From assembly GCA_018241765.1 (NCBI GenBank), contig JAFEDD010000015.1:45613-109612 (forward strand): a stretch of 64,000 nucleotides of DNA, in the 5' to 3' direction. Source of the stretch: Pseudomonadota bacterium. Lineage in GTDB: Bacteria; Pseudomonadota; Gammaproteobacteria; Burkholderiales; Casimicrobiaceae. Shown here piece after piece: positions 1 to 64,000 of this stretch. The notes below the pieces were generated by a model. It did no database searches. It saw only the letters and a program-made list of their open reading frames with translations, and was not told the origin of the DNA. Both the position numbers and the translations under genes were made by a program. How positions within the stretch are numbered: position 1 is the first letter of the stretch; every line of letters begins with the position of its first letter.

Positions 1-492
1 CCATGCGGGATGGTTCCAGCGTGCCTCATCGTCGTGTTCGGCAGCGCGCTCGCGGGCGTCGTCGGGTGCGCGCAGGTAGTTGCGCAGCACGGCGTTGGCG
101 AACCCCTTGGCCGCACGGTGCACCGATTCGACCGCGGCCACCGCCTGCGACACGACGACGTGGGTCGCCGTCTTGCCGTGACCGAGCTGCGTCAGCGCGA
201 CCCACAAAATCGCCTCCACCAGCGGCGCCGGGCGTTGATGGGCGAAGAGCCGCACCACGCCACGCGCTTCCCCGAGAAAGCGCAAGGTGCTGTAGCTGAG
301 ATCGCTCAGGGCGGCACGCGCAGCACCGTCGAATCCGGCGAGATCGGCGCTGGCGAGCGCATGATCGAGGTTGCGCCCCTCGAGCACCGCGAGCACGACT
401 TCGGCGGCGCGACGTTGCACCAGCGCCAACGCCACGCCCGGAGCGGGCCTGGCGCTGCGGGCGGACGGCGGCGGTGCGGCGGCGTCGGTCAT
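1..492 (-). CDS. rsmB: 16S rRNA m5C967 methyltransferase RsmB (Sun), N-terminal part only
   Basis: Only the first 164 codons lie in the window and the gene runs off the left edge. The frame is open from ATG at 492 to base 1. The fragment is the NusB-like RNA-binding domain: an Ala/Pro-rich leader, then RRAAEVVLAVLEG, LSYSTLRFLGE, VSQAVAAVE and KGFANAVLRNYLR. It ends at RWNHPAW, the usual lead-in to the SAM-binding methyltransferase domain, which is outside the window. In the family the enzyme methylates C967 of 16S rRNA. The upstream Shine-Dalgarno sequence is weak, so the start could shift slightly. The identification rests on the succession of NusB-domain motifs and the conserved NHPxW. Confidence 0.85.
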   Translation of the reverse strand, partial: MTDAAAPPPSARSARPAPGVALALVQRRAAEVVLAVLEGRNLDHALASADLAGFDGAARAALSDLSYSTLRFLGEARGVVRLFAHQRPAPLVEAILWVALTQLGHGKTATHVVVSQAVAAVESVHRAAKGFANAVLRNYLRAPDDARERAAEHDDEARWNHPAW

Positions 493-582
493 CGCGCGAA
501 AGGTGTGGGCGGCAGGCGCCGCGACGAAGGATGCGTCGAGTGTAGCCGAGCGTCGGGCGCTGGCCCGGCGCCGCCGCGTCGG

Positions 583-999
583 CTACAGGTGGAAGTCGCC
601 TGCGGCTTCCGGTTGATAGAGCACGTCGTCGATGCGGATGAGGCGTTTGCCGTAGGGCACCGTCCATTCGACGACGTCGCCCTTGGCATAGCCGAGGATC
701 GAGGTGCCAACCGGCGCCAGCACCGAAATGCGTCCCTCGGCGACGTTGGCGTCCTTCGGAAACACCAGCACATAGGTCATCTTCTCGCCGGTCTTCTGGT
801 CGCTCAGCACCACCTTGGAATTCATGGTGACGACGTCCGGCGGCACCTCCGCCGAGGCGACGACGTCGGCGCGATCGAGTTCATCGGCAAGCGCTTCGAG
901 ATCCTTGCGGTCACGGCCACCGAACTCATCGGCCACGCTGATCAGCTCTTCCAGGCGAGCCTTGTCGAATTTGGTGATGAAGATCCTGCGTTCTTTCAT
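583..999 (-). CDS. rnk: Rnk-type nucleoside diphosphate kinase regulator
   Basis: This 138-residue protein has the Rnk layout: a short N-terminal helical part (FITKFDKARLEELI), then a GreA/GreB-like C-terminal FKBP-type fold with VVTMNSKVVLSD, VLVFPKDAN, ISVLAPVGTSILGY and VPYGKRLIRI. Rnk proteins bind RNA polymerase near the secondary channel, like Gre factors, but lack the long coiled coil needed for transcript cleavage. In gamma-proteobacteria they influence nucleoside diphosphate kinase levels. It lies downstream of nothing on its own strand and is divergent from the EcsC-family gene, so the roughly 210-bp gap from 1000 should hold both promoters. Length and motifs are normal. Confidence 0.9.
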   Translation of the reverse strand: MKERRIFITKFDKARLEELISVADEFGGRDRKDLEALADELDRADVVASAEVPPDVVTMNSKVVLSDQKTGEKMTYVLVFPKDANVAEGRISVLAPVGTSILGYAKGDVVEWTVPYGKRLIRIDDVLYQPEAAGDFHL

Positions 1000-1210
1000 G
1001 GTGCCATGGCCTCGTTCTTCGCCAGCGCTCGCGGCGCACGGCGGGCAAGGGTTGTCAAGGGTGTGTCAAGGGGCTGTCGGCATCGGGGCGGTTTCGGCGA
1101 ACGCCGCCTGCGACAATGGGATTTTGACATCATTGCGATCCTTGGGGTTCACGGCGCGGCCCGGTCGGGGTCGGCGCCCGCCCCGTTCGGCCGGGTTGGA
1201 GGGTTCATTC

Positions 1211-1996
1211 ATGCTCGAAGAGCAAGATCGCATCGCGCTCATGACCGCGCGCCAGTTGCTCGACAACCCGGGGCTCGCCGCGAAGCTCGCCAACTTCGTC
1301 GGCACGCCGGTCGAACGCGGCTTCGCGCTGCTGCCCTCGGCGTGGCGCGAGGTCGTCGACGATGCGGCGCACCAGGCCGTGCGGGCGGCGCTCCGTGTCG
1401 CGCTGTGGACGCTCGACCAGGGCGAGGCGGCGACCGCGAGGACGCCCGCCAATGCCTGGCACAAACTCGCCGCCGTCGCCTCGGGCGCGGCCGGTGGCGC
1501 CTTCGGACTGACCGCGTTGCCGCTGGAACTGCCGCTGTCCACCACCATCATGCTGCGCTCGATCGCGGACATCGCGCGCAGCGAGGGCGAAGACCTGCGT
1601 GGCGCCGACGCCCGCCTGCAATGCGTGCAGGTGTTGGCGCTGGGCGGTCGGGCGGCGAGTGACGATGCCGCCGAAATCGGCTATTTCGCGGCGCGGGCGG
1701 CCATGGCGCAGGCGGTGTCCGAGGCGGCCAGCCACCTCGCCGCGCACGGCCTTGGGCACCAGGGTGCGCCGGCGGTGGTGCGTCTCATCACGCAGATTGC
1801 AGGCCGCTTCTCGATCGTGGTGTCGGAGAAGGCGGCTGCGCAGGCGGTGCCGGTCGTCGGCGCGATCGGAGGGGCGGTCATCAACACGCTGTTCCTCGAT
1901 CATTTTCAGGACATGGCGCGCGGGCATTTCATCGTGCGGCGGCTGGAGCGCCACTACGGCGCCGTCGCCGTGCGCGAGGCGTGGGGCGCGCTTTGA
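1211..1996 (+). CDS. EcsC family protein
   Basis: A 261-residue protein of the EcsC family. Conserved segments include the N-terminal EEQDRIALMTARQLL, the central Gly/Ala-rich LAAVASGAAGGAFGLTALPLELPLSTTIMLR stretch (about residues 90-125), a second hydrophobic VGAIGGAVINTLFLDHFQ segment near the C-terminus, and a closing GHFIVRRLER. EcsC was named from a Bacillus ABC-transporter operon, but its biochemical role is unknown. The hydrophobic segments suggest membrane association. The start is ATG 1211 because GGAGGG lies at 1198-1203 with good spacing. An in-frame extension upstream to 815 would read through the promoter region antisense to rnk, so it is not used. The dispersed palindrome at 2061 follows 64 bp after the stop. 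Confidence 0.85.
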   Translation: MLEEQDRIALMTARQLLDNPGLAAKLANFVGTPVERGFALLPSAWREVVDDAAHQAVRAALRVALWTLDQGEAATARTPANAWHKLAAVASGAAGGAFGLTALPLELPLSTTIMLRSIADIARSEGEDLRGADARLQCVQVLALGGRAASDDAAEIGYFAARAAMAQAVSEAASHLAAHGLGHQGAPAVVRLITQIAGRFSIVVSEKAAAQAVPVVGAIGGAVINTLFLDHFQDMARGHFIVRRLERHYGAVAVREAWGAL

Positions 1997-2060
1997 GAGG
2001 CCAAGCGTCTTTCGGTCACGTCCAAGAAGCGCTCAGCCTCTGAGCTTCGTGTTGACGATA

Positions 2061-2176
2061 CAACTTTTTGCGTAAATGACGTCCATGACGGGCTTGCGTG
2101 CCGAAAACACCGCAAGTCGAGTTTTTACGGAATCGCGCTGCAAGCCTGTCATGGACGCCATTCCAGGCAAAAGTTG
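2061..2176. repeat. Dispersed palindromic element, copy 1 (about 118-bp family)
   Basis: The ends are inverted CAACTTTTT and AAAAGTTG. Inside them, left arm GTCCATGACGGGCTTGC pairs with right arm GCAAGCCTGTCATGGAC, around a central CAAGTCGAGTTTT. It lies between the EcsC gene and the DUF3079 gene and contains no reading frame. Related copies are at 11198, 19086, 29085, 31101, 33588 and 49473. Confidence 0.85.
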
Positions 2177-2291
2177 ATGCAAACAATGGGCGTTCTGATT
2201 GACGGATCGGGCCCGGATTGATCTGGGTCAAGGAGGCTGCGGTGCGCGAAGCGGAGACTACTCGGTTGCAGTGACTCGCGCTGCCCACGCC

Positions 2292-2513
2292 ATGGCCAAA
2301 AAGTTTCCCCTTCGACCGGCCCACCCCGAGCGCAACTGCTGGGGTTGCGACAAATTCTGCGCCGCCAACGCGATGGCCTGCGGCAACGGCACCTCGCGCA
2401 CCCAGCATCCGGTGGAATTCTTCGGCGACGATTGGTTTGAATGGGAGCCGCCGTCCGCTTCGCCGCTGCCATCGACGCTCGCCGAGGCGGCGACCGAACC
2501 GCAGTCATCCTGA
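2292..2513 (+). CDS. DUF3079 family small Cys-rich protein
   Basis: A 73-residue protein matching DUF3079 as I know it: MAKKFPLRPAHPERNCWGCD, then FCAANAMACGNG and RTQHPVEFFGDDW. The four closely spaced cysteines (CWGC, FC, AC) look like a metal site, but no function is established. The start is ATG 2292, where family similarity begins. The frame extends upstream to 2199 without family-like sequence. The acidic, Ser/Pro-rich last 20 residues vary in the family. The convergent uvrA gene ends 11 bp after the stop. Confidence 0.85.
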   Translation: MAKKFPLRPAHPERNCWGCDKFCAANAMACGNGTSRTQHPVEFFGDDWFEWEPPSASPLPSTLAEAATEPQSS

Positions 2514-2523
2514 CCGCAAAACC

Positions 2524-5500
2524 TCACGGCGAGCGCAGAAACGCTGCGAGCACGGCCCCGGTGTGTGACTTGGTCCGGGTCTTGAGCAGCGTCGCCACAT
2601 CGCCCGCGACGACGACGGTGCCGCCACCGGTGCCGCCCTCCGGGCCCATGTCGATGATCCAGTCGGCCTCGGCGATCAGGTCGAGGTTGTGCTCGATCAG
2701 CACCACCGTGTTGCCGGCGTCGACCAGGCGATGCAGCACATGAATCAGCTTCTCCACGTCCGCCATGTGCAGGCCGACGGTCGGCTCGTCGAGCACGTAG
2801 AGCGTGTGCGGCGCGCGGCTGGCGCGACCACCGCGCGGAGCCGGAGCGTCGGTGCGGACCTTGGCCAGTTCGGTGACCAGCTTGATGCGCTGCGCTTCGC
2901 CGCCCGAGAGCGTCGGGCTGGGCTGCCCCAGCGTGAGATAACCGAGCCCGACATCCTGCATCAGCTTCAGGGGATGGCGGATGGACGGCATCGTCGCGAA
3001 GAACTCGACGGCGTCGTCGACGTTCATCGCCAGCACGTCACCGATGGATTTTTCGCGCCACAGCACGGAGAGCGTCTCGCTGTTGAAGCGCGCGCCGTTG
3101 CACACGTCGCAGGGCAGCTTCACGTCGGGCAGGAAGTTCATCTCCACGGTGACCATGCCGGCCCCGGCGCAGACGTCGCAGCGGCCACCGGCCGTGTTGA
3201 ACGAAAAGCGGCCCGGCCCGTAGCCGCGCATCTTCGCCTCCGAGGTCTCGGCGTAGAGGCGGCGGATGTTGTCCCAGAAACCGACATAGGTGGCCGGACA
3301 CGAGCGCGGTGTCTTGCCGATGGGTGACTGGTCGACTTCCAGCACGCGGTCCACGTCCTCCCACCCGGTCAGGGATTGGCAGCCGGTCAGCGCCGGCGGC
3401 TTCTTTCTTGTGTTGCGCGCGGCGACGAGAGCTTGCAGATTTTCGTGAAGCACCTCGCGGGCGAGCGTGGACTTGCCCGAGCCCGAGACGCCGGTGATCA
3501 CGGAAAGACGCGAAAGCGGCAACGACGTCGAGACGTTGTTCAGGTTGTGCAGCGAGGCGCCCACCACATCCAGCCACATGGGGCTCTCCCCGCCGGAGGG
3601 GGAAGGGTTCGCGAGAGGGGGGCGCTTGCCGGTTCGCGCTCGACTTGCGGCCTTTGCAGCCGCCCCCTCTCCCGCGCGAGGGGGGAGGGGTGATCGGGTG
3701 TGCAGCGGATGTTGGATCGGCTGCTTGAGAAATTGGCCGGTGACCGATTTCGGGTTCGCCTTCAATTCCTCTGCGGTGCCCTCGGCCACGATCTCGCCGC
3801 CGCGCACACCGGCGCCCGGTCCGAGATCGATGATGTGGTGTGCGCGCCGGATGGTGTCTTCGTCATGCTCGACGACGATCAGCGTGTTGCCCTTCGCCTG
3901 CAATTTTTCCAGCGTATCGAGCAGCACGCGGTTGTCGCGCGCATGCAGCCCGATGGTGGGCTCGTCGAGCACATAGGCCACGCCTTGCAGGTTCGACCCC
4001 AGCTGCGCGGCCAGACGAATGCGTTGCGCCTCGCCGCCGGAGAGCGTCGGCGCCGAGCGGTCGAGCGTCAGATAGCCGAGCCCCACCTCCTGCAGGAAGG
4101 CCAACCGTGATTTCACCTCGACCAGAATGTCGCGTGCGATTTCCTCCTCGCGTGCCGAGAGCTTCAGCGCATCGACGAAGCGTTCGACCTCGATCACCGA
4201 CTGCGCGACGACCGTGTGAATGCCGCGCTCACGAAAACGCACGTTGCGCGCGACCGGGTTGAGCCGCGCACCCTCGCACGCCGCGCAGCGTTCGAATGCC
4301 GCCTTGGCATCGAGGAAGGCATCGAGCTCGCGGTCGGCGAATTCTTCGCTGACGCGGTCGTCGCGCTTGAAACCTTTCACGCTCTCGCCGGTGCCCTGGC
4401 AGCTCGTGCACCAGCCGTGCTTGCTGTTGAATGAGAACAGCCGTGGATCGAGTTCAGTGAAGCTCGTGCCGCAACTGGGGCACGCGCGTTTGGTGGAGAA
4501 CACCGTCAGCTCGGCCTCACCACTGCCCTTCCGCCACGCCAGAACCTGCACCACACCCTTGCCGTAGTCGAGCCCGGACGCCAGCGCCGCGCGCAGTTCC
4601 TGCTCGCGCCTGGCGGCCACTTCGACCGTGGCGATCGGCAATTCGATGTTGTGCTCGGCAAAACGGTCGAGCCGCGGCCACGGCGCCACCGCGATCAGCT
4701 CAGCGTCCACACGCAAGTGGGTGAAGCCCTTGCCCTTCGCCCATTTGGCGAGGTCGGTGTAGAGCCCCTTGCGGTTGACCACCAGCGGCGCGAGGATCGT
4801 CGCGTGCCGGCCCTTGCATTCCTTCGATACGCGGGCGACGATGGCGTCGAGCGACTGCGGTTCGATCGGCACGTCGCAGCTCGGGCAATACTGCGTGCCG
4901 AGCTTCATCCACAGGAGCCGCAGGAAGTGATAGATCTCGGTCAGCGTGGCGACGGTGGACTTGCGCCCGCCGCGCGACACACGCTGCTCGATCGCCACCG
5001 TCGGCGGAATGCCGTGGATGGCGTCCACGTCCGGCCGCGCCGAGGGCTGCACGAACTGCCGCGCATAGGCGTTGAGCGATTCGAGGTAGCGGCGCTGCCC
5101 TTCGTTGAAGATGATGTCGAACGCGAGCGTCGACTTGCCGGAGCCGGACGGGCCGGTGATGACCGTGAAGCCGCGGGCCGGAATCTCCACGCTCAGGTTT
5201 TTCAGGTTGTGCTCACGCGCGTGCAGCACGCTGATGCTGCGGGCGACGGCGCGACGCAGGTACGCACCCGCTGGCTCGGCGGCCCGGGTCGAGCGCGCGG
5301 ATTCGGCGAGCGCCGCGAGATCGCGGTCGTAGTCATTGAGCGCCTTCCCCGTGTGCGAGCGCGGTGCGTGCCGGATCGCATCCGGCGTGCCGGTGAAGAG
5401 CACCTCGCCGCCGGCGTCGCCGCCTTCCGGGCCGAGATCGATCAGCCAGTCGCTGGCGTGAATGACGTCGAGATTGTGCTCGATGACGATGATCGAATGG

Positions 5501-8500
5501 CCGGCATCGAGCAGCTTGTCGAACGCCGCGAGCAGCGTCGCGATGTCGTCGAAATGCAGGCCGGTGGTCGGTTCATCGAACACGAACAGCGTGCCGCGCC
5601 GATCGCTCACCGAGCGAGCCCCGGCCGGCGCGCGCGACTCGGTCTGACCCCCTCTCGCCAGCGCAAGGGAGGGTGGGGATGGGACATGCGCTTCGGCGGT
5701 ATGACCCCCTCTCCCTCGGGGAGAGGGTTGGGGTGAGGGAACCCGCCCCGCGCCGGAGGGCTTTTTCTCCAAGCGCTCCACACTTTGCGCCAGATGGCCC
5801 GCGAGCTTCAGCCGCTGCGCCTCGCCGCCGGAGAGCGTGGGCACCGGCTGCCCCAACCGCACGTAATCGAGCCCGACATCGGCCAGCGGTTGCAGCGTGC
5901 GCAACACCTCGGCGCCGCCCTTGATGTCGCCGAAGAAATCGATCGCCTCGCGCACCGTCAAGTCCAGCACATCGCTGATGCTGCGGCCGCCGACCTTCAC
6001 CTCGCGCACCTCGGCGCGAAAGCGCGTGCCGTCGCAGTCGGGGCAGCGCAGATAGACGTCGGAGAGGAATTGCATCTCGACGTGCTCGAAGCCGGCGCCG
6101 GAGCAGGTCGGGCAGCGTCCGTTGCCGGCGTTGAAGCTGAAGGTGCCGGCCGTGTAGCCGCGCTCCACCGCCAGCGTGGCACGGGCGAAGATGGCGCGGA
6201 TCGCATCGAAGGCGCCGACGAAGCTCGCGGGGTTGGAGCGTGACGACTTGCCGATCGGCGACTGGTCGACGAACACCACATCGTCGAGGTTCTGATGCCC
6301 GAGCAAGAGGTCGTAGTGCCCTGGCGCCTCGGTCGTCTTGCCCTTCGCCTTCATCAGGGCCGGCACCAGCACGTCCTGCACCAGACTCGACTTGCCGGAA
6401 CCGGAGACCCCGGTGACGGTGACCAGCCCGTGCAGCGGAAACTGCACGTCGATCCCTTTGAGATTGTTCTCGCGGGCGCCGATGAGCGCGAGGCGATGCC
6501 GCTCGTCCTGTTCGAGCCCCCGCGGGCGCCGCCTGATCCGTTCGCGTCCGAGCAGATACGCCGCCGTTCGTGAATCGGTCGTGGCGGCCAGTTCGCGCGG
6601 CGAACCGTCGAAGATGATGCGACCGCCACGCTCGCCGGGGCCGGGGCCGATGTCGAGCAGACGGTCGGCGGCGAACATGATCTGCGGGTCATGCTCGACG
6701 ACGACCAGCGTGTTGCCGGCACTCTTGAGCCGTTGCATGACGCCGATGATGCGCGTCATGTCGCGCGGGTGCAGGCCGATGGAGGGCTCGTCGAGCACGA
6801 ACAGCGTGTTGGTCAGCGAGGTGCCGAGCGCGGTGGTGAGGTTGATGCGCTGCACCTCGCCGCCGGAGAGCGTGCGGCTCTGACGATCGAGCGTCAGGTA
6901 GCCGAGCCCGACGTCGCACAGATAGCCGAGCCGCGAACGCACTTCGCCCAGCACCAGCTCGCCCGCCTCGTCGATGACGGCGCCGGAAGCCGCGAAATCG
7001 AGCGACACGAAAAACTGCCGCAAGCGTTCGATCGGCAGCAGCATCAGGTCGTGGAGGGTCAGGCCGGGCAGCGCCTCCAGCGTGTCGCGCGAAAAGCGGA
7101 AATGGCGTGGCGAGAAGCGCTTCGATGGCGCAAGCACGGCGTCGGCATTGGCCTTCGAGCCGATCCGGAAGTCGAGCGAACCCGGCTTCAGCCGAGCGCC
7201 TTCGCAGGCCGGGCATTGCGTGTAGGCGCGGTATTTCGACAACAGCACGCGGATGTGCATCTTGTAGGCCTTCGATTCCAGCCAGTCGAAGAAGCGCATG
7301 ACGCCGTACCACTTCTTGTTGGCGTCCTTCTCCCACGAACGCCAGCTGTCGTCGCCCTCGATCACGTAGCGCCGGTCGTTCGGCCCGAGGTCGCGGAACG
7401 GCACATCCATCGGGATGTTGCGCGCCGTCATGTATTTTTTGAGATCGTCCTGGCACTCCTTGAAGCTCGCCGTCTGCCACGGCTTGATCGCGCCCTCGGC
7501 GAGCGTCTTCCCCTCGTCCGGAATCACCAGCCCGAGATCGACACCGATCACGCGGCCGAAGCCGCGGCACGTCTCGCAGGCGCCGAGCGGGTTGTTGAAC
7601 GAAAACGACGACGGGTGCGGTTCGGCGTAGGTGATGTCGCAGGCGGGGCAGTGCAGGTCGGCGGAATAGCGCCAGACCCCGGGCTCTGTAGGAGCGGCTC
7701 CGCCGCGACCTGCCTCATCATCGCCAACGCTGGGTCGCGGCAAAGCCGCTCCTACCGTTGGCGTATCCAGCAAAAACACATTCACCCGTCCCTTGCCGTG
7801 GCGCAGCGCGGCCTCCAGCGCCTCCATCACGCGTGCGCGTTCGGCGCTGCCGATGCGCAGGCGGTCCTGCACCACGTGCAGCACGGTGGCGCCGTCGCGC
7901 CGCTCCTGGTGGTGGACGCGCGTGTAGCCCTGTGCCGACAGAAACTGCTCGACCTCGGCCTCCTTGAAGTTCTCCGGCACCGTCACCGGAAAGCTGATCG
8001 CGACGCGCGGATCGCCCGCCTTTGCCGCCCGCAGCTTGAGATCGACGAAGATGGAATCGGCCGTGTCGCGCTGCACCCGTTGCCCGCAGCCCTCACAATG
8101 GAGCGCCGCGAAGCGCGCGAACATCAGCTTCAGGTGATCGTTCACCTCGGTCATGGTGCCGACCGTCGAGCGCGAGGTGCGCACCGGGTTGGTCTGGTCG
8201 ATCGCGATGGCCGGCGGGATGCCCTCGATGCGCTCCACCTGCGGCTTGTCCATGCGGTCGAGGAACTGCCGCGCATACGGCGAGAAGGTTTCGACGTATC
8301 GGCGCTGGCCCTCGGCGTAGAGCGTGTCGAACACCAGCGAGGACTTGCCCGAACCGGACACGCCGGTCACCACCGTCAGCTCGCCGGTGTGGATGTCGAG
8401 ATCGAGGTTTCTGAGGTTGTTCTGCCGCGCACCGCGGATGCGGATGTCGGTGGCGGCAGCCGTCGGCGGTGGCACGCGCGAGGACGGGGACGATGTGCGC

Positions 8501-8520
8501 TTGCGCTTGCCTTGGGTCAT
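2524..8520 (-). CDS. uvrA: Tandem (double-length) excinuclease ABC subunit UvrA
   Basis: A 1998-residue fusion of two complete UvrA units, with four ABC ATPase modules. UvrA dimers recognise helix-distorting lesions and load UvrB in nucleotide excision repair. Walker A motifs GVSGSGKS, GVSGSGKS, GPSGSGKS and GVSGSGKS lie near residues 53, 707, 1127 and 1680. LSGGE signatures lie near 550, 897, 1493 and 1870, each followed by a DEP Walker B (DEPSIGLH, DEPTTGLH, DEPTIGLH, DEPTVGLH). CxxC zinc-binding pairs are kept in each unit. Fused UvrA of roughly 1900 residues is known in some betaproteobacteria and xanthomonads. This one is enlarged by three palindrome-derived in-frame inserts, near residues 255-278, 926-958 and 1610-1646, all between conserved motifs. 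A LexA box lies upstream at 8592. Whether a separate ordinary uvrA exists elsewhere in the genome cannot be seen. Confidence 0.95.
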   Translation of the reverse strand: MTQGKRKRTSSPSSRVPPPTAAATDIRIRGARQNNLRNLDLDIHTGELTVVTGVSGSGKSSLVFDTLYAEGQRRYVETFSPYARQFLDRMDKPQVERIEGIPPAIAIDQTNPVRTSRSTVGTMTEVNDHLKLMFARFAALHCEGCGQRVQRDTADSIFVDLKLRAAKAGDPRVAISFPVTVPENFKEAEVEQFLSAQGYTRVHHQERRDGATVLHVVQDRLRIGSAERARVMEALEAALRHGKGRVNVFLLDTPTVGAALPRPSVGDDEAGRGGAAPTEPGVWRYSADLHCPACDITYAEPHPSSFSFNNPLGACETCRGFGRVIGVDLGLVIPDEGKTLAEGAIKPWQTASFKECQDDLKKYMTARNIPMDVPFRDLGPNDRRYVIEGDDSWRSWEKDANKKWYGVMRFFDWLESKAYKMHIRVLLSKYRAYTQCPACEGARLKPGSLDFRIGSKANADAVLAPSKRFSPRHFRFSRDTLEALPGLTLHDLMLLPIERLRQFFVSLDFAASGAVIDEAGELVLGEVRSRLGYLCDVGLGYLTLDRQSRTLSGGEVQRINLTTALGTSLTNTLFVLDEPSIGLHPRDMTRIIGVMQRLKSAGNTLVVVEHDPQIMFAADRLLDIGPGPGERGGRIIFDGSPRELAATTDSRTAAYLLGRERIRRRPRGLEQDERHRLALIGARENNLKGIDVQFPLHGLVTVTGVSGSGKSSLVQDVLVPALMKAKGKTTEAPGHYDLLLGHQNLDDVVFVDQSPIGKSSRSNPASFVGAFDAIRAIFARATLAVERGYTAGTFSFNAGNGRCPTCSGAGFEHVEMQFLSDVYLRCPDCDGTRFRAEVREVKVGGRSISDVLDLTVREAIDFFGDIKGGAEVLRTLQPLADVGLDYVRLGQPVPTLSGGEAQRLKLAGHLAQSVERLEKKPSGAGRVPSPQPSPRGRGGHTAEAHVPSPPSLALARGGQTESRAPAGARSVSDRRGTLFVFDEPTTGLHFDDIATLLAAFDKLLDAGHSIIVIEHNLDVIHASDWLIDLGPEGGDAGGEVLFTGTPDAIRHAPRSHTGKALNDYDRDLAALAESARSTRAAEPAGAYLRRAVARSISVLHAREHNLKNLSVEIPARGFTVITGPSGSGKSTLAFDIIFNEGQRRYLESLNAYARQFVQPSARPDVDAIHGIPPTVAIEQRVSRGGRKSTVATLTEIYHFLRLLWMKLGTQYCPSCDVPIEPQSLDAIVARVSKECKGRHATILAPLVVNRKGLYTDLAKWAKGKGFTHLRVDAELIAVAPWPRLDRFAEHNIELPIATVEVAARREQELRAALASGLDYGKGVVQVLAWRKGSGEAELTVFSTKRACPSCGTSFTELDPRLFSFNSKHGWCTSCQGTGESVKGFKRDDRVSEEFADRELDAFLDAKAAFERCAACEGARLNPVARNVRFRERGIHTVVAQSVIEVERFVDALKLSAREEEIARDILVEVKSRLAFLQEVGLGYLTLDRSAPTLSGGEAQRIRLAAQLGSNLQGVAYVLDEPTIGLHARDNRVLLDTLEKLQAKGNTLIVVEHDEDTIRRAHHIIDLGPGAGVRGGEIVAEGTAEELKANPKSVTGQFLKQPIQHPLHTRSPLPPRAGEGAAAKAASRARTGKRPPLANPSPSGGESPMWLDVVGASLHNLNNVSTSLPLSRLSVITGVSGSGKSTLAREVLHENLQALVAARNTRKKPPALTGCQSLTGWEDVDRVLEVDQSPIGKTPRSCPATYVGFWDNIRRLYAETSEAKMRGYGPGRFSFNTAGGRCDVCAGAGMVTVEMNFLPDVKLPCDVCNGARFNSETLSVLWREKSIGDVLAMNVDDAVEFFATMPSIRHPLKLMQDVGLGYLTLGQPSPTLSGGEAQRIKLVTELAKVRTDAPAPRGGRASRAPHTLYVLDEPTVGLHMADVEKLIHVLHRLVDAGNTVVLIEHNLDLIAEADWIIDMGPEGGTGGGTVVVAGDVATLLKTRTKSHTGAVLAAFLRSP
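3581..3690. repeat. REP-like palindrome pair inside uvrA (CCCTCTCCC type)
   Basis: Two GC-rich hairpins lie about 40 bp apart. The first, 3581-3620, has CTCTCCCC opposite GGGGGAAGGG plus a GAGAGGGG tail. The second, 3663-3690, has CCCCTCTCCC opposite GGGGGGAGGGG. They are translated in frame as a Pro/Ala/Arg-rich stretch (about residues 1610-1646) between ATPase modules 3 and 4 of UvrA. They resemble the widespread CCCTCTCCC-GGGAGAGGG extragenic palindromes. Confidence 0.8.
5646..5740. repeat. REP-like palindrome pair inside uvrA (CCCTCTCCC type)
   Basis: The first unit, 5648-5682, is CCCCCTCTCGCC followed by AAGGGAGGGTGGGGATGGG. The second, 5704-5739, is a clean CCCTCTCCC-TCG-GGGAGAGGG hairpin followed by TTGGGGTGAGGG. 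The pair sits in frame between the LSGGE signature (about residue 897) and Walker B (about 977) of ATPase module 2. In ordinary UvrA those two motifs are separated by only about 20 residues. Confidence 0.85.
7688..7755. repeat. REP-like palindrome inside uvrA (GTAGGAGCGGC type)
   Basis: Left arm GTAGGAGCGGCTCCGCCGCG and right arm CGCGGCAAAGCCGCTCCTAC are near-perfect inverted repeats around a 24-bp spacer. They encode about residues 255-278 of UvrA, just before the first CPAC zinc pair. The GTAGGAGCGGC sequence resembles a REP class common in pseudomonads and xanthomonads. It is a different class from the other two palindromes in this gene. Confidence 0.85.
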
Positions 8521-8591
8521 GAACAGCGGCGGATACGAAACGGCGACGACGCGCTGCTTCCGCCGCGCGTTCGTCCGCTAGTGTACGCGTC

Positions 8592-8611
8592 TACTGTATT
8601 TGCCGACAGTA
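8592..8611 (-). promoter_or_regulatory. LexA (SOS) box upstream of uvrA
   Basis: The sequence is TACTGT, eight bases, then ACAGTA. This is the full symmetric LexA operator (CTGT-N8-ACAG with matching outer TA pairs). It lies 72 bp upstream of the uvrA start, and on the minus strand a plausible -10 TACACT lies just downstream (about 8579-8584), so bound LexA would cover the -35 region. SOS control of uvrA is known in many proteobacteria. Confidence 0.85.
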
Positions 8612-8617
8612 AGTGGC

Positions 8618-8645
8618 GTCGGCGCCGCACGGGAGCGGCACCGAC
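8618..8645 (-). terminator. Strong hairpin after the subtilase gene
   Basis: On the minus strand an 11-bp stem, GTCGGTGCCGC opposite GCGGCGCCGAC with one G-T pair, lies 14 bp after the subtilase stop and just before the uvrA LexA box. It has no following T-run, so it may only stabilise the 3' end rather than terminate by itself. Confidence 0.45.
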
Positions 8646-8658
8646 GTGCGGGGGACGA

Positions 8659-10347
8659 TCAGTAGCTGGTGCCGCAGTTGCGGTTGCTCCACAGGCGCAG
8701 CGCCGCATACGTCGTGCGGGTCGCGCAGGCGCCGAGCGCGTTCTGGGTGACCGCGGTGCCCGTGAAGCCCATGGCCAGACGCGTCGCGATCAAACCATCG
8801 GTGAGCGGATCGACGATGCCGTTGCCGTCGTAATCGCCGTTGCAGGAGATGTCGATCGCGGCCGGCTTGCCGGTGGGGGGTGACGTGCAGGCTTGAGCGG
8901 CGGCCACTGCGCGGGCGGCATGCAGCACGCCATCGCCGCAACGCACGATGTCGCAATCCCAGGTTACGCCGATGCCGGTGGAGTACGGCGTCGCCGAGCC
9001 GCGCATGAACGCGGCGAGATGATGCGGGGCCAGCGTCGGCTGCACGGCCCACATCAGCGCCGCGACGGCTGACACATGCGGCGTGGCCATCGAGGTGCCC
9101 TGGTAGGCGACATAGGTGTCACCTGCGGGCGATGCCACAGGCGAAGTCGTGCCGGTGTTCAGCGTCGAAAGAATGGCCGTGTCGTAAGCCTTGTCGCCGC
9201 CGGGGGCCGACAAGGTCGCCGGCTGTCCGACGTTGGTGTACGTGGCGCGGGTGCCGTCTTGCGCCGTGGCGGAAATGGTCAGTACACCGGGGCAGTTGGC
9301 CGGCGCGTAGCCGGCGGCGCCGGAGCGGTCATTGCCGGCGGCCACGACGACCAGCGCGCCGAGAGATCGGGCGGTTGCGATGGCATTGGCGTAGGTCAGG
9401 TTGCAAGGCCCCTGACCGCCAAGGCTCAGGCTGATGATTTTGGCGACGTTGGTATTGGGCGGCACGCCGGTGATGCTGCCGCCCGCTGCCCAGGTAATGG
9501 CGTCGGCGATGTCGGAGGTAAATCCACCGCACTTGCCGAGCACGCGGATCGGGACGACTTTGGCTCCGTAGGCGATGCCGGCGACGCCGATCGAATTGTT
9601 GGTCAACGCGGCGATGGTGCCGGTGACGTGGGTGCCGTGCCAGGAGCTGTTGCCAACCGGGCACTTCTCGAAGGAGCCGCCACTCGTGTTGCTCTCGGTA
9701 AACGTGACCCAGTCGCCGGGGTCGGATGGATCCGGGTCACGACCATTGCCGTCGTTGGCGACGGCCGCGTCGCTGATGAAGTCGTAACCCCCAACGGTCT
9801 GGCCCGTCAGATCCGTGTGGGTGACGATGCCGGTGTCGAGCACCGCGACGCGCAGACCATTGCCATTGGTGGTGTTCCATGCCGTTTGCGCGTCGATGCC
9901 GTAACTGCCGCTCGTTTGTGGCTTCAGGTCCCACTGATCCGACGCGTATCGCGCGTCGTTGGGTACGAGCAGTGGAAAGGCGCGCCCGTCCGGCTCGGCG
10001 TAGGCGATGCCGGGTTGCTGCGCGATCCGCCGCGCGAGCTGTTCGGCCTGCGCGGGGCTCATCGGAGTGTCGAGCCGCGCGATCATGGCGCCCAGGCCCG
10101 CAATGTGCGAAAACGTCATCGGTTGCCCGACCGCCGAGGCGATGGCGGCGACCCGCGAACTCGCTTCGGTCGCAGACAATTCGGGGCCCGATTTGTCGGA
10201 GGCCTTGATGATGAGTCGCGTGACGGGAAGCCGCGGCAGCGGTTGGTCGGGGTCGATGGTTCTGCCGCCTGCATAGGTTTGGCTCGCGATGAGCGCGGCG
10301 CAGCACGCGGCAAACGCGACACGAATGAACGGTCGGGAATTTGGCAT
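8659..10347 (-). CDS. Secreted subtilisin-like (S8) serine protease with dockerin-like C-terminus
   Basis: A 562-residue preproprotein. The signal peptide (RVAFAACCAALIASQTYAGG) is followed by an inhibitor-like propeptide to about residue 130. The catalytic triad is intact: Asp in LDTGIVTH (about 167), His in HGTHVTG (about 236) and Ser in GTSMATPH (about 417). After the catalytic domain, a short tail holds a calcium-type loop DYDGNGIVDPLTDGL followed by TRLAMGF, the repeat seen in dockerin-like cell-surface modules, with several cysteines that could form disulphides. The start is ATG 10347 because it opens the signal peptide and has GGAG upstream. It is probably an exported general protease. 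It is divergent from pepE across 72 bp. Confidence 0.93.
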   Translation of the reverse strand: MPNSRPFIRVAFAACCAALIASQTYAGGRTIDPDQPLPRLPVTRLIIKASDKSGPELSATEASSRVAAIASAVGQPMTFSHIAGLGAMIARLDTPMSPAQAEQLARRIAQQPGIAYAEPDGRAFPLLVPNDARYASDQWDLKPQTSGSYGIDAQTAWNTTNGNGLRVAVLDTGIVTHTDLTGQTVGGYDFISDAAVANDGNGRDPDPSDPGDWVTFTESNTSGGSFEKCPVGNSSWHGTHVTGTIAALTNNSIGVAGIAYGAKVVPIRVLGKCGGFTSDIADAITWAAGGSITGVPPNTNVAKIISLSLGGQGPCNLTYANAIATARSLGALVVVAAGNDRSGAAGYAPANCPGVLTISATAQDGTRATYTNVGQPATLSAPGGDKAYDTAILSTLNTGTTSPVASPAGDTYVAYQGTSMATPHVSAVAALMWAVQPTLAPHHLAAFMRGSATPYSTGIGVTWDCDIVRCGDGVLHAARAVAAAQACTSPPTGKPAAIDISCNGDYDGNGIVDPLTDGLIATRLAMGFTGTAVTQNALGACATRTTYAALRLWSNRNCGTSY

Positions 10348-10419
10348 GAGGGTACTCCGGTGTGTCGTTGGCCATGCACGCCGGGAACCCACGGCGCGCA
10401 GATCAGTATGATCTTACCC

Positions 10420-11148
10420 ATGCCAGCGATCCTTGTGAAGAAGAATCTGTTGCTCCTCTCCAACTCCCGCATGCCGGGGCGTGGCTACCTGGAGCACGCG
10501 GTGGACGCGATTCGCGAGGCGCTGGGCGGGGCGAAGCAGGTGGTGCTGATCCCGTATGCCAGCGTGACCATCGCCTGGGATTCGACGGCGAAGAATGTGC
10601 GCCTCGGTTTGCAGGCGCTGCGAGATGACGGCGTGGAGATCACGGCGATTCATCACTTCAAGGACCCAATCGCGGCGCTCGCGCAGTGCGACGCCATCAT
10701 GGTCAACGGCGGCAACACCTTCAATCTGCTGCACCATCTGCGCCGCAGGGAGTTGATCGTGCCGCTGCGCAACGCGGTGCTGAACGGCACGCCGTACGTG
10801 GGCTGGAGCGCCGGCAGCGGCATCTGCGCGCCGACCATCCGCACCAGCAACGACATGCCGATCATCGACCCGGCGGGGCTCGATTCGCTCGGGGTCATCG
10901 ATTTCCAGTTGAACGCGCACTACACCAACGCGGTGCCGGAGGGCTGGATGGGCGAGACGCGCGATCAGCGCCTGGCCGAGTTCCTGCACGTGAACCCGAC
11001 GATGCCGGTGTTCGGCTTGCCGGAGGGAGATTGGCTGCGTGTTCGCGGCGGCGAGATCACGCTGCACGGGCCGTTCCCCGGTCGCTGGTTCCGCGCCGGT
11101 CAGGACAGCGTCGAGGTGGCGCCGGGCAGCGCCGTGTTGCCGGCCTGA
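10420..11148 (+). CDS. pepE: Peptidase E (alpha-aspartyl dipeptidase)
   Basis: A 242-residue cytoplasmic peptidase of family S51, which cleaves N-terminal Asp-X dipeptides in the known enzymes. Diagnostic segments are LLLLSNSRMPGRGYLEHA, the ligand-binding MVNGGNTFNLLHHLR, the nucleophile elbow GWSAGSG (Ser near residue 130) with CAPTIRTSNDMPI, and the catalytic His/Glu region LNAHYTNA. The exact start is uncertain: ATG 10408, ATG 10420 and GTG 10435 are all in frame and none has a strong ribosome site. The E. coli protein would align best from about 10435. A dispersed palindrome lies 50 bp downstream, between pepE and the convergent cytochrome genes. Confidence 0.92.
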   Translation: MPAILVKKNLLLLSNSRMPGRGYLEHAVDAIREALGGAKQVVLIPYASVTIAWDSTAKNVRLGLQALRDDGVEITAIHHFKDPIAALAQCDAIMVNGGNTFNLLHHLRRRELIVPLRNAVLNGTPYVGWSAGSGICAPTIRTSNDMPIIDPAGLDSLGVIDFQLNAHYTNAVPEGWMGETRDQRLAEFLHVNPTMPVFGLPEGDWLRVRGGEITLHGPFPGRWFRAGQDSVEVAPGSAVLPA

Positions 11149-11197
11149 CGGCCGCAGGCGCCGGTGGTGACGCCGAAGTGGGCCATCATCGGGCCAT

Positions 11198-11315
11198 CAA
11201 CTTTTCGCCGAAAACCGCATTCACAACGGGCTTGGCGCGTCAAAACATCAAAAGGCGACTTGATGCGATTTTGCGCTGGAAGCCCGTTGTGGATGCGGCT
11301 TTTCGCAAAAAGAGG
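11198..11315. repeat. Dispersed palindromic element, copy 2
   Basis: Starts CAACTTTTCGCC and ends CGCAAAAAGAGG. The inner arms CACAACGGGCTTGG and GGAAGCCCGTTGTG pair. The centre contains AAAAGGCGACTTGATG. It lies between the convergent pepE and cytochrome genes. The variable triplet in the stem is CAA/TTG here, against TGA/TCA in copy 1 and TAA/TTA in copy 7. Confidence 0.85.
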
Positions 11316-11341
11316 TATCGCCGCCGATCGATGTCGGGGCG

Positions 11342-12655
11342 TCAATGTGCCGCCTGCGCGCTCAGCACGCCGTTGCGGTGGCGGATCAGGTCGAGCGTGG
11401 TCAGCGCCGGCGCGGCGTTGCCCCAAGCGCTGCGAACGTGGTTCAACACGGCCACCAGTTCATCGTCGTTCAAGCGGTGGTAGAACGGTGGCATGCCCCA
11501 GGGCTGCGGGTTGCCGGCGGTCGCGGGCGCGAAACCGCCGGAGAGCACCACACGAAACAGGTTGGCTGAGTTGCCCATCAGCACCGTGCGGTTGCCCAGC
11601 AGCGCCGGATAGGCGCCAGCCTTGCCCTCGCCTTGCTTGCCGTGGCAGTCGGCGCAAAGCTCGCCGTAGCGCTCGGCGCCGAGTCCCGCCGCCACGGGTC
11701 TGGCCGACGACACGGCCGGCGCCGATGGCTGGAACGTCGCGCCGCGCGTGACCGGCAGCGCCTTCAGGTACGTCGCCATCGCCCGCGCGTCGTCGTCGTT
11801 CAGGTATTGCGTGCTCTGGAACACCACCTCGGCCATCGGGCCCAGCGCCGAGCCGTGCGCCGACCTGCCCTGTTGCAACCACTGGGCGATCTCCTCAAGC
11901 GGCCAGTCCGCCACGCTCGCTTCGTCCCGAGCCGTCAGCGACGGCGCGTACCAGTCGTTGCGCGGCATCATGGCGCCATCGTAGGCGTGCCCCGCGAGCG
12001 GCGCGCCGAGCGCATTGCGCGTGCTGTGGCAGGCGCCGCAATGGGCGAGCCCCTGCACGAGGTAGGCGCCGCGTTGCCAGTCGGCTGATCGCGTGGTATC
12101 GGTTGCCGGGCTGGCCGGTTTGAAGTAGAGCCGTCGCCACGCCGCCAGCGCCAGCACGCTGTCGTAGGGGAAGGCGAGCGCATGCGCCGTGTTCACGCGA
12201 TGCACCGGCGGCACGCGCTGGCGCAGATAGGCGAAGATCGCGTCCGAATCTTCGCGCGTCAATCGCGTGAAGTTCGGGTACGGGAACGCCGGGTACAGCG
12301 GCCGCCCGTCGCGCGAGCGGCCCTCATGCAGCGCGCGGTAGAAGGCGTCGGCCGACCACTCGCCGATGCCGGTGGCGGGGTCGGGCGTCAGGTTGCCGGC
12401 GATGACGGCGCCGAACGGTGTGTCCACCGGGTGACCACCGGCATAGGGTGCGCCACCTCGCGCCGTGTGGCAACCGGCACAGTTGCCGATGCGCGCAAGG
12501 TATTCCCCGCGCTCGATTTGCGCTGGCGTTGCCGCCACCGGCGCGCTCGTCCGCTCGATCGCGCTGTGCCCGTCGATCTCCAGCCACAACGCGACACCTG
12601 CCGCGAGCGCAGAGAGCGCAAGCAGGCCCGACACCACCCACCACGCGCGCTTCAT
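11342..12655 (-). CDS. Membrane-anchored triheme c-type cytochrome (alcohol/gluconate dehydrogenase subunit type)
   Basis: A 437-residue protein with an N-terminal membrane anchor (VVSGLLALSALAAGVALWL) and three CXXCH haem sites: CAGCH (about residue 60), CGACH (about 206) and CADCH (about 334). This three-domain plan matches the cytochrome subunits that pass electrons from membrane alcohol, gluconate or aldehyde dehydrogenases to ubiquinone. No dehydrogenase subunit is encoded nearby, so the donor is unknown. The start ATG at 12655 overlaps the stop of the diheme cytochrome gene by 4 bp (ATGA), so the two are translationally coupled and presumably act together in the periplasm. Confidence 0.88.
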   Translation of the reverse strand: MKRAWWVVSGLLALSALAAGVALWLEIDGHSAIERTSAPVAATPAQIERGEYLARIGNCAGCHTARGGAPYAGGHPVDTPFGAVIAGNLTPDPATGIGEWSADAFYRALHEGRSRDGRPLYPAFPYPNFTRLTREDSDAIFAYLRQRVPPVHRVNTAHALAFPYDSVLALAAWRRLYFKPASPATDTTRSADWQRGAYLVQGLAHCGACHSTRNALGAPLAGHAYDGAMMPRNDWYAPSLTARDEASVADWPLEEIAQWLQQGRSAHGSALGPMAEVVFQSTQYLNDDDARAMATYLKALPVTRGATFQPSAPAVSSARPVAAGLGAERYGELCADCHGKQGEGKAGAYPALLGNRTVLMGNSANLFRVVLSGGFAPATAGNPQPWGMPPFYHRLNDDELVAVLNHVRSAWGNAAPALTTLDLIRHRNGVLSAQAAH

Positions 12656-13350
12656 GGCGACACTCCGCCGCACCGAAGCGGCAGCGGCGCGCTCGGCGCT
12701 GCCAACGGCCGGTTGTGCGGCGGCACCGGCTGCGCGGCCAGCCAGGCCGCGACGGCGTCGATGTCGGCCGGCGTCAACGCTTGCGCCATCTCACCCATGC
12801 AATCCGGCGCCTGCGCCCGGCGCTGGCCCGCGCGCCAGGCGCCGAGCTGGGCGCGCAGGTAGGCCGCCGGCAATCCCAGCAGGCCGGGAATTGCCGGTGC
12901 CACGCCGGTCAAGGGCGTGCCGTGGCACTGCGCGCACGCTGGCAGTTTGCGCGCCGCATCTCCACGCAGCACCAGCGCCTCGCCGCGACCCAGCACGTCG
13001 GCTGACGCCTTCGGCACGGCGGGCGCCGGGTACGGCAAATCGAGCGCGGAGAAATACGCCGCCATGTCGCGCAGGTACGCATCCGACAGCGGCTGCAACA
13101 AGTGCGTCATCGCCGCGTTATGGCGCCGCCCGTCGCGGAAGTTCAGCAACTGGTGGTACAGATAACCCGAGGGCTTGCCCGCAATGCGCGGCAGGTATTC
13201 GGCGTTGATGGTGCGCCCCTCGGTGCCATGACAGGCGGTGCAGGCGGCGAGCCGCTCGCCGAGATCGGTGGCGGGCGCCGCGTTGGTAGCCGTCGTTGTC
13301 ATGAAGAACGACGCGGTCAGAGCGAGCGCCAACGAGAAGCAAAACCGCAT
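12652..13350 (-). CDS. Diheme cytochrome c4-like protein
   Basis: A 232-residue periplasmic cytochrome with a signal peptide (FCFSLALALTASFFMTTTATNA) and two CXXCH haem sites: CTACH (about residue 36) in the first domain and CAQCH (about 145) in the second. The two-fold domain repeat, with GRTINAEYLPRIAGKPSGYLYHQL in the first half and AIPGLLGLPAAYLRAQLGAW in the second, is typical of cytochrome c4 and related electron carriers. It is the first gene of a two-gene operon with the triheme cytochrome. The start is ATG 13350, directly at the signal peptide. The last 20 residues are Pro-rich and not conserved. Confidence 0.88.
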   Translation of the reverse strand: MRFCFSLALALTASFFMTTTATNAAPATDLGERLAACTACHGTEGRTINAEYLPRIAGKPSGYLYHQLLNFRDGRRHNAAMTHLLQPLSDAYLRDMAAYFSALDLPYPAPAVPKASADVLGRGEALVLRGDAARKLPACAQCHGTPLTGVAPAIPGLLGLPAAYLRAQLGAWRAGQRRAQAPDCMGEMAQALTPADIDAVAAWLAAQPVPPHNRPLAAPSAPLPLRCGGVSP

Positions 13351-13542
13351 GGCGCGATTATCTTGCGACCGGTCGCGCCATCGCGTCGCCGTTCCGGCCT
13401 TGCCGCGTGCGATGGCCGCCGCGACGCCACCAACGGTCTTGAGAACCCCCCTGAAAATGTGCGAATAAAATATCATTGTCATGTTGACAGGGTGCTTTCG
13501 TCCGCCTTGGAGCAACATCATCCAACCAACAGGGAGTGTTAC

Positions 13543-14103
13543 ATGCGCAAGTTTCTGGCGGTAAAAGCGGCTGCCTTCGGCGCCGTCGCGGTCGCGGTGA
13601 GCGGGTGTCAGACCACCAATTCGATTCCGTACAAGGCATCGACCAGCAACATCATTGCGATTCAGCAGTCGTTGCAGGCCCAGAACAAGAAGGTGGCCGT
13701 AGCCGGTGTTTCGATGGCGCCGGGACTGGAGGAAAGTCCGCTTTGCCGGTTGAACGGGCCGATCAAGGTTGCGCCGGGCAAGACGCCGACCGAGTACATC
13801 AAAGACGCGTTCATCGAGGAACTGTTCGCCGCCGGCGCCTATGACCCCAACTCGGCCAACGCGATCAGCGGCCGCATCGAAGCGCTGAGCTTCAGTTCGG
13901 TCTCACCGGCCAACTGGACCCTCTCGATGAGCGTGAAGTCACCGAACTCGGAGGGCTACACCGTCAGCACGAAATACGCGTTCGACACCAGCTGGACGGC
14001 AGAGGCCGCCTGCCGCAATGTTGCCGACGCCTTTGGGCCCGCTGTCCAGGATCTGCTGAAGCAGGTCGTCACCCATGCTCGGTTCCCGGGATTGGCCAAG
14101 TAA
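13543..14103 (+). CDS. Putative outer-membrane lipoprotein of unknown function
   Basis: A 186-residue protein whose lipoprotein signal ends in VAVSGC (Cys near residue 22), followed by QTTNS. The mature part has two features I recognise only loosely: VAVAGVSMAPGLEESPLCRLNGPI and a KTPTEYIKDAFIEELFAAG segment. The latter resembles the part of DUF4410- or LPS-transport-like lipoproteins that begins a helix before a beta sheet. Two cysteines (PLCRL, AACRN) could form a disulphide. The start is ATG 13543 with AGGGAG at 13531. It is divergent from the cytochrome operon across an unusually A/T-rich 190-bp region that must hold both promoters. I assign no function. Confidence 0.8.
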   Translation: MRKFLAVKAAAFGAVAVAVSGCQTTNSIPYKASTSNIIAIQQSLQAQNKKVAVAGVSMAPGLEESPLCRLNGPIKVAPGKTPTEYIKDAFIEELFAAGAYDPNSANAISGRIEALSFSSVSPANWTLSMSVKSPNSEGYTVSTKYAFDTSWTAEAACRNVADAFGPAVQDLLKQVVTHARFPGLAK

Positions 14104-14288
14104 TCGCCCTCGGGCATACGTCTCGGCGACCCATCCGCGCGTTCCCGCTCGACGTCGTGAGTGGCGATGAAAAGCATGCAGCGAACTCGCGGGCGGGCAT
14201 ATCCGACGAGCGCCTTGGCGACGGGAACGAGGCCATGCTTTCGCGTCGCTCCGGCCACGCGGGCAACCACCCGTCCAATCCGCCCGAC

Positions 14289-14867
14289 ATGATTGATCCA
14301 CTCACCTTTCCGATACCGACCGAATTCACCACCCTGCGGTTGATGCTGCGGCCGTTTCGCGTGAGTGATGCGCCAGCGTTGCATGAGGCGCTGGCCGAGT
14401 CGATTGTGGAGCTGCGCCAACATTTGTGGTTTTTGCCTTGGGTGGCGGAGGAGCCAACGCTATCGTCGGCCGAGGTGCGTTGCCGTCGTGCCGAGGGCAA
14501 CTTTTTGCTCCGCAACGATCTGGCCTATCTCGCCTTCAACCGCAGCACCGCCCGTCTGGTGGCGTCAGTCGGTTTGCATCGCACCGACTGGACGTTGCCG
14601 TCGACCGAAGTGGGCTACTGGGTGCGCCGCGGTGAAACGGGCAAGGGTTACGCCTCGGAGTGTGTCAATGCGCTGACCGATTGGGCGTTGAACGAACTGC
14701 GTGCCGTGCGTGTGGCGTTGGTGACCGACGATGACAACGTCGCCTCGCGCGCCGTGGCAGAGCGCTGCGGCTTCACGCTGGAAGGCCTTCACCGCCATAC
14801 GACGCGGGGGCCGGATGGCGCGTTGCGGCACAGTGCGGTGTACGCGCGCTTGCCGCAGGGTTCGTAG
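14289..14867 (+). CDS. GNAT family N-acetyltransferase (RimJ/RimL-like)
   Basis: A 192-residue acetyltransferase of the RimL type. It has TLRLMLRPFRVSDAPALHEAL at the N-terminus, VASVGLHRTDW in the middle strand, and the acetyl-CoA loop VGYWVRRGETGKGYASEC (about residues 110-127), then VALVTDDDNVASRAVAERCGF, typical of enzymes acetylating N-termini of ribosomal proteins or small amines. The substrate cannot be told from sequence. The start is ATG 14289 because family similarity begins there. The frame is open 132 bp further upstream, but that part is not conserved-looking. It ends 16 bp from the convergent rng gene. Confidence 0.87.
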   Translation: MIDPLTFPIPTEFTTLRLMLRPFRVSDAPALHEALAESIVELRQHLWFLPWVAEEPTLSSAEVRCRRAEGNFLLRNDLAYLAFNRSTARLVASVGLHRTDWTLPSTEVGYWVRRGETGKGYASECVNALTDWALNELRAVRVALVTDDDNVASRAVAERCGFTLEGLHRHTTRGPDGALRHSAVYARLPQGS

Positions 14868-14883
14868 CCTGTGGCGCGCCGTC

Positions 14884-16353
14884 TCACAACAGCACGATGT
14901 CGTACTGCTCCTGCGCGTAGCCGGGTTCGACTTGCAGGGAAACCGGTTTGCCGATCTCGACGCTCAGTTGCGCGAGGGCGGCGGATTCGTCGTCGAGCAG
15001 CAGATCGATGACGCTTTGCGCGGCCAGCACGCGCAGTTCGCGCGGGTTGAACTGCCGCGCCTCGCGCAGCACTTCGCGCAGGATCGCGTAGCAGATCGTC
15101 TGCGCTGTCTTGATTTCGCCGCGCCCGCTGCATGTCGGACACGGCTCGCACAGGATGTGCGCGAGCGACTCCCGCGTGCGCTTGCGCGTCATCTCGACCA
15201 GGCCGAGGTGCGTGAAGCCGTTGACCGTGAGCCGTGTGCGATCGTTGGCGATGGCGGCGTGCAGCGCGTCGAGCACGGCGGCGCGATGCTCGGGCAGGTC
15301 CATGTCGATGAAGTCGATGATGATGATGCCGCCCAGGTTGCGCAGCCGCAGTTGCCGCGCGATGGTCTGCGCGGCCTCGAGGTTGGTCTTGAACACCGTG
15401 TCGTCGAACGAGCGCACGCCGACGAAGCCGCCGGTGTTGACGTCGATCGTGGTCAGCGCCTCGGTCTGGTCGAAGATCAGGTAGCCCCCGCTCTTCAGGT
15501 CGACGCGGCGGTGCAGCGCGCGCTCGATTTCCTGCTCGATGGCGTAGAGATCGAACAGCGGACGGGCGCCATCGTGCAGTTGGATGCACGAGGCGACGGC
15601 GGGCGCGTAGCGCTCGGCGAACTCGATCATCTGCCGGTGCGCGCCCGCTGCGTCGACCAGCACGCGGCGCGTGTTGTCGCCGGAGAAATCGCGCAGCACA
15701 CGCTCGGCGAGCGTCAGGTCCTGGTGCACGAGAGCGGCCGGTCGCACGCTGCGGGCGCGGCTTTGCACGTCGGCCCAGAGCTTGGTGAGGTATTCGACGT
15801 CGCGCGCGAGGTCGCTCTCGGTGGCCTTCTCCGCCATCGTGCGGATGATGAAGCCGCCGCGCGTCGCATCGTCCGGCAAGAGGCGCGTCAGCGTCTGCTT
15901 CAGCAGGGTGCGTTCGGACTCCTGCTCGATGCGCTGCGAGATGCCGATGTGCGAATCCTGCGGCAGGTGCACCAGCAGGCGTCCGGCCAGCGAAATCTGC
16001 GTCGACAGTCGCGCGCCCTTGCTGCCGATCGGGTCCTTGATGACTTGCACGAGCAGCGGCTGCCCTTCGGAGAGCAGCTTCTCGATGGGCTTCGGTGTGC
16101 TCTCCGGTGTGTGCTGCGCCTGTCGGAACTCCCAGATGTCGGCGACGTGCAGAAAGGCGGCGCGCTCGAGACCGACATCGATGAACGCGCTTTGCATGCC
16201 GGGCAGCACGCGGGCGACGCGACCGAGATAGATGTTGCCCACCAGACCGCGATGGCTGGCGCGCTCGATGTGCAGTTCTTCGACCACGCCGTGGTCGAGC
16301 ACCGCCACGCGCGTCTCTTGCGGCGTGACGTTGATGAGGATCTCTTCAGCCAT
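14884..16353 (-). CDS. rng: Ribonuclease G
   Basis: A 489-residue endoribonuclease of the RNase E/G family, without the RNase E C-terminal scaffold. It matures the 5' end of 16S rRNA and takes part in mRNA decay. Visible parts are an N-terminal beta strand (ILINVTPQETRVAVLD), an S1 RNA-binding domain with GNIYLGRVARVLPGMQSAFIDVG (about residues 40-62), the 5'-sensor region, and the catalytic metal Asp residues in DQTEALTTIDVNTGGFVG (about 300-320) and IIIIDFIDM (about 344). The zinc-link cysteines are CPTCSGRGE (about 405). It is the last gene of the nadD-rsfS-rlmH-maf-rng cluster, 118 bp after maf. Confidence 0.96.
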   Translation of the reverse strand: MAEEILINVTPQETRVAVLDHGVVEELHIERASHRGLVGNIYLGRVARVLPGMQSAFIDVGLERAAFLHVADIWEFRQAQHTPESTPKPIEKLLSEGQPLLVQVIKDPIGSKGARLSTQISLAGRLLVHLPQDSHIGISQRIEQESERTLLKQTLTRLLPDDATRGGFIIRTMAEKATESDLARDVEYLTKLWADVQSRARSVRPAALVHQDLTLAERVLRDFSGDNTRRVLVDAAGAHRQMIEFAERYAPAVASCIQLHDGARPLFDLYAIEQEIERALHRRVDLKSGGYLIFDQTEALTTIDVNTGGFVGVRSFDDTVFKTNLEAAQTIARQLRLRNLGGIIIIDFIDMDLPEHRAAVLDALHAAIANDRTRLTVNGFTHLGLVEMTRKRTRESLAHILCEPCPTCSGRGEIKTAQTICYAILREVLREARQFNPRELRVLAAQSVIDLLLDDESAALAQLSVEIGKPVSLQVEPGYAQEQYDIVLL

Positions 16354-16471
16354 GGGCTGACCCCCGCAGGAATTTTCGTTGCGCTCGCCACCCTCGTCGC
16401 GCGAAGGATGGCGAGATCACCGAACACTCGGATCGATGGCGCGATCAGGCGGGTGTCGTCGGGGCGACTCC

Positions 16472-17080
16472 TTACAGCAGGCGGATCTTGAAGCGCGACA
16501 GCAGCATCGAAGTCTCGTACACCGGCAGGCCCATGACGCCCGAGTAGCTGCCTTCGAGCCGCTCGACGAAGATGGCGCCGAGCCCCTGGATGGCGTAGGC
16601 GCCGGCCTTGCCCATCGGCTCGCCACTGGCGATGTAGGCGTCGATCTCGGATTCGAGCAGGTCGCGAAATCGCACCCGCGACACACAGGTGTCGTGCAGC
16701 AGTTGCTTGCCATCGGTGACGGCGACGCAGGTCAGCACCTCGTGGCGCGTGCCGGAGAGCATCTTCAGCATGCGCTTGGCGTCGGCGGCGTCGCCCGGTT
16801 TGCCGAAGATGCTGCCGTTGAAGACGACGATGGTGTCGGCGGCGAGCAGCGGCATCGACGGCAGCCCGCGCTGGCGTGCGCGCAGCATGCCGATCTCGGC
16901 CTTCATCTTGGCCATGCGCTCGACGTAGATGAACGGGTTTTCGCCGGCCAGCGGCGACTCGTCGATATCGCGGTTACGGTTGCTCTCCTCGCGCAGCAGC
17001 ACCGTCTTGCAGGCAACTCCCATCTGTTGCAGCAGTTCGAGGCGGCGTGGGCTTTTCGAAGCCAGATAGATTTCGTTCAT
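16472..17080 (-). CDS. maf: Maf family nucleoside triphosphate pyrophosphatase
   Basis: A 202-residue enzyme that hydrolyses non-canonical or modified nucleoside triphosphates (m7GTP, dTTP/UTP types) to monophosphates. Family motifs are YLASKSPRRLELLQQMG at the N-terminus, the metal-binding LLAADTIVVFNG (about residues 78-89), KPGDAADAKRMLKMLSGTRHEVLT, and YAIQGLGAIFVERLEGSYSGVMGLPV at the C-terminus, which carries the catalytic surface. The GQG-type motif reads IQGLGA as in the YhdE/YceF groups. I cannot decide the exact subclass. It lies 86 bp downstream of rlmH on the same strand. Confidence 0.94.
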   Translation of the reverse strand: MNEIYLASKSPRRLELLQQMGVACKTVLLREESNRNRDIDESPLAGENPFIYVERMAKMKAEIGMLRARQRGLPSMPLLAADTIVVFNGSIFGKPGDAADAKRMLKMLSGTRHEVLTCVAVTDGKQLLHDTCVSRVRFRDLLESEIDAYIASGEPMGKAGAYAIQGLGAIFVERLEGSYSGVMGLPVYETSMLLSRFKIRLL

Positions 17081-17165
17081 TCAGGGTAGCGAAGCGTCGG
17101 GTTGGCTTCATGCCAAGGCCGGATCGGCGACGATGCGGTGTTGCTTCGCGTCCCGGCGATGGAAA

Positions 17166-17636
17166 TCAGTCGCGGTGGTAGGGATGGCCCGATAACAAGC
17201 TTAGCGCACGGTAGAGCTGTTCCACCAAAACGATGCGCGCGAGGCCATGCGGCAAGGTCAGTTTCGACAACGACAGCCGGAAGTGTGCGTTGCTCTTGAA
17301 GGTTGCGTCAAGTCCATCCGCGCTACCGATCACGAACGCGGCGGCCGCCGCCTCGCGCTCGAAGTGTTGCAACTGCTCCGCCAGTTCGCGCGTGGTGAGC
17401 GACTCGCCGCGTTCGTCGAGCGCGATGGTCAGGCCGCCACGCGGCAGCTGGCTGCGGATGCGCTCGGCTTCGAGCGCGAGGATCTGCGCCGCGTTGCGGC
17501 CGCCGCTGCGGCGCTCGGGCTTCAGCTCGATCAGTTCGAAGGGCCACTCGGGCGGAAAGCGGCGTGCGTAATCGTTGACGGCGGCGTCGACCCAGGCCGG
17601 CTGCTGGTGGCCGAGCGCGATCAGCCGAAGCCGCAT
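17166..17636 (-). CDS. rlmH: 23S rRNA pseudouridine-1915 N3-methyltransferase RlmH
   Basis: A 156-residue SPOUT methyltransferase that N3-methylates pseudouridine 1915 of 23S rRNA in assembled ribosomes. Motifs are MRLRLIALGHQQPAWV, ALDERGESLTTRELAEQL, the SAM-binding knot FVIGSADGLDATFKSNAHFRLS (about residues 100-121), the C-terminal LTLPHGLARIVLVEQLYRA, and GHPYHRD at the very end, which is the conserved C-terminus. ATG 17636 follows the rsfS stop by one base, so the two are translationally coupled. Length is normal for the family. Confidence 0.96.
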   Translation of the reverse strand: MRLRLIALGHQQPAWVDAAVNDYARRFPPEWPFELIELKPERRSGGRNAAQILALEAERIRSQLPRGGLTIALDERGESLTTRELAEQLQHFEREAAAAAFVIGSADGLDATFKSNAHFRLSLSKLTLPHGLARIVLVEQLYRALSLLSGHPYHRD

Positions 17637-17637
17637 G

Positions 17638-18315
17638 TCAGCTCGTGTGCTTGCGGCTCGCGGGTTTCCTGGCCGCAGGCTTCTTGGCGGCGATCTTGCG
17701 ACCGGTGGCGGGGGCGGCGGTGGCCACCGCGTCCGCGCTCGATGTGCGGCGGCGCGTGACCGGCTTGGCGACGGGTTTCGCCGTCGGCTTTTTGGCGGCG
17801 GGTTTTTTGGCGACGGGTGACCGGGCGGTCGACTTGCCAGCGCTGCCGGCCGTGGCGGTTGCCGCGCCTTGCTTCGTGGTGGCGGTGGCCTTGGTGGCGC
17901 GCTTGGCGGCTGGCTTTTTCGCGGCGGCGGCGGGTTTGGCGGCCGCTGTCTTGCTGGCCGGCGCCTTCGTCGCTCGCGGTGCGCGCGTGGGGGGCGCGGC
18001 AGTCCACAATTCTTCGAGGTTGTAGAGCGCGCGAGTGCCCGGCAGCATGATGTGGACGACGAAGTCGGCGCAATCGACCAGCACCCATTCGCCGCCTTCC
18101 TCGCCTTCGCTGGCGAGCACCTGGCCGCCGGCCGCACGCACGCGATCGGCGACGTTGCGGGCGAGCGCCTTGGTCTGGCGCGCGCTGTCGGCGGTGGCGA
18201 TGATGAGGGCGTCGTACATCGCGGTCAGCGTCCGCGTGTCGAGCACCGTGATGTCGCGCGCCTTGATGTCTTCGAGGGCGGTGACGGCGGCTTTCTGAAC
18301 TTTATTGAGGCGCAA
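17638..18315 (-). CDS. rsfS: Ribosome silencing factor RsfS with long Lys/Ala-rich histone-like tail
   Basis: The first part, about residues 1-115, is a normal RsfS: KVQKAAVTALEDIKARDITVLDT, LIIATADSARQTKALA, EGEEGGEWVLVDCADFVVHIML and the closing ALYNLEELW. RsfS binds ribosomal protein L14 and blocks subunit joining under starvation. The last 110 residues are an Ala/Lys/Pro-rich tail with repeated AAKKPAAK and PVAKP units, like bacterial histone H1 or AlgP tails. The start is taken as TTG 18315, which has AGG upstream and precedes the first conserved residue. No ATG lies close. It overlaps the end of nadD by 14 bp. The exact start is uncertain, but the product is not. Confidence 0.9.
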   Translation of the reverse strand: MRLNKVQKAAVTALEDIKARDITVLDTRTLTAMYDALIIATADSARQTKALARNVADRVRAAGGQVLASEGEEGGEWVLVDCADFVVHIMLPGTRALYNLEELWTAAPPTRAPRATKAPASKTAAAKPAAAAKKPAAKRATKATATTKQGAATATAGSAGKSTARSPVAKKPAAKKPTAKPVAKPVTRRRTSSADAVATAAPATGRKIAAKKPAARKPASRKHTS

Positions 18316-19021
18316 GCGATACCTGCCGCAGGCGATACAAGTGATGCGCCCGAATATAGGCCAGCACGGCGGGCGGCAGCAATGCGGCCAGCGCCGTGTC
18401 GGGGGCACCGCCGGCGATGAGGTTGCGGATCGCGGTGGCCGAAATGTCTTGCGGCGCGACTTCGAGAAAGCACAGCGCGCCGTGCGGCTGCGTCCGCAGC
18501 ACGCCGAGGTCGTCGTTGAGCCGGCCCTGCCAGACGGGCGCCAGCGCCGGCGTCCGCAGCGCCTCGGCGGGCGAGCCGGGGCGGTTCAGCACGACCAGGT
18601 GCGCGAGATCGAACAGCGCCGGCCAGCGATGCCAGCTCATCAGGCCGCCAAACGCGTCCGCCCCGAGCAGCCACACCAGCGCGCGCTCGGCACCCACCTC
18701 GGCGCGCAGGGCTTCGAGCGTCGGCACGGTGTAGCTGGGCGTGTGGCGGCGCAGTTCGCGGTCATCGACGCGAAGGGTGCCGGTGGCGTCATCCGCCACG
18801 GCCAGCCGCAGCATGGCGAGGCGTTGCTCGGCCGTCGCACCGGGCTGCGGGCGGTGGACCGGCGTTCTGGACGGGATCAGCCGCACTTCCGGGAGCGCCA
18901 GTGCCTGTGCCGCCGCCAGCGCCACGCGCAGGTGCCCGCAGTGCACCGGGTCGAAGGTGCCACCGAACAGACCGAGCGGCCCCGACGAGACGGTGGCGCG
19001 GGAGTCAGGCGTGGTGGGCAT
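18302..19021 (-). CDS. nadD: Nicotinate-nucleotide adenylyltransferase
   Basis: A 239-residue cytoplasmic enzyme that adenylates nicotinate mononucleotide to deamido-NAD in NAD synthesis. It has the nucleotidyltransferase signature LGLFGGTFDPVHCGHLRVAL (about residues 17-36) with the HxGH-type site, RLIPSRTPVHRPQPGAT for substrate recognition, WLLGADAFGGLMSWHRWPALF, and the second ATP motif DISATAIRNLI near residue 197. It is first in the nadD-rsfS-rlmH-maf-rng cluster, the order usual in betaproteobacteria. Its promoter must lie between 19022 and the dispersed palindrome at 19086. Confidence 0.96.
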   Translation of the reverse strand: MPTTPDSRATVSSGPLGLFGGTFDPVHCGHLRVALAAAQALALPEVRLIPSRTPVHRPQPGATAEQRLAMLRLAVADDATGTLRVDDRELRRHTPSYTVPTLEALRAEVGAERALVWLLGADAFGGLMSWHRWPALFDLAHLVVLNRPGSPAEALRTPALAPVWQGRLNDDLGVLRTQPHGALCFLEVAPQDISATAIRNLIAGGAPDTALAALLPPAVLAYIRAHHLYRLRQVSLAPQ

Positions 19022-19085
19022 AAAGGCAGTCTAGCTCACGGACGGGGATCGTCGTCGGACCCGTCGAGACACAAAATCGACGCTA

Positions 19086-19203
19086 CAGCTTTTTTGTGCA
19101 ATGGCGTCGGCAATGGGCTTGCAGCTCGATTCGGCATGAACCCGGTTTTGGCGGTTTTCCGCCGCCAAGCCCGTCATGGATGCGGTTTGGCGAAGAAAGT
19201 TGT
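19086..19203. repeat. Dispersed palindromic element, copy 3 (diverged)
   Basis: Begins CAGCTTTTTTGTGC and ends GAAGAAAGTTG. The right arm GCCAAGCCCGTCATGGATGCGG keeps the consensus, while the left arm (GTCGGCAATGGGCTTGC) has drifted. The central palindrome is replaced by TTTTGGCGGTTTTCCGCC. It sits between the divergent nadD and the small membrane-protein gene. Confidence 0.75.
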
Positions 19204-19284
19204 TGCGCGTCTGGCTCGTGTTTCCGCACGGGTTTGCGTGCGTGGCGGACGCGTCCGGCGTATCTTCCGGTGACGGAGGTTGCC

Positions 19285-19548
19285 ATGACACGACGCGACG
19301 AAGTCCACCGCTACTGGTTTCCGGCCAAACGCTATGGCTGGGGTTGGGGCCTGCCGATCACATGGCAGGGGTGGCTGGTGCTGGCCGGCTACGCGGGGTT
19401 GGCGTTGGCGCTGGTCCGGTGGGTGTCGCCGCGCGAACATCCGTGGATGTTCGTGGCCGGCATGACGGTGTTGTCGCTGGCGTTCGGCGTGGTGTGCTGG
19501 TGGACGGGCGAGCCGCCGCGATGGCGTTGGGGCGACGACAAACGATGA
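19285..19548 (+). CDS. Small two-helix membrane protein, function unknown
   Basis: An 87-residue protein with a conserved-looking start (MTRRDEVHRYWFPAKRYGWGWGLP) and two transmembrane helices, WQGWLVLAGYAGLALALVRWV and MFVAGMTVLSLAFGVVCWW. It ends in a short charged tail (GEPPRWRWGDDKR). Such small proteins with a Trp/Gly-rich cytoplasmic lead are common in betaproteobacteria and uncharacterised. The start is ATG 19285 because GACGGAGG lies just upstream. An upstream extension in frame would run through the repeat element. Nothing in the neighbours indicates a role. Confidence 0.7.
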   Translation: MTRRDEVHRYWFPAKRYGWGWGLPITWQGWLVLAGYAGLALALVRWVSPREHPWMFVAGMTVLSLAFGVVCWWTGEPPRWRWGDDKR

Positions 19549-19621
19549 CGGCGACACCGTCGCCGGTGCCGCCGTGGGTCGGCGGGCGTCCGCGTTCAGG
19601 CAGACGCCGTCCGCGCCGCGC

Positions 19622-20011
19622 TTATTGCTGACCGCCCATGTAGAGGCTGGCCGCGTCGCGAGCGACGACGTGCTGCTTGGCGGTTTCGCGGCTGGCGCGC
19701 AGTTCGGCGCGGGCTTCGGCGCGGCTGCGGCTGTCCGGGTTGGCCGCCGGCAGCGCGTAGGGCACATCCTTGTTGTCGCTGCCGCGGGCGGCGACGCGCA
19801 CTTCGGCACGGCTGCGGCTGTCGGGCGTGGCTGCGGGCGTGACGTAGGGCGCTTCGGCGTTGCCGATCGCGCTGACCGTACGCGGCGCGCTCTTCGTGAT
19901 GCCGAGGTCCGGGTTGTTCGCCGTGGCGATGTATTCGGCGGCAAAGGCACCGCTCGAGGCGACGAGTGCGGCGGCGATGATGGCGGCGAAGCGGGTGGTG
20001 TTGCGTTTCAT
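19622..20011 (-). CDS. Small secreted protein with PDSRSRAE repeats, unknown function
   Basis: A 129-residue protein. The signal peptide (FAAIIAAALVASSGAFAAEY) is followed by a low-complexity mature part in which two copies of a roughly 35-residue unit share PDSRSRAE and a preceding APYVTPAAT / VPYALPAAN. Each copy ends in an Ala/Arg helix (VRVAARGSDNK, ARAELRASRETAK). The start is ATG 20011, with GAAGGA upstream and the signal peptide beginning there. In-frame ATGs further upstream are not supported. I do not recognise the family with certainty. It resembles short Ala/Arg-rich secreted proteins of betaproteobacteria that lack known roles. It is divergent from the LysR gene. Confidence 0.72.
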   Translation of the reverse strand: MKRNTTRFAAIIAAALVASSGAFAAEYIATANNPDLGITKSAPRTVSAIGNAEAPYVTPAATPDSRSRAEVRVAARGSDNKDVPYALPAANPDSRSRAEARAELRASRETAKQHVVARDAASLYMGGQQ

Positions 20012-20292
20012 GATGATGTTCCTTCGAGGAGTTGAGGGTTTGGTGTTGTGGGCCGGGGCCGGAGGCGCCCGGTCTCGAAGCGGCATCAGGAGCCTGTTCT
20101 CGCGGTTCCCTGCGTGACCCGGAGGCCGGGAGCGGCGGGAACAGGCACTTGTTGCTGCGTCGATGGAGAGAATGTTAGGTATTGCGATTGCGTAAATAAA
20201 TAGCGCTGCCGTCAATTCATTGTTGCCAAATTCGCAACGATAGAATGTGCGTCAACGCGGCGCCCATGCCGCCAAGGGAAGGGAGCCGGGCC

Positions 20293-21243
20293 ATGGATCA
20301 ACTGCGCGCGATGCGCGTCTTTGCGACGGTGGTCGAGGCTGGCAGCTTCGTGCGGGCGGCGGAGCGGCTCGACATCGCCCCTGCGGTCGCCACACGGCAG
20401 ATCGCCGAACTCGAAAGCGCGCTCGGGGCGCGCTTGTTGAACCGCACGACCCGGCGCATCGCGCTGACGCAGGCCGGCGAGCGCTATCTCGAGCGCGTGC
20501 AGCGCATCCTCGCCGACGTCGAAGAGGCCGCCGCCACCGTGGGCTCGGACACCGCCGATCCGCGCGGCGTCGTGCGCTTGCTGGCGCCGGCCGCGTTCGC
20601 CGCGCACCAGTTGGCGCGGCGGCTGCCGGAACTGCGTCGGCGCTACCCCGAGCTGCTGATCGAGCTGACGGTGCAGAACGCCGTGCATGGCGTCGACGAT
20701 GGCCACGACATCACGTTGCTGATGCTGCCGGAGCCGCTCACCGGCGGCAACTTCGTTGCGCGGCTGCTCGCGCACTCGGAGATGATCGTCTGCGCGAGCC
20801 CCGCCTACCTCGACCGTCACACCCGCCCGACGCACCCGGAACAGCTCACCGGCCATGAGTGGCTGCTGCCCTTCTCGCCCGACGGCCGTCGCCAGAGCAC
20901 CTTCGAGCCGAGTGCGCAGGCGGTCGCCGCAGGCCGTGTACCCAAACCCGTCACCCTCGAGCAGCCGCCGATGTCGCTCGCCACCGCCCACTGGGACACG
21001 CTGCATGGCGCGGCGCTCGCCGACATGGGCATCACCGCGCTGCCCTCGTTCGTTGCTGACGGTTCGCTGCGCGACGGCCGCCTCGAACATGTGCTGCCGC
21101 AGTGGCGCGTGCTCGCCATGCAGCTCTACGCCGCCGTGCCGACGCGGCGCCACCTGCCCGCGCGTACCCGCGTCGTCTTCGACTATCTGGTCGCCGCGTT
21201 CGGCGGTGTCGCCCGCGACCCCTGGTTGCGGGCGACACCGTAG
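20293..21243 (+). CDS. LysR-type transcriptional regulator
   Basis: A 316-residue regulator. The winged helix-turn-helix covers about residues 1-60 (MRVFATVVEAGSFVRAAERL, then VATRQIAELESALGARLLNRTTR, the LysR signature). The effector-binding domain has VVRLLAPAAFAAHQLARRLPEL and LPSFVADGSLRDGRL. It belongs to the CrgA/PA0477-like subgroup by general look. Such proteins often control a divergent gene. Here the divergent neighbour is the small PDSRSRAE-repeat secreted protein, 280 bp away, and the next gene downstream encodes an IPTL-CTERM protein. The target is unknown. The start is ATG 20293, with AGGGAGCC upstream. Confidence 0.92.
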   Translation: MDQLRAMRVFATVVEAGSFVRAAERLDIAPAVATRQIAELESALGARLLNRTTRRIALTQAGERYLERVQRILADVEEAAATVGSDTADPRGVVRLLAPAAFAAHQLARRLPELRRRYPELLIELTVQNAVHGVDDGHDITLLMLPEPLTGGNFVARLLAHSEMIVCASPAYLDRHTRPTHPEQLTGHEWLLPFSPDGRRQSTFEPSAQAVAAGRVPKPVTLEQPPMSLATAHWDTLHGAALADMGITALPSFVADGSLRDGRLEHVLPQWRVLAMQLYAAVPTRRHLPARTRVVFDYLVAAFGGVARDPWLRATP

Positions 21244-21385
21244 GCTTGCGGGCATCGGCGAACGTTGCTACCCTTGCCCACACGCGCCGCATCGAGGCGC
21301 GTGGCCGAGATGGGCACGGCCATCACGTGCGGACCGCGGTTTGCGTGGCCGCGAATCGTTTTGCAACACACAGGGGGCTCGAAAC

Positions 21386-22285
21386 ATGAACTACCAACAA
21401 GGCATCGCCGCGCTGCTCGCCGCAGGCGCCATCGGCATCGCATCCGCTGCCGTCGTGACCTCGCCCGTCGGCATCTATACCAACGCTGGCGGCAGCAACG
21501 CTGGCGATCCGCCGGCACAGGATGTCTGGCTGCGCACCAACGTGCGCAATGGCGGTGCGGTCGGCATCAGCAACAACTATCCGCGCAATGGCACCGGCTC
21601 GGTCTACCTGTCGCTTGGCGCCAATACCGGCAACAACGGCAAGGCCGACTGGGAGTTCTATCCCGCCACCACGTTCGGTCGGCTGGCCGATCTCGGCAGC
21701 TTGAACTACGACTGGTATCGCGACGCCGCGAGCACGGCACCGAATCACCTGCATCCGGTGCTGCGCCTGATGATCGACGCCGATGGCAACCCGGCGACCA
21801 CGAACGACCGTGGCTACCTCGTCTTCGAGCGTTGCTACAACGTCGCCAGTTGCCCGGCCGTGCCCACCAACGCCTGGACGTCCGAGAGCATCACCGGCAG
21901 CACCAACCTGTGGTGGACGCAGTTCGGGGTCGGCACCGAGACCGTCTTCAACCGCAACCTGAACAGCTACAAGGCGGGAAGCTACACGCCTACCTCCGGC
22001 TTTGCGCAGATCGGACCGAACAGCGTCATTCTCGGCGTCAGCATGGGCATCGGCTCCGGCTGGAATACCGGCGCCGCAGCGCCGGCATTCAACGGCGCCA
22101 TCGACAACCTGACGATCACGACGACGACGCAGGGTGCGACTTCGCTCACCAACACCAACTTCGAGCTCGTGCGCGTCGCCGACGCGCCGGCCGTGGTGCC
22201 GACGCTGAGCGCGTCATTGCTGGTGGCGCTCGCCGCCACACTCGGGCTCGTGGGCGGCTGGCGCCGTCGCTGCGGCAACCGCTGA
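21386..22285 (+). CDS. Exported protein with IPTL-CTERM-like sorting tail
   Basis: A 299-residue protein with a signal peptide (GIAALLAAGAIGIASAAVV) and a C-terminal tripartite tail: VVPTLSASL motif, hydrophobic helix LLVALAATLGLVGGW and basic cluster RRRCGNR. This fits the IPTL-CTERM class of exosortase/archaeosortase-type or similar cell-envelope sorting signals. The mature domain, about 250 residues, is rich in Asn, Thr, Gly and aromatics (SVYLSLGANTGNNGKADWEFY, WWTQFGVGTETVFNRN), looks like a beta-rich surface domain, and has one CYNVASC pair. The domain itself I do not recognise. The start is ATG 21386 at the signal peptide. A stem-loop at 22302 separates it from the convergent SDR gene. 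Confidence 0.8.
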   Translation: MNYQQGIAALLAAGAIGIASAAVVTSPVGIYTNAGGSNAGDPPAQDVWLRTNVRNGGAVGISNNYPRNGTGSVYLSLGANTGNNGKADWEFYPATTFGRLADLGSLNYDWYRDAASTAPNHLHPVLRLMIDADGNPATTNDRGYLVFERCYNVASCPAVPTNAWTSESITGSTNLWWTQFGVGTETVFNRNLNSYKAGSYTPTSGFAQIGPNSVILGVSMGIGSGWNTGAAAPAFNGAIDNLTITTTTQGATSLTNTNFELVRVADAPAVVPTLSASLLVALAATLGLVGGWRRRCGNR

Positions 22286-22301
22286 TCGCGCACTCGCGCG
22301 G

Positions 22302-22324
22302 GAACGCGAATTCAGTTCGCGTTC
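22302..22324. terminator. Bidirectional hairpin between convergent genes
   Basis: GAACGCGAA and TTCGCGTTC are perfect inverted repeats around five bases, placed 16 bp after the IPTL-CTERM gene and covering the SDR stop codon. It has no T-run, so termination by this stem alone is uncertain. Confidence 0.5.
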
Positions 22325-23136
22325 GGCGCGGCGGGCGGCAGCCGTGGCGCGCCGCCCAGATGCACGCCGGAATCGAGCAGCAGCAGTTCACCGGTGACCG
22401 TGCGCGCGCCGTCGATCAACCAGACGATGGCATCGGCCACATCGTCGGCCGTCGCGGCGCGACCGAGCGGCGCCTGCCGCTCATAGCCCGCCTGCAGACG
22501 CGCGGCGCCCTCGGCACCGATGCCGTCGACGAACCAGCGCGTCGTGATCAATCCCGGGCACACGGCGTTGACGCGAATGGCCGGCGCCAGTTCGCGCGCG
22601 AAATGCAGCGTCATCGCGTTGATCGCACCCTTGGAGGCGATGTAGGGCACCGACGAGCCGATACCGAGCGCGCCGGCGATCGAGGAGACGTTGACGATGG
22701 CCGCCTGCGCCGATGCGCGCAGCCATGGCACGGCCGCCCGCACCATCTGAAAGGTGCCGAGCGTGTTGACGGCAAGGATGCGCTGGAACCCCTCGGCGTC
22801 GAGGCCGTCCCAGCTGCCCGCGCTGCCGAAGGCGCTGACGCCGGCGTTGTTGACCAGCGCATCGAGCCGTCCCCAGCGGGAAGCGGCGGCTTCGACCAGC
22901 GCCCGACATTGCGCATCCTGCGCGACGTCGGCGCGCAGCAGCAACACGTCGCCACCGGCCGCGCGACAGGCCGCCGCCGTGCTCTGCGCCTCGCGCTCGC
23001 TGCGCGAATAGTTGATCGCCACGTTCCACCCGCGCCGCGCGAGTTGCAACGCGGTCGCCGCGCCGACGCCCGTCGCCGAGCCGGTGACGATGGCGCAGGG
23101 GCGGGAGGACGCGGGCGAGGAGCGCTCGGAGTTCAT
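22312..23136 (-). CDS. SDR family oxidoreductase
   Basis: A 274-residue short-chain dehydrogenase/reductase of the classical type. It has the cofactor-binding TGSATGVGAATAL (about residues 19-31), NNAG (about 96), catalytic Ser in VNVSSIAG, Tyr and Lys in YIASK (about 168-172), and PGLITTRWF after it. The Asn-Tyr-Ser-Arg at the end of strand 2 (INYSRSEREA) points to NADPH. The overall sequence is like FabG or 3-ketoacyl-type reductases, but without pathway context the substrate cannot be named. The start is ATG 23136, with AAGGG upstream. It is divergent from the hemolysin-III gene. Confidence 0.92.
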   Translation of the reverse strand: MNSERSSPASSRPCAIVTGSATGVGAATALQLARRGWNVAINYSRSEREAQSTAAACRAAGGDVLLLRADVAQDAQCRALVEAAASRWGRLDALVNNAGVSAFGSAGSWDGLDAEGFQRILAVNTLGTFQMVRAAVPWLRASAQAAIVNVSSIAGALGIGSSVPYIASKGAINAMTLHFARELAPAIRVNAVCPGLITTRWFVDGIGAEGAARLQAGYERQAPLGRAATADDVADAIVWLIDGARTVTGELLLLDSGVHLGGAPRLPPAAPNAN

Positions 23137-23286
23137 GGCATATCCCTTCGATGATTGGGCGGATGGCCCCATTGTCGCCGTTGCGGCGCGCCTGACGCAT
23201 CACTTCATACGCGAGCGTGAAACGGCGGTGATGCGCGACAATGCCGTCTCCGGTCAACTGTGCCGCCGGTGCGGCCCCCTGATGGC

Positions 23287-23952
23287 ATGACTGCCTCCCC
23301 TGCCCCATCCACCCGTGCGGCCGAACGTCCGCAAACGCTGGGTGAAGAGATCGCCAACAGCGTGAGTCACGGCGTCGGATTGCTCGCGGCGCTCGCCGCC
23401 TATCCGGTGCTGGTCTACGTTGCCTCGAAGCGCGCCGACGCGATCGGCGTCGTCGCCGTCAGCGTCTTCGCGACGACGATGATCCTGCTCTATCTCGCCT
23501 CGACGCTCTTTCATGCGTTGCCGCCGGGCCGCGCCAAGCGCGTGTTCCAGGTGCTCGACCACGCCGCGATCTTCCTGATGATCGCCGGCACCTACACGCC
23601 GTTCACGCTCGGCGTGCTGCGCGGCGCCTGGGGCTGGACGCTGTTCGGCATCGTCTGGAGCGTGGCGGCCATCGGCATCGTGCTGAAGGCACTCGGCGGC
23701 GTGCGCTACACGACGATCTCCACCTGGGCCTATCTGGCCATGGGCTGGGTGGTGGTCATCGCGGCGGAGCGCGTGTGGACGCTGATGCCGGCGTGGGGCC
23801 TGTTCTGGCTGATTGCCGGCGGTCTGGCCTACACGTTGGGCGCGGTGTTCTTTGCGCTCGAGCGCATCCGCTATTTCCACTTCGCGTGGCACCTCTTCGT
23901 CATCGCCGGCACGGCCTGCCACGTCGTTGCCGTGGCGGCCTATTCGGGTTGA
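23287..23952 (+). CDS. Hemolysin III / PAQR family membrane protein
   Basis: A 221-residue integral membrane protein of the HlyIII (TrhA) branch of PAQR, seven transmembrane helices. The conserved parts are EEIANSVSHGVGLLAAL at the first helix, STLFHALPPGRAKRVFQVLDHAAIFLMIAGTYTPF with the metal-site His/Asp, and the C-terminal YFHFAWHLFVIAGTACHVVAV, which carries the remaining two His. In the family this set of His and Asp residues binds zinc and may hydrolyse lipid amides. Bacterial function is not established. The start is ATG 23287 (MTASPAP). The adjacent gene, phhA, is convergent. Confidence 0.92.
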   Translation: MTASPAPSTRAAERPQTLGEEIANSVSHGVGLLAALAAYPVLVYVASKRADAIGVVAVSVFATTMILLYLASTLFHALPPGRAKRVFQVLDHAAIFLMIAGTYTPFTLGVLRGAWGWTLFGIVWSVAAIGIVLKALGGVRYTTISTWAYLAMGWVVVIAAERVWTLMPAWGLFWLIAGGLAYTLGAVFFALERIRYFHFAWHLFVIAGTACHVVAVAAYSG

Positions 23953-23973
23953 CGGCGCCGCCCAGGCGCGTGC

Positions 23974-24792
23974 TCAGGCGCCTTCGGCGCGCAGTCGTTC
24001 GTAGTACGGCGTGAAGTCCGGCGCCGTGTCGTCGCGCAGTTGCTGGTACGAATCGAGCACGAAGTAAGTCGTTTGCACATCGTCGATCAGAAAACGCGTG
24101 CGCATCGTGCTCATCGCGTCGTAGGGGCGTCGCTCGGGCACCTCGCTCTCGACGGCGTAGACCAGCTCCTTCGGCGACGACAGCACGCCCGCCCCGTAGG
24201 CGAGCACGCGACCCTCTTGCCGGATCAGCCCGAATTCGATCGTGTACCAATAGAGCCGCGCCAGCCAGTCGAGCGCGCCCAGCCGCTTCGCCTTCAGCGC
24301 GCCGTGGCCATAGGCTTCGAGGTGATCGGCATAGAGCGGCGTGAACAGCATCGGCACGTGGCCGAAGAAATCGTGAAAGAGATCGGGCTCGACGATGTAG
24401 TCGAACTCATGCTCCTCGCGCAGCCACACCGTCACCGGAAAGCGGCGGTTGGCCAGATGCGTGAAGAACACGTCGTCGGGCAGCAGGCCGGGCACGCCCA
24501 CCAGTTGCCAGCGGCTGCACGCCTGAAGCGCCGCATTGACCTCGTCGAAGTCGGGGATGCCGCGCCGCATGTCGAGCGCGCGGTTGCCGTGGATGGCATC
24601 GAGATATTCGCGGCAGGCTCGCCCCGGCAGCAGCGCCATCTGCCGCTCGACCAGCCGCGACCAGCGCGCCTGCTGCTGCGCCGTGTAGTCGCCGAGTCGC
24701 TGCGGCACGGTGAAGTCCTGCGCCATGTCGGCGTAGTTGCCGCGCAAGCCGGCGTTCGGGTTGTGCGTCTTGGCGGTGATGTCGAAGCTCAT
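23974..24792 (-). CDS. phhA: Phenylalanine 4-monooxygenase
   Basis: A 272-residue aromatic amino acid hydroxylase that makes tyrosine from phenylalanine using tetrahydropterin and non-haem iron. The iron ligands are the two His of HDFFGH (about residues 139-144) and the Glu of YWYTIEFGL (about 187). Other family segments are VPGLLPDDVFFTHLANRRFPVTVW and the pterin-side YGAGVLSSPKEL. It has only the catalytic domain and no ACT regulatory domain, as usual for bacterial PhhA. It is not linked to a pterin-recycling gene (phhB) in this window. The start is ATG 24792. Confidence 0.95.
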   Translation of the reverse strand: MSFDITAKTHNPNAGLRGNYADMAQDFTVPQRLGDYTAQQQARWSRLVERQMALLPGRACREYLDAIHGNRALDMRRGIPDFDEVNAALQACSRWQLVGVPGLLPDDVFFTHLANRRFPVTVWLREEHEFDYIVEPDLFHDFFGHVPMLFTPLYADHLEAYGHGALKAKRLGALDWLARLYWYTIEFGLIRQEGRVLAYGAGVLSSPKELVYAVESEVPERRPYDAMSTMRTRFLIDDVQTTYFVLDSYQQLRDDTAPDFTPYYERLRAEGA

Positions 24793-24919
24793 GGCGGAGT
24801 CGGGATGAAGGGCGGCGCGATCATGAAGACGCGGCGAGCGCCGGGCCGCGGTCGCTGCGCCTCGCCGCAGGCGCTATTGTGCACTCCGGCACCACGGCAA
24901 CCGCGGCGTGCGCCGGCGC

Positions 24920-26422
24920 TCAACGACTGTACGCGCTTTCGCCATGCGCCACGATGTCGAGCCCTTCGCGCTGTTCATCGTCGCTGACGCGCAGACCGAC
25001 GAGGCGGTCGGCAATCTTGTAGGCGATGAACGCCACCACCGCCGTCCACACGATGGTGAGGCCGACGCCCTTCGCCTGCGCGATGAACTGGGTCGCGATG
25101 GAGTAGTCCGCCGGTTTGATCACCGTAGCCGTCACCCAGTCGACGACATGGCCGGGGCCGCCCAGGTTCGGGCTGTTGAACATGCCGGTGGCCAGCGCGC
25201 CGAAGATGCCGCCCAGCGCGTGCACGCCGAACACATCGAGCGCATCGTCCGCCTTCAACCTGCGCTTGAGCCCGGACACCCCCCACAGGCACAGCGGGCC
25301 GACCACGATGCCGAGCGCGAGCGCACCCATCAGGCCCACGTTGCCGGCGGCGGGCGTGATCGCCACCAGCCCCGCGACGGCGCCCGATGCCGCGCCGAGC
25401 ATCGAAGGCTTGCCCTTCAGCCACCACTCGACGAGGGTCCACGACATCACCGCCGCGGCCGTCGCCAGCAGCGTGTTGATGAACGCCAGCCCGGCGGTGC
25501 CATTGGCCTCCAGCGCCGATCCGGCGTTGAAGCCGAACCAGCCGACCCACAGCAGCGAGGCGCCGACCATCGTCAGCGTCAGCGAATGCGGCGGGAAGGC
25601 CTCCTTGCCGTAGCCCACGCGCTTGCCTACGAGGTAGGCGCCAACGAGCCCCGCCACGCCGGCGTTGATGTGCACCACCGTGCCGCCCGCGAAGTCGAGC
25701 GCGCCCCACTGCCAGATCTTGCCGGCCGTGGCGTTGAGGCCGTCGACCAGCCTGGCATCGGTGTACGCGTCGGGGCCGGGCCAGAACCAGACCATGTGCG
25801 CGATCGGGAGGTAGCTGAAGGTGAACCAGATGACCATGAAGATGAGCACGGCGGAAAACTTCATGCGCTCGGCGAAGGCACCCACGATCAGCGCGCAGGT
25901 GATGCCGGCGAAGGTCGCCTGGAAGGCCATGAACACGATCTCCGGGATCACCACGCCCTTGCTGAAGGTCGCCGCGTTGGCGAAGCTGCCGCTGAGGTTG
26001 TCGAACAACCCCCTGCCGAACAGGCGCGAGGTGCCGCCGACGAACGCGTTGCCCTCGGTGAAGGCGAGGCTGTAGCCATAGATCAGCCACAACACCACGA
26101 TCAGCGAAAAGCTCACCATCACCTGCATCAGCACCGACAGCACGTTCTTCGAGCGCACCAGACCGCCGTAGAACAGCGCGAGACCGGGCACCGTCATCAG
26201 GACGACCAGCAGCGTCGACACCATCATCCACGCGGTGTCGCCCTTGTTGGGTTGGGGCGCTCTGGCGGCCGCTGCCGTCGGCGCGGCGGGCGCCGCGACG
26301 GAGGTCTGTGTGCTGGCCGTGGATGATGTCTCGGCCACTGGCACCTGGGCCGCAACGACGCAGCATGCGCCCCACGACAAGGCCGCGCAGAGCGCGCCGA
26401 TGAAGCAACGAAGGTTCAGCAT
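24920..26422 (-). CDS. amtB: Ammonium transporter AmtB
   Basis: A 500-residue channel of the Amt/Rh family with a cleavable signal (LNLRCFIGALCAALSWGACCVVAAQ), a Ala/Pro-rich periplasmic lead, then eleven predicted transmembrane helices. Ammonium-site and pore features are visible: TLLVVLMTVPGLALFYGG, LDFAGGTVVHINAGVAGL with the first pore His, GASLLWVGWFGFNAGSA and DVFGVHALGGIFGALATG with the second His. It is transcribed 15 bp after glnK, the usual pairing in which GlnK plugs the pore when nitrogen is plentiful. It is read from the sigma-54 promoter upstream of glnK. Confidence 0.96.
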   Translation of the reverse strand: MLNLRCFIGALCAALSWGACCVVAAQVPVAETSSTASTQTSVAAPAAPTAAAARAPQPNKGDTAWMMVSTLLVVLMTVPGLALFYGGLVRSKNVLSVLMQVMVSFSLIVVLWLIYGYSLAFTEGNAFVGGTSRLFGRGLFDNLSGSFANAATFSKGVVIPEIVFMAFQATFAGITCALIVGAFAERMKFSAVLIFMVIWFTFSYLPIAHMVWFWPGPDAYTDARLVDGLNATAGKIWQWGALDFAGGTVVHINAGVAGLVGAYLVGKRVGYGKEAFPPHSLTLTMVGASLLWVGWFGFNAGSALEANGTAGLAFINTLLATAAAVMSWTLVEWWLKGKPSMLGAASGAVAGLVAITPAAGNVGLMGALALGIVVGPLCLWGVSGLKRRLKADDALDVFGVHALGGIFGALATGMFNSPNLGGPGHVVDWVTATVIKPADYSIATQFIAQAKGVGLTIVWTAVVAFIAYKIADRLVGLRVSDDEQREGLDIVAHGESAYSR

Positions 26423-26437
26423 GAACGGCCCCCCGGC

Positions 26438-26965
<528 letters not shown>

Positions 26966-27051
26966 TCAACGGTGCATCGGACGTCGACGCCGGCGTGCGC
27001 TCGTCGTGCAGCGTTCGCCGCGTGGGTGCGCGGCGGCTGCGCGCTGTTGCG

Positions 27052-27720
27052 TCAGCGCAGCGAGCCGTTGGGCGGGTTCACCGGCGGATTGCCGTGGCTC
27101 TGCACTTGCGGATGCACCGGGTAGACCTGGCGCGGTGGGTGCGGTCGCTCGACGCGGGGCGGCGGAGCGACGTGCCGAGGCGGCGGCGGATTGTGAAAGG
27201 CCGGCGGTGGCGGCGCGCGGTAGACGGGCGCCGGCGCGATGTAGCGCGGACGAGGATCGTAGCCGGGTCGCCAGCCGTCCCAGCGATAGCGGTCGCCGTA
27301 CCACGGGCGGTCGCGGTAGTAGCTGTCCCAGTACGGACCGACACTGTAGCCGATGATCGGGAAGCCATAGCGGGCGCCGATGCCGAAGATCGGGACGTAG
27401 CGGTTTTGGTAGTAATAGCGAAGATGGCGGGCATTGGCCCAGCCACGCAGGCCGCCGCTGGCCACGTCGCACCACTGGTAGCCGCTGACGCAGCCGTAGA
27501 CCATGACGTTGTTGCCCGGCGCGATCCAGCCGACCTTCGGATAGCCGGCGTCGGGGCCGGCGCGCAGGCTGGTGCCGCTCGCCACCCAGGCCGCCTGTTG
27601 GGCATGGGCCGGTGGCGCGAGCACGAGACCGCCGCCGAGCAGGCCGAACGAGAGCAACAGCGCGAGGCTGCGGCGCGAGGTGAAGCCCTGGCGGGCGAGG
27701 CGAAGCGACTGCGTGGACAT
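27052..27720 (-). CDS. Secreted SH3-domain protein with Pro/Tyr/Arg-rich tail
   Basis: A 222-residue protein: a signal peptide (SLALLLSFGLLGGGLVLAPPAHAQ), then a bacterial SH3 domain at about residues 42-100 (AAWVASGTSLRAGPDAGYPKVGWI, VMVYGCVSGYQWCDVASGGLRGWANARHL), then a low-complexity tail rich in Tyr/Arg/Trp followed by Pro/His. Two Cys in the SH3 domain probably form a disulphide. Proteins of this build are common, uncharacterised envelope proteins in betaproteobacteria, and SH3b domains often bind cell-wall peptide. It is alone on its strand. Its neighbours glnK and the YeeE gene seem unrelated. Confidence 0.85.
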   Translation of the reverse strand: MSTQSLRLARQGFTSRRSLALLLSFGLLGGGLVLAPPAHAQQAAWVASGTSLRAGPDAGYPKVGWIAPGNNVMVYGCVSGYQWCDVASGGLRGWANARHLRYYYQNRYVPIFGIGARYGFPIIGYSVGPYWDSYYRDRPWYGDRYRWDGWRPGYDPRPRYIAPAPVYRAPPPPAFHNPPPPRHVAPPPRVERPHPPRQVYPVHPQVQSHGNPPVNPPNGSLR

Positions 27721-27890
27721 GGCGACTCCTTGCCAAAAAGGCTTGCGACATCTTCATGGACGCGCTGCGCGCCCGAAAAGCGCCATCATCGCGTGCCTTG
27801 GCCTGCAACGGCGCCGGGCCCGCGCACGTTGACCGCAGCGCGCGCGCTTACCTTTGCTTGCAATTGCCGACGCGCGCGTCGGCAGGCGAA

Positions 27891-28994
27891 TCAGCCGCTG
27901 CGTTCGATTCGCCAGAGCTGGTACTTGAGCGCGGCCCAGCAACCGGCGACGATGGCGAGCACCGTCAGCAATGAGCCGAGCGCAAGCGTGCTCATGCCGC
28001 TCAGGCCCTGGCCGATCGTGCAGCCGAGCGCGAGCACGCCGCCGAAGCCCATCAGCGCGCCGCCGACCAGATGGTTGGCCAGGTCCTCGGTCGAGGCGAA
28101 GCCCTCCCAGCGGAAGGTACCCTTCGCGGCGGCCATGACGCCGGCGCCGACCATGATGCCGAGGATGCTGGCGATGCCAAAGGTGACGAATTTGCTCTTG
28201 TCGCTCCAGAACGCCAGCAATTCCAGCAGGTACGCCGGCGGCGCCGTGAAGGTCAGCGATTCCGGGCGTCCGGAGTTGGTGCTGATCCACGCCGCGTCGA
28301 GCGTCTCCGGGTGTTCGGCGACGAAACCCAGGTGCCCGCTGACGTACCAGCCGGCCACCACCATCAGCCCGACGACGATGCCGCCGATGGCGTTCCACGG
28401 GTCGGCACGGAATTCACGCCCGGCCAGCGCGAAGGCGAGCAGCGCGATGCCGATGCCGAAGCCCACCGCGAGCGCCGCGCCGCCGCTGAGGCCGAGCAGC
28501 GCGGGCAGGTCCTGCGTGCTCGGCAGCGTCACCGCCACCGCATCGAAGGTCGCCACGCGAAACACGGCGAGGATGCCGCGCAGCGTGAACCACGCGAAGA
28601 CCGCCATGACCAGGAGCGTGACCAGCGCGCGCAGGCTGCCCGAGCCGACGCGCAGCAACGTCTTGCTGCCGCAGCCGGAGCCAAGCGTCATGCCGACGCC
28701 GAAGGCGAAGCCGCCCACCAGATGCGACAGCCAGATCAGGCGCGGCGCGACGTAGAACGACTTGCTGAAATCGACGCTGCCGGAGAGCTTCAGCGCCGCC
28801 ACGCCGATCATCGCGACGCCGACCGAGGCGATCGCCATGCGCGCGCGCGTCCAGTCACCGAAGTTCACCACGTCCGAGATGGCGCCCATCGTGCAGTAGT
28901 TGCTGCGCTGGGCGACGGCGCCGAACACGGCGGAAAGCAGGAACGCCCAGAGCGCGGCGCTGTGTTGCAGGGAGATGAGATCGGCGGCGGACAT
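27891..28994 (-). CDS. YeeE/YedE (TsuA-like) family sulfur-compound transporter
   Basis: A 367-residue membrane protein with about nine transmembrane helices, of the YeeE/YedE family. It keeps the conserved cysteines of thiosulfate transporters: NYCTMGAISDV, GSGCGSKTLLRVGSGSLRALV and LGCTIGQGLSG, which form the sulfur-relay path in TsuA. The two halves are related by internal duplication (GGFAFGVGMTLGSGCG and GGALMGFGGVLALGCTIGQG). Its substrate is probably thiosulfate or another reduced sulfur species, by family inference. No sulfurtransferase is adjacent. The start ATG 28994 is 91 bp from the dispersed palindrome at 29085. Confidence 0.92.
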   Translation of the reverse strand: MSAADLISLQHSAALWAFLLSAVFGAVAQRSNYCTMGAISDVVNFGDWTRARMAIASVGVAMIGVAALKLSGSVDFSKSFYVAPRLIWLSHLVGGFAFGVGMTLGSGCGSKTLLRVGSGSLRALVTLLVMAVFAWFTLRGILAVFRVATFDAVAVTLPSTQDLPALLGLSGGAALAVGFGIGIALLAFALAGREFRADPWNAIGGIVVGLMVVAGWYVSGHLGFVAEHPETLDAAWISTNSGRPESLTFTAPPAYLLELLAFWSDKSKFVTFGIASILGIMVGAGVMAAAKGTFRWEGFASTEDLANHLVGGALMGFGGVLALGCTIGQGLSGMSTLALGSLLTVLAIVAGCWAALKYQLWRIERSG

Positions 28995-29084
28995 CGGCGG
29001 GGGAGGCTTCGGCAGAAACGGCAGCGCCGATTATCGTTGCAAGCGGCCGCTTCGTCGCGCGGCAAACGCACGCAGCCGACGATG

Positions 29085-29203
29085 AACGGCTTTTTCTGGA
29101 AAGGCGCATCCATGACGGGCTTGGCGCTGTAAAACCCATAAAGTCGACTTTGTCGATTTTTCTCGTGTAACCCTTGCCACATGCGGCTTTAGCAGCCAAG
29201 TTG
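29085..29203. repeat. Dispersed palindromic element, copy 4
   Basis: The left half keeps the consensus (AAAGGCGCATCCATGACGGGCTTGGCGC) and the perfect central palindrome AAAGTCGACTTT. The right half (GTAACCCTTGCCACATGCGG, CCAAGTTGG) has drifted. It sits between the divergent YeeE gene and the kinase gene, about 130 bp before the kinase start. Confidence 0.8.
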
Positions 29204-29333
29204 GCGGACGCTGAGCGCTGCGATTCGCCCCGGAACGCGGGCGCGCCGATCAACGACCCATACCAACGTCATGTTTGCCGCTACACTACGGGGTTTCCCC
29301 GCACGGCACAGCGCCCGCTTCCGTCTTCGGCCG

Positions 29334-31079
29334 ATGCTCGACACCCACCCGCACGCGCTGCCTGCCGGCACGCGCATCCTCGACTACACGATCGAATCGG
29401 TGATCGGCACCGGTGGGTTTTCGATCGTCTATCGCGCGATGGACACCGTGCTCGGGCGGCCGGTGGCGATCAAGGAATACTTTCCGGCGTCCTTCGCGCA
29501 GCGCGCGCAGGACGGCACGGTGCACCCGATGTCGCGCGAGCGCGAAACCTTCGGCACCGGCATCACGAGCTTCAGCAACGAAGGCAAGATGCTCGCGCAG
29601 TTCGACCACCCGGCGCTGGTGCGCGTCTACCGCTGCTGGGAAGAGCGCGGCACGGCCTACCTCGCCATGCGCCTGTACGACGGCGTGACGCTGAAGGACG
29701 CCGTGAAGGACGGGCGCTGGAGCGCCGATGAAGCCTCGCTGCATGCCCTGCTGGCGCCGCTGTGCGAGACGCTCGACCTGTTGCACGCCGCGCGCTGCTA
29801 TCACCGCGATGTCGCGCCCGACAACATTCTGTTGACGGCGGGACAGATGCCGGTGCTGCTCGATTTCGGCGCCGCGCGTCGCGCCATCGAAGGCAAGGAG
29901 GTGTTCACCGCCGTGCTGAAACCGGGCTATGCACCGATCGAGCAGTACGGCGACGGCGAACTCAAGCAGGGGCCGTGGACCGACATCTACGGCCTGTGCG
30001 CCGTCATGCACTTTGCGCTGACCGGCGAGCCGCCGCCCACGGCGATCAGCCGCATGTTGAACGACCGCATGCCGTCGCCGCGCGAGCGCTTCGCCGGTCG
30101 CCTGCCGGAGCGCTGGCTCGATGCGATGGCCGCGGGCCTCGCGGTGCAACCCGAAGCGCGCCCGCAGAGCATCGCCGAATTCATCGATCGCCTCGGCTGG
30201 AACGAGACCCCGGCACCGCTGCCAATGGACGCAGTGGACGCCGCAGACGCACCGATCGCCGCCGAGGCGCCCGCTGCGTCCGCGGCCGCCGTCACGCCCG
30301 TGGCACCGTCGCCACCATCGACAGTCGTTTCGCTTGGCTCCGCCTCGACGCCCGCGCCGACATCGGCCGCACAGCCTGCATCGATCGCGGCGCGCCCCGC
30401 CTCGACGCCGCCGGCACCGGCCGCGGCGCCGCGTCGGCATCGCCTGTGGCCCGCCGTGGCCGCCGTCTCGCTGCTGCTGATCGCCGCGGCGGTGTGGCAG
30501 ATGTGGCGCACGCCGAGCGCGACTGCTGCGGCAAGCAGCACGGAGGCCGCGCCGGCGACACCCGTCGCGGCGCCTCCGCCCGCCGCACCCGAGCCGACGC
30601 CTCCGGCGGCCAGCCAACCCGCCGCGCCCGAAGCGGCCGCCGCGGCACCGCTCACAGTTCCGGCCGCCGCCACGCCGTCGGCCGCCGATGGCGCACCGAC
30701 GACGGCCAAGGCGTCGCCCGCGCTGCCGCCGCCGGCCGCGACGGCTGGCAAGCCCGCCGTGGCCGAACCCGTTGCCGCCAAGGCCAAGGAGAGCAAAGAG
30801 GGCAAGGACGGCAAGGAAGTCAGCAAGAGCGCCACGGCACGCGGGGCGAGCAAGGGCGACGCCAAGCCCGCGCCGAGTGCGCCGTTGCCCGAAGTGCCGA
30901 CCGTCGACGAAGCACAGGCCGCGACCCCTTCGCGCCGCGCCGGCGACGAGGATGATTTCGCGAGCGACCGCGCTGCGGCGCGCCGACCGGTGCGCTGCGG
31001 CGTGCTGCTCGAAATGCAGCGCCTCGGCAATCCGCTCAGCGAGGACGAAGCGCGCTTCGTGCGCGAGCGCTGCCACTGA
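29334..31079 (+). CDS. Membrane-anchored Ser/Thr protein kinase (Hanks type)
   Basis: A 581-residue protein. The cytoplasmic kinase domain is at residues 12-285: the Gly-rich loop IGTGGFSIVYRA, the ATP Lys in VAIKEY (about 46), the catalytic loop YHRDVAPDNILL (about 157-165) with Asp and Asn, and DFGAAR (about 177-182). Then comes a linker, a single transmembrane helix (about 370-390, LWPAVAAVSLLLIAAAVWQMW), and a long Ala/Pro- and Lys/Glu-rich outer segment. It ends with a short conserved-looking block RCGVLLEMQRLGNPLSEDE. It is probably inner-membrane. Targets are unknown, and no FHA or phosphatase partner is adjacent. The start is ATG 29334. An ATG at 29271 is also possible. Confidence 0.88.
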   Translation: MLDTHPHALPAGTRILDYTIESVIGTGGFSIVYRAMDTVLGRPVAIKEYFPASFAQRAQDGTVHPMSRERETFGTGITSFSNEGKMLAQFDHPALVRVYRCWEERGTAYLAMRLYDGVTLKDAVKDGRWSADEASLHALLAPLCETLDLLHAARCYHRDVAPDNILLTAGQMPVLLDFGAARRAIEGKEVFTAVLKPGYAPIEQYGDGELKQGPWTDIYGLCAVMHFALTGEPPPTAISRMLNDRMPSPRERFAGRLPERWLDAMAAGLAVQPEARPQSIAEFIDRLGWNETPAPLPMDAVDAADAPIAAEAPAASAAAVTPVAPSPPSTVVSLGSASTPAPTSAAQPASIAARPASTPPAPAAAPRRHRLWPAVAAVSLLLIAAAVWQMWRTPSATAAASSTEAAPATPVAAPPPAAPEPTPPAASQPAAPEAAAAAPLTVPAAATPSAADGAPTTAKASPALPPPAATAGKPAVAEPVAAKAKESKEGKDGKEVSKSATARGASKGDAKPAPSAPLPEVPTVDEAQAATPSRRAGDEDDFASDRAAARRPVRCGVLLEMQRLGNPLSEDEARFVRERCH

Positions 31080-31100
31080 TCCACCCGCGTCGTTTCGTTA

Positions 31101-31180
31101 TGGCTTTTCGCTGAAAGGCGCATCCACAACGGGCTTCGCGCTCGATTTCCGCAAAAGTCGATATCTGACCACAAGCCCGC
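31101..31180. repeat. Dispersed palindromic element, copy 5 (truncated)
   Basis: The left half is intact (CTTTTCGCTGAAAGGCGCATCCACAACGGGCTTCGCG) and the centre reads CAAAAGTCGATATCTG. After CAAGCCCG at about 31172-31179 the right arm stops exactly where the 72-bp palindrome unit at 31182 begins, so the second repeat probably interrupted this one. Confidence 0.75.
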
Positions 31181-31181
31181 C

Positions 31182-31358
31182 GGCAACGAAGCGCGGTCAA
31201 GCCCGCGCCTACGGGCGGATGTGCCCACGGTAGGCGACGGCTTGACGTCGCTCGCGGGCGGTTGACCATCGCAACCCGACGTCGAAGGCAACGAAGCGCG
31301 GTCAAGCCCGCGCCTACGGGCGGATGTGCCGAAGGTAGGCGACGGCTTGACGTCGCTC
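31182..31358. repeat. Two direct 72-bp units of a REP-like palindrome
   Basis: Units at 31182-31253 and 31287-31358 start GGCAACGAAGCGCGGTC and end GGCTTGACGTCGCTC. They differ at only a few bases. Within each, GGTCAAGCCCGCGCCTAC is inversely repeated by GTAGGCGACGGCTTGACGTC, so every unit is itself an imperfect palindrome. The GTG start of the Rhs fragment at 31326 lies inside unit 2. Confidence 0.85.
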
Positions 31359-32657
31359 AGTGGCAACACGGCGGTCACCCGCATCGTGCTCAAAGATCAC
31401 CTCGGCAGCATGGTGGCGGAGGTGGTGATTCTGGGCACCCCCGGCGCCGCGGCGCTCGGCGGCGTCACCCTTCACGGCTTCGGTCCGTGGGGGAACGCGA
31501 CCACTCCGCTCAACGTCGATCAGCGCGGCTTCACCGGGCACGAGCATCTGGCGGAGCTTGGCATCATTCACATGAATGGGCGGCTGTATGACCCCGTGCT
31601 CGGTCGCTTCCTGCAGGCCGACCCGATCATCCAGGCGCCGCATAACGCGCAGTCGCATAACCGATACAGCTATGTGATGAATAACCCGCTGAGCTTTACC
31701 GATCCGACGGGATTCAGTAGCTGGACTAAATTTCGTGACAAGTGGCTGAAGCCGATTGTTGCCTTGGTCGCAGCAATCGCGACCTACGGAGCAGCTTCTG
31801 AATTCCTTCTTGCGCAGCTGTCTGAATTTGCACTCAGTGGCGGCACGAGCGTTCTGACGCTTGCCGGTGGCGAAGCTGGCATCGGTATCTCTTCAGTGGG
31901 ATTTGGTGCGGTCGGTGCGGCGAGTGGTGCCGCTGCGGGCTTCGCTGCTGGTGGAATCATGGGCGGTAACATTCAGTCAGCATTGCAAGGTGCGTTTAGC
32001 GGTGCGATTACTGGTGGCATTGACGGCGGGTTTCTGCGTGCCTCTGCTGCGGTGAAATTTGCCGCGCGCATCGCCGGTAGCGCTGCAGCTGCTCGCGCCA
32101 CCGGCCAGGACTGGCGACGCGCAGTGAAATTCGCATTCGTGATGTCCACGTTGCGCGTTGCTGGATTGGAGATGCGTCGTCAAATGGTCGAGCAGTCCAG
32201 AATCAACCCTGACAACATTAGCGGTGAGAGCTATGGCGTTGATGGCAGCGGTGAAAAATTGGCGGGAGCACGTCGCGCGGTCAACCCAGAAACTGGGCGA
32301 TACTTTCCCTGTGATTCCTTGATGGGTGGATGCCAAGGGGCACCGACTCGAGAGGGTGACATTCGATCAAGTTTCTTCGGTATGGAATACGCGCCTCGAA
32401 GCCTGCCGGATCGTATCAATGAAGGTTTCGCGGGCCCTCACGACTGGCTCCGCAACCTGACGGGCTCTTACATCAACACCGTTGTTGAGCCGACCGATGT
32501 CGTTGGAAATTCACGCGTGTTCACTGGCGCAAGGCTCTGGTTCGACGACTATCCAATGAACTATGGATTGGTCATCCCGGCGAGCGTGTTTGCGATCGGA
32601 ATACTGACGCCGAGCGGTGCCTATGGGGCGCTCTCCGCGACTGATCGGAGGAGATGA
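31326..32657 (+). CDS. Orphan Rhs C-terminal fragment (core end plus toxin-like tip)
   Basis: A 443-residue product. Residues 20-115 are the hyperconserved end of an Rhs core: DHLGSMVAEV, FGPWGNATTPLN, QRGFTGHEHL, GRLYDPVLGRFLQADPII and NRYSYVMNNPLSFTDPTG. The following 330 residues are the variable tip, containing hydrophobic, Gly/Ala-rich helices (about 130-260) and a Cys/aromatic C-terminus with AGPHDWLRNLTG, which resembles uncharacterised Rhs tips. The N-terminal YD-repeat cage and any secretion domain are missing. The start is a GTG within a palindrome unit; the frame is open only to 31266. It is likely a displaced tip or a remnant. The tip's A+T richness sets it apart from its neighbours. 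Confidence 0.8.
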   Translation: MPKVGDGLTSLSGNTAVTRIVLKDHLGSMVAEVVILGTPGAAALGGVTLHGFGPWGNATTPLNVDQRGFTGHEHLAELGIIHMNGRLYDPVLGRFLQADPIIQAPHNAQSHNRYSYVMNNPLSFTDPTGFSSWTKFRDKWLKPIVALVAAIATYGAASEFLLAQLSEFALSGGTSVLTLAGGEAGIGISSVGFGAVGAASGAAAGFAAGGIMGGNIQSALQGAFSGAITGGIDGGFLRASAAVKFAARIAGSAAAARATGQDWRRAVKFAFVMSTLRVAGLEMRRQMVEQSRINPDNISGESYGVDGSGEKLAGARRAVNPETGRYFPCDSLMGGCQGAPTREGDIRSSFFGMEYAPRSLPDRINEGFAGPHDWLRNLTGSYINTVVEPTDVVGNSRVFTGARLWFDDYPMNYGLVIPASVFAIGILTPSGAYGALSATDRRR

Positions 32658-32659
32658 TG

Positions 32660-33199
32660 ATGTTGCCCAAGACGATCAAGTGGTGGCGTTGCACTGGTTT
32701 GGTGGCTGCAAGCGTGTTGAGCGCGTGCGCTGCCAGTCCTTCGCCAAGCGTGATCGCACAATCCGTGGACTTCAGCTCCTGCGAATCACTTGCTGGCGAC
32801 TTTGATGCGAACGGCACCGACACCACCAATGGCCGTCTTATTTCCTATAAGACTGCTGCGCGCATGCCTAAGTCTGACGCGGCACAGGTACTAAGGATTT
32901 CGTTTGATAGGGCAAACTTGAGACTTGTCGTGCAGCAACTTTCTTCCGACAACATAGAGGTTGCCCCGCAGCAACGCCTGCGCGGCGAGTGCGTCAATGG
33001 GCACTGGATTCTCCGCGACGAATACCACGTGAGAGTTGATGGGACAAGAATCGACGGCGTTGATGTTTGGGATTTCCAGAGAGCGAGCGATGGCCACTTG
33101 TTGTTTCGCGTCAACTCTCAAGGCACGAGTATGCCCTTTGTGACATCACGACCGTATCGCGACGACACTTCCGCCCGGTTCGCGCCAATCAGGCGTTAG
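32660..33199 (+). CDS. Putative lipoprotein; possible partner (immunity) of the Rhs tip
   Basis: A 179-residue protein with a lipoprotein signal ending in SVLSAC (Cys near residue 22-23). The mature part is DFSSCESLAGDFDANGTDT, VAPQQRLRGECVNGHWILRD and a C-terminal RVNSQGTSMPFVTSRPYRDD. Three in-frame ATGs lie at 32654, 32657 and 32660, and the Rhs stop codon (32655-32657) overlaps them. GGAGGAG at 32647-32653 favours ATG 32660. Immediate coupling to a toxin-like tip is the arrangement of effector and immunity genes, so immunity is my inference, not shown by a recognised domain. It shares the raised A+T content of the Rhs fragment. Confidence 0.7.
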   Translation: MLPKTIKWWRCTGLVAASVLSACAASPSPSVIAQSVDFSSCESLAGDFDANGTDTTNGRLISYKTAARMPKSDAAQVLRISFDRANLRLVVQQLSSDNIEVAPQQRLRGECVNGHWILRDEYHVRVDGTRIDGVDVWDFQRASDGHLLFRVNSQGTSMPFVTSRPYRDDTSARFAPIRR

Positions 33200-33203
33200 A
33201 AGC

Positions 33204-33441
33204 GAGCGTAGCCTCGATGCAACGAAGTGGAATCGAGGGAGCACGTCAGCTATTTATTTCGCGCGCGCGAAGTTGTCTCAGTCGGCAGGACGGCGAACCC
33301 CGAAAGCCCAAGCGACGCTCGGAGCGTTGCCGGAAGGCGCGGCGTTGCAACGCGAGCGGCGGGACACACGCCGCCCAACCCAACAACCATCCCGCTTTTG
33401 CCAATCGTTGCCGCAAAGCGGCCCCGACTTCTGCACCATGA
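33204..33441. repeat. Long degenerate direct repeat, unit 1
   Basis: Begins with the stem-forming GTAGCCTCGATGCAACGAAG and continues through GAAAGCCCAAGCGACGCTCGG, CGTTGCAACGCGAGCGG and CGCCCAACCCAACAAC to CGACTTC. The same order of blocks returns at 33898-34127. Short reading frames across it are not shared between the units, so it looks non-coding. Confidence 0.75.
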
Positions 33442-33500
33442 CCCATCGCCTGCGGTCGTTGCGTGAGTCGCCGACACGGTCGTGGGCGGGCAGTGGCGGC

Positions 33501-33531
33501 CCTCGATTCCACTTCGTTGCATCGAGGCTAC
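33501..33531. repeat. Inverted copy of the repeat's leading stem
   Basis: CCTCGATTCCACTTCGTTGC followed by ATCGAGGCTAC is the exact reverse complement of the first 31 bases of the units at 33204 and 33898. The sequence is itself a short hairpin (CCTCGAT/ATCGAGG). Confidence 0.8.
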
Positions 33532-33587
33532 GGTTGCCGCAACGCGCCCTTGGTCACTCGTCCGCGGCACGGACGGCGCACGCGATA

Positions 33588-33664
33588 CAGCTCGATGCTG
33601 TAAGGCGCATCTACAATTGGCTTGGAGCGCGAAATGCGGCCAAAGTCGACTTGAAATCGTTAAG
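33588..33664. repeat. Dispersed palindromic element, copy 6 (left half)
   Basis: CAGCTCGATGCTGTAAGGCG is followed by CATCTACAATTGGCTTGGAGCG and the centre CAAAGTCGACTTGA. The right arm is absent after about 33664. It sits between the two long direct-repeat units. Confidence 0.7.
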
Positions 33665-33897
33665 AAAGTATGTAGCAGCTCTCACAGACGAAATTGCGCT
33701 TGTCAATCAATGGATTGCACGACAATCAACGGACATCGCCATCATGCAAGCGACGCGCAAACGGCGTCGGAACGTGAAAGTTGCCCTGTAGGCCGCGCCA
33801 GTCAACGAAAACAGCCAATTCACCCATGGCGAATACGATCCCGCCACCCGTGCCAAGAGCGCTGCGAGCAGCGAATCGACCAAGGCGGCGGCGCAGC

Positions 33898-34127
33898 CAG
33901 CGTAGCCTCGATGCAACGAAGTGGAATCGAGGGAACACGTCAAGCATTTGGCGCGCGAGAAGTTGCCTCAGTCGGCAACACAGCGAACCCGGAAAGCCCA
34001 GTGCAACTCGGCGCGATGCCTGAAGGCGTGGCGTTGCAACGCGAGCGGGGCGTTCCACGACGCCCAACCCAACAACGATCCCGCCTTTGCCAAACGCTTC
34101 CGCGAAGCGGATCCGACTTCCTGAATC
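33898..34127. repeat. Long degenerate direct repeat, unit 2
   Basis: The second unit matches 33204-33441 block by block: CGTAGCCTCGATGCAACG at the start, GAAGTTGCCTCAGTCGGCAA, GGCGTTGCAACGCGAGCG, and the end CGATCCCGCC...GCGGATCCGACTTCCTG. It differs from unit 1 by many substitutions and small indels, so the duplication is not recent. Confidence 0.75.
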
Positions 34128-34666
34128 GGAACGCATGCGTGTACCGCGGATGGGAGTGAGAGGGATTGACGTAACAGCCGGATAGTGGTGGCACCCCGTG
34201 CCCACCGCAACGGCGACGGAATCTGTGAACATCGAACGCGATGCCTGATGGCCTTCACCACGCCCTCACCCGTGCGCGCTCGCTCGTCAAGTGACCGCTG
34301 CGCTCACGGTCGGCACGTTGCCAAGGAAGGCGTCCGTTCGTCGCGGTAGCTGCGTCCGCCACCGGCAGATCGGTGCCCACCGAGCTTGTCCGATGCGTAA
34401 CCAAATCGCGCTCATGGGCCGCATCGCCAACATCGGCATCACGCAAACGGCGGGTGGGGCCGGTGTGCTGACGCAGGGCTTCGGCGTCGAGAGCCGCTGA
34501 CATAGCGTTTTTCCGTAGCGGCGCCACGGCGCCAGTCGTGCCGCATCCCGGTATGATCGTTGCCGTCGCCCCAGCGCATCTTGGGTGGCGTCTACGGTGG
34601 CGACCCCGAACGCGCTGCCCCGTGCGGGACCCGCGCACCAGTACCCACGCGAAGTGAGCCCAGCGA
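34128..34666. other. Intergenic stretch without a supported gene
   Basis: After the repeat units I see no coding sequence with a ribosome site or recognisable protein. The short frame 34291-34500 (ending ITQTAGGAGVLTQGFGVES) could be a decayed gene end, but it has no family I know. Confidence 0.5.
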
Positions 34667-35017
34667 ATGAACGGACCGCCGATCGAAATCGTTGCCGTGT
34701 CACCGACCGGTCGCTGGGAGGTGCGCACCCATGCTTGGGAAGTGCGTATGTCGCACTGGATCGATACGCCTCATGTGTACGACCGGCAGGCGTCGCGTGT
34801 CGTCTACGTTCCCGAAGACACGACGTGGTCACTCGACCACGCGGAATGGGTGAGCGATTCGGTCGTCCAACTGCATCTGCGCCAGTACCCCGGCGGGCCC
34901 GGCATGCAGGCCATCGTGCGCATCGACTGCGCGGCGGGCAGGGCTCATTGCAACGGGCATGACATGGCGATCGCTGCGCTCGATGACGCGCTGGCGCGGG
35001 CTGTCGCATCTCGATAG
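34667..35017 (+). CDS. Hypothetical protein
   Basis: A 116-residue protein starting MNGPPIEIVAVSPTGRWEV. It is rich in Trp and Val (TTWSLDHAEWVSDSVVQLHLR) and looks like a compact beta-rich cytoplasmic domain. It has two cysteines (RIDCAAGRAHC). I do not recognise a family. It has no signal peptide. The next gene, DUF2059, starts 61 bp downstream on the same strand and could be co-transcribed. The codon pattern matches the surrounding chromosome more than the A/T-rich Rhs region does. Confidence 0.6.
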   Translation: MNGPPIEIVAVSPTGRWEVRTHAWEVRMSHWIDTPHVYDRQASRVVYVPEDTTWSLDHAEWVSDSVVQLHLRQYPGGPGMQAIVRIDCAAGRAHCNGHDMAIAALDDALARAVASR

Positions 35018-35078
35018 GATGGTGCTCGTTCATCAGGAAAAGCCGGCCGGCGCTTCCCCCGAAAAAAGGAGTCAACCG

Positions 35079-35501
35079 ATGTCTCGTTCCCTGCTCGTCA
35101 CGCTGCTCTGTGCCGCATCCCTGGGCGCGCATGCCGCGGAAGATTCGCCAGCCGCGCGCAAGATCGCCGCCGATCGCTACCTGAGCGTCGTGCCGATCGC
35201 GCGCCTCGTCGATGACACGTTCGTCGAGATGGGCAAGCAGATGCCGCCCGAACAGGGGGCGGATTTTCTGCGCGAGGTGAAGGTGCTCGTGCGCGTGGAG
35301 AACATCGAGGCAATCGCGCGGGACTCGATGATCCGTCACTTCACGGCCGACGAGCTGAACGCGCTCGCGGACTTCTACGGCTCTTCGGTGGGCGCCAGCG
35401 CGATGAAGAAATTTGGCGCCTACATGGCCGACGTGGCGCCGGCGCTTCAGCTTGAGCTTCGGCGCGGGATGCAGGAACTCGGGAAGAACAAGGCGAAGTA
35501 G
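35079..35501 (+). CDS. DUF2059 domain secreted protein
   Basis: A 140-residue exported protein with a signal peptide (RSLLVTLLCAASLGAHAAE), followed by a helical domain. The DUF2059 hallmark is in the second half: DSMIRHFTADELNALADFYGSSVGASAMKKFGAYM. Such proteins are small periplasmic helical proteins of unknown function, often in envelope-related neighbourhoods. The start is ATG 35079, with AAAAAAGGA just upstream, and it begins the signal peptide. The in-frame extension upstream to 34959 overlaps the preceding gene and is rejected. The convergent pdxH gene ends 34 bp after the stop. Confidence 0.85.
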   Translation: MSRSLLVTLLCAASLGAHAAEDSPAARKIAADRYLSVVPIARLVDDTFVEMGKQMPPEQGADFLREVKVLVRVENIEAIARDSMIRHFTADELNALADFYGSSVGASAMKKFGAYMADVAPALQLELRRGMQELGKNKAK

Positions 35502-35535
35502 CGTCCGCTGGCAGCCCGCCGGTCGGCTCAGCCGC

Positions 35536-36180
35536 TCAGGGCGCCAGCCGCTCGATGTGCCAGCCGCCGAATTGCCGCATGTAGACCAAGCGGTCGTGCA
35601 GCCGCGATTGCCGGCCCTGCCAGAACTCCACGCGCTCCGGCACGATGAGATAGCCGCCCCAGTGCGCCGGTCGTGGCGGCCCGCCGGGCAGGATGCCGTA
35701 GCGTGCGGTGGCCGCCGCCACGCGCGCCATCAGTGCTTCGCGGCTGCCGATCGGTTCGCTCTGCGGCGAGGCGTGGGCGCCGATGCGCGAGGCGAGCGGG
35801 CGCGAGTGGTAGTAAGCGTCGGACTCGGCGTCGGGCAGTCGCTCGACGCGCCCTTCGATGCGCACCTGGCGCTCCAGCTCCACCCAGTGGAAGGTCAACG
35901 CCGCCCATTGCGATTCGGCGAGTTCGCGTCCCTTGCGGCTCTCGTAATTGCTGAAGAAGGTGAAGCCGCGCTCGTCGCAGCCTTTCAAAAGCACGATGCG
36001 CGCCGAGGGGCGACCCTGTGCGCTGACGGTCGCCAGATTCATCGCCGTCGGCTCGGGAAGCTTCGCGGTGATTGCTTCGTCGAGCCATTTGCGAAACTGC
36101 GCGACCGGATCCGCGGCGAGGTCGCGCTTGCCGAGCGCGGCAAATTTGTATTCCTTGCGAAGATCGGCAAGATCGGTCAT
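35536..36180 (-). CDS. pdxH: Pyridoxamine/pyridoxine 5'-phosphate oxidase
   Basis: A 214-residue FMN enzyme that makes pyridoxal 5'-phosphate. Conserved segments are [29 protein letters not shown], the FMN site [41 protein letters not shown], and the C-terminal [25 protein letters not shown], which is the family terminus. The start is ATG 36180 ([12 protein letters not shown]). An in-frame start at 36333 would add sequence without family similarity. It is divergent from the MoxR-type gene across 130 bp. Confidence 0.96.
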
Positions 36181-36310
36181 GGTGGCGGCCTCGGCGCTCG
36201 GAGCGCGTGCTAAGATCGACCGTATTGTTGCATGCGGTTTCGCTGCCGTTTTCGAGCGCTGCAACGCGGCATCGGATGGGCGCCTCGCCGCGCCGCCCTC
36301 AGGGTTACCG

Positions 36311-37156
36311 ATGACCACCAAATTCCAAGGCACCGACTCCTACATCACCACGCCCGACCTGCTGCTCGCGGTCAATGCGGCGATCACGCTCAAGCGCCCG
36401 CTCTTGGTCAAGGGTGAGCCCGGCACCGGCAAGACGCTGCTGGCGGAAGAGGTGGCGCGCGCGCTCGGCTGGCCGCTCTTGCAATGGCACATCAAGAGCA
36501 CCACCAAGGCGCAGCAGGGGCTCTACGAATACGACGCCGTGAGCCGCCTGCGCGATTCGCAGCTCGGCGACGAAAAAGTGCGCGACATCGGCAACTACAT
36601 CAAGCACGGCGTGCTGTGGGATGCCTTCGCGAACGAGACGCCGACTGTCGTGCTGATCGACGAGATCGACAAGGCCGACATCGAGTTCCCGAACGACCTG
36701 CTGCGCGAGTTGGACCGCATGAGCTTCGACGTCTACGAGACGCACCAAACCATCGCCGCCAAACATCGGCCGCTGTTCATCATCACCAGCAACAACGAGA
36801 AGGACCTCCCCGACGCTTTCCTGCGCCGCTGCTTCTTCCACTACATCAAGTTTCCGAGCAAGGAGACGATGAAGCAGATCGTCGACGTGCACTTTCCCGG
36901 CATCAAGCAGGAACTGGTCAGCGCCGCGCTGGAAGCGTTCTTCGATCTGCGCGAATTGCCCGGTCTCAAGAAAAAGCCCTCCACCAGCGAACTGATCGAC
37001 TGGATCAAGCTGCTGCTCGCCGAAGACGTCGACCCGGCCGTGCTTCGCGAAAAGGACCAGCGCAAGGTGCTGGCGCCGCTCTACGGCGCGGTGCTGAAGA
37101 ACGAGCAGGACACCGAGCTCTTCCAGAAGCTGCTGTTCATGGCGCGGCGGGGGTAG
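36311..37156 (+). CDS. MoxR-type AAA+ ATPase
   Basis: A 281-residue MoxR-family ATPase. Walker A is [16 protein letters not shown] (about residues 34-49) and Walker B is [19 protein letters not shown] (about 113-131). Sensor-1 is [21 protein letters not shown]. The C-terminal [20 protein letters not shown] is typical of the MoxR/CoxD-like group. MoxR ATPases act as chaperones for metal or cofactor insertion, generally with a von Willebrand-factor A protein encoded next door. No such gene follows here. Start ATG 36311. The next gene, the sensor kinase, begins 191 bp downstream. Confidence 0.9.
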
Positions 37157-37347
37157 CGCGGCCGCTCCACGCTGCGCCCGGACGCCAGTGTGGCGTCTTG
37201 CATTTCCCAGGGCATGAAAGCGCGTCGGTCGCCGCGTCGCTTCGTTGCCGACACTCGCCGTTGCCGCGCTTTGCACTTCGATTCGAGGGCCAATCCATCG
37301 CGCCCATTGGCCCTGATCCACGCGAAACACCGCACTAGAATGCGCCC

Positions 37348-38820
37348 GTGTATTACCCGCGCTCGCTCACCAACGTCATCCTGGCGTGCTTCGTGCTGTC
37401 AGCGGTGCCGTTGGTCGTTGCGCTCGCTGAACTGGCGTTCGGGCTCGACAGTCTGGCCAAGCGCTCACAGCTTTCGGTGCGCGAGGCGCAGGCCGCAAGC
37501 ACGGCGTCGCGCGAACTGCGCGAAGTCACCGCGAACATCGAGCGCGCGGTGCGCCAGGCCATCGTGCTCGAGGATGCGTCCCTCGTCGATGGCTATCGCA
37601 AACTCGATGGTCAATTGCAGCAGACGCTGATCCGCAGCCAGAGCCTGCCACTGGCCGATGATGAGCGCGCCGCCGTCAAACGCGTCGGTACGCTGCGGGT
37701 CGTGCTTGCGGCGGCGCTGCGCAATGGGCTCCCCGACGCGGGGGAGCGCCCGCGCCTCGCGGAGGCGGCCGCCGATCTGGCCGATGCGGCGGCGCATGCG
37801 GCGACCCTGCTCGGGCGCGTCACCGAACGTGAGGTGGTCACCTTGCGCGAGATGGCGGCGCGAACGCGCGAAAACTGGCCCTGGTTCCTCGGCGTCGCGG
37901 CGGCAACCGCGCTGTTGCTGGCGATCGGATTCTCGATCCTGATCGCGCGGCCGTTGCGCAATATCGATCGCAGCATCCGCAAGCTCGGTCGCGGCGAGTA
38001 CAACGAGGAGATCATCATCAACGGTCCGCGTGACCTGCGCTCGCTCGGTGAACGGCTCGACTGGCTGCGCCGGCGCCTGCTCGATCTGGAGACGCATCAG
38101 TCGCGCTTCCTGCGCCACGTCTCACACGAGCTGAAGACCCCGTTGACCGCCGTGCGCGAGGGATCGGAACTTCTGCGTGACCGCATCGTCGGAGAGATGT
38201 CCACGGAACAAAGCGATGTCGTACGCATCATCCGCGACAACACGGTATCGCTGCAACGCTTGATCGAAGACCTGCTTTCCTATCAACAACACAAGAGCGC
38301 CGCACCGTTGAAGCTCGAAATGGTCGAACTGAAGCCGATCATCGAGCGCGTGGTGCGCGAGCACCGGCTCGAAATGCTGGCGCGTGCGATCGGCGTCGAC
38401 GTGCGCGGCGAGGCGGTCACGTTGCGCGCCGACCGTGAGCAACTTCGCGTCGTGCTCGATAATCTGGTGTCGAACGCGATCAAGTACGCGCCGCGCGGCA
38501 GTCGCGTGCGGATCATCGTCGCGCTGGTCGGTGGCATGGTGCAGATCGACGTCGAGGATGACGGCCCCGGCATCGCGATCGAGGATCAGGAGCGGGTGTT
38601 CGAGACGTTCTATCGCGGAGACATCAATCCGAACGGCAAGGTGAAGGGCTCGGGGCTCGGCCTTGCCATCGTGCGTGAATATGTGCTGGCGCATCGCGGG
38701 CACGTATTCGTCGTCGAGCCGGGCAAGCCGGGCGCGCGCTTTCGCGTGCGGCTGCCGCTCGATCTCATGGTGACCGAGGCGCCGCTCGCGCCGACTGAGG
38801 GGAATTCGATTGCAGCGTAA
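37348..38820 (+). CDS. glrK: GlrK (QseE)-like sensor histidine kinase
   Basis: A 490-residue inner-membrane kinase with two transmembrane helices (about residues 8-30 and 178-198), a helical periplasmic domain between them, and a HAMP segment following. The phosphorylated His is in RHVSHELKTPLTAVREG (about 255-270). The ATP domain has NLVSNAIKYAP, VEDDGPGIAIEDQERVFETFYRG and GSGLGLAIVREY. It starts at GTG 37348. The next gene overlaps its stop, and the sigma-54 regulator follows, which is the GlrK-QseG-GlrR order of enterobacteria. That system controls small-RNA and glucosamine-6-phosphate homeostasis there. Whether the same target exists here is unknown. Confidence 0.88.
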   Translation: MYYPRSLTNVILACFVLSAVPLVVALAELAFGLDSLAKRSQLSVREAQAASTASRELREVTANIERAVRQAIVLEDASLVDGYRKLDGQLQQTLIRSQSLPLADDERAAVKRVGTLRVVLAAALRNGLPDAGERPRLAEAAADLADAAAHAATLLGRVTEREVVTLREMAARTRENWPWFLGVAAATALLLAIGFSILIARPLRNIDRSIRKLGRGEYNEEIIINGPRDLRSLGERLDWLRRRLLDLETHQSRFLRHVSHELKTPLTAVREGSELLRDRIVGEMSTEQSDVVRIIRDNTVSLQRLIEDLLSYQQHKSAAPLKLEMVELKPIIERVVREHRLEMLARAIGVDVRGEAVTLRADREQLRVVLDNLVSNAIKYAPRGSRVRIIVALVGGMVQIDVEDDGPGIAIEDQERVFETFYRGDINPNGKVKGSGLGLAIVREYVLAHRGHVFVVEPGKPGARFRVRLPLDLMVTEAPLAPTEGNSIAA

Positions 38821-39451
38821 ACACTCCATACCGCTTCGGGCTCGGCAAGCCGCACCACCGCGGCGCCGGGCGGGTGGCATTGCGCTGCTGCTGGCGCTGG
38901 GCGTGCTCGCGGGGTGCGTCAGCGCGCCCGAGACGACCGAGCCGCCGAAGCCCGTCCCCGCCGCCACGCAGACGGTGTATGTGCCGGTGTATGTCGAGGT
39001 CGAAAAGCGCGCGCCCCCGCCGCCGGCGCCCGAGCCGTTGAAATTGCCCGATGAGCAGGAGCAAAGCCTCACCCTGTTGCTCGAAATGACGCGAACGGTT
39101 GGCGTGCCGGCCGACGAACTGCGCAAGGAATACGCCGCCGCGCAGACAGCGTTCAACAAGGAGCGCACCGCGATCAACCGGCTGCGTTACGCGTGGCTTG
39201 CCGCATTGATCGGCCCGGCTGCGGGTGACGAGGCGCGTCTGCAGGGGCTGCTGGAACCGCTGGTCGCCAAGGGCGGGCTCGCGGCGAGCCATCCGTTGCG
39301 TCCGTTGGTCGAAGTGTTGCTCGCGCAGATTGCGGAGCGCAACCGCCAGTTGCGCGAGGAACAGAAGCGAGCCGATGCCCTGCAACAGAAGCTCGATGCG
39401 CTGAAAGCCATCGAAAAGCAACTGCTCGACCGCGAGCGACGGAGGAACTGA
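38810..39451 (+). CDS. QseG-like outer-membrane lipoprotein between kinase and regulator
   Basis: A 213-residue protein whose basic N-terminus leads to a lipoprotein signal ending LGVLAGC (Cys near residue 36), then a Pro-rich stretch (EPPKPVPAATQ, APPPPAPEP) and a long, charged, helical C-terminal half that may be coiled coil (LLAQIAERNRQLREEQKRADALQQKLDAL). Starting from TTG 38810 it overlaps the sensor kinase gene by 11 bp. It occupies the position of QseG, a lipoprotein in the GlrK/GlrR operon of enterobacteria, but sequence similarity is only in general form. It is probably involved in modulating the kinase from the periplasm. Confidence 0.75.
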   Translation: MQRKHSIPLRARQAAPPRRRAGGIALLLALGVLAGCVSAPETTEPPKPVPAATQTVYVPVYVEVEKRAPPPPAPEPLKLPDEQEQSLTLLLEMTRTVGVPADELRKEYAAAQTAFNKERTAINRLRYAWLAALIGPAAGDEARLQGLLEPLVAKGGLAASHPLRPLVEVLLAQIAERNRQLREEQKRADALQQKLDALKAIEKQLLDRERRRN

Positions 39452-39454
39452 GCG

Positions 39455-40798
<1,344 letters not shown>

Positions 40799-40823
40799 CG
40801 CCTGCCCGCACTCCAACCTCGTC

Positions 40824-41279
40824 ATGAAAATCCAATACAAGGTATTGCGCGCCTCGGCGCGTGCCCATCTTCCTGCCTATGCAACGCCCGGTGCCGCCGG
40901 GCTCGACCTGCGCGCCTGCATCGACTCCGCCGTCGAGATCGTGGCCGGCGCGACGACGCTGCTGCCGACCGGGCTTGCCATCCATCTCGACGACCCCGGC
41001 TACGCGGCGCTGATCCTGCCGCGCTCGGGGCTTGGACACAAGCATGGCATCGTGCTGGGGAATCTGGTCGGGCTCATCGACAGTGACTATCAGGGCGAAC
41101 TGATGGTTAGCTGCTGGAACCGCAACGCGACCGGCGGACCGAGCTTCGTCATCGAGCCCGGCGAGCGCATCGCGCAGCTCGTCGTGGTGCCGGTGCAGCA
41201 GGTCGGTTTCGAGGAGGTGTCCGAGTTCACGCCGAGCGCCCGTGGTCATGGCGGTTTTGGCAGCACGGGGAGAGCATGA
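40824..41279 (+). CDS. dut: Deoxyuridine 5'-triphosphate nucleotidohydrolase
   Basis: A 151-residue dUTPase trimer subunit, which turns dUTP into dUMP and keeps uracil out of DNA. The five family motifs are visible in order: [54 protein letters not shown], and the P-loop-like [10 protein letters not shown] at the C-terminus. It begins 25 bp after the GlrR-like gene and overlaps the sugar kinase gene by 4 bp, which suggests a shared transcript. Confidence 0.96.
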
Positions 41280-42190
41280 TGGTGGCGCATCCGCAAGTCA
41301 TTTGTCTCGGCGTGGCGACGCTCGATCAAATCTTTCGCGTCGACATCATTCCGGAGGCGCCGGCGAAGTTCGGCGCGCTCGAATTCATCGTCACCGGGGG
41401 TGGCATGGCCGCCAACGCTGCCGTGACCGTGCAGCGGCTGGGCGGGCGCGCACAGTTTTGGGGCCGGGTCGGCGACGACGACGTCGGCGACCAGATCTTG
41501 CGTCAGCTCGAACGCGAGTGCGTCGACGTGCAGCACGTGAAGCGACTGCACGGCGCGCGCTCGAAAACCTCCGCCATCCTCATCGACCGGCGCGGCGAGC
41601 GCTTGATCTGTTCGGCGCCAGCGCAGGGCTATCCGCCCGACACCACTTGGCTGCCGCTCGACGAGGTCGCTGCGGCCGACGCCGTGCATGCCGACTCGCG
41701 CTGGAAGCCCGGTGCCATCGCATTGTTCGACGCTGCGGCGGCCTCCGGCAAACCGAGCGTGTTCGATGCCGATGCCGGCGACCCCGAGGAGGTGCTGAGC
41801 ATTGCCCATGCCGCGACCCACCCCGTGTTCAGCGAGCCGATGCTGAAGAGCCTCGGGTTTGGCGCGCCGGAGCAGGCCGTGGCGCGGGCGTTCGGCGGGC
41901 GCAACGTCATCTGCGGCGCCACGCTGGGCGAGCGCGGGACGTTCTGGTTCGACGGTACCGAAGTGCGGCATACCCCCGCCCGCCTGGTGAAGGCCATCGA
42001 CACGCTGGGCGCGGGAGATACCTGGCACGGCGCGCTGGCGTTCGCGTTGGGCGAAGGGCAAGTGCTCACTGACGCGATGTCCTTCGCCACCGACGTCGCG
42101 GCGCTGAAATGCACTCGCTTCGGCGGGCGCAACGGCATCCCGACGCGCGCCGAGGTCGACGCTTTTCGCGCGACGTTCGCTGCGCCGTGA
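41276..42190 (+). CDS. PfkB-family sugar (ribokinase-like) kinase
   Basis: A 304-residue kinase of the ribokinase/PfkB superfamily. It has the N-terminal substrate-binding [17 protein letters not shown] (about residues 41-57), [17 protein letters not shown], and the catalytic C-terminal signature [20 protein letters not shown] (about residues 242-261) with the base Asp and the anion hole. The lack of the ribokinase-type N-terminal lid and the order of motifs allow sulfofructose, carbohydrate or adenosine kinases. I cannot name the substrate. Two in-frame ATGs lie at 41276 and 41279, overlapping the dut stop. It is followed by a candidate regulatory region. Confidence 0.88.
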
Positions 42191-42224
42191 TTGAACTTTT
42201 TGCAACCGGCCGCATCTGAGCATT

Positions 42225-42349
42225 GTGGCAAGACGGTACGCGGTGGGTTCTCCACCGTGCGATCGTCGTCCTCCCAGGACGGGTTTCCCCCGGCTCGTCC
42301 GTGGTGACGTTCAGGGCGGCCGTATCCTCCGATCGGCCGCCCTTTTTTC
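42225..42349 (+). ncRNA. Candidate small RNA with intrinsic terminator
   Basis: A 260-bp gap before ctpA contains an ordered series of hairpins on the plus strand: GCGGTGG-GTTCT-CCACCGTGC (about 42240-42262), CGTCCT-CCC-AGGACG (about 42268-42282) and the terminator below. The loops expose C/T-rich GTTCT and CCC. No reading frame here shows codon or motif evidence. It is not an obvious match to SRP RNA, 6S RNA or tmRNA. This is an inference from structure; transcription is not shown. Confidence 0.35.
42314..42349 (+). terminator. Intrinsic terminator before ctpA
   Basis: GGGCGGCCG and CGGCCGCCC form a 9-bp stem around GTATCCTCCGAT-like spacing, followed by TTTTTTCTT. It lies about 100 bp upstream of the ctpA start and could end either the PfkB transcript or a short upstream RNA. 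Confidence 0.75.
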
Positions 42350-42452
42350 TTGGGGGTTGGCGTCGGGCACCAAAGCGCGCCTCGATCGTCTAATATGCTG
42401 GCGCAGCCCGGCCAAACGCGTGGTAGCGGGCGCTTCTGAAGAGGTTTTTGGG

Positions 42453-43892
42453 ATGCGAGCGACATGGCAAAAGGCGGCGTGGGTTGGCGTAGGCGCCGCG
42501 ATGGGCGTGGCGTTGTCGCTCGCCATCACGGTTGACGCCAATCGTGACGCCAAGGCGAATATTCCGCTCGATGACCTGCGTACGTTCTCCGACGTCTATT
42601 CCCGGATCAAGAGCGACTACGTCGAACCCGTCAGTGACAAGAAGCTGATCGAGCAGGCGATCGCGGGCATGGTGTCGAGCCTCGACCCGCATTCGACCTT
42701 TCTCGACGAGGCCGCCTTCAAGGACCTGCGCACCACCACGACCGGCAAGTTTGGCGGGGTCGGCATCGAAATCGGCATCGAAGACGGCTATATCAAGGTG
42801 ATCTCGCCGATCGACGAGACGCCGGCCGCCCGAGCCGGCATCCGCGCCGGCGACCTGATCACCAAGGTCGATGGCGAATCGACTCGTGGCCTCACCACGA
42901 CGAAGGCGGTGGAGATGATGCGCGGCACACCCGGCACGAAGGTGCGGCTGGAGGTGTATCGCAAGGACGAGCGAGCCAACCATTCGTTCACGCTGACCCG
43001 CGAGCAGATCAAGATCCAGGGCGTGAAGGCACGTCTCGCCGAACCCGGCATCTCCTACATCCGCGTGCGCACATTCAACGAAACCACCGTGGCCGATGTC
43101 GTGCGTGCGCTCACCGAAGAAAACGCAAAAACGCCACTGAAGGGCGTCGTGCTCGATCTGCGCAACAACCCCGGCGGGCTGCTCGACGCCGCTGTCGGGC
43201 TTGCCGCGATCTTCCTGCCGAAGGACGCCATGGTCGTCTACACCGAGGGACGCATGGAGGGCAGTCGCAGCAAATATTTCGCCAGTCGCGACTACTACGC
43301 GCGACGCGGCGGCGACCCGCTCAGCGGCCTGCCGGACGTCCTGAAAAGCGTGCCGCTGGTCGTCATGACCAACGGGGCGTCGGCATCGGCCTCGGAAATC
43401 GTCGCCGGCGCGTTGCAGGATCACAAGCGGGCGACGATCATGGGCTCCACCACGTTCGGCAAGGGTTCGGTGCAGAACATCATTCCCCTGTCACAGACCA
43501 CCGGCGTCAAGCTGACGACCTCGCGCTATTACACGCCCAATGGTCGCTCGATCCAGGGCACGGGCATCGAACCCGACATCACGATCGATCAGCTCACGTG
43601 GGACGGCGTCATGTCGCCGAAACTTCAACGCGAGAAAGATTTGTCGCACCATCTGATCGGCAAGAACGAGACGAAGGATGCGACGCCCGACGAGGACAAC
43701 TCCGACGAGGCGCAGGAGGCGCGACTGCTCAAGGTGCGCGAGGACCAGAAGAAGCTCAAGGGCTTTGATTGGGGCAACGAGAAGGACTTCCTCTACTCGC
43801 AGGCGTTGAACAAGGTCAAGGGGCTGCCGGTCGTGCGCTCGACGGTCGAGGCCGTCGGTACCACCGCCAAGGCGAATCTGCCCACGCAGTGA
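42453..43892 (+). CDS. ctpA: C-terminal processing peptidase (S41 family)
   Basis: A 479-residue periplasmic protease with an N-terminal signal/anchor (AAWVGVGAAMGVALSLAITV). An N-terminal helical domain is followed by a PDZ domain (KFGGVGIEIGIEDGYIKVISPIDETPAARAGI), then the catalytic domain with Ser in NGASASASEIVAGAL (about residue 306) and Lys in TTFGKGSVQN (about 336). The C-terminal end is charged and probably disordered (ETKDATPDEDNSDEAQEA). It degrades misfolded envelope proteins and processes C-termini. The start is ATG 42453, with GAGG upstream. It overlaps the E1-like gene at its stop (GTGA). Confidence 0.94.
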   Translation: MRATWQKAAWVGVGAAMGVALSLAITVDANRDAKANIPLDDLRTFSDVYSRIKSDYVEPVSDKKLIEQAIAGMVSSLDPHSTFLDEAAFKDLRTTTTGKFGGVGIEIGIEDGYIKVISPIDETPAARAGIRAGDLITKVDGESTRGLTTTKAVEMMRGTPGTKVRLEVYRKDERANHSFTLTREQIKIQGVKARLAEPGISYIRVRTFNETTVADVVRALTEENAKTPLKGVVLDLRNNPGGLLDAAVGLAAIFLPKDAMVVYTEGRMEGSRSKYFASRDYYARRGGDPLSGLPDVLKSVPLVVMTNGASASASEIVAGALQDHKRATIMGSTTFGKGSVQNIIPLSQTTGVKLTTSRYYTPNGRSIQGTGIEPDITIDQLTWDGVMSPKLQREKDLSHHLIGKNETKDATPDEDNSDEAQEARLLKVREDQKKLKGFDWGNEKDFLYSQALNKVKGLPVVRSTVEAVGTTAKANLPTQ

Positions 43893-44656
43893 GCGCGGCG
43901 CTCGACGACGCGGCGCTGCTGCGCTATTCACGCCATATCCTGCTCGATGAATGGGGGGTGGCGGGGCAGGAGCGGTTGCAGTCGGCGCATGTGCTCATCA
44001 TCGGAGCGGGTGGCCTCGGTTGCCCGGCGGCACTCTATCTCGCCGCGGCCGGCGTGGGCTCGCTGACCGTCGCCGACGGTGATCGGGTCGATCTCACCAA
44101 TCTGCAACGCCAGATCGGGCACGACAGCGCGAGCGTGGGCGACAGCAAGGTGCGTTCCCTCGCGCGGCGGCTGTCGGCATTGAACCCCGAGGTGCGCGTG
44201 CATCCGGTCGAACGCTCGCTCGAAGGCGACGAACTGCTCGCCGCGGTGGCGGCAGCCGACGTCGTGATCGACGCGACGGATCGCTTTGCGACGCGACAGG
44301 CGATCAACCGCGCGTGTGTCGCGGCGCGGCGGCCGCTCGTCTCCGGAGCCGCCATTCGCTTCGATGGCCAGGTCAGCGTGTTCGATTTGCGGCGCCCGGA
44401 CTCACCGTGCTATGCGTGCATCTACCCCGAACACGGCGAGCACGAGGAGGTCGCGTGCGCCGAAATGGGCGTGTTCGCACCGCTCGTCGGCATCGTGGGC
44501 AGCATGCAGGCGGCCGAGGCGTTGAAGCTGCTGGTCGGCATCGACGGGGCCGAGGCGCTGGTGGGACGCCTGCTGATGATCGACGCGCTCAGCATGAATG
44601 TGCACACGGTGCGACTGCGGCGCGATGTCGGCTGCACCGTGTGCGCCGCGCGATAA
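43889..44656 (+). CDS. moeB: MoeB/ThiF-family adenylyltransferase (E1-like)
   Basis: A 255-residue E1-like enzyme that adenylates the C-terminus of ubiquitin-like sulfur carriers (MoaD or ThiS) for molybdopterin or thiazole synthesis. It has the Rossmann motif LIIGAGGLGCPAALYLAAAGVGSLTV (about residues 34-59), DLTNLQRQIGHDSASVG, and two CXXC pairs, CYAC (about 172) and CTVC at the C-terminus, forming the zinc site. The likely catalytic Cys is in EEVACAEMGVFAPLVG. I prefer moeB over thiF on overall sequence, without a decisive test. Starts at GTG 43889, overlapping the ctpA stop by 4 bp. Confidence 0.9.
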   Translation: MSAALDDAALLRYSRHILLDEWGVAGQERLQSAHVLIIGAGGLGCPAALYLAAAGVGSLTVADGDRVDLTNLQRQIGHDSASVGDSKVRSLARRLSALNPEVRVHPVERSLEGDELLAAVAAADVVIDATDRFATRQAINRACVAARRPLVSGAAIRFDGQVSVFDLRRPDSPCYACIYPEHGEHEEVACAEMGVFAPLVGIVGSMQAAEALKLLVGIDGAEALVGRLLMIDALSMNVHTVRLRRDVGCTVCAAR

Positions 44657-44660
44657 GCGT

Positions 44661-45551
44661 TCAATCGGCCGCGGATTGGCCGCGTACCAGATGGCGCGCA
44701 TGCAACAGGCGGTCGATCTGCGCCATCGCTTCGGCGCGCGCCTTCGGGTTCGGCCCGACGGTGACGCCGCCGGCGTGAACTCCGTTGGGCACGTCGCGAC
44801 GCACGCGCAGGCGACCGGCGGGGTTGTCGAAGTCGTGCCAGGCGTCCGCAAACAACGTGATCGTCGCGCTTTGGCCCGCTTTGCGCAGTCGTGCGACGAA
44901 GGCGCTGCACGGCGCCGCCGGAGTCCAGTCGTCCGCTTCGCCGATCAACACGGTGAGCGGAGAGGAAATGCTCGCCGGCGCGGTGTCGCGGGCATAGGGC
45001 GAGCATCCGGGGTAGAAGGCGATGGCTTCGATGAAACGCGCGTCTTCATCGAATTTGCCGTCGGGTTTGGCGTGCGTCACGGTGGCCAACACGGTCGAGC
45101 CGCCGTGTGACCAGCCCCAGAGCACGACCTTCCCGGCGTCGATGCCGGGTTGATGGCGCAACCATCGGTGCGCCGCCATCACATCGAGCGCGCGGTCGTC
45201 AGGCCGAATCGTGCGCTCCTTCATGCGGATCGTGCAGATTTCGTCGACGCCACGCGAGGTGAAGCTCTCGGGGAACAGCACCGCGATGCCGCGTTCGAGC
45301 AGCCAGTCGCGAGCCGCGGCGTGGCGGGCGTTGAGCGTTCCGTCGCGGCCCAGCCCGCCGCAGCCGTGCAGCAGGATCGCCGCAGCGCCGCTCGATCGCG
45401 CCGGCGGTGGCGTGAACCACTGCGCACGCAGCACTTGGTCGCCGCTCAGGTGCGCCGCCGCGATGCGTACGTCCGCGGCGAGGCTCGGGCACGCCGAAGC
45501 ACCGAGCGACACCAGTGCGGCGCAGACGAGCGCGTGAACCGTGCGGTGCAT
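44661..45551 (-). CDS. Dienelactone hydrolase-like alpha/beta hydrolase, exported
   Basis: A 296-residue protein with a signal peptide (VHALVCAALVSLGASACPSLA) and a dienelactone hydrolase-type alpha/beta fold. Segments seen are AILLHGCGGLGRDG (oxyanion region), the nucleophile elbow GWSHGGS (about residue 141), the acid region IGEADDWTPA and the catalytic His in DAWHDFDNPAG. It is probably a periplasmic esterase or lactonase; the substrate is unknown. The start is ATG 45551 at the signal peptide. It is convergent with the E1-like gene, whose stop is 5 bp away. Confidence 0.86.
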   Translation of the reverse strand: MHRTVHALVCAALVSLGASACPSLAADVRIAAAHLSGDQVLRAQWFTPPPARSSGAAAILLHGCGGLGRDGTLNARHAAARDWLLERGIAVLFPESFTSRGVDEICTIRMKERTIRPDDRALDVMAAHRWLRHQPGIDAGKVVLWGWSHGGSTVLATVTHAKPDGKFDEDARFIEAIAFYPGCSPYARDTAPASISSPLTVLIGEADDWTPAAPCSAFVARLRKAGQSATITLFADAWHDFDNPAGRLRVRRDVPNGVHAGGVTVGPNPKARAEAMAQIDRLLHARHLVRGQSAAD

Positions 45552-45612
45552 CAGGCTGGCCCGACAAGACAAGGCGCGATCATGGTGTCGCGTGCCGCCC
45601 TCGCGCGAAGAC

Positions 45613-46041
45613 CTACACGAGTACGGTGCCGGGCTCGGGCGGCAGCTCGCGTGGACGATGGTCGGGGCCGAGGGCGACGTAGGTGAGTTCCGCCTCGGTC
45701 ACCTTGACCACCGTCGTGCCGCGGTTGCGTTCGGAGAACACTTCGACGTCGACGGTGATGGAGGTGCGCCCGACGCGCCGAATGGTCGCGTAGAAGCTCA
45801 CGACGTCGCCGATCTGCACCGGCTGCTTGAACACGAACTGGTTGACGGCGACGGTGGCGATGCGGCCCTTGGCGCGGCGAACCGCCGGGATGCTGCCGGC
45901 GAGGTCGACCTGCGACATGATCCAGCCGCCGAAGATGTCTCCGTTGGCGTTGGCGTCCGCCGGCATCGGAATCACGCGCAGCGCGACCTCCTTGTCGGTC
46001 GGCAGCGCGATCGCCGCGGGCGCGCTTTCGTTGGCGGTCAT
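45613..46041 (-). CDS. YciA-type acyl-CoA thioesterase
   Basis: A 142-residue hotdog-fold thioesterase of the YciA/BACH type, which hydrolyses acyl-CoA thioesters, typically medium to long chain. The family pattern is IPMPADANANGDIFGGWIMSQVDLAG (about residues 25-50), with the active-site Asn/Asp pair in the ANGDIFGGW stretch, then FKQPVQIGDVVSFYATIRRVGRTSITVDVEVF. It follows the peroxiredoxin gene on the same strand with an 11-bp gap, so co-transcription is likely. The start is ATG 46041. Confidence 0.93.
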   Translation of the reverse strand: MTANESAPAAIALPTDKEVALRVIPMPADANANGDIFGGWIMSQVDLAGSIPAVRRAKGRIATVAVNQFVFKQPVQIGDVVSFYATIRRVGRTSITVDVEVFSERNRGTTVVKVTEAELTYVALGPDHRPRELPPEPGTVLV

Positions 46042-46052
46042 GGCGTGCCGCG

Positions 46053-46562
46053 TCAGCCCAGTTGGGCCAGCATGGCTTCGGCGAACGAGCAGTTGGCCGG
46101 GCCGACGCCTTCGACGTTCACCTGCTTGACGACGCCGTGTTCGACCAGCAGCGAGAAGCGCTGGCAGCGCACGCCCATGCCCTTGGCGGTGAGGTCGAGC
46201 TCGAGACCGAGCGCCTTGGTGAACGTCGCCGAACCGTCGCCGAGCATGCGAATCTTGTCGCCCACGTGCTGCGAGGCGCCCCACGCGCCCATGACGAAGC
46301 CGTCGTTCACGGCCATGCAGACGATGGCGTCGACGCCTTTGGCCTTGAGCGCGTCGTGGTTCTTCAGGTAACCGGGCACGTGCTGCGACGAACAGGTGGG
46401 CGTGTAGGCACCGGGGAGACCGAAGATGACGACGCGCTTGCCGGCACAAAGCGCCTGGATGTCGACCGGTTGCGGCGGCATCGGGCAATTCTTGCCGTCG
46501 TCGTGGCCGATGGATTCGTAGAGGGTGCCTGCGGGCAGGGAGTCGCCGATCTTGATGGTCAT
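46053..46562 (-). CDS. Peroxiredoxin (Prx5-like)
   Basis: A 169-residue peroxiredoxin of the Prx5/AhpE-like group, which reduces peroxides. The peroxidatic Cys is in FGLPGAYTPTCSSQHVPGY (about residues 48-66), and a second Cys near residue 82 (AIVCMAV) may or may not be resolving. Other motifs are GDKIRMLGDGSATFTKALGLELD and MGVRCQRFSLLVEHGVVKQVNVE. Such enzymes often take electrons from thioredoxin or glutaredoxin; no partner is visible here. Start ATG 46562, with AAAGGAACTCCC upstream. Confidence 0.93.
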   Translation of the reverse strand: MTIKIGDSLPAGTLYESIGHDDGKNCPMPPQPVDIQALCAGKRVVIFGLPGAYTPTCSSQHVPGYLKNHDALKAKGVDAIVCMAVNDGFVMGAWGASQHVGDKIRMLGDGSATFTKALGLELDLTAKGMGVRCQRFSLLVEHGVVKQVNVEGVGPANCSFAEAMLAQLG

Positions 46563-46687
46563 GGGAGTTCCTTTCAGGGGACGAGGGACGGTGACGATGC
46601 GGCGGTGGCTTGCAACCGACCGTCACCCGTCCGCTGCCACCCGCCGCCGCGCCGGGCGGCGCGGAATAGGCGAAAATCATAGTCGAT

Positions 46688-47473
46688 ATGAGTGAGCTTG
46701 CCGTGTTGCGCGCGTTTGCCGAGCGCCTTGCCGATCGCGCGCGACCGATCGCTCGGCGCTATTTCCGCGCTGAGGCGGCAACCCTCGGGCTGGTCGACAA
46801 GGCCGACGCCACGCCGGTCACTGCGGCGGACCTCGAGATCGAGCACGCGCTGCGCGACATGATCGCCGAGACGTATCCCGAGCACGGTGTGCTCGGTGAG
46901 GAGCACGGCGCATGGCACGCCGACGCGCCGTGGCAGTGGGTCATCGACCCGATCGACGGGACGCGGGCGTTCGCGGCGGGCAAGCCGCAGTTCGGCACGC
47001 TGATTGCGCTCGCACACCGCGGCGTGCCCGTCCTCGGCGTGATCGACCAGCCGATCACCGCCGAGCGCTGGCTCGGTGTGCGTGGCGAAGGGGCGTGGTT
47101 CAACGGGGTGCCGGTACGCACCCGTGCCCACCCGCCGCGCTTGGCCGATGCCGTCGTGTTCATCACCATGCCGGAGCAGTTCGTCGGGCCGGGCGCGGAG
47201 GCGTTCGCGCGGCTGCGCGGTGCCTGCAAGGGCGTCGCCTACGGTGGCGATTGCTACAACTATGCGCTGGTCGCCAGCGGCCACATCGACCTCGTGGTCG
47301 AGATGGGCTTGAAGACGGTGGACTTCGCGGCGCTGGTCAACCCGATCGAGGAGGCGGGCGGCGTCGCCGTCGACTGGGCGGGGAAGGCGCTGACGCTGGC
47401 GAGCGATGGCAGCATCGTGGCCGCCGCGAGCCGGGCGTTGGCCGATGACGTCTTGCGGGTGTTGCGGCCGTGA
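46688..47473 (+). CDS. Inositol monophosphatase-family phosphatase (HisN-like)
   Basis: A 261-residue metal-dependent phosphatase of the IMPase superfamily. The Mg2+ sites are visible: LGEEHG (about residues 69-74), VIDPIDGTRAFAAGKPQFGTLIAL (about 88-111), and the C-terminal VVEMGLKTVDFAALVNPIEEAGG. The HisN-type histidinol phosphatases share this look, including the GTRAF-AGKPQF block; I have not ruled out inositol or fructose-bisphosphate substrates. Start ATG 46688, divergent from the peroxiredoxin. It is followed 40 bp downstream by the ABC-2 transporter pair, possibly in one transcript. Confidence 0.88.
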   Translation: MSELAVLRAFAERLADRARPIARRYFRAEAATLGLVDKADATPVTAADLEIEHALRDMIAETYPEHGVLGEEHGAWHADAPWQWVIDPIDGTRAFAAGKPQFGTLIALAHRGVPVLGVIDQPITAERWLGVRGEGAWFNGVPVRTRAHPPRLADAVVFITMPEQFVGPGAEAFARLRGACKGVAYGGDCYNYALVASGHIDLVVEMGLKTVDFAALVNPIEEAGGVAVDWAGKALTLASDGSIVAAASRALADDVLRVLRP

Positions 47474-47513
47474 CGGCGCAGCGACGTCTTGCTGCCCAAC
47501 CGGCGGCGCCAGC

Positions 47514-48281
47514 ATGATTCGCAATCCGCTTTTTCGCGCGCTCGTCGAGCGCGAACTGGGCAACCGCTTCCTCGGTGGTGCGTTGTCGCCGGTGTGGTGG
47601 CTGGCGCAGCCGCTGCTCACGCTGGGGGTGTACGCGCTGGTGTTCGGGCTCTTCATGCGCTCTCCGGTGCCGGCACGCTATGGCGACAGCTTCGTCGTCT
47701 ATCTGGCCGTCGGACTCTGGCCGTGGCTTGCGTTTGCCGAGAGCGTGACGCGCAGTTCGACGAGCCTCATTGCGCAGTCGGCGCTGATCACGCGCACGGC
47801 GTTGCCGCGGGCGTGGGTGCCGTTGTCGGTGGTGCTGGTCACGTTCACGCTGCACTGGCTCGCGCTGAGCGTGATCGTGCTGCTGTTCAAGGCGCTCGGC
47901 TATCCGGTGCATCTGAGCGGCGTGCTGTTTTCGCTGCCGATGTGGGCGGCACTGCTGGCGGCGGCGATCGGGCTGGGCTGGATGGCGGCGTGCGCGCAGG
48001 TGCTGGTGCGTGATCTCGAAGGCATGCTGGGTCCGCTCTTCATGCTGCTCTCGTTTGTTTGCGGCATTCAATACGGCCTCGACAGCGTGCCGCCGGCGTG
48101 GCGCGACGTGGTACTCGCCAATCCGTTCACCCACGTCATCGCGCGCTTGCATGACACCTATCTGGCGGGCACCGGGCTCTCGTGGCCCGATCTGTGGCTG
48201 CTCGGCGGCGGCTTGCTGCTGGCCGCGTTGGGCTACGCCTTCTTCCGTCGCGTGGCGCCGCACGTGGATGATTACCTATGA
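47514..48281 (+). CDS. ABC-2 polysaccharide export permease (Wzm/TagG type)
   Basis: A 255-residue membrane protein with about six transmembrane helices, of the ABC-2 family used for polysaccharide or teichoic acid export. Typical parts are the amphipathic start MIRNPLFRALVERELGNRFLGGALSPVWWLAQPLL, a transmembrane YALVFGLFM, VVYLAVGLWPWLAFAESVTRSSTSL and the C-terminal LANPFTHVIARLHDTYL. It is the membrane partner of the ATPase encoded 33 bp downstream. No glycan synthesis genes lie within the window, so the exported polymer is unknown. Start ATG 47514. Confidence 0.9.
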   Translation: MIRNPLFRALVERELGNRFLGGALSPVWWLAQPLLTLGVYALVFGLFMRSPVPARYGDSFVVYLAVGLWPWLAFAESVTRSSTSLIAQSALITRTALPRAWVPLSVVLVTFTLHWLALSVIVLLFKALGYPVHLSGVLFSLPMWAALLAAAIGLGWMAACAQVLVRDLEGMLGPLFMLLSFVCGIQYGLDSVPPAWRDVVLANPFTHVIARLHDTYLAGTGLSWPDLWLLGGGLLLAALGYAFFRRVAPHVDDYL

Positions 48282-48314
48282 GCGCGGTGGCGACGCGACT
48301 GACGCGGGGCGACC

Positions 48315-49472
48315 ATGAGTGACGCGCTGCTTGCCGTGCGCGGCGTCGGCAAGGTCTTTCCGCGCATCGGGCGCCGCGGCGCCGGCGTCGCGGCGCTCGC
48401 GCGCCTGCTCGTGGCGAAGCCGGCGAGCGAAGGGTTCGTCGCGCTCGATGGCATCGACTTCTCGGTGCAACGCGGCGAATCGCTGGCGCTGGTCGGTGAG
48501 AACGGTGCCGGCAAGTCGACGCTGCTGAAGATCATCGCCGGCGTGCTGCAACCCACCAGCGGGCGGGCGGATCGGCTGGGCAGCGTGGGCGCGCTGCTCG
48601 AACTGGGGGCCGGGTTTCATCCCGAGTACACCGGTCGCGAAAACCTGAAACTCGCCGCTGCATTGCAGGGACTGAGCGGCCACGCGTTTGCCGCCAGGCT
48701 CGACGACATCATCGCCTTTGCCGACATCGGCGCGCACATCGACGCGCCGATCAAGACCTATTCGAGCGGCATGATCGTGCGCCTCGGCTTCGCGCTGGTC
48801 ACGGCGCTGAAGCCCGATCTGCTCATCACCGACGAAGTGCTGGCGGTGGGGGATGAATCCTTTCAGAACAAGTGCATCGCGTGGATGGAGCGCTACCTTG
48901 CCGACGGCGGCACGTTGCTGCTCGTCTCGCATTCGCTCTATCACGTGAAGAAGCTCACGCGCCGCGCGGTTTGGCTCGACCACGGCCGACAGCGCATGAT
49001 CGGCGCGAGCCACGATGTCGCCGTGGCCTATCAGGCGTTCCACGAGGCGAAGCAGGCGAGTGCGAAGGCGGCCGCGGTGGCGAGCGCCAGCCCCGCGCTC
49101 GGACACTACGCAGTGACCGATCTGCACATCGAACACAGCGACGAGGCGGGTCTGCGGGCGCGGGGACGCCTGCACAGCCGCGACGGGCGCCGCCCGCACG
49201 TGGCGGTCGGCATCGTGCGCATCGACGGCACGCCGGTGTATGGCACGACCAGCGAGATCGATGGCGCTGCCGTCGCCGAACTCGGTGACGGCGCGTTCGA
49301 GTTTGTGCTTGCGTTCTCGGACTGGCGCCTGCTGCCGGGCGGCTATCGGCTCCGCGCGCATGCGCTCGACCCGGAGGGCATGCGCGTCTACGACACCGTC
49401 GAACGCGATTTCACGGTCGGTGGGGATTCCCGCGAACTCGGCATGGTGCGTTTGCCGCATCGCTGGATGTAA
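48315..49472 (+). CDS. ABC transporter ATPase with Wzt-like C-terminal domain
   Basis: A 385-residue ATP-binding protein. The nucleotide-binding domain (1-235) has Walker A GENGAGKSTLLKIIAGV (about 61-77), a signature YSSGMIVRLGFA (about 149-160) and Walker B LLITDEVLAVGD. The C-terminal domain (about 250-385) contains VAVGIVRIDGTPVYGTTSEIDG and ELGDGAFEFVLAFSDWRLLPGGYRLR, which fits the Wzt carbohydrate-binding beta sandwich that selects the polymer terminus. It forms an exporter with the permease just upstream. A dispersed palindrome begins at its stop codon. Confidence 0.92.
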   Translation: MSDALLAVRGVGKVFPRIGRRGAGVAALARLLVAKPASEGFVALDGIDFSVQRGESLALVGENGAGKSTLLKIIAGVLQPTSGRADRLGSVGALLELGAGFHPEYTGRENLKLAAALQGLSGHAFAARLDDIIAFADIGAHIDAPIKTYSSGMIVRLGFALVTALKPDLLITDEVLAVGDESFQNKCIAWMERYLADGGTLLLVSHSLYHVKKLTRRAVWLDHGRQRMIGASHDVAVAYQAFHEAKQASAKAAAVASASPALGHYAVTDLHIEHSDEAGLRARGRLHSRDGRRPHVAVGIVRIDGTPVYGTTSEIDGAAVAELGDGAFEFVLAFSDWRLLPGGYRLRAHALDPEGMRVYDTVERDFTVGGDSRELGMVRLPHRWM

Positions 49473-49590
49473 CAACTTTTCACGAAGAAGCGCATCCATA
49501 ACGGGCTTGGAGCGAGGATTTTCAAAAAGCCGACTTTTGGCGATATCGCGCTGCAAGCCCGTTATGGATGCGCATTACAGCGGAAAGTTG
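49473..49590. repeat. Dispersed palindromic element, copy 7 (best preserved)
   Basis: The element runs CAACTTTTCACGAAGAAGCG to CAGCGGAAAGTTG, almost fully symmetric. GCGCATCCATAACGGGCTTG on the left pairs with CAAGCCCGTTATGGATGCGC on the right. The centre is AAAAAGCCGACTTTTGG. It starts with the stop codon of the ABC ATPase gene and ends about 45 bp before the atp operon promoter. This copy defines the family consensus. Confidence 0.92.
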
Positions 49591-49636
49591 TTGCACTGAA
49601 ACGGTTGATCCGTGTCAGAAGTTGCGTATTTGTGCG

Positions 49637-49666
49637 TTGCAACAATTCCGGTTGGCTGACTATAAT
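49637..49666 (+). promoter_or_regulatory. Sigma-70 promoter of the atp operon
   Basis: TTGCAA at 49637-49642, an 18-bp spacer and a perfect TATAAT at 49661-49666. The predicted transcription start is near 49673, about 80 bp upstream of the atpI start. It lies just after the dispersed palindrome. Confidence 0.8.
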
Positions 49667-49752
49667 CACTGGCTTTGTTCGATTGGCGTCAGCCAACAGC
49701 CGCTGGCGGCAGGCAGCCCACACGCACCGTCATCGCCGCACTCCCCAGCCGC

Positions 49753-50133
49753 ATGTTGAACGACATCAGTTTGCAAAACCCGACCCTTGCCCGGATGCTG
49801 TATCTGCAACTGGGCATTACGGTCGGATTCGCCGTGATCGCAGGGATCATCTCGGGTGAGCATGGGGCAATTTCCGCCACACTGGGCGGGCTGACCAACG
49901 TCTTCGCCTCGCTGATCTTCGTGTTCGTGGCGAATATCGGATTGCGCAGCGCGAGCGGGTCGGGCCTGTGGCCTCTGCTTCGCGCGGAAATCGTAAAGCT
50001 TGCGTTCATCGCCGTCGAGCTCGGCGTGGTTCTCAAGTTCTACGACGCGCTGGTTGCCCCGGCGCTGTTTGTGACATTTTTGGTGACGTTGCTGGCCTGG
50101 CGGGCGATCCTGCTCACCGAAGGCGGCAAATGA
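49753..50133 (+). CDS. atpI: ATP synthase subunit I (assembly protein AtpI)
   Basis: A 126-residue membrane protein with four helices, first gene of the atp operon, consistent with AtpI, which helps c-ring assembly. Segments include LYLQLGITVGFAVIAGIISGEHGAISATLGGLTNVFASLIFVFVANIGL and LLRAEIVKLAFIAVELGVVLKF. The start is ATG 49753, which begins the hydrophobic protein and is suitably placed after the promoter at 49637. An in-frame extension to 49675 would have to start right at the transcription start. Confidence 0.9.
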   Translation: MLNDISLQNPTLARMLYLQLGITVGFAVIAGIISGEHGAISATLGGLTNVFASLIFVFVANIGLRSASGSGLWPLLRAEIVKLAFIAVELGVVLKFYDALVAPALFVTFLVTLLAWRAILLTEGGK

Positions 50134-50169
50134 CGAGAACCGACAAGAACCGACCGACTGCCCATTGCC

Positions 50170-50985
50170 ATGTCTGACGCCAGTTCCGCGGCCCAAACGC
50201 CCAGCCAATACATCGAGCATCACCTGACCAACCTGCAAACATCGTTTGCCGGCAGCCAGGTCAACATCGACACCGTGATCATGGGTTGGGGGCTCGGCAT
50301 CATCGTGTTCGGGCTGCTCTGGCTGCTCGCCCTGCGTGTCAAGTCCGACGGCGTTCCGGGCAAGGGCCAGGCGTTCTTCGAACTGCTCTACGAGTTCGTC
50401 GACAACCAGGTCAAGGACATGTTCACCGGCAACCGCCGCTGGATCGTCGCGGTCGCCTTCACGACCTTCGTCTGGATCCTCATCATGAACTCGATGAAGT
50501 TCCTGCCGGTCGACGTCGTCGCCGTCGCCACGCATCCGTTTGCCGATGCCTGGAAGCCCGTCGCCACCGCCGATCTCAACACCACGCTGGCGATGTCGCT
50601 GTCGGTGATCCTCCTCGTCATCATCGAAAGCATCAAGGTCAAGGGCATCGGTGGCTACCTGCATGAGCTCACGATGACGCCGTTCCACGGGCCGAACATC
50701 GTCGCCAAGATCATCCTGCTGCCGTTCAACTTCGTGTTCCAGTTCATCGAACTTGCCTCCAAGCCGTTGTCGCTCGCACTGCGTCTCTTCGGCAACATGT
50801 ACGCCGGTGAAATCATCTTCGTGCTGATCTCGCTGTTTGCGGCGGCCGGGTTTGGCGGCGTCTTCTTCGGTGGCCTGCTCTATGCGGGCTGGGCCATCTT
50901 CCACATTCTCGTCGTGCCATTGCAGGCGTTCATCTTCATGATGCTCGCGGCGGTCTACATCGCCATGGCGCACGAGGCGCACTGA
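50170..50985 (+). CDS. atpB: ATP synthase subunit a
   Basis: A 271-residue Fo subunit a, which carries the two half-channels for protons. It has five to six transmembrane helices and ends in ILVVPLQAFIFMMLAAVYIAMAHEAH. The conserved Arg is in the helix LASKPLSLALRLFGNMYAGEII (Arg near residue 215), next to the c-ring. The first part contains FELLYEFVDNQVKDMFTGN. It begins 36 bp after atpI. Confidence 0.97.
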   Translation: MSDASSAAQTPSQYIEHHLTNLQTSFAGSQVNIDTVIMGWGLGIIVFGLLWLLALRVKSDGVPGKGQAFFELLYEFVDNQVKDMFTGNRRWIVAVAFTTFVWILIMNSMKFLPVDVVAVATHPFADAWKPVATADLNTTLAMSLSVILLVIIESIKVKGIGGYLHELTMTPFHGPNIVAKIILLPFNFVFQFIELASKPLSLALRLFGNMYAGEIIFVLISLFAAAGFGGVFFGGLLYAGWAIFHILVVPLQAFIFMMLAAVYIAMAHEAH

Positions 50986-51048
50986 CCGCCGGCGCATCGT
51001 CGGCACCCGTCTCCGTCCCGATTTTTCTCAACTCTGTCTCTTCACTGA

Positions 51049-51351
<303 letters not shown>

Positions 51352-51387
51352 TCCGCCTCACCTCAACCTTTTGATCGGAGTCGCCGC

Positions 51388-51858
51388 ATGAACATCGGCA
51401 TGACACTCCTGCTGCAGGCGATCGGCTTTTTCCTGTTTCTGTTCGTCGTCCACAAGTTCGTGCTGCCGCCACTGGCGAACGCCGTCGAAGGTCGTCGGCG
51501 TCAGATCGCCGATGGTCTTGCAGAGGCCGAAAAGGGCAAGGCATCGCTCGTCACCGCGCAAAAAGACGCCGACAAGCTGATCGCCGAAGCCAAGGCCAAG
51601 GCGGCGGAAATCGTCGCGCTGGCCGAGAAGCAGCGCAATGCGGCGATCGAGGCGGCCAAAGGGGACGCCAAGGCGGCCGGCGAGCGCGAAAAGCAGATCG
51701 CGGCCGAGGAAATCGCCCAACTGTCGGTCAAGGCCAAGGAAGAACTTCGCGACCGCGTCGCCGATCTCGCGGTGGCCGGTGCGCAGCGCATCCTGCAACG
51801 CGAAATCAACCCGCAGGTGCATTCCGATCTGCTGGCGCAACTGAAAGCCGAGCTCTGA
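51388..51858 (+). CDS. atpF: ATP synthase subunit b
   Basis: A 156-residue peripheral-stalk subunit b: one N-terminal transmembrane helix ([24 protein letters not shown]) and a long charged helix ([21 protein letters not shown], then [15 protein letters not shown]), typical of the b dimer that forms a coiled coil and reaches F1. Length is normal. Its stop precedes the atpH start by 1 bp, indicating tight coupling. Confidence 0.97.
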
Positions 51859-51859
51859 C

Positions 51860-52396
51860 ATGGCCGAACCAGCCACCATCGCCCGCCCCTACGCCGAAGC
51901 CGCGTTTGCGCTCGCGCGCGAGGGCGGCGCGCTGCCGAAGTGGGCCGACACCATGCAGTTGCTGGCGGCCGTCGCGGCCGACCCGAAGGTCACGGGCGCC
52001 GTCGATGATCCGCGTCTGAGCGCCGAGCAGAAGCGCTCGTTGTTCACCGCGGTGCTCGGCGAGCGGCTCGATGGTTCCGGCGCGCAGTTCGTCAAGGTGC
52101 TGCTCGACGCCGATCGCGTCAAGCTGTTGCCGCAGATCAACGAGCAATTCCAGGCCCTGAAGCGCGATCACGACAACGTCGCGCGCGCCACGATCGTCTC
52201 GGCGTATCCATTGACGAGCGAACAGCGCGACGAACTTCGCGGTGCGCTGGCGCGTCGCTTCGGTCGCCAAATCGAGACCGCCGAAGAGGTCGACCCATCG
52301 CTGCTCGGTGGCGCACGCATCCTCGTCGGTGATCAGGTGATCGATCGCAGCGTCGTCGGCCAACTCAACAAGATGTCGCGCCAGATCAAGGCGTAA
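51860..52396 (+). CDS. atpH: ATP synthase subunit delta
   Basis: A 178-residue subunit delta, which joins the peripheral stalk to the top of F1. The signature residues are MAEPATIARPYAEAAFALAREGG at the N-terminus and the C-terminal LLGGARILVGDQVIDRSVVGQLNKM. It lies between atpF and atpA in the conserved order. The start is ATG 51860. Confidence 0.97.
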   Translation: MAEPATIARPYAEAAFALAREGGALPKWADTMQLLAAVAADPKVTGAVDDPRLSAEQKRSLFTAVLGERLDGSGAQFVKVLLDADRVKLLPQINEQFQALKRDHDNVARATIVSAYPLTSEQRDELRGALARRFGRQIETAEEVDPSLLGGARILVGDQVIDRSVVGQLNKMSRQIKA

Positions 52397-52432
52397 CCAC
52401 CAAAAGAACAGACCTCCGTGCTGGAGTAAGCA

Positions 52433-53974
<1,542 letters not shown>

Positions 53975-54019
53975 GCTCACGCGCCCCGAGAAGCAGCAAG
54001 CGACTAGCGAAGGCACATC

Positions 54020-54898
54020 ATGGCTGGCTCCAAAGAAATTCGAACCAAGATCAAGAGCGTCCAGAACACGCGCAAGATCACCAAGGCGATGGAGATGGTC
54101 TCCGCGTCCAAGATGCGCAAGGCGCAGGACCGGATGCGCGCGGCTCGTCCCTACGCCGACAAGGTCCGCAACATCGCGGCCCACATGTCGGAAGCCAATC
54201 CCGAGTACCGTCACCCGTTTCTGATCAAGCGGACCGGCAGCAACAGGACCGGCATGATCGTCGTCACCACGGACAAGGGGTTGTGCGGTGGCCTGAACAC
54301 CAACATCCTGCGCGCCGTGGTGGCGAAGTTCAAGGAGCTCGACGCCAGCGGTCACAAGGTGCAAGTCACGGCCATCGGCAACAAGGGCTTCGGCTTCATG
54401 AATCGCATGGGCGCCCACGTCGTCTCGCACGTGATCGGGCTCAGTGACACGCCGCATCTCGACCGCCTGATCGGCGCCGTCAAGGTGCAGCTCGACGCCT
54501 ACGAGAAGGGTGAAGTGGATTCGGTGTACCTCGCGTACACCAAGTTCATCAACACGATGAAGCAGGAAGCGGTCGTGCAGCAACTGCTCCCACTCACCTC
54601 GGACAAGCTCGAGCAAAGCGCCGAAGAGAAGCACGCCTACGGCTGGGATTACATCTACGAACCGGACGCGAAGACCGTCGTCGATGAGCTTCTGGTTCGT
54701 TACGTCGAAGCGCTGGTGTACCAGGCCGTGGCCGAGAACATGGCGTCCGAGCAATCAGCGCGCATGGTGGCGATGAAAGCCGCTTCGGACAATGCGAAAA
54801 ACGTCATCTCCGAGCTGCAACTCTCGTACAACAAGGCCCGTCAGGCGGCGATTACCAAAGAACTCTCCGAAATCGTGGGCGGCGCGGCCGCAGTTTGA
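54020..54898 (+). CDS. atpG: ATP synthase subunit gamma
   Basis: A 292-residue rotor subunit. The N-terminal helix is [34 protein letters not shown] and the C-terminal helix is [37 protein letters not shown], which pack into the central coiled coil, separated by the Rossmann-like domain. It drives the conformational changes in the beta subunits. It starts 46 bp after atpA. Confidence 0.98.
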
Positions 54899-56352
<1,454 letters not shown>

Positions 56353-56353
<1 letters not shown>

Positions 56354-56452
56354 CAATGCGCTGCACGGGCGCTCGCTTCGTTGCGCCGACTCGCCGTACT
56401 TGCGTACTGCCTTCGTCGGCGCGCCTCGCGATCATCCCGTGGATCGCATTGC
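56353..56452. repeat. Nested palindrome between atpD and atpC
   Basis: Three stems are nested: GCAATGCG (56353) with CGCATTGC (56445), GCGCCGAC (56383) with GTCGGCGC (56415), and GTAC-TTGC-GTAC (56396-56407) at the top. It fills almost the whole atpD-atpC gap. The bases CGCTTCGTTGC-CCGAC-CTCGCCGT recur at about 37233-37260, upstream of the sensor kinase gene. Confidence 0.75.
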
Positions 56453-56471
56453 TTCAACCAGGATTGAAGTG

Positions 56472-56885
56472 ATGTCAACCATCCACGTAGACGTCGTCAG
56501 CGCGGAAGCCTCGATTTTCTCGGGCGAGGCGAAGTTCGTCGCGCTGCCGGGCGAATCAGGCGAGTTGGGCATTCTGCCCAAACACACGCCCCTGATCACG
56601 CGCATCAAGCCGGGCGCAGTGCGCATCGAAAAGGCCGATGGCGAAGAGGAGTTCGTCTTCGTCGCCGGCGGCATTCTCGAGGTTCAACCCGGCATCGTCA
56701 CAGTGCTCGCCGATACTGCCATTCGCGGGCGCGACCTCGACGAAGCGAAGGCGAACGAGGCGAAACAGCGTGCCGAGGAATCGCTCCGCAACAAGGATGC
56801 CGCGATGGACTACGCAGCCGCACAGGCTGAATTGGCCGCTGCGGTCGCGCAACTCGCGGCGATCCGCAAGCTGCGCCGCAAGTAA
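56472..56885 (+). CDS. atpC: ATP synthase subunit epsilon
   Basis: A 137-residue epsilon subunit with the N-terminal beta sandwich ([45 protein letters not shown]) and the C-terminal two-helix part ([30 protein letters not shown]), which in the family inhibits ATP hydrolysis. The start is ATG 56472. The gap between atpD and atpC, unusually large for the operon, contains a strong palindrome. A terminator follows the stop. Confidence 0.97.
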
Positions 56886-56907
56886 CGCCGACCGCCGGTC
56901 GAAAAGA

Positions 56908-56930
56908 GGGCGACTGCGGTCGCCTTTTTT
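56908..56930 (+). terminator. Intrinsic terminator of the atp operon
   Basis: GGCGAC-TGCG-GTCGCC followed by TTTTTT. It begins 23 bp after the atpC stop and closes the operon. Confidence 0.9.
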
Positions 56931-57004
56931 GCGTCTGCCCAAGTGAGCGCCCGTACGGTGTGGCACCGAGGTCGGCTCTGCCATGAGCGCTTCGTTACCA
57001 TTGC

Positions 57005-58564
57005 ATGATGCCCCCGCCCACCGAAGACCGACCGATTCACGACCTGCTCATCATCGGTGGTGGCATCAACGGCGCGGGCATCGCGCGCGACGCGGCCGGT
57101 CGCGCATTGTCGGTGGTGCTGGTCGAACAGGATGATCTCGCGGCGCACACGTCGCAGGCCTCCTCGAAGCTCATCCACGGTGGGCTGCGCTACCTCGAGC
57201 ACTATGAGTTTCGTCTGGTGGGCGAAGCGCTGGCCGAACGCGAAGTTCTGCTGCGCATCGCGCCGCACCTGATTCGCCCCCTGCAATTCGTTCTGCCGCA
57301 CGAGCCGCACCTGCGGCCGCGATGGATGCTGCGTGCCGGGCTCTTTCTGTACGACCGGCTCGGCGGCTGGAGTGGCCAGCGACAAACCTTGCCGCGATCG
57401 TTCGCCACAGCGTTGGTCCCGACGGCCGACGGCGATTGGGGTGCTGGCCTGAAGCCGCGTTTTCGCGATGGCTTCGTTTACTCGGACGCGCAGGTCAATG
57501 ATTCCCGCCTCGTCGTCGAAAACGCGAAGGACGCGCGGCGGCGTGGCGCCGACATCCGCGTTGGCGCCCGTTTCGTCGGAGCGCGCCGCGAGATCGCGTC
57601 CGGTGCCGGCGGTCGGACGTCCCACTGGCGGGTCACGCTCGAAGATCCCGGCCGCGCCGAGACGACGACGGTTCTCGCGCGTGCCATTGTCAATGCGTCC
57701 GGCAACTGGGTCAAGGCGCTCCTTGCGCGCATCGACACGCCGCCGACCAAGGATTCCGTCAAGCACGTCAAAGGCTCGCACATCATCGTTCCCCGAGTCC
57801 ACGAAGAACGGCACGCCTATATCCTTCAGAACGAAGACGGACGCATCGTCTTCATCATTCCCTATTTCGAGCGCTTTTCGTTGATCGGCACCACCGATGT
57901 GCCGGTGGAGGCCTACGAGGCCCCGACCATCAGCGCGACGGAAACGCAGTATCTGCTCGCGCTTGCGAATACGTACCTCGACCGACCGCTGAACGAAGGC
58001 GACATCGTCGGCTCCTACGCCGGCGTGCGACCGCTCTATGACGATGGCAGCGCCGACCCATCCGCCATCACCCGCGATTACACGCTGACGCTCGACGTTC
58101 ACGAGGGTGGCGCCCCCTTGCTGAATGTCTATGGCGGGAAAATCACGACGTACCGCAAACTCGCCGAGCACGCGATGGAGCGCCTGCTGCCGTTTTTTCC
58201 GCATGCAAAACGAGCGCCGTGGACACAAACGCCACTGCAAACCGGCGCCACTCAAGCCGCGCTGGCCGAGGTCGTGCACGCGCTCGAGAGTCGCGGCATT
58301 GCATCCACCTATGCGCTGCGCCTGATGCACCGCTACGGGCTCGAAGCGGAAGCGGTGGTGCGCCAAGGGGCCGGTGAGGTGTTCGACGACGTCATCAGCG
58401 AAGCCGAAGTGACCTACCTGCATGCGCACGAGTGGGCATGCTCGGTGGATGCCGTGCTGCAGCGTCGCACCAAAGCGCAATTGCTCGCATCGCCCGCAGC
58501 CCGCGAGGGCCTGCGCGCCGCCGTCGAGCGCATGCTCCCGCGCTGCGGCGCCGACGGCGCGTGA
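57005..58564 (+). CDS. glpD: Aerobic-type glycerol-3-phosphate dehydrogenase
   Basis: A 519-residue FAD enzyme that oxidises sn-glycerol 3-phosphate to dihydroxyacetone phosphate and feeds electrons to quinone, at the inner membrane. The FAD motif is LLIIGGGINGAGIARDAAGR (about residues 16-35), then HTSQASSKLIHGGLRYLEHYEFRLVGEAL and IVNASGNWV. The C-terminal domain has TQAALAEVVHALESRGI. Two in-frame ATGs lie at 57005 and 57008. The transport and kinase genes (glpF, glpK) are not in the window. The next gene, HAD, begins 3 bp after the stop. Confidence 0.95.
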   Translation: MMPPPTEDRPIHDLLIIGGGINGAGIARDAAGRALSVVLVEQDDLAAHTSQASSKLIHGGLRYLEHYEFRLVGEALAEREVLLRIAPHLIRPLQFVLPHEPHLRPRWMLRAGLFLYDRLGGWSGQRQTLPRSFATALVPTADGDWGAGLKPRFRDGFVYSDAQVNDSRLVVENAKDARRRGADIRVGARFVGARREIASGAGGRTSHWRVTLEDPGRAETTTVLARAIVNASGNWVKALLARIDTPPTKDSVKHVKGSHIIVPRVHEERHAYILQNEDGRIVFIIPYFERFSLIGTTDVPVEAYEAPTISATETQYLLALANTYLDRPLNEGDIVGSYAGVRPLYDDGSADPSAITRDYTLTLDVHEGGAPLLNVYGGKITTYRKLAEHAMERLLPFFPHAKRAPWTQTPLQTGATQAALAEVVHALESRGIASTYALRLMHRYGLEAEAVVRQGAGEVFDDVISEAEVTYLHAHEWACSVDAVLQRRTKAQLLASPAAREGLRAAVERMLPRCGADGA

Positions 58565-58567
58565 CCC

Positions 58568-59380
58568 ATGATGGGAACGCCGCAACCGTTGTCCACCCTC
58601 GACGTCGCGCGTCTGCGCAACGTCGAACTGCTGTTTTTCGATGTCGACGAAACGCTCACCACGCACGGCCAACTGCACCCCGATGCCTATCGAACCCTTC
58701 ATGCGTTGCGGGCGACGGGAATCGACGCGATCCCGGTGACCGGTCGCCCCTCGGGCTGGGGCAACGCGATGCTTGCCATGTGGCCGGTGACCGCCTGCAT
58801 CACCGAAAACGGCGGCGTCGTCGCTTGGCGGGATCACGCGACCGGCCACTTGCGCCAACGGATCGCCCACCACACGGAGCGGGGCGAACGCTACCTGACG
58901 GCGCTGCGTCAACTCGGCGCCGAAATCATCGAGCGCTTTCCCGACGTGGCACTCAGTGCGGATCAACCCTGGCGCCTGACCGATCTCGCGATCGATTACG
59001 CCGAGCAGGTGCCGACCGCTTCTGCGGCCACGGTCGCGGCGATCGTGGCCATGATGCATGAGGCCGGATACGACACGGCAGTCAGCAGCATTCACATCCA
59101 TGCCGTTCGACCTGCCAACGACAAGGCAGACGGGGTGCGGGCTCTCCTCGACATCCGCGGCCTTTCCTGGGCGCACTATGAAACGCACGCCGCGTTCATC
59201 GGTGATTCGGCGAACGACGCCTCCCTGTTCGCGCAAACGCCGCTGGCCATCGGCGTCGCCAATGTGCGTGACGTCTTGTCGCGCCTCCCGGTCGCGCCGC
59301 GCTGGATTACCGAACGCGAGCGCGGCGACGGGTTCGTCGAGGCGGCCAACCGCCTGATGGCCGCGCGCTCGCACCGCTGA
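58568..59380 (+). CDS. HAD-superfamily hydrolase (Cof type)
   Basis: A 270-residue phosphatase. The nucleophile motif is FFDVDETLTTHG (about residues 24-35), motif II VTGRPSGWG, and motif IV FIGDSANDASLFAQTPLAIGVANV (about 216-239), giving the Cof/IIB cap layout. The cap domain is the less conserved middle part. The substrate could be a sugar phosphate; adjacency to glpD suggests a possible glycerol or triose phosphate link, but this is inference. Three bp separate it from glpD, so the two are probably translationally coupled. Confidence 0.88.
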   Translation: MMGTPQPLSTLDVARLRNVELLFFDVDETLTTHGQLHPDAYRTLHALRATGIDAIPVTGRPSGWGNAMLAMWPVTACITENGGVVAWRDHATGHLRQRIAHHTERGERYLTALRQLGAEIIERFPDVALSADQPWRLTDLAIDYAEQVPTASAATVAAIVAMMHEAGYDTAVSSIHIHAVRPANDKADGVRALLDIRGLSWAHYETHAAFIGDSANDASLFAQTPLAIGVANVRDVLSRLPVAPRWITERERGDGFVEAANRLMAARSHR

Positions 59381-59395
59381 CGTGCGTCCCGCGTT

Positions 59396-59424
59396 TTGAC
59401 AACCACGCCAGGATCGAAGATAAT
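59396..59424 (+). promoter_or_regulatory. Sigma-70 promoter of the tRNA gene
   Basis: TTGACA at 59396-59401, a 17-bp spacer and GATAAT at 59419-59424. The predicted start is near 59431, about 50 bp before the tRNA. Confidence 0.8.
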
Positions 59425-59482
59425 CAAAAGCTTCGCAACGCGTCGGGCGCTCTTGCGGTGCGCGGCGCAGACGTGACGGAAC

Positions 59483-59559
59483 GGCGCTTTAGCTCAGTCG
59501 GTTAGAGCGATGGAATCATAATCCACAGGTCCGGGGTTCGAGTCCCTGAAGCGCCACCA
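59483..59559 (+). tRNA. tRNA with CAU anticodon (probably elongator tRNA-Met)
   Basis: A 77-base cloverleaf: acceptor GGCGCTT pairs with AAGCGCC, the CCA end is encoded, the D arm is AGCTCAGTCGGTTAGAGC, the anticodon CAT is at 59517-59519, and the T arm is CGGGGTTCGAGTCCCTG. The anticodon stem has an A-C mismatch at its base. The CAU anticodon could belong to Met or to modified Ile2. The body sequence resembles elongator tRNA-Met of betaproteobacteria. Confidence 0.9.
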
Positions 59560-59604
59560 TCCCCACGTTTGAAGCCTTCCGAAGAAATCCAGCAACCCCG
59601 CGCA

Positions 59605-59630
59605 AAGCCCCGTCCAGACGGGGCTTTTTG
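59605..59630 (+). terminator. Intrinsic terminator after the tRNA gene
   Basis: AAGCCCCG and CGGGGCTT form an 8-bp stem around TCCAGA, followed by a T-rich tail (TTTTTGTTTT). It is 46 bp after the tRNA. Confidence 0.88.
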
Positions 59631-59752
59631 TTTTCAGACGTCCAAAGCGATCCGGGGGCAGCCAAACACAAAGCGGGTACTTTTGCGGGTACTTTTCGCG
59701 CCAATTCCGTCACGACGGCTCGACGACATACCGACCTCGCAAATCGCGGGCG

Positions 59753-60421
59753 TCACGCGAGGCGTAACGTGAACCGCTCGAAGCCCTCGCGCAATTGCGC
59801 AAGCACCGGCTCATCGAGCTGCCACGCGGGCGCGTCGGTGCTGCGGCATTCCTGCAGCGTCCAATGACGTACGCCACGCGCGTGCAGGCGCCGTGCCAGG
59901 CGCAGCAGCGCGTCCACACTGAACAGCCCCGCGTGCCACGTCGTCCGACACTCGAAGGCAACGGCGCTCTCCACCAACATGTCGAGGGATGCATCCGTAC
60001 GACGCGCATCGCTGCCGCTTGCCGTGATGCGTCCATAGTCCTCGGGGAGCGCCTTGATATCGAGTCCAACCCAATCGAGTCTGCCGAGCACCGCCCGCAG
60101 GCGCTCCGGATACATGCCCCCGGTGTGCAGTGCGATGCGAAATCCGAGCGCCCGAACGGCATCCATGGCCTCGCCGATGGCATTTTGAAGCGTTGGTTCG
60201 CCGCCGGAGAACACGACGCCATCAAGGAGGCCCACCCGCCGCTCGAGCAGTCTCATGACCTGCGCCCAAGCCAATCCCGTCTGCGCCGTTGCATCGAGCA
60301 ATTCAGGGTTATGGCAGTACGTACACCGCCACGGGCACCCCTGACAATAGACGACCGCCGCGAGATGCCCCGGGAAATCGATCGTGGTCAGCGGTGTGAT
60401 CCCGCCGACCCGCAGCGTCAT
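59753..60421 (-). CDS. nrdG: Anaerobic ribonucleotide reductase activating enzyme NrdG
   Basis: A 222-residue radical-SAM enzyme that generates the glycyl radical on NrdD. The iron-sulfur motif is CPWRCTYC (CX3CX2C, about residues 28-35), then VFSGGEPTLQ for SAM binding. It starts at ATG 60421, 7 bp after the stop of the small glycyl-radical gene; the frame stays open further upstream to 60502, but that part overlaps the small gene and has no family sequence. Coupled translation with the small gene is likely. It has no good Shine-Dalgarno sequence of its own. Confidence 0.92.
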   Translation of the reverse strand: MTLRVGGITPLTTIDFPGHLAAVVYCQGCPWRCTYCHNPELLDATAQTGLAWAQVMRLLERRVGLLDGVVFSGGEPTLQNAIGEAMDAVRALGFRIALHTGGMYPERLRAVLGRLDWVGLDIKALPEDYGRITASGSDARRTDASLDMLVESAVAFECRTTWHAGLFSVDALLRLARRLHARGVRHWTLQECRSTDAPAWQLDEPVLAQLREGFERFTLRLA

Positions 60422-60428
60422 TGCGCCG

Positions 60429-60629
60429 TCAGCGTGCGCAACGCTGGCCACGGTTGGGTTCGGCGAAGAACCGTCGCTCCCCGTGCTCACCCTGCTTGCC
60501 AATATTGAAAGACGCGACCGGACGGTGATAGCCCATCACGCGCGTCCAGACCTCGCAGGGCTGTCGCTCGTCGTCGCTCAGCGTGATGCCGATATGGCGT
60601 GCCGGTTCGGCTGTGGTGATTTCGCTCAT
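60429..60629 (-). CDS. Separate NrdD C-terminal glycyl-radical domain
   Basis: A 66-residue protein whose second half, CEVWTRVMGYHRPVA and FNIGKQGEHGERRFF, is the normal C-terminal end of class III ribonucleotide reductase, with the radical Gly at residue 33 in RVMGY. In ordinary NrdD this follows directly after the zinc-binding CPxC. Here the large gene stops 70 bp earlier, just after that zinc motif, and this small gene has its own AAGGAG Shine-Dalgarno sequence (8 bases before ATG 60629). The first 24 residues have no counterpart I know. It is probably required together with the large NrdD and NrdG. Confidence 0.85.
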   Translation of the reverse strand: MSEITTAEPARHIGITLSDDERQPCEVWTRVMGYHRPVASFNIGKQGEHGERRFFAEPNRGQRCAR

Positions 60630-60699
60630 GGGGTGGTCTCCTTACAGTGAAACGTGGGTACGGTTGGAGTGGTTGCGGCCGCGCCGCGACTTCTGCGGT

Positions 60700-62721
60700 T
60701 CAGGCAGCAAGACGACGGCGCTTGCGTTCGAGCCGCTCGGCGTCGCAACGTGGACAGAACGTGTGCTCTCCCGCAAGATAGCCATGGGTCGGGCAGATGG
60801 AAAACGTCGGCGTGACCGTGATGTAGGGGAGTCGGAACCGCGTCAACGCTCGCCGCACGAGTTCACGGCAGGCCGCACCGTCGGAGATGCGCTCACCCAT
60901 GTAGAGATGAAGCACCGTGCCGCCGGTGTATTTCGATTGCAGTTCTTGCTGTCGCTCCAGCGCTTCGAACGGATCGTCGGTAAATCCGACAGGCAACTGC
61001 GATGAATTGGTGTAGTACGGCTTGTCCGCGGTTCCGGCTTGGAGGATGTCGGGCCAGCGCTTCCTGTCTTCTTTGGCAAAGCGGTAGGTCGTGCCCTCGG
61101 CCGGGGTGGCCTCGAGGTTGTAGAGGTGGCCCGTGCGTTCCTGATAGTCGACGATGCGTCCGCGCACATGGTCGAGCAAGCGCAATGCGAAGGCGTGCCC
61201 GTCAGCTGTCGTTATGTCGTGCGCGTCACCGGTGAAATTGCGGATCATCTCGTTGATCCCGTTTACGCCCAACGTCGAGAAATGATTGCGCAGCGTGCCG
61301 AGGTAACGACGCGTGTAGGGAAAAAGTCCTTGATCGATCAAACGCTGGATCAGCTTGCGCTTGACTTCGAGACTCTGGCAGCCCAAATCAAGCAGACCAT
61401 CGAGCGCAGCGAACAACGCGGCCTCGTCGCCCGCGTGCAGGTATCCCAACCGCGCGCAGTTCACGGTAACCACGCCGATGCTGCCCGTCTGCTCCGCGCT
61501 GCCAAACAGGCCGTTGCCGCGCTTCAACAGTTCGCGAAGATCAAGCTGCAGCCGGCAGCACATGGAGCGAACCATGTTCGGTTCGAGCTCCGAGTTGATG
61601 AAGTTCTGAAAGTAGGGCAGTCCGTACTTCGCGGTCATGTCGAACAGCCGCGTTGCGTTCTCGCTCTCCCACGGGAAATCGCGGGTAATGTTGTAGGTCG
61701 GGATCGGGAACGTGAATACGCGGCCCTTCGCATCCCCTGTACTCATCACGTCGATGTAGGCGCGATTGATGAGATCCATCTCGGCCTGCAAGTCGCCATA
61801 GCAGAACGGCATCTCCTCGCCGCCGATGACCGGCACCTGTTCACGAAGGTCGTCGGGGCAGGTCCAGTCGAAGGTGAGATTGGTGAACGGCGTCTGCGTA
61901 CCCCAGCGCGACGGGACGTTCAGGTTGTAGATGAGCTCCTGGATGCACTGCCGCACACCCTCATAATCCATGCGATCCTTGCGCACGAACGCAGCCATGT
62001 AGGTGTCGAACGACGAGAACGCCTGCGCGCCCGCCCATTCGTTCTGCAAGGTGCCGAGGAAGTTGACGATCTGACCGACCGCCGATGACATGTGTTTTGG
62101 CGGTCCCGCCTCGACCTTTCCAGGGACCCCGTTGAGCCCTTCGTGCAGCAACGTGCGCAACGACCACCCGGCGCAGTACCCACTGAGCATGTCGAGATCG
62201 TGGATATGAATGTCGCCGTTGCGATGAGCCTCACCGATCCCGGGCGCGTACACGTGGGACAGCCAATAGTTGGCCGTCACCTTGCCTGCGACGTTGAGGA
62301 TGAGCCCGCCCAACGAGTAGCCCTGATTGGCGTTGGCATTGACGCGCCAGTCGGCGCGCGTCAGATACTCGTTGATCGACGTCTCGACGTCGACCAGAGT
62401 CTGCCGGTCCGCGCGCAGCGTCGCGTGCCGCTGTCGGTACGACATGTAGGCGCGCGCCGTCTCGACATGGTTGGCGGCGATCAGCGTCTGCTCGACGATG
62501 TCCTGGATCTGCTCGATGCTGGGCGCACCGCCACCGAAGCGGTGGATCAGCACCTTGTTGACCTGCGCGGTCAGAAGCGCCGCCTCCGCATCGTCGAATT
62601 GCCCGGTCGCCGCGCCGGCGCGGGCAATCGCCGAGTGGATACGGCGCGCATCGAAGGGGCTGGAAATCCCGTCCCGCTGAATGACCTCGCGCGGCAGATG
62701 GGTGACGGTGGCTGTGGTCAT
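60700..62721 (-). CDS. nrdD: Anaerobic ribonucleoside-triphosphate reductase, large part
   Basis: A 673-residue class III reductase that makes deoxyribonucleotides without oxygen. The N-terminal ATP-cone is about residues 15-105 (VIQRDGISSPFDARRIHSAI). The ten-stranded barrel has active-site Cys in GYCAGWSLRTLLHEG and RSMCCRLQLDLREL. It ends with the zinc motif CPTHGYLAGEHTFCPRC, then RRRLAA, without the glycyl-radical end, which is coded by the next small gene. The start is ATG 62721, with GGAG upstream; a TTG at 62739 in the same frame is less likely. Tandem NrdR boxes lie just upstream. Confidence 0.94.
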   Translation of the reverse strand: MTTATVTHLPREVIQRDGISSPFDARRIHSAIARAGAATGQFDDAEAALLTAQVNKVLIHRFGGGAPSIEQIQDIVEQTLIAANHVETARAYMSYRQRHATLRADRQTLVDVETSINEYLTRADWRVNANANQGYSLGGLILNVAGKVTANYWLSHVYAPGIGEAHRNGDIHIHDLDMLSGYCAGWSLRTLLHEGLNGVPGKVEAGPPKHMSSAVGQIVNFLGTLQNEWAGAQAFSSFDTYMAAFVRKDRMDYEGVRQCIQELIYNLNVPSRWGTQTPFTNLTFDWTCPDDLREQVPVIGGEEMPFCYGDLQAEMDLINRAYIDVMSTGDAKGRVFTFPIPTYNITRDFPWESENATRLFDMTAKYGLPYFQNFINSELEPNMVRSMCCRLQLDLRELLKRGNGLFGSAEQTGSIGVVTVNCARLGYLHAGDEAALFAALDGLLDLGCQSLEVKRKLIQRLIDQGLFPYTRRYLGTLRNHFSTLGVNGINEMIRNFTGDAHDITTADGHAFALRLLDHVRGRIVDYQERTGHLYNLEATPAEGTTYRFAKEDRKRWPDILQAGTADKPYYTNSSQLPVGFTDDPFEALERQQELQSKYTGGTVLHLYMGERISDGAACRELVRRALTRFRLPYITVTPTFSICPTHGYLAGEHTFCPRCDAERLERKRRRLAA

Positions 62722-62733
62722 GGATGACTCCGA

Positions 62734-62781
62734 ACACAATATCTTGTGGTCAGGTTATCCAAGAAACACAATATCTAGTAT
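62734..62781 (-). promoter_or_regulatory. Tandem NrdR boxes upstream of nrdD
   Basis: ACACAATATCTTGTGG (62734-62749) and ACACAATATCTAGTAT (62766-62781) are 16-bp NrdR-type palindromes with a 32-bp period, three helical turns. They start 13 bp upstream of the nrdD ATG. They predict repression by NrdR when deoxynucleotides are plentiful. A half-site TTGAT of an FNR-type element lies further up (about 62788-62792), weak. Confidence 0.85.
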
Positions 62782-62853
62782 GGACTAGATCAAGAATTTC
62801 TCCCGGTCGCCCCCTGTGTCACGGCGTGCCGTGTCCGTCGCGGCCGCTTCCCG

Positions 62854-63825
62854 CTATTGCGCCTGAAACCCGCTTTCGCGGATGATGCGACTCCAGACCT
62901 GCGTGTAGGCGCGTTCGCGGGCATCGAGCTGGTTCGGCGTCATGTATCCCACCGTCAGCCCCATGTTGGTCAGTTGCTGACGCACCTCCGGCAACGCGAG
63001 GACCTTTTCCAGTGCGCGTGTGAAGCGTGTCGTGAACTCTGCGGGTGTACCTTTCGGCGCCCAGATGCCGTAGAACGGTGTGTCTTCCAACCCCTTGAAG
63101 CCGAGCTCCGAAAAGGTTGGCACGTCGGGCAAGGCTGCCTGACGTTGTCCACCCAGCACGGCGATCATGCGCAGCTTTCCGGCACGCTGAAATTCGATGA
63201 AGTCGGGCACGGAGCCGACGCCGGCCGGAATCTGGTTGCCGAGCATGTCAGCCATCATCGGCGCGCTGCCTTTGTAGGGCACCGCCGTGAGTTTGAGATC
63301 GTACTTCTTGGCCAGTAGCTGCACGAGAAACTCGGGCGTGGAGGCGGGCGCCGGAATCCCGATGGCCGCTTGTCCGTCGCGACTGCGAGCCCACGCGACA
63401 AACTCGGGAACACTCCGCGCGGGGGTGCCGGAGGACACGGCGAGCCCATTGACGAAGGTGGCGATGCCGCCGACGGACTCGAAATCGGAGTGCGGGTCGA
63501 ACCCCGGCTTCTTCACGACCTGTGGCAGGATCGAAATCGTATGGTCGTGCGAAAGAAACAGGGTCGTGCCGTCCGCGCGGGCTGCTTTCAGTTGCTGTGC
63601 CGCGAGCTGACCACCAGCGCCCGGGCGGTTGTCGACGACGACCGTTCGCCCGAGCTCGCTCTGAAGCTTCTCGCCAAGCAGGCGGGCGATCGCATCGGAA
63701 CCACCCCCCGGAGGAAAGCCCACCAGCAAGTGGATGGCAGCGTCGGTTTGCGCCCATCCGGGGCTTGCGACGCCTAGCGTGGCAGCGGCGATCAGGCTGG
63801 CGCAGAAGCGGCGGCGGTCAGTCAT
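62854..63825 (-). CDS. Bug (TctC)-family periplasmic substrate-binding protein
   Basis: A 323-residue solute-binding protein of the tripartite tricarboxylate transporter type. It has a signal peptide (RRRFCASLIAAATLGVASPGWAQ) and typical Bug motifs: LVGFPPGGGSDAIARLLGEKL, VVVDNRPGAGGQLAAQQLK, VAPYKG-type TAVPYKGSAPMMADMLGNQI and PAGVGSVPDFIEFQRAGK. Ligands in the family are carboxylates, and it cannot be told which. TctA and TctB membrane genes are absent from the window, as is common for Bug genes in betaproteobacteria. The start is ATG 63825, with GAGGAG upstream. It is separated from nrdD by a 132-bp gap with the NrdR boxes. Confidence 0.92.
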   Translation of the reverse strand: MTDRRRFCASLIAAATLGVASPGWAQTDAAIHLLVGFPPGGGSDAIARLLGEKLQSELGRTVVVDNRPGAGGQLAAQQLKAARADGTTLFLSHDHTISILPQVVKKPGFDPHSDFESVGGIATFVNGLAVSSGTPARSVPEFVAWARSRDGQAAIGIPAPASTPEFLVQLLAKKYDLKLTAVPYKGSAPMMADMLGNQIPAGVGSVPDFIEFQRAGKLRMIAVLGGQRQAALPDVPTFSELGFKGLEDTPFYGIWAPKGTPAEFTTRFTRALEKVLALPEVRQQLTNMGLTVGYMTPNQLDARERAYTQVWSRIIRESGFQAQ

Positions 63826-64000
63826 GGCGTCTCCTCGATCATTGGGGTGCAAATCCGGGCATTGTATTGATGCACGTCCAGTCGCCGTCTCCGCTAGTGC
63901 GGTGTTTCGCGTAGATTGGTACAAGAAAATGCGATGGACTTTGGTTCGAATCGAGGCGCAAAGCGCAGCGATAGCGAGCTATGGCGAGCATTGGCAACGA
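63826..64000. other. Right-hand edge, no gene supported
   Basis: The last 175 bases upstream of the Bug receptor gene probably hold its promoter. The extreme end contains several short AGCGATAGCGAGCTATGGCG-type blocks that look like part of a repeat cut by the window edge. Confidence 0.4.

Follow-up and report, generated by a model that had tools for sequence, protein, structure and literature searches.

MITEs such as Correia and ERIC are 100-150 bp long, have inverted ends and occur in many copies. Uptake sequences are much shorter, at 10-30 bp. Sites bound by gyrase, of which the strong gyrase site of Mu is an example, have a length and phasing similar to those of the elements described here and are linked to supercoil domains, whose boundaries are usually regarded as stochastic or transcription-dependent for the most part. 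In E. coli, the site-specific macrodomain systems matS/MatP and maoS/MaoP are examples of repeated chromosomal sites with a presumed role in chromosome organisation through a dedicated protein; matS is described as a site of 13 bp with 23 copies in one 800-kb domain (PMC3330122). REPs are described as sequences of 20-40 bp tagged with GTAG or CGTC (PMC3733652) and as being processed as single-stranded hairpins (PMC8266576). For uptake sequences, dialects between species are reported (PMC3630211), and even spacing is described together with an organising role that was once proposed (PMC1939737). Supercoil domains of about 10 kb, a long-standing inference for bacteria, are quoted in PMC3420936.

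The elements of 118 bp described here resemble each of these systems in part. As with matS, a repeated, distributed and vertically kept site is found; in contrast to matS, the elements are composite dyads of 118 bp which occur in all three sampled regions of a second genome and carry clade-specific arms. With REP/BIME sequences and their RAYT (TnpA-REP) they share that they are intergenic, palindromic, species-specific and built from two inverted units, but they have a double-stranded frame of 118 bp, a loop-free centre, no tag, and sites that are kept in place. MITEs of the Correia and ERIC type are similar in length, inverted ends and copy number, whereas the elements show no target-site duplication, have inherited positions and have saturated spacers. 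The DNA uptake sequences of Haemophilus and Neisseria are also genome-wide, evenly spaced and divided into species dialects, but they are short and present in many more copies. The Mu strong gyrase site is comparable in length, helical phasing and its link to supercoil domains, while the elements are symmetric, with a genus-specific frame and clade-specific arms. To our knowledge, no kind of element with this combination of features has been described, and a literature search found no published description of the element.

Copies and anatomy of the element

A profile search of the window (the whole 64-kb stretch of DNA that was analysed) confirmed the seven copies of the original prediction at the positions given there, five of them full-length, one truncated and one half. 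The matches span 2061-2176, 11197-11315, 19085-19203, 29086-29202, 31101-31178, 33595-33653 and 49472-49592, and none of the seven lies inside a predicted gene, as had been claimed. Genes were predicted here and in all other counts with our own simple hexamer caller and no published tool. The copies, followed by the parts of the copy at 49473, are as follows, all without assigned strand:

2061..2178, full-length element, tandem genes on either side
11198..11315, full-length element, convergent genes on either side
19086..19203, full-length element, divergent genes on either side
29086..29202, full-length element with a degenerate right arm, divergent genes on either side (start also given as 29085)
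31101..31178, truncated element
33595..33653, half element, a module of a larger composite repeat (start also given as 33588)
49473..49590, the reported copy, full-length, 118 bp, directly 3' of the stop codon of ORF 48315-49472
49473..49480, left outer end CAACTTTT, with column constraint
49490..49509, left inner arm GCGCATCCATAACGGGCTTG, the clade-specific module
49518..49519, left A/T-only dinucleotide, element positions 46-47
49526..49537, central dyad, AAAGCCGACTTT in this copy, with the symmetry axis at the 49531/49532 boundary
49544..49545, right A/T-only dinucleotide, mirroring positions 46-47
49554..49573, right inner arm CAAGCCCGTTATGGATGCGC
49583..49590, right outer end GAAAGTTG

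The shared ends, inner stem and centre are as originally described, except that the centre of the copy at 49473 reads AAAGCCGACTTT.

The family extends well beyond the window. The source genome of the window (G000; 3.24 Mb in 76 contigs) holds 75 instances per strand of the exact core GGGCTTG-N42..46-CAAGCCC but only one of a reversed-pattern control, so that the core is much commoner than chance would give. An 864-kb sample of this genome, consisting of the window and 40 stretches of 20 kb, contained 63 non-overlapping profile matches, of which 47 were full-length (48 before the stretches were joined). By extrapolation, the genome would hold roughly 180 full-length copies and roughly 240 overall. 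None of the 48 full-length copies lies inside a gene: 25 are located between tandem, 12 between divergent and 10 between convergent genes, with one at the end of a stretch; a small number reach into a predicted gene end, by at most 26 bp. For column-wise analyses a set of 64 copies was used, obtained from 84 long matches by removal of 17 from other species and of L002, which has a core 11 bp longer (66 left), and then of two copies out of register. This set was partly collected by the exact core pattern or as best profile matches, while the 47-copy set comes from the stretches and is pattern-free. One pair of elements 2 kb apart (G000:C21:10566 and 12534) is near-identical, unlike the usual divergence between copies, and is perhaps a local duplication.

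The frame of the element consists of the outer CARCTTTT, an AA, two A-or-T positions and the central AAGTCGACTT. In the constraint map of the source genome, the constrained columns are TTT at 6-8, AA at 15-16, the arm at 19-37, the A/T-only positions 46-47, AA at 55-56 and TC at 58-59, arranged around an axis at 59.5, while the spacers at 10-14, 42-44 and 49-53 carry little information. No terminal GTAG or CGTC tag is present among the constrained columns. In the 64-copy set, every one of the 128 half-sites has only A or T at positions 46-47 (TT 66, AA 43, AT 10, TA 9), as do 93 of the 94 half-sites of the pattern-free set; the A/T fraction at these positions is 0.96-0.97 in the second genome, G001, and 0.95-0.97 in seven pooled sets from metagenome-assembled genomes (MAGs). 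In a coarse scan over periods of 8-13 bp, the best period of the A/T profile was 9.5 bp in G000 (64 copies, P<0.0005), G001 (104 copies, P<0.0005) and the MAGs (102 copies, P 0.0005). The MAG sets used for the frame and period analyses were chosen by outer-end and TCGA patterns, so that conservation of those positions in them is by construction; positions 15-16 and 46-47 are exempt from this. The core span was exactly 58 bp in 44 of the 47 full-length copies in the 864 kb (57, 69 and unclear in the others), and because it is fixed although the spacers are random, the length of the element itself is under selection. The arm dinucleotide at 27-28 is TA, TG or CA in the triplet counts of the source genome and hardly ever CG, as if CG at this place had decayed or was disfavoured.

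Across nine species sets the frame agrees and the inner arms differ. The arm is GCATCCAYRACGGGCTTG in G000, GCCCATTnnnATGGGC-like in JAPUER, JANXNO and two copies of G012, CGACCG..GCGGTCG-like in JAGNQL, JAKPSO and JAEUPL, and of the type GGGGCTA in JANXNI and JANXUB. In the latter two the element is 116 bp long, in 12/12 JANXNI copies and in 8 of the 14 JANXUB copies listed. In clades other than that of the source genome, each arm is often a small palindrome.

Agreement between the two arms

It had originally been proposed that a stem triplet covaries between copies and that such compensatory change implies a hairpin kept as RNA or cruciform DNA or, alternatively, arms copied as one unit. The triplet is matched in the three copies that were cited, but it agrees in only 23 of the 64 source-genome copies. 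The statistical check of stem covariation was null in this genome: mirrored agreement over arm positions 18-37 was 1010/1280 against 1009.5 expected (sd 12.5; 64 copies, shuffled halves), and 700/940 against 701.4 in the pattern-free 47 copies. At positions 27-28, 72 of 128 cells agreed (66.1 expected, z +1.0), and position 47 agreed below chance (22/64 vs 33.1 expected). Among cells with both halves non-consensus, 47/54 agreed against an expected fraction of 0.744 (sd 0.063), a difference of about 2 sd. The two half types, GCATCC on the one hand and GCGTCC or ACGTCC on the other, are joined without preference, with 30 AA, 26 AB, 7 BB and one unclassed copy (n=64). After RNA folding, the mean minimum free energy was -52.0 for real copies and -54.2 for chimeras of unrelated halves (P 0.21). 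The halves of the G000 elements thus vary independently.

For the 104 copies of G001, arm agreement was above chance (1020/2080 vs 943.6, z +3.5). Of the six MAG sets, JANXUB (19 copies) gave z +2.4 and the other five gave z -0.2 to +1.0. The consensus scores of the left and right halves are correlated in G001 (r 0.37), and near-invariant GGG positions feed the excess. When only cells with both halves non-consensus are counted, the G001 agreement is 0.453 against 0.426 expected (sd 0.025). There is no excess in shifted columns, and the folding of real copies is not better than that of chimeras (-35.7 vs -36.1). The G001 excess can mostly be ascribed to a set in which strong copies are mixed with weak or mis-registered ones and not to compensatory change, although a weak coupling may exist in that genome. 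Neither part of the proposal, a hairpin shown by compensatory change or arms copied as one unit, is supported: agreement in the source genome is at chance level, its half types combine freely, and chimeras fold as well as real copies in both genomes.

Positions, spacing and range of the elements

Comparison of G000 with the complete genome G001 gave 253 reciprocal best hits with a median identity of 79%. Of 41 gene ends that carry an element in G000, 31 also carry one in G001 (4.2 expected, P 4e-27). In the strictest test, in which both gaps were at least 100 bp, this was the case for 29/29 ends against 7.6 expected (39 G001-positive ends, n=149), so that empty sites of the MITE type were not seen in G001 at these ends. 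For the MAG loci, 28/41 gene ends match G001 (7.1 expected; one-way best hits). Among the MAGs with CGACCG arms, 8/8 gene ends (four elements) match in JAEUPL, 1/2 in JAKPSO and 0/3 in JAGNQL. At the JAEUPL sites at least, position has been retained although the arms differ. Turnover of sites does exist, since 10 of the 39 G001-positive ends have no site in G000 and none of the three JAGNQL ends matched. In 21 paired G000/G001 elements, one pair of which includes a half copy and two of which share one G000 copy, the spacers are 0.29-0.33 identical, compared with 0.28 for the flanks, 0.60-0.79 for the frame blocks and 0.39 for the arm at 18-31; the frame values are underestimates, because some of the pairs are out of register. 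The original statement that no consistent target-site duplication is visible was borne out in the 50 of 64 copies that could be tested, where matches of 2-9 bp at offsets 1-5 were about as frequent as expected.

Compared with random intergenic placement, the elements are spaced more evenly in G001 and, to a weaker degree, in G000. The median of 99 intervals in G001 is 11.95 kb; only 2.0% are shorter than 4 kb (21.7% under random intergenic placement), 55.6% fall within 8-18 kb (29.3%) and the sd of the log is 0.63 (1.10), and none of 2000 random placements was as extreme on these three measures. The plain coefficient of variation was not significant (0.84 vs 0.96, P 0.07), partly because of one gap of 117 kb. 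Per 100 kb, with partial matches included and the one element-free block excluded after inspection, the variance/mean ratio of counts was 0.23 (P 0.0015). In G000, 46 intervals have a median of 11.8 kb, with 8.7% below 4 kb against 21.4% (P 0.0125) and a P of 0.0095 for the sd of the log, while the coefficient of variation (P 0.06) and the 8-18 kb share (P 0.13) were not significant. In 1.6 Mb of G001, 109 full-length copies were counted, which would correspond to about 300 in the whole genome. Each of the three regions sampled in G001 contains elements, and in this genome they are enriched at convergent junctions (28% vs 14%, P 3e-4; 30 of 108 element-bearing gaps are convergent); the corresponding trend in G000 was not significant. 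The 117-kb stretch without elements (G001:C1:97822-215432) is probably an acquired island, as suggested by the absence of reciprocal best hits in the G000 stretches for its 104 predicted genes (253/1318 overall).

The search of related genomes that had been proposed placed the family in a single genus. A model made from G000 copies matches 11/17 genus genomes, and a sequence-only frame model built from 50 copies of many species matches 16/17 of them and 0/47 others in the family, in a survey with stricter filters and at most 57 candidates scored per genome. Matches to the frame model are weaker in G002-G006 (best E ~1e-6 to 1e-8), and G010 (2.6 Mb, 97% complete) is the only genus genome without one. 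In 399 genomes of the order, a strict frame pattern was found in 4/7 sampled genus members and in 2/392 others, once each; the latter two are taken as chance matches and lack the central motif, as does the single match in G002. A scan of 84,980 species genomes gave at least 106 stretches, and the 80 loci listed all come from eight MAGs labelled Burkholderiales, betaproteobacterial or Pseudomonadota. An earlier impression of restriction to this species came from the exact pattern with G000 arms and was overturned by the profile searches; the elements are restricted to one genus. No element match was found in viral contigs, plasmids or phages. With Rfam, only tRNA reached the gathering score in the window, and the copy at 49473 gave only sub-threshold matches to miRNA models. 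These searches agree with the original view of a genuine repeat family unlike named ones, and neither a REP tag and RAYT linkage in G000 nor target-site duplications and empty sites of the MITE kind were found, in line with the family not having been recognised as ERIC, REP or a named MITE.

Candidate function and alternative explanations

That the elements are constrained DNA sites is well supported. On balance, although with modest confidence, we read them as candidate protein-bound sites of chromosome architecture, the architectural role being inferred. Each element would be a double-stranded, dyad-symmetric protein-binding site of about 11 helical turns. A and T look alike when viewed from the minor groove, and because they are interchangeable at positions 46-47, reading through the minor groove is suggested; together with the helical phasing this points to contact along one face, and thus to a protein assembly that would bend or wrap the 118 bp around itself. 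A factor that switched its specificity within the genus may recognise the arms. From the spacing of ~12 kb, a role in organising the chromosome is suggested, with the sites as possible anchors or boundaries of loops or of supercoil domains; this distance lies near the 10 kb given for such domains in PMC3420936. A fuller version is tentative, and we lean slightly against it: chromosome folding would be genus-specific, with one nucleosome-like wrapped complex of 118 bp per ~12 kb marking the anchors of loops or supercoil domains, and, with a change in the specificity of the reader protein, the arms would have been swapped at many orthologous sites without loss of position, while the minor-groove frame stayed fixed.

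Several points speak against this reading. G010, at 97% completeness, lives without detectable sites, and the evenness of USS/DUS was read in the same way before uptake became their accepted role, as recounted in PMC1939737. The turnover of sites, the non-significant measures of spacing, and the arm agreement above chance in G001 and JANXUB, which gives pairing some scope, also count against it. In a narrow screen, no candidate for the binding protein stood out among 84 basic proteins of 60-420 aa encoded in 1.6 Mb of G001 (36% of the genome), 29 of which had homologues in the sampled stretches and were inspected by eye. For finding this protein, G010 offers a natural comparison. If the architectural reading is true, long specific sites at the ~10-kb spacing of domains make domain anchoring directly testable, and arm exchange at orthologous sites poses an evolutionary puzzle, in which many sites follow a change in specificity while frame and positions stay. 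Once confirmed, such a role could count as a variant of site-specific chromosome organisation.

The same length and phasing could be produced by strong topoisomerase sites of the gyrase type, at which the enzyme would have the element wrapped around it and act at the centre. A wrapped topoisomerase complex has a comparable length and ~10-bp phasing; gyrase wrapping, however, is thought to be asymmetric, and the element is symmetric. Clade-specific arms and a genus-limited range would also be odd for a universal enzyme, and we regard this explanation as unlikely in spite of the enrichment at convergent junctions in G001 and the spacing near that of the 10-kb supercoil domains (PMC3420936). The convergent enrichment would also suit an RNA or cruciform hairpin kept by base pairing, as in the original prediction, or a bidirectional terminator. 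The arms of the best copies are strongly complementary, those of other clades are often small palindromes, and in two sets, G001 (z +3.5) and JANXUB (z +2.4), the arms agree more often than chance predicts. On the other hand, covariation is absent in G000, chimeras fold as well as real copies in both genomes, the A/T-only positions are unpaired, the central dyad has no loop, and Rfam matches are below threshold only; as for termination, 12/48 copies lie between divergent genes and a consensus scan found nothing terminator-like at the 49473 copy. A structure maintained by pairing is accordingly given only a small probability. Operator sites through which one or more transcription factors control a large regulon would be intergenic, dyad-symmetric and kept beside orthologous genes, as the elements are. 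Neither the even spacing in G001 nor the position of 30/108 element gaps between convergent genes would be expected of a regulon, which makes this explanation improbable.

A mobile repeat of the REP/BIME or MITE type, a selfish hairpin or TIR unit that a transposase would spread in trans, would fit the high copy number, the intergenic location, the inverted ends and the length of about 118 bp. In addition, gaps with an element are longer by about one element (residual median 130 vs 104 bp), and two Y1_Tnp (RAYT-like) genes are present in G000. Against mobility stand the sites kept at orthologous gene ends, the absence of target-site duplications in 50 copies, and spacers that are random while frame and length are kept. 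The elements were likewise not found in phages, plasmids or viral contigs, and the profile had no match in the 3-kb locus of either RAYT-like gene. A mobile element was rejected on the orthologous positions, the absent duplications and the lack of matches in phages, plasmids and viral contigs, and we hold it to be very improbable. Still less credence is given to self-recognition sites for DNA uptake, which would resemble USS/DUS with their dialects. Clade-specific dialects, genus-wide occurrence and even spacing of the kind described in PMC1939737 would agree with it, but 118 bp exceeds the size of uptake sequences several-fold, one site per 12 kb is sparse, and the elements are palindromic with a long rigid frame.

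Other repeats were seen in the source genome. The two Y1_Tnp (RAYT-like) genes, whose linkage to the element was looked for in G000 only and not found, lie amid dense repeats of other families, seen as repeated peptides in ORF translations:

L024 (G000:C24:7282-7605), Y1_Tnp (RAYT-like) gene
L025 (G000:C6:5166-5330), Y1_Tnp (RAYT-like) gene

The half copies had been considered as remnants of an autonomous partner. This was rejected, as they are parts of a distinct composite repeat, in which the half element is one module, the others being a further palindromic repeat of ~39 bp and tandem-like units of greater length. In the G000 stretches, nine copies of it were found:

window 33595-33653, composite repeat with half element
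L065:14019, composite repeat with half element
L073:2007, composite repeat with half element
L073:2753, composite repeat with half element
L081:6313, composite repeat with half element
L083:19710, composite repeat with half element
L094:3024, composite repeat with half element
L094:5438, composite repeat with half element
L100:11091, composite repeat with half element

Finally, the end of a foreign sequence (..GAAACACTGCACTAG), identical at L085:19718, L085:19956 and L100:2528, abuts truncated elements or adjoins one, as if another mobile element had inserted into or near the element sites.
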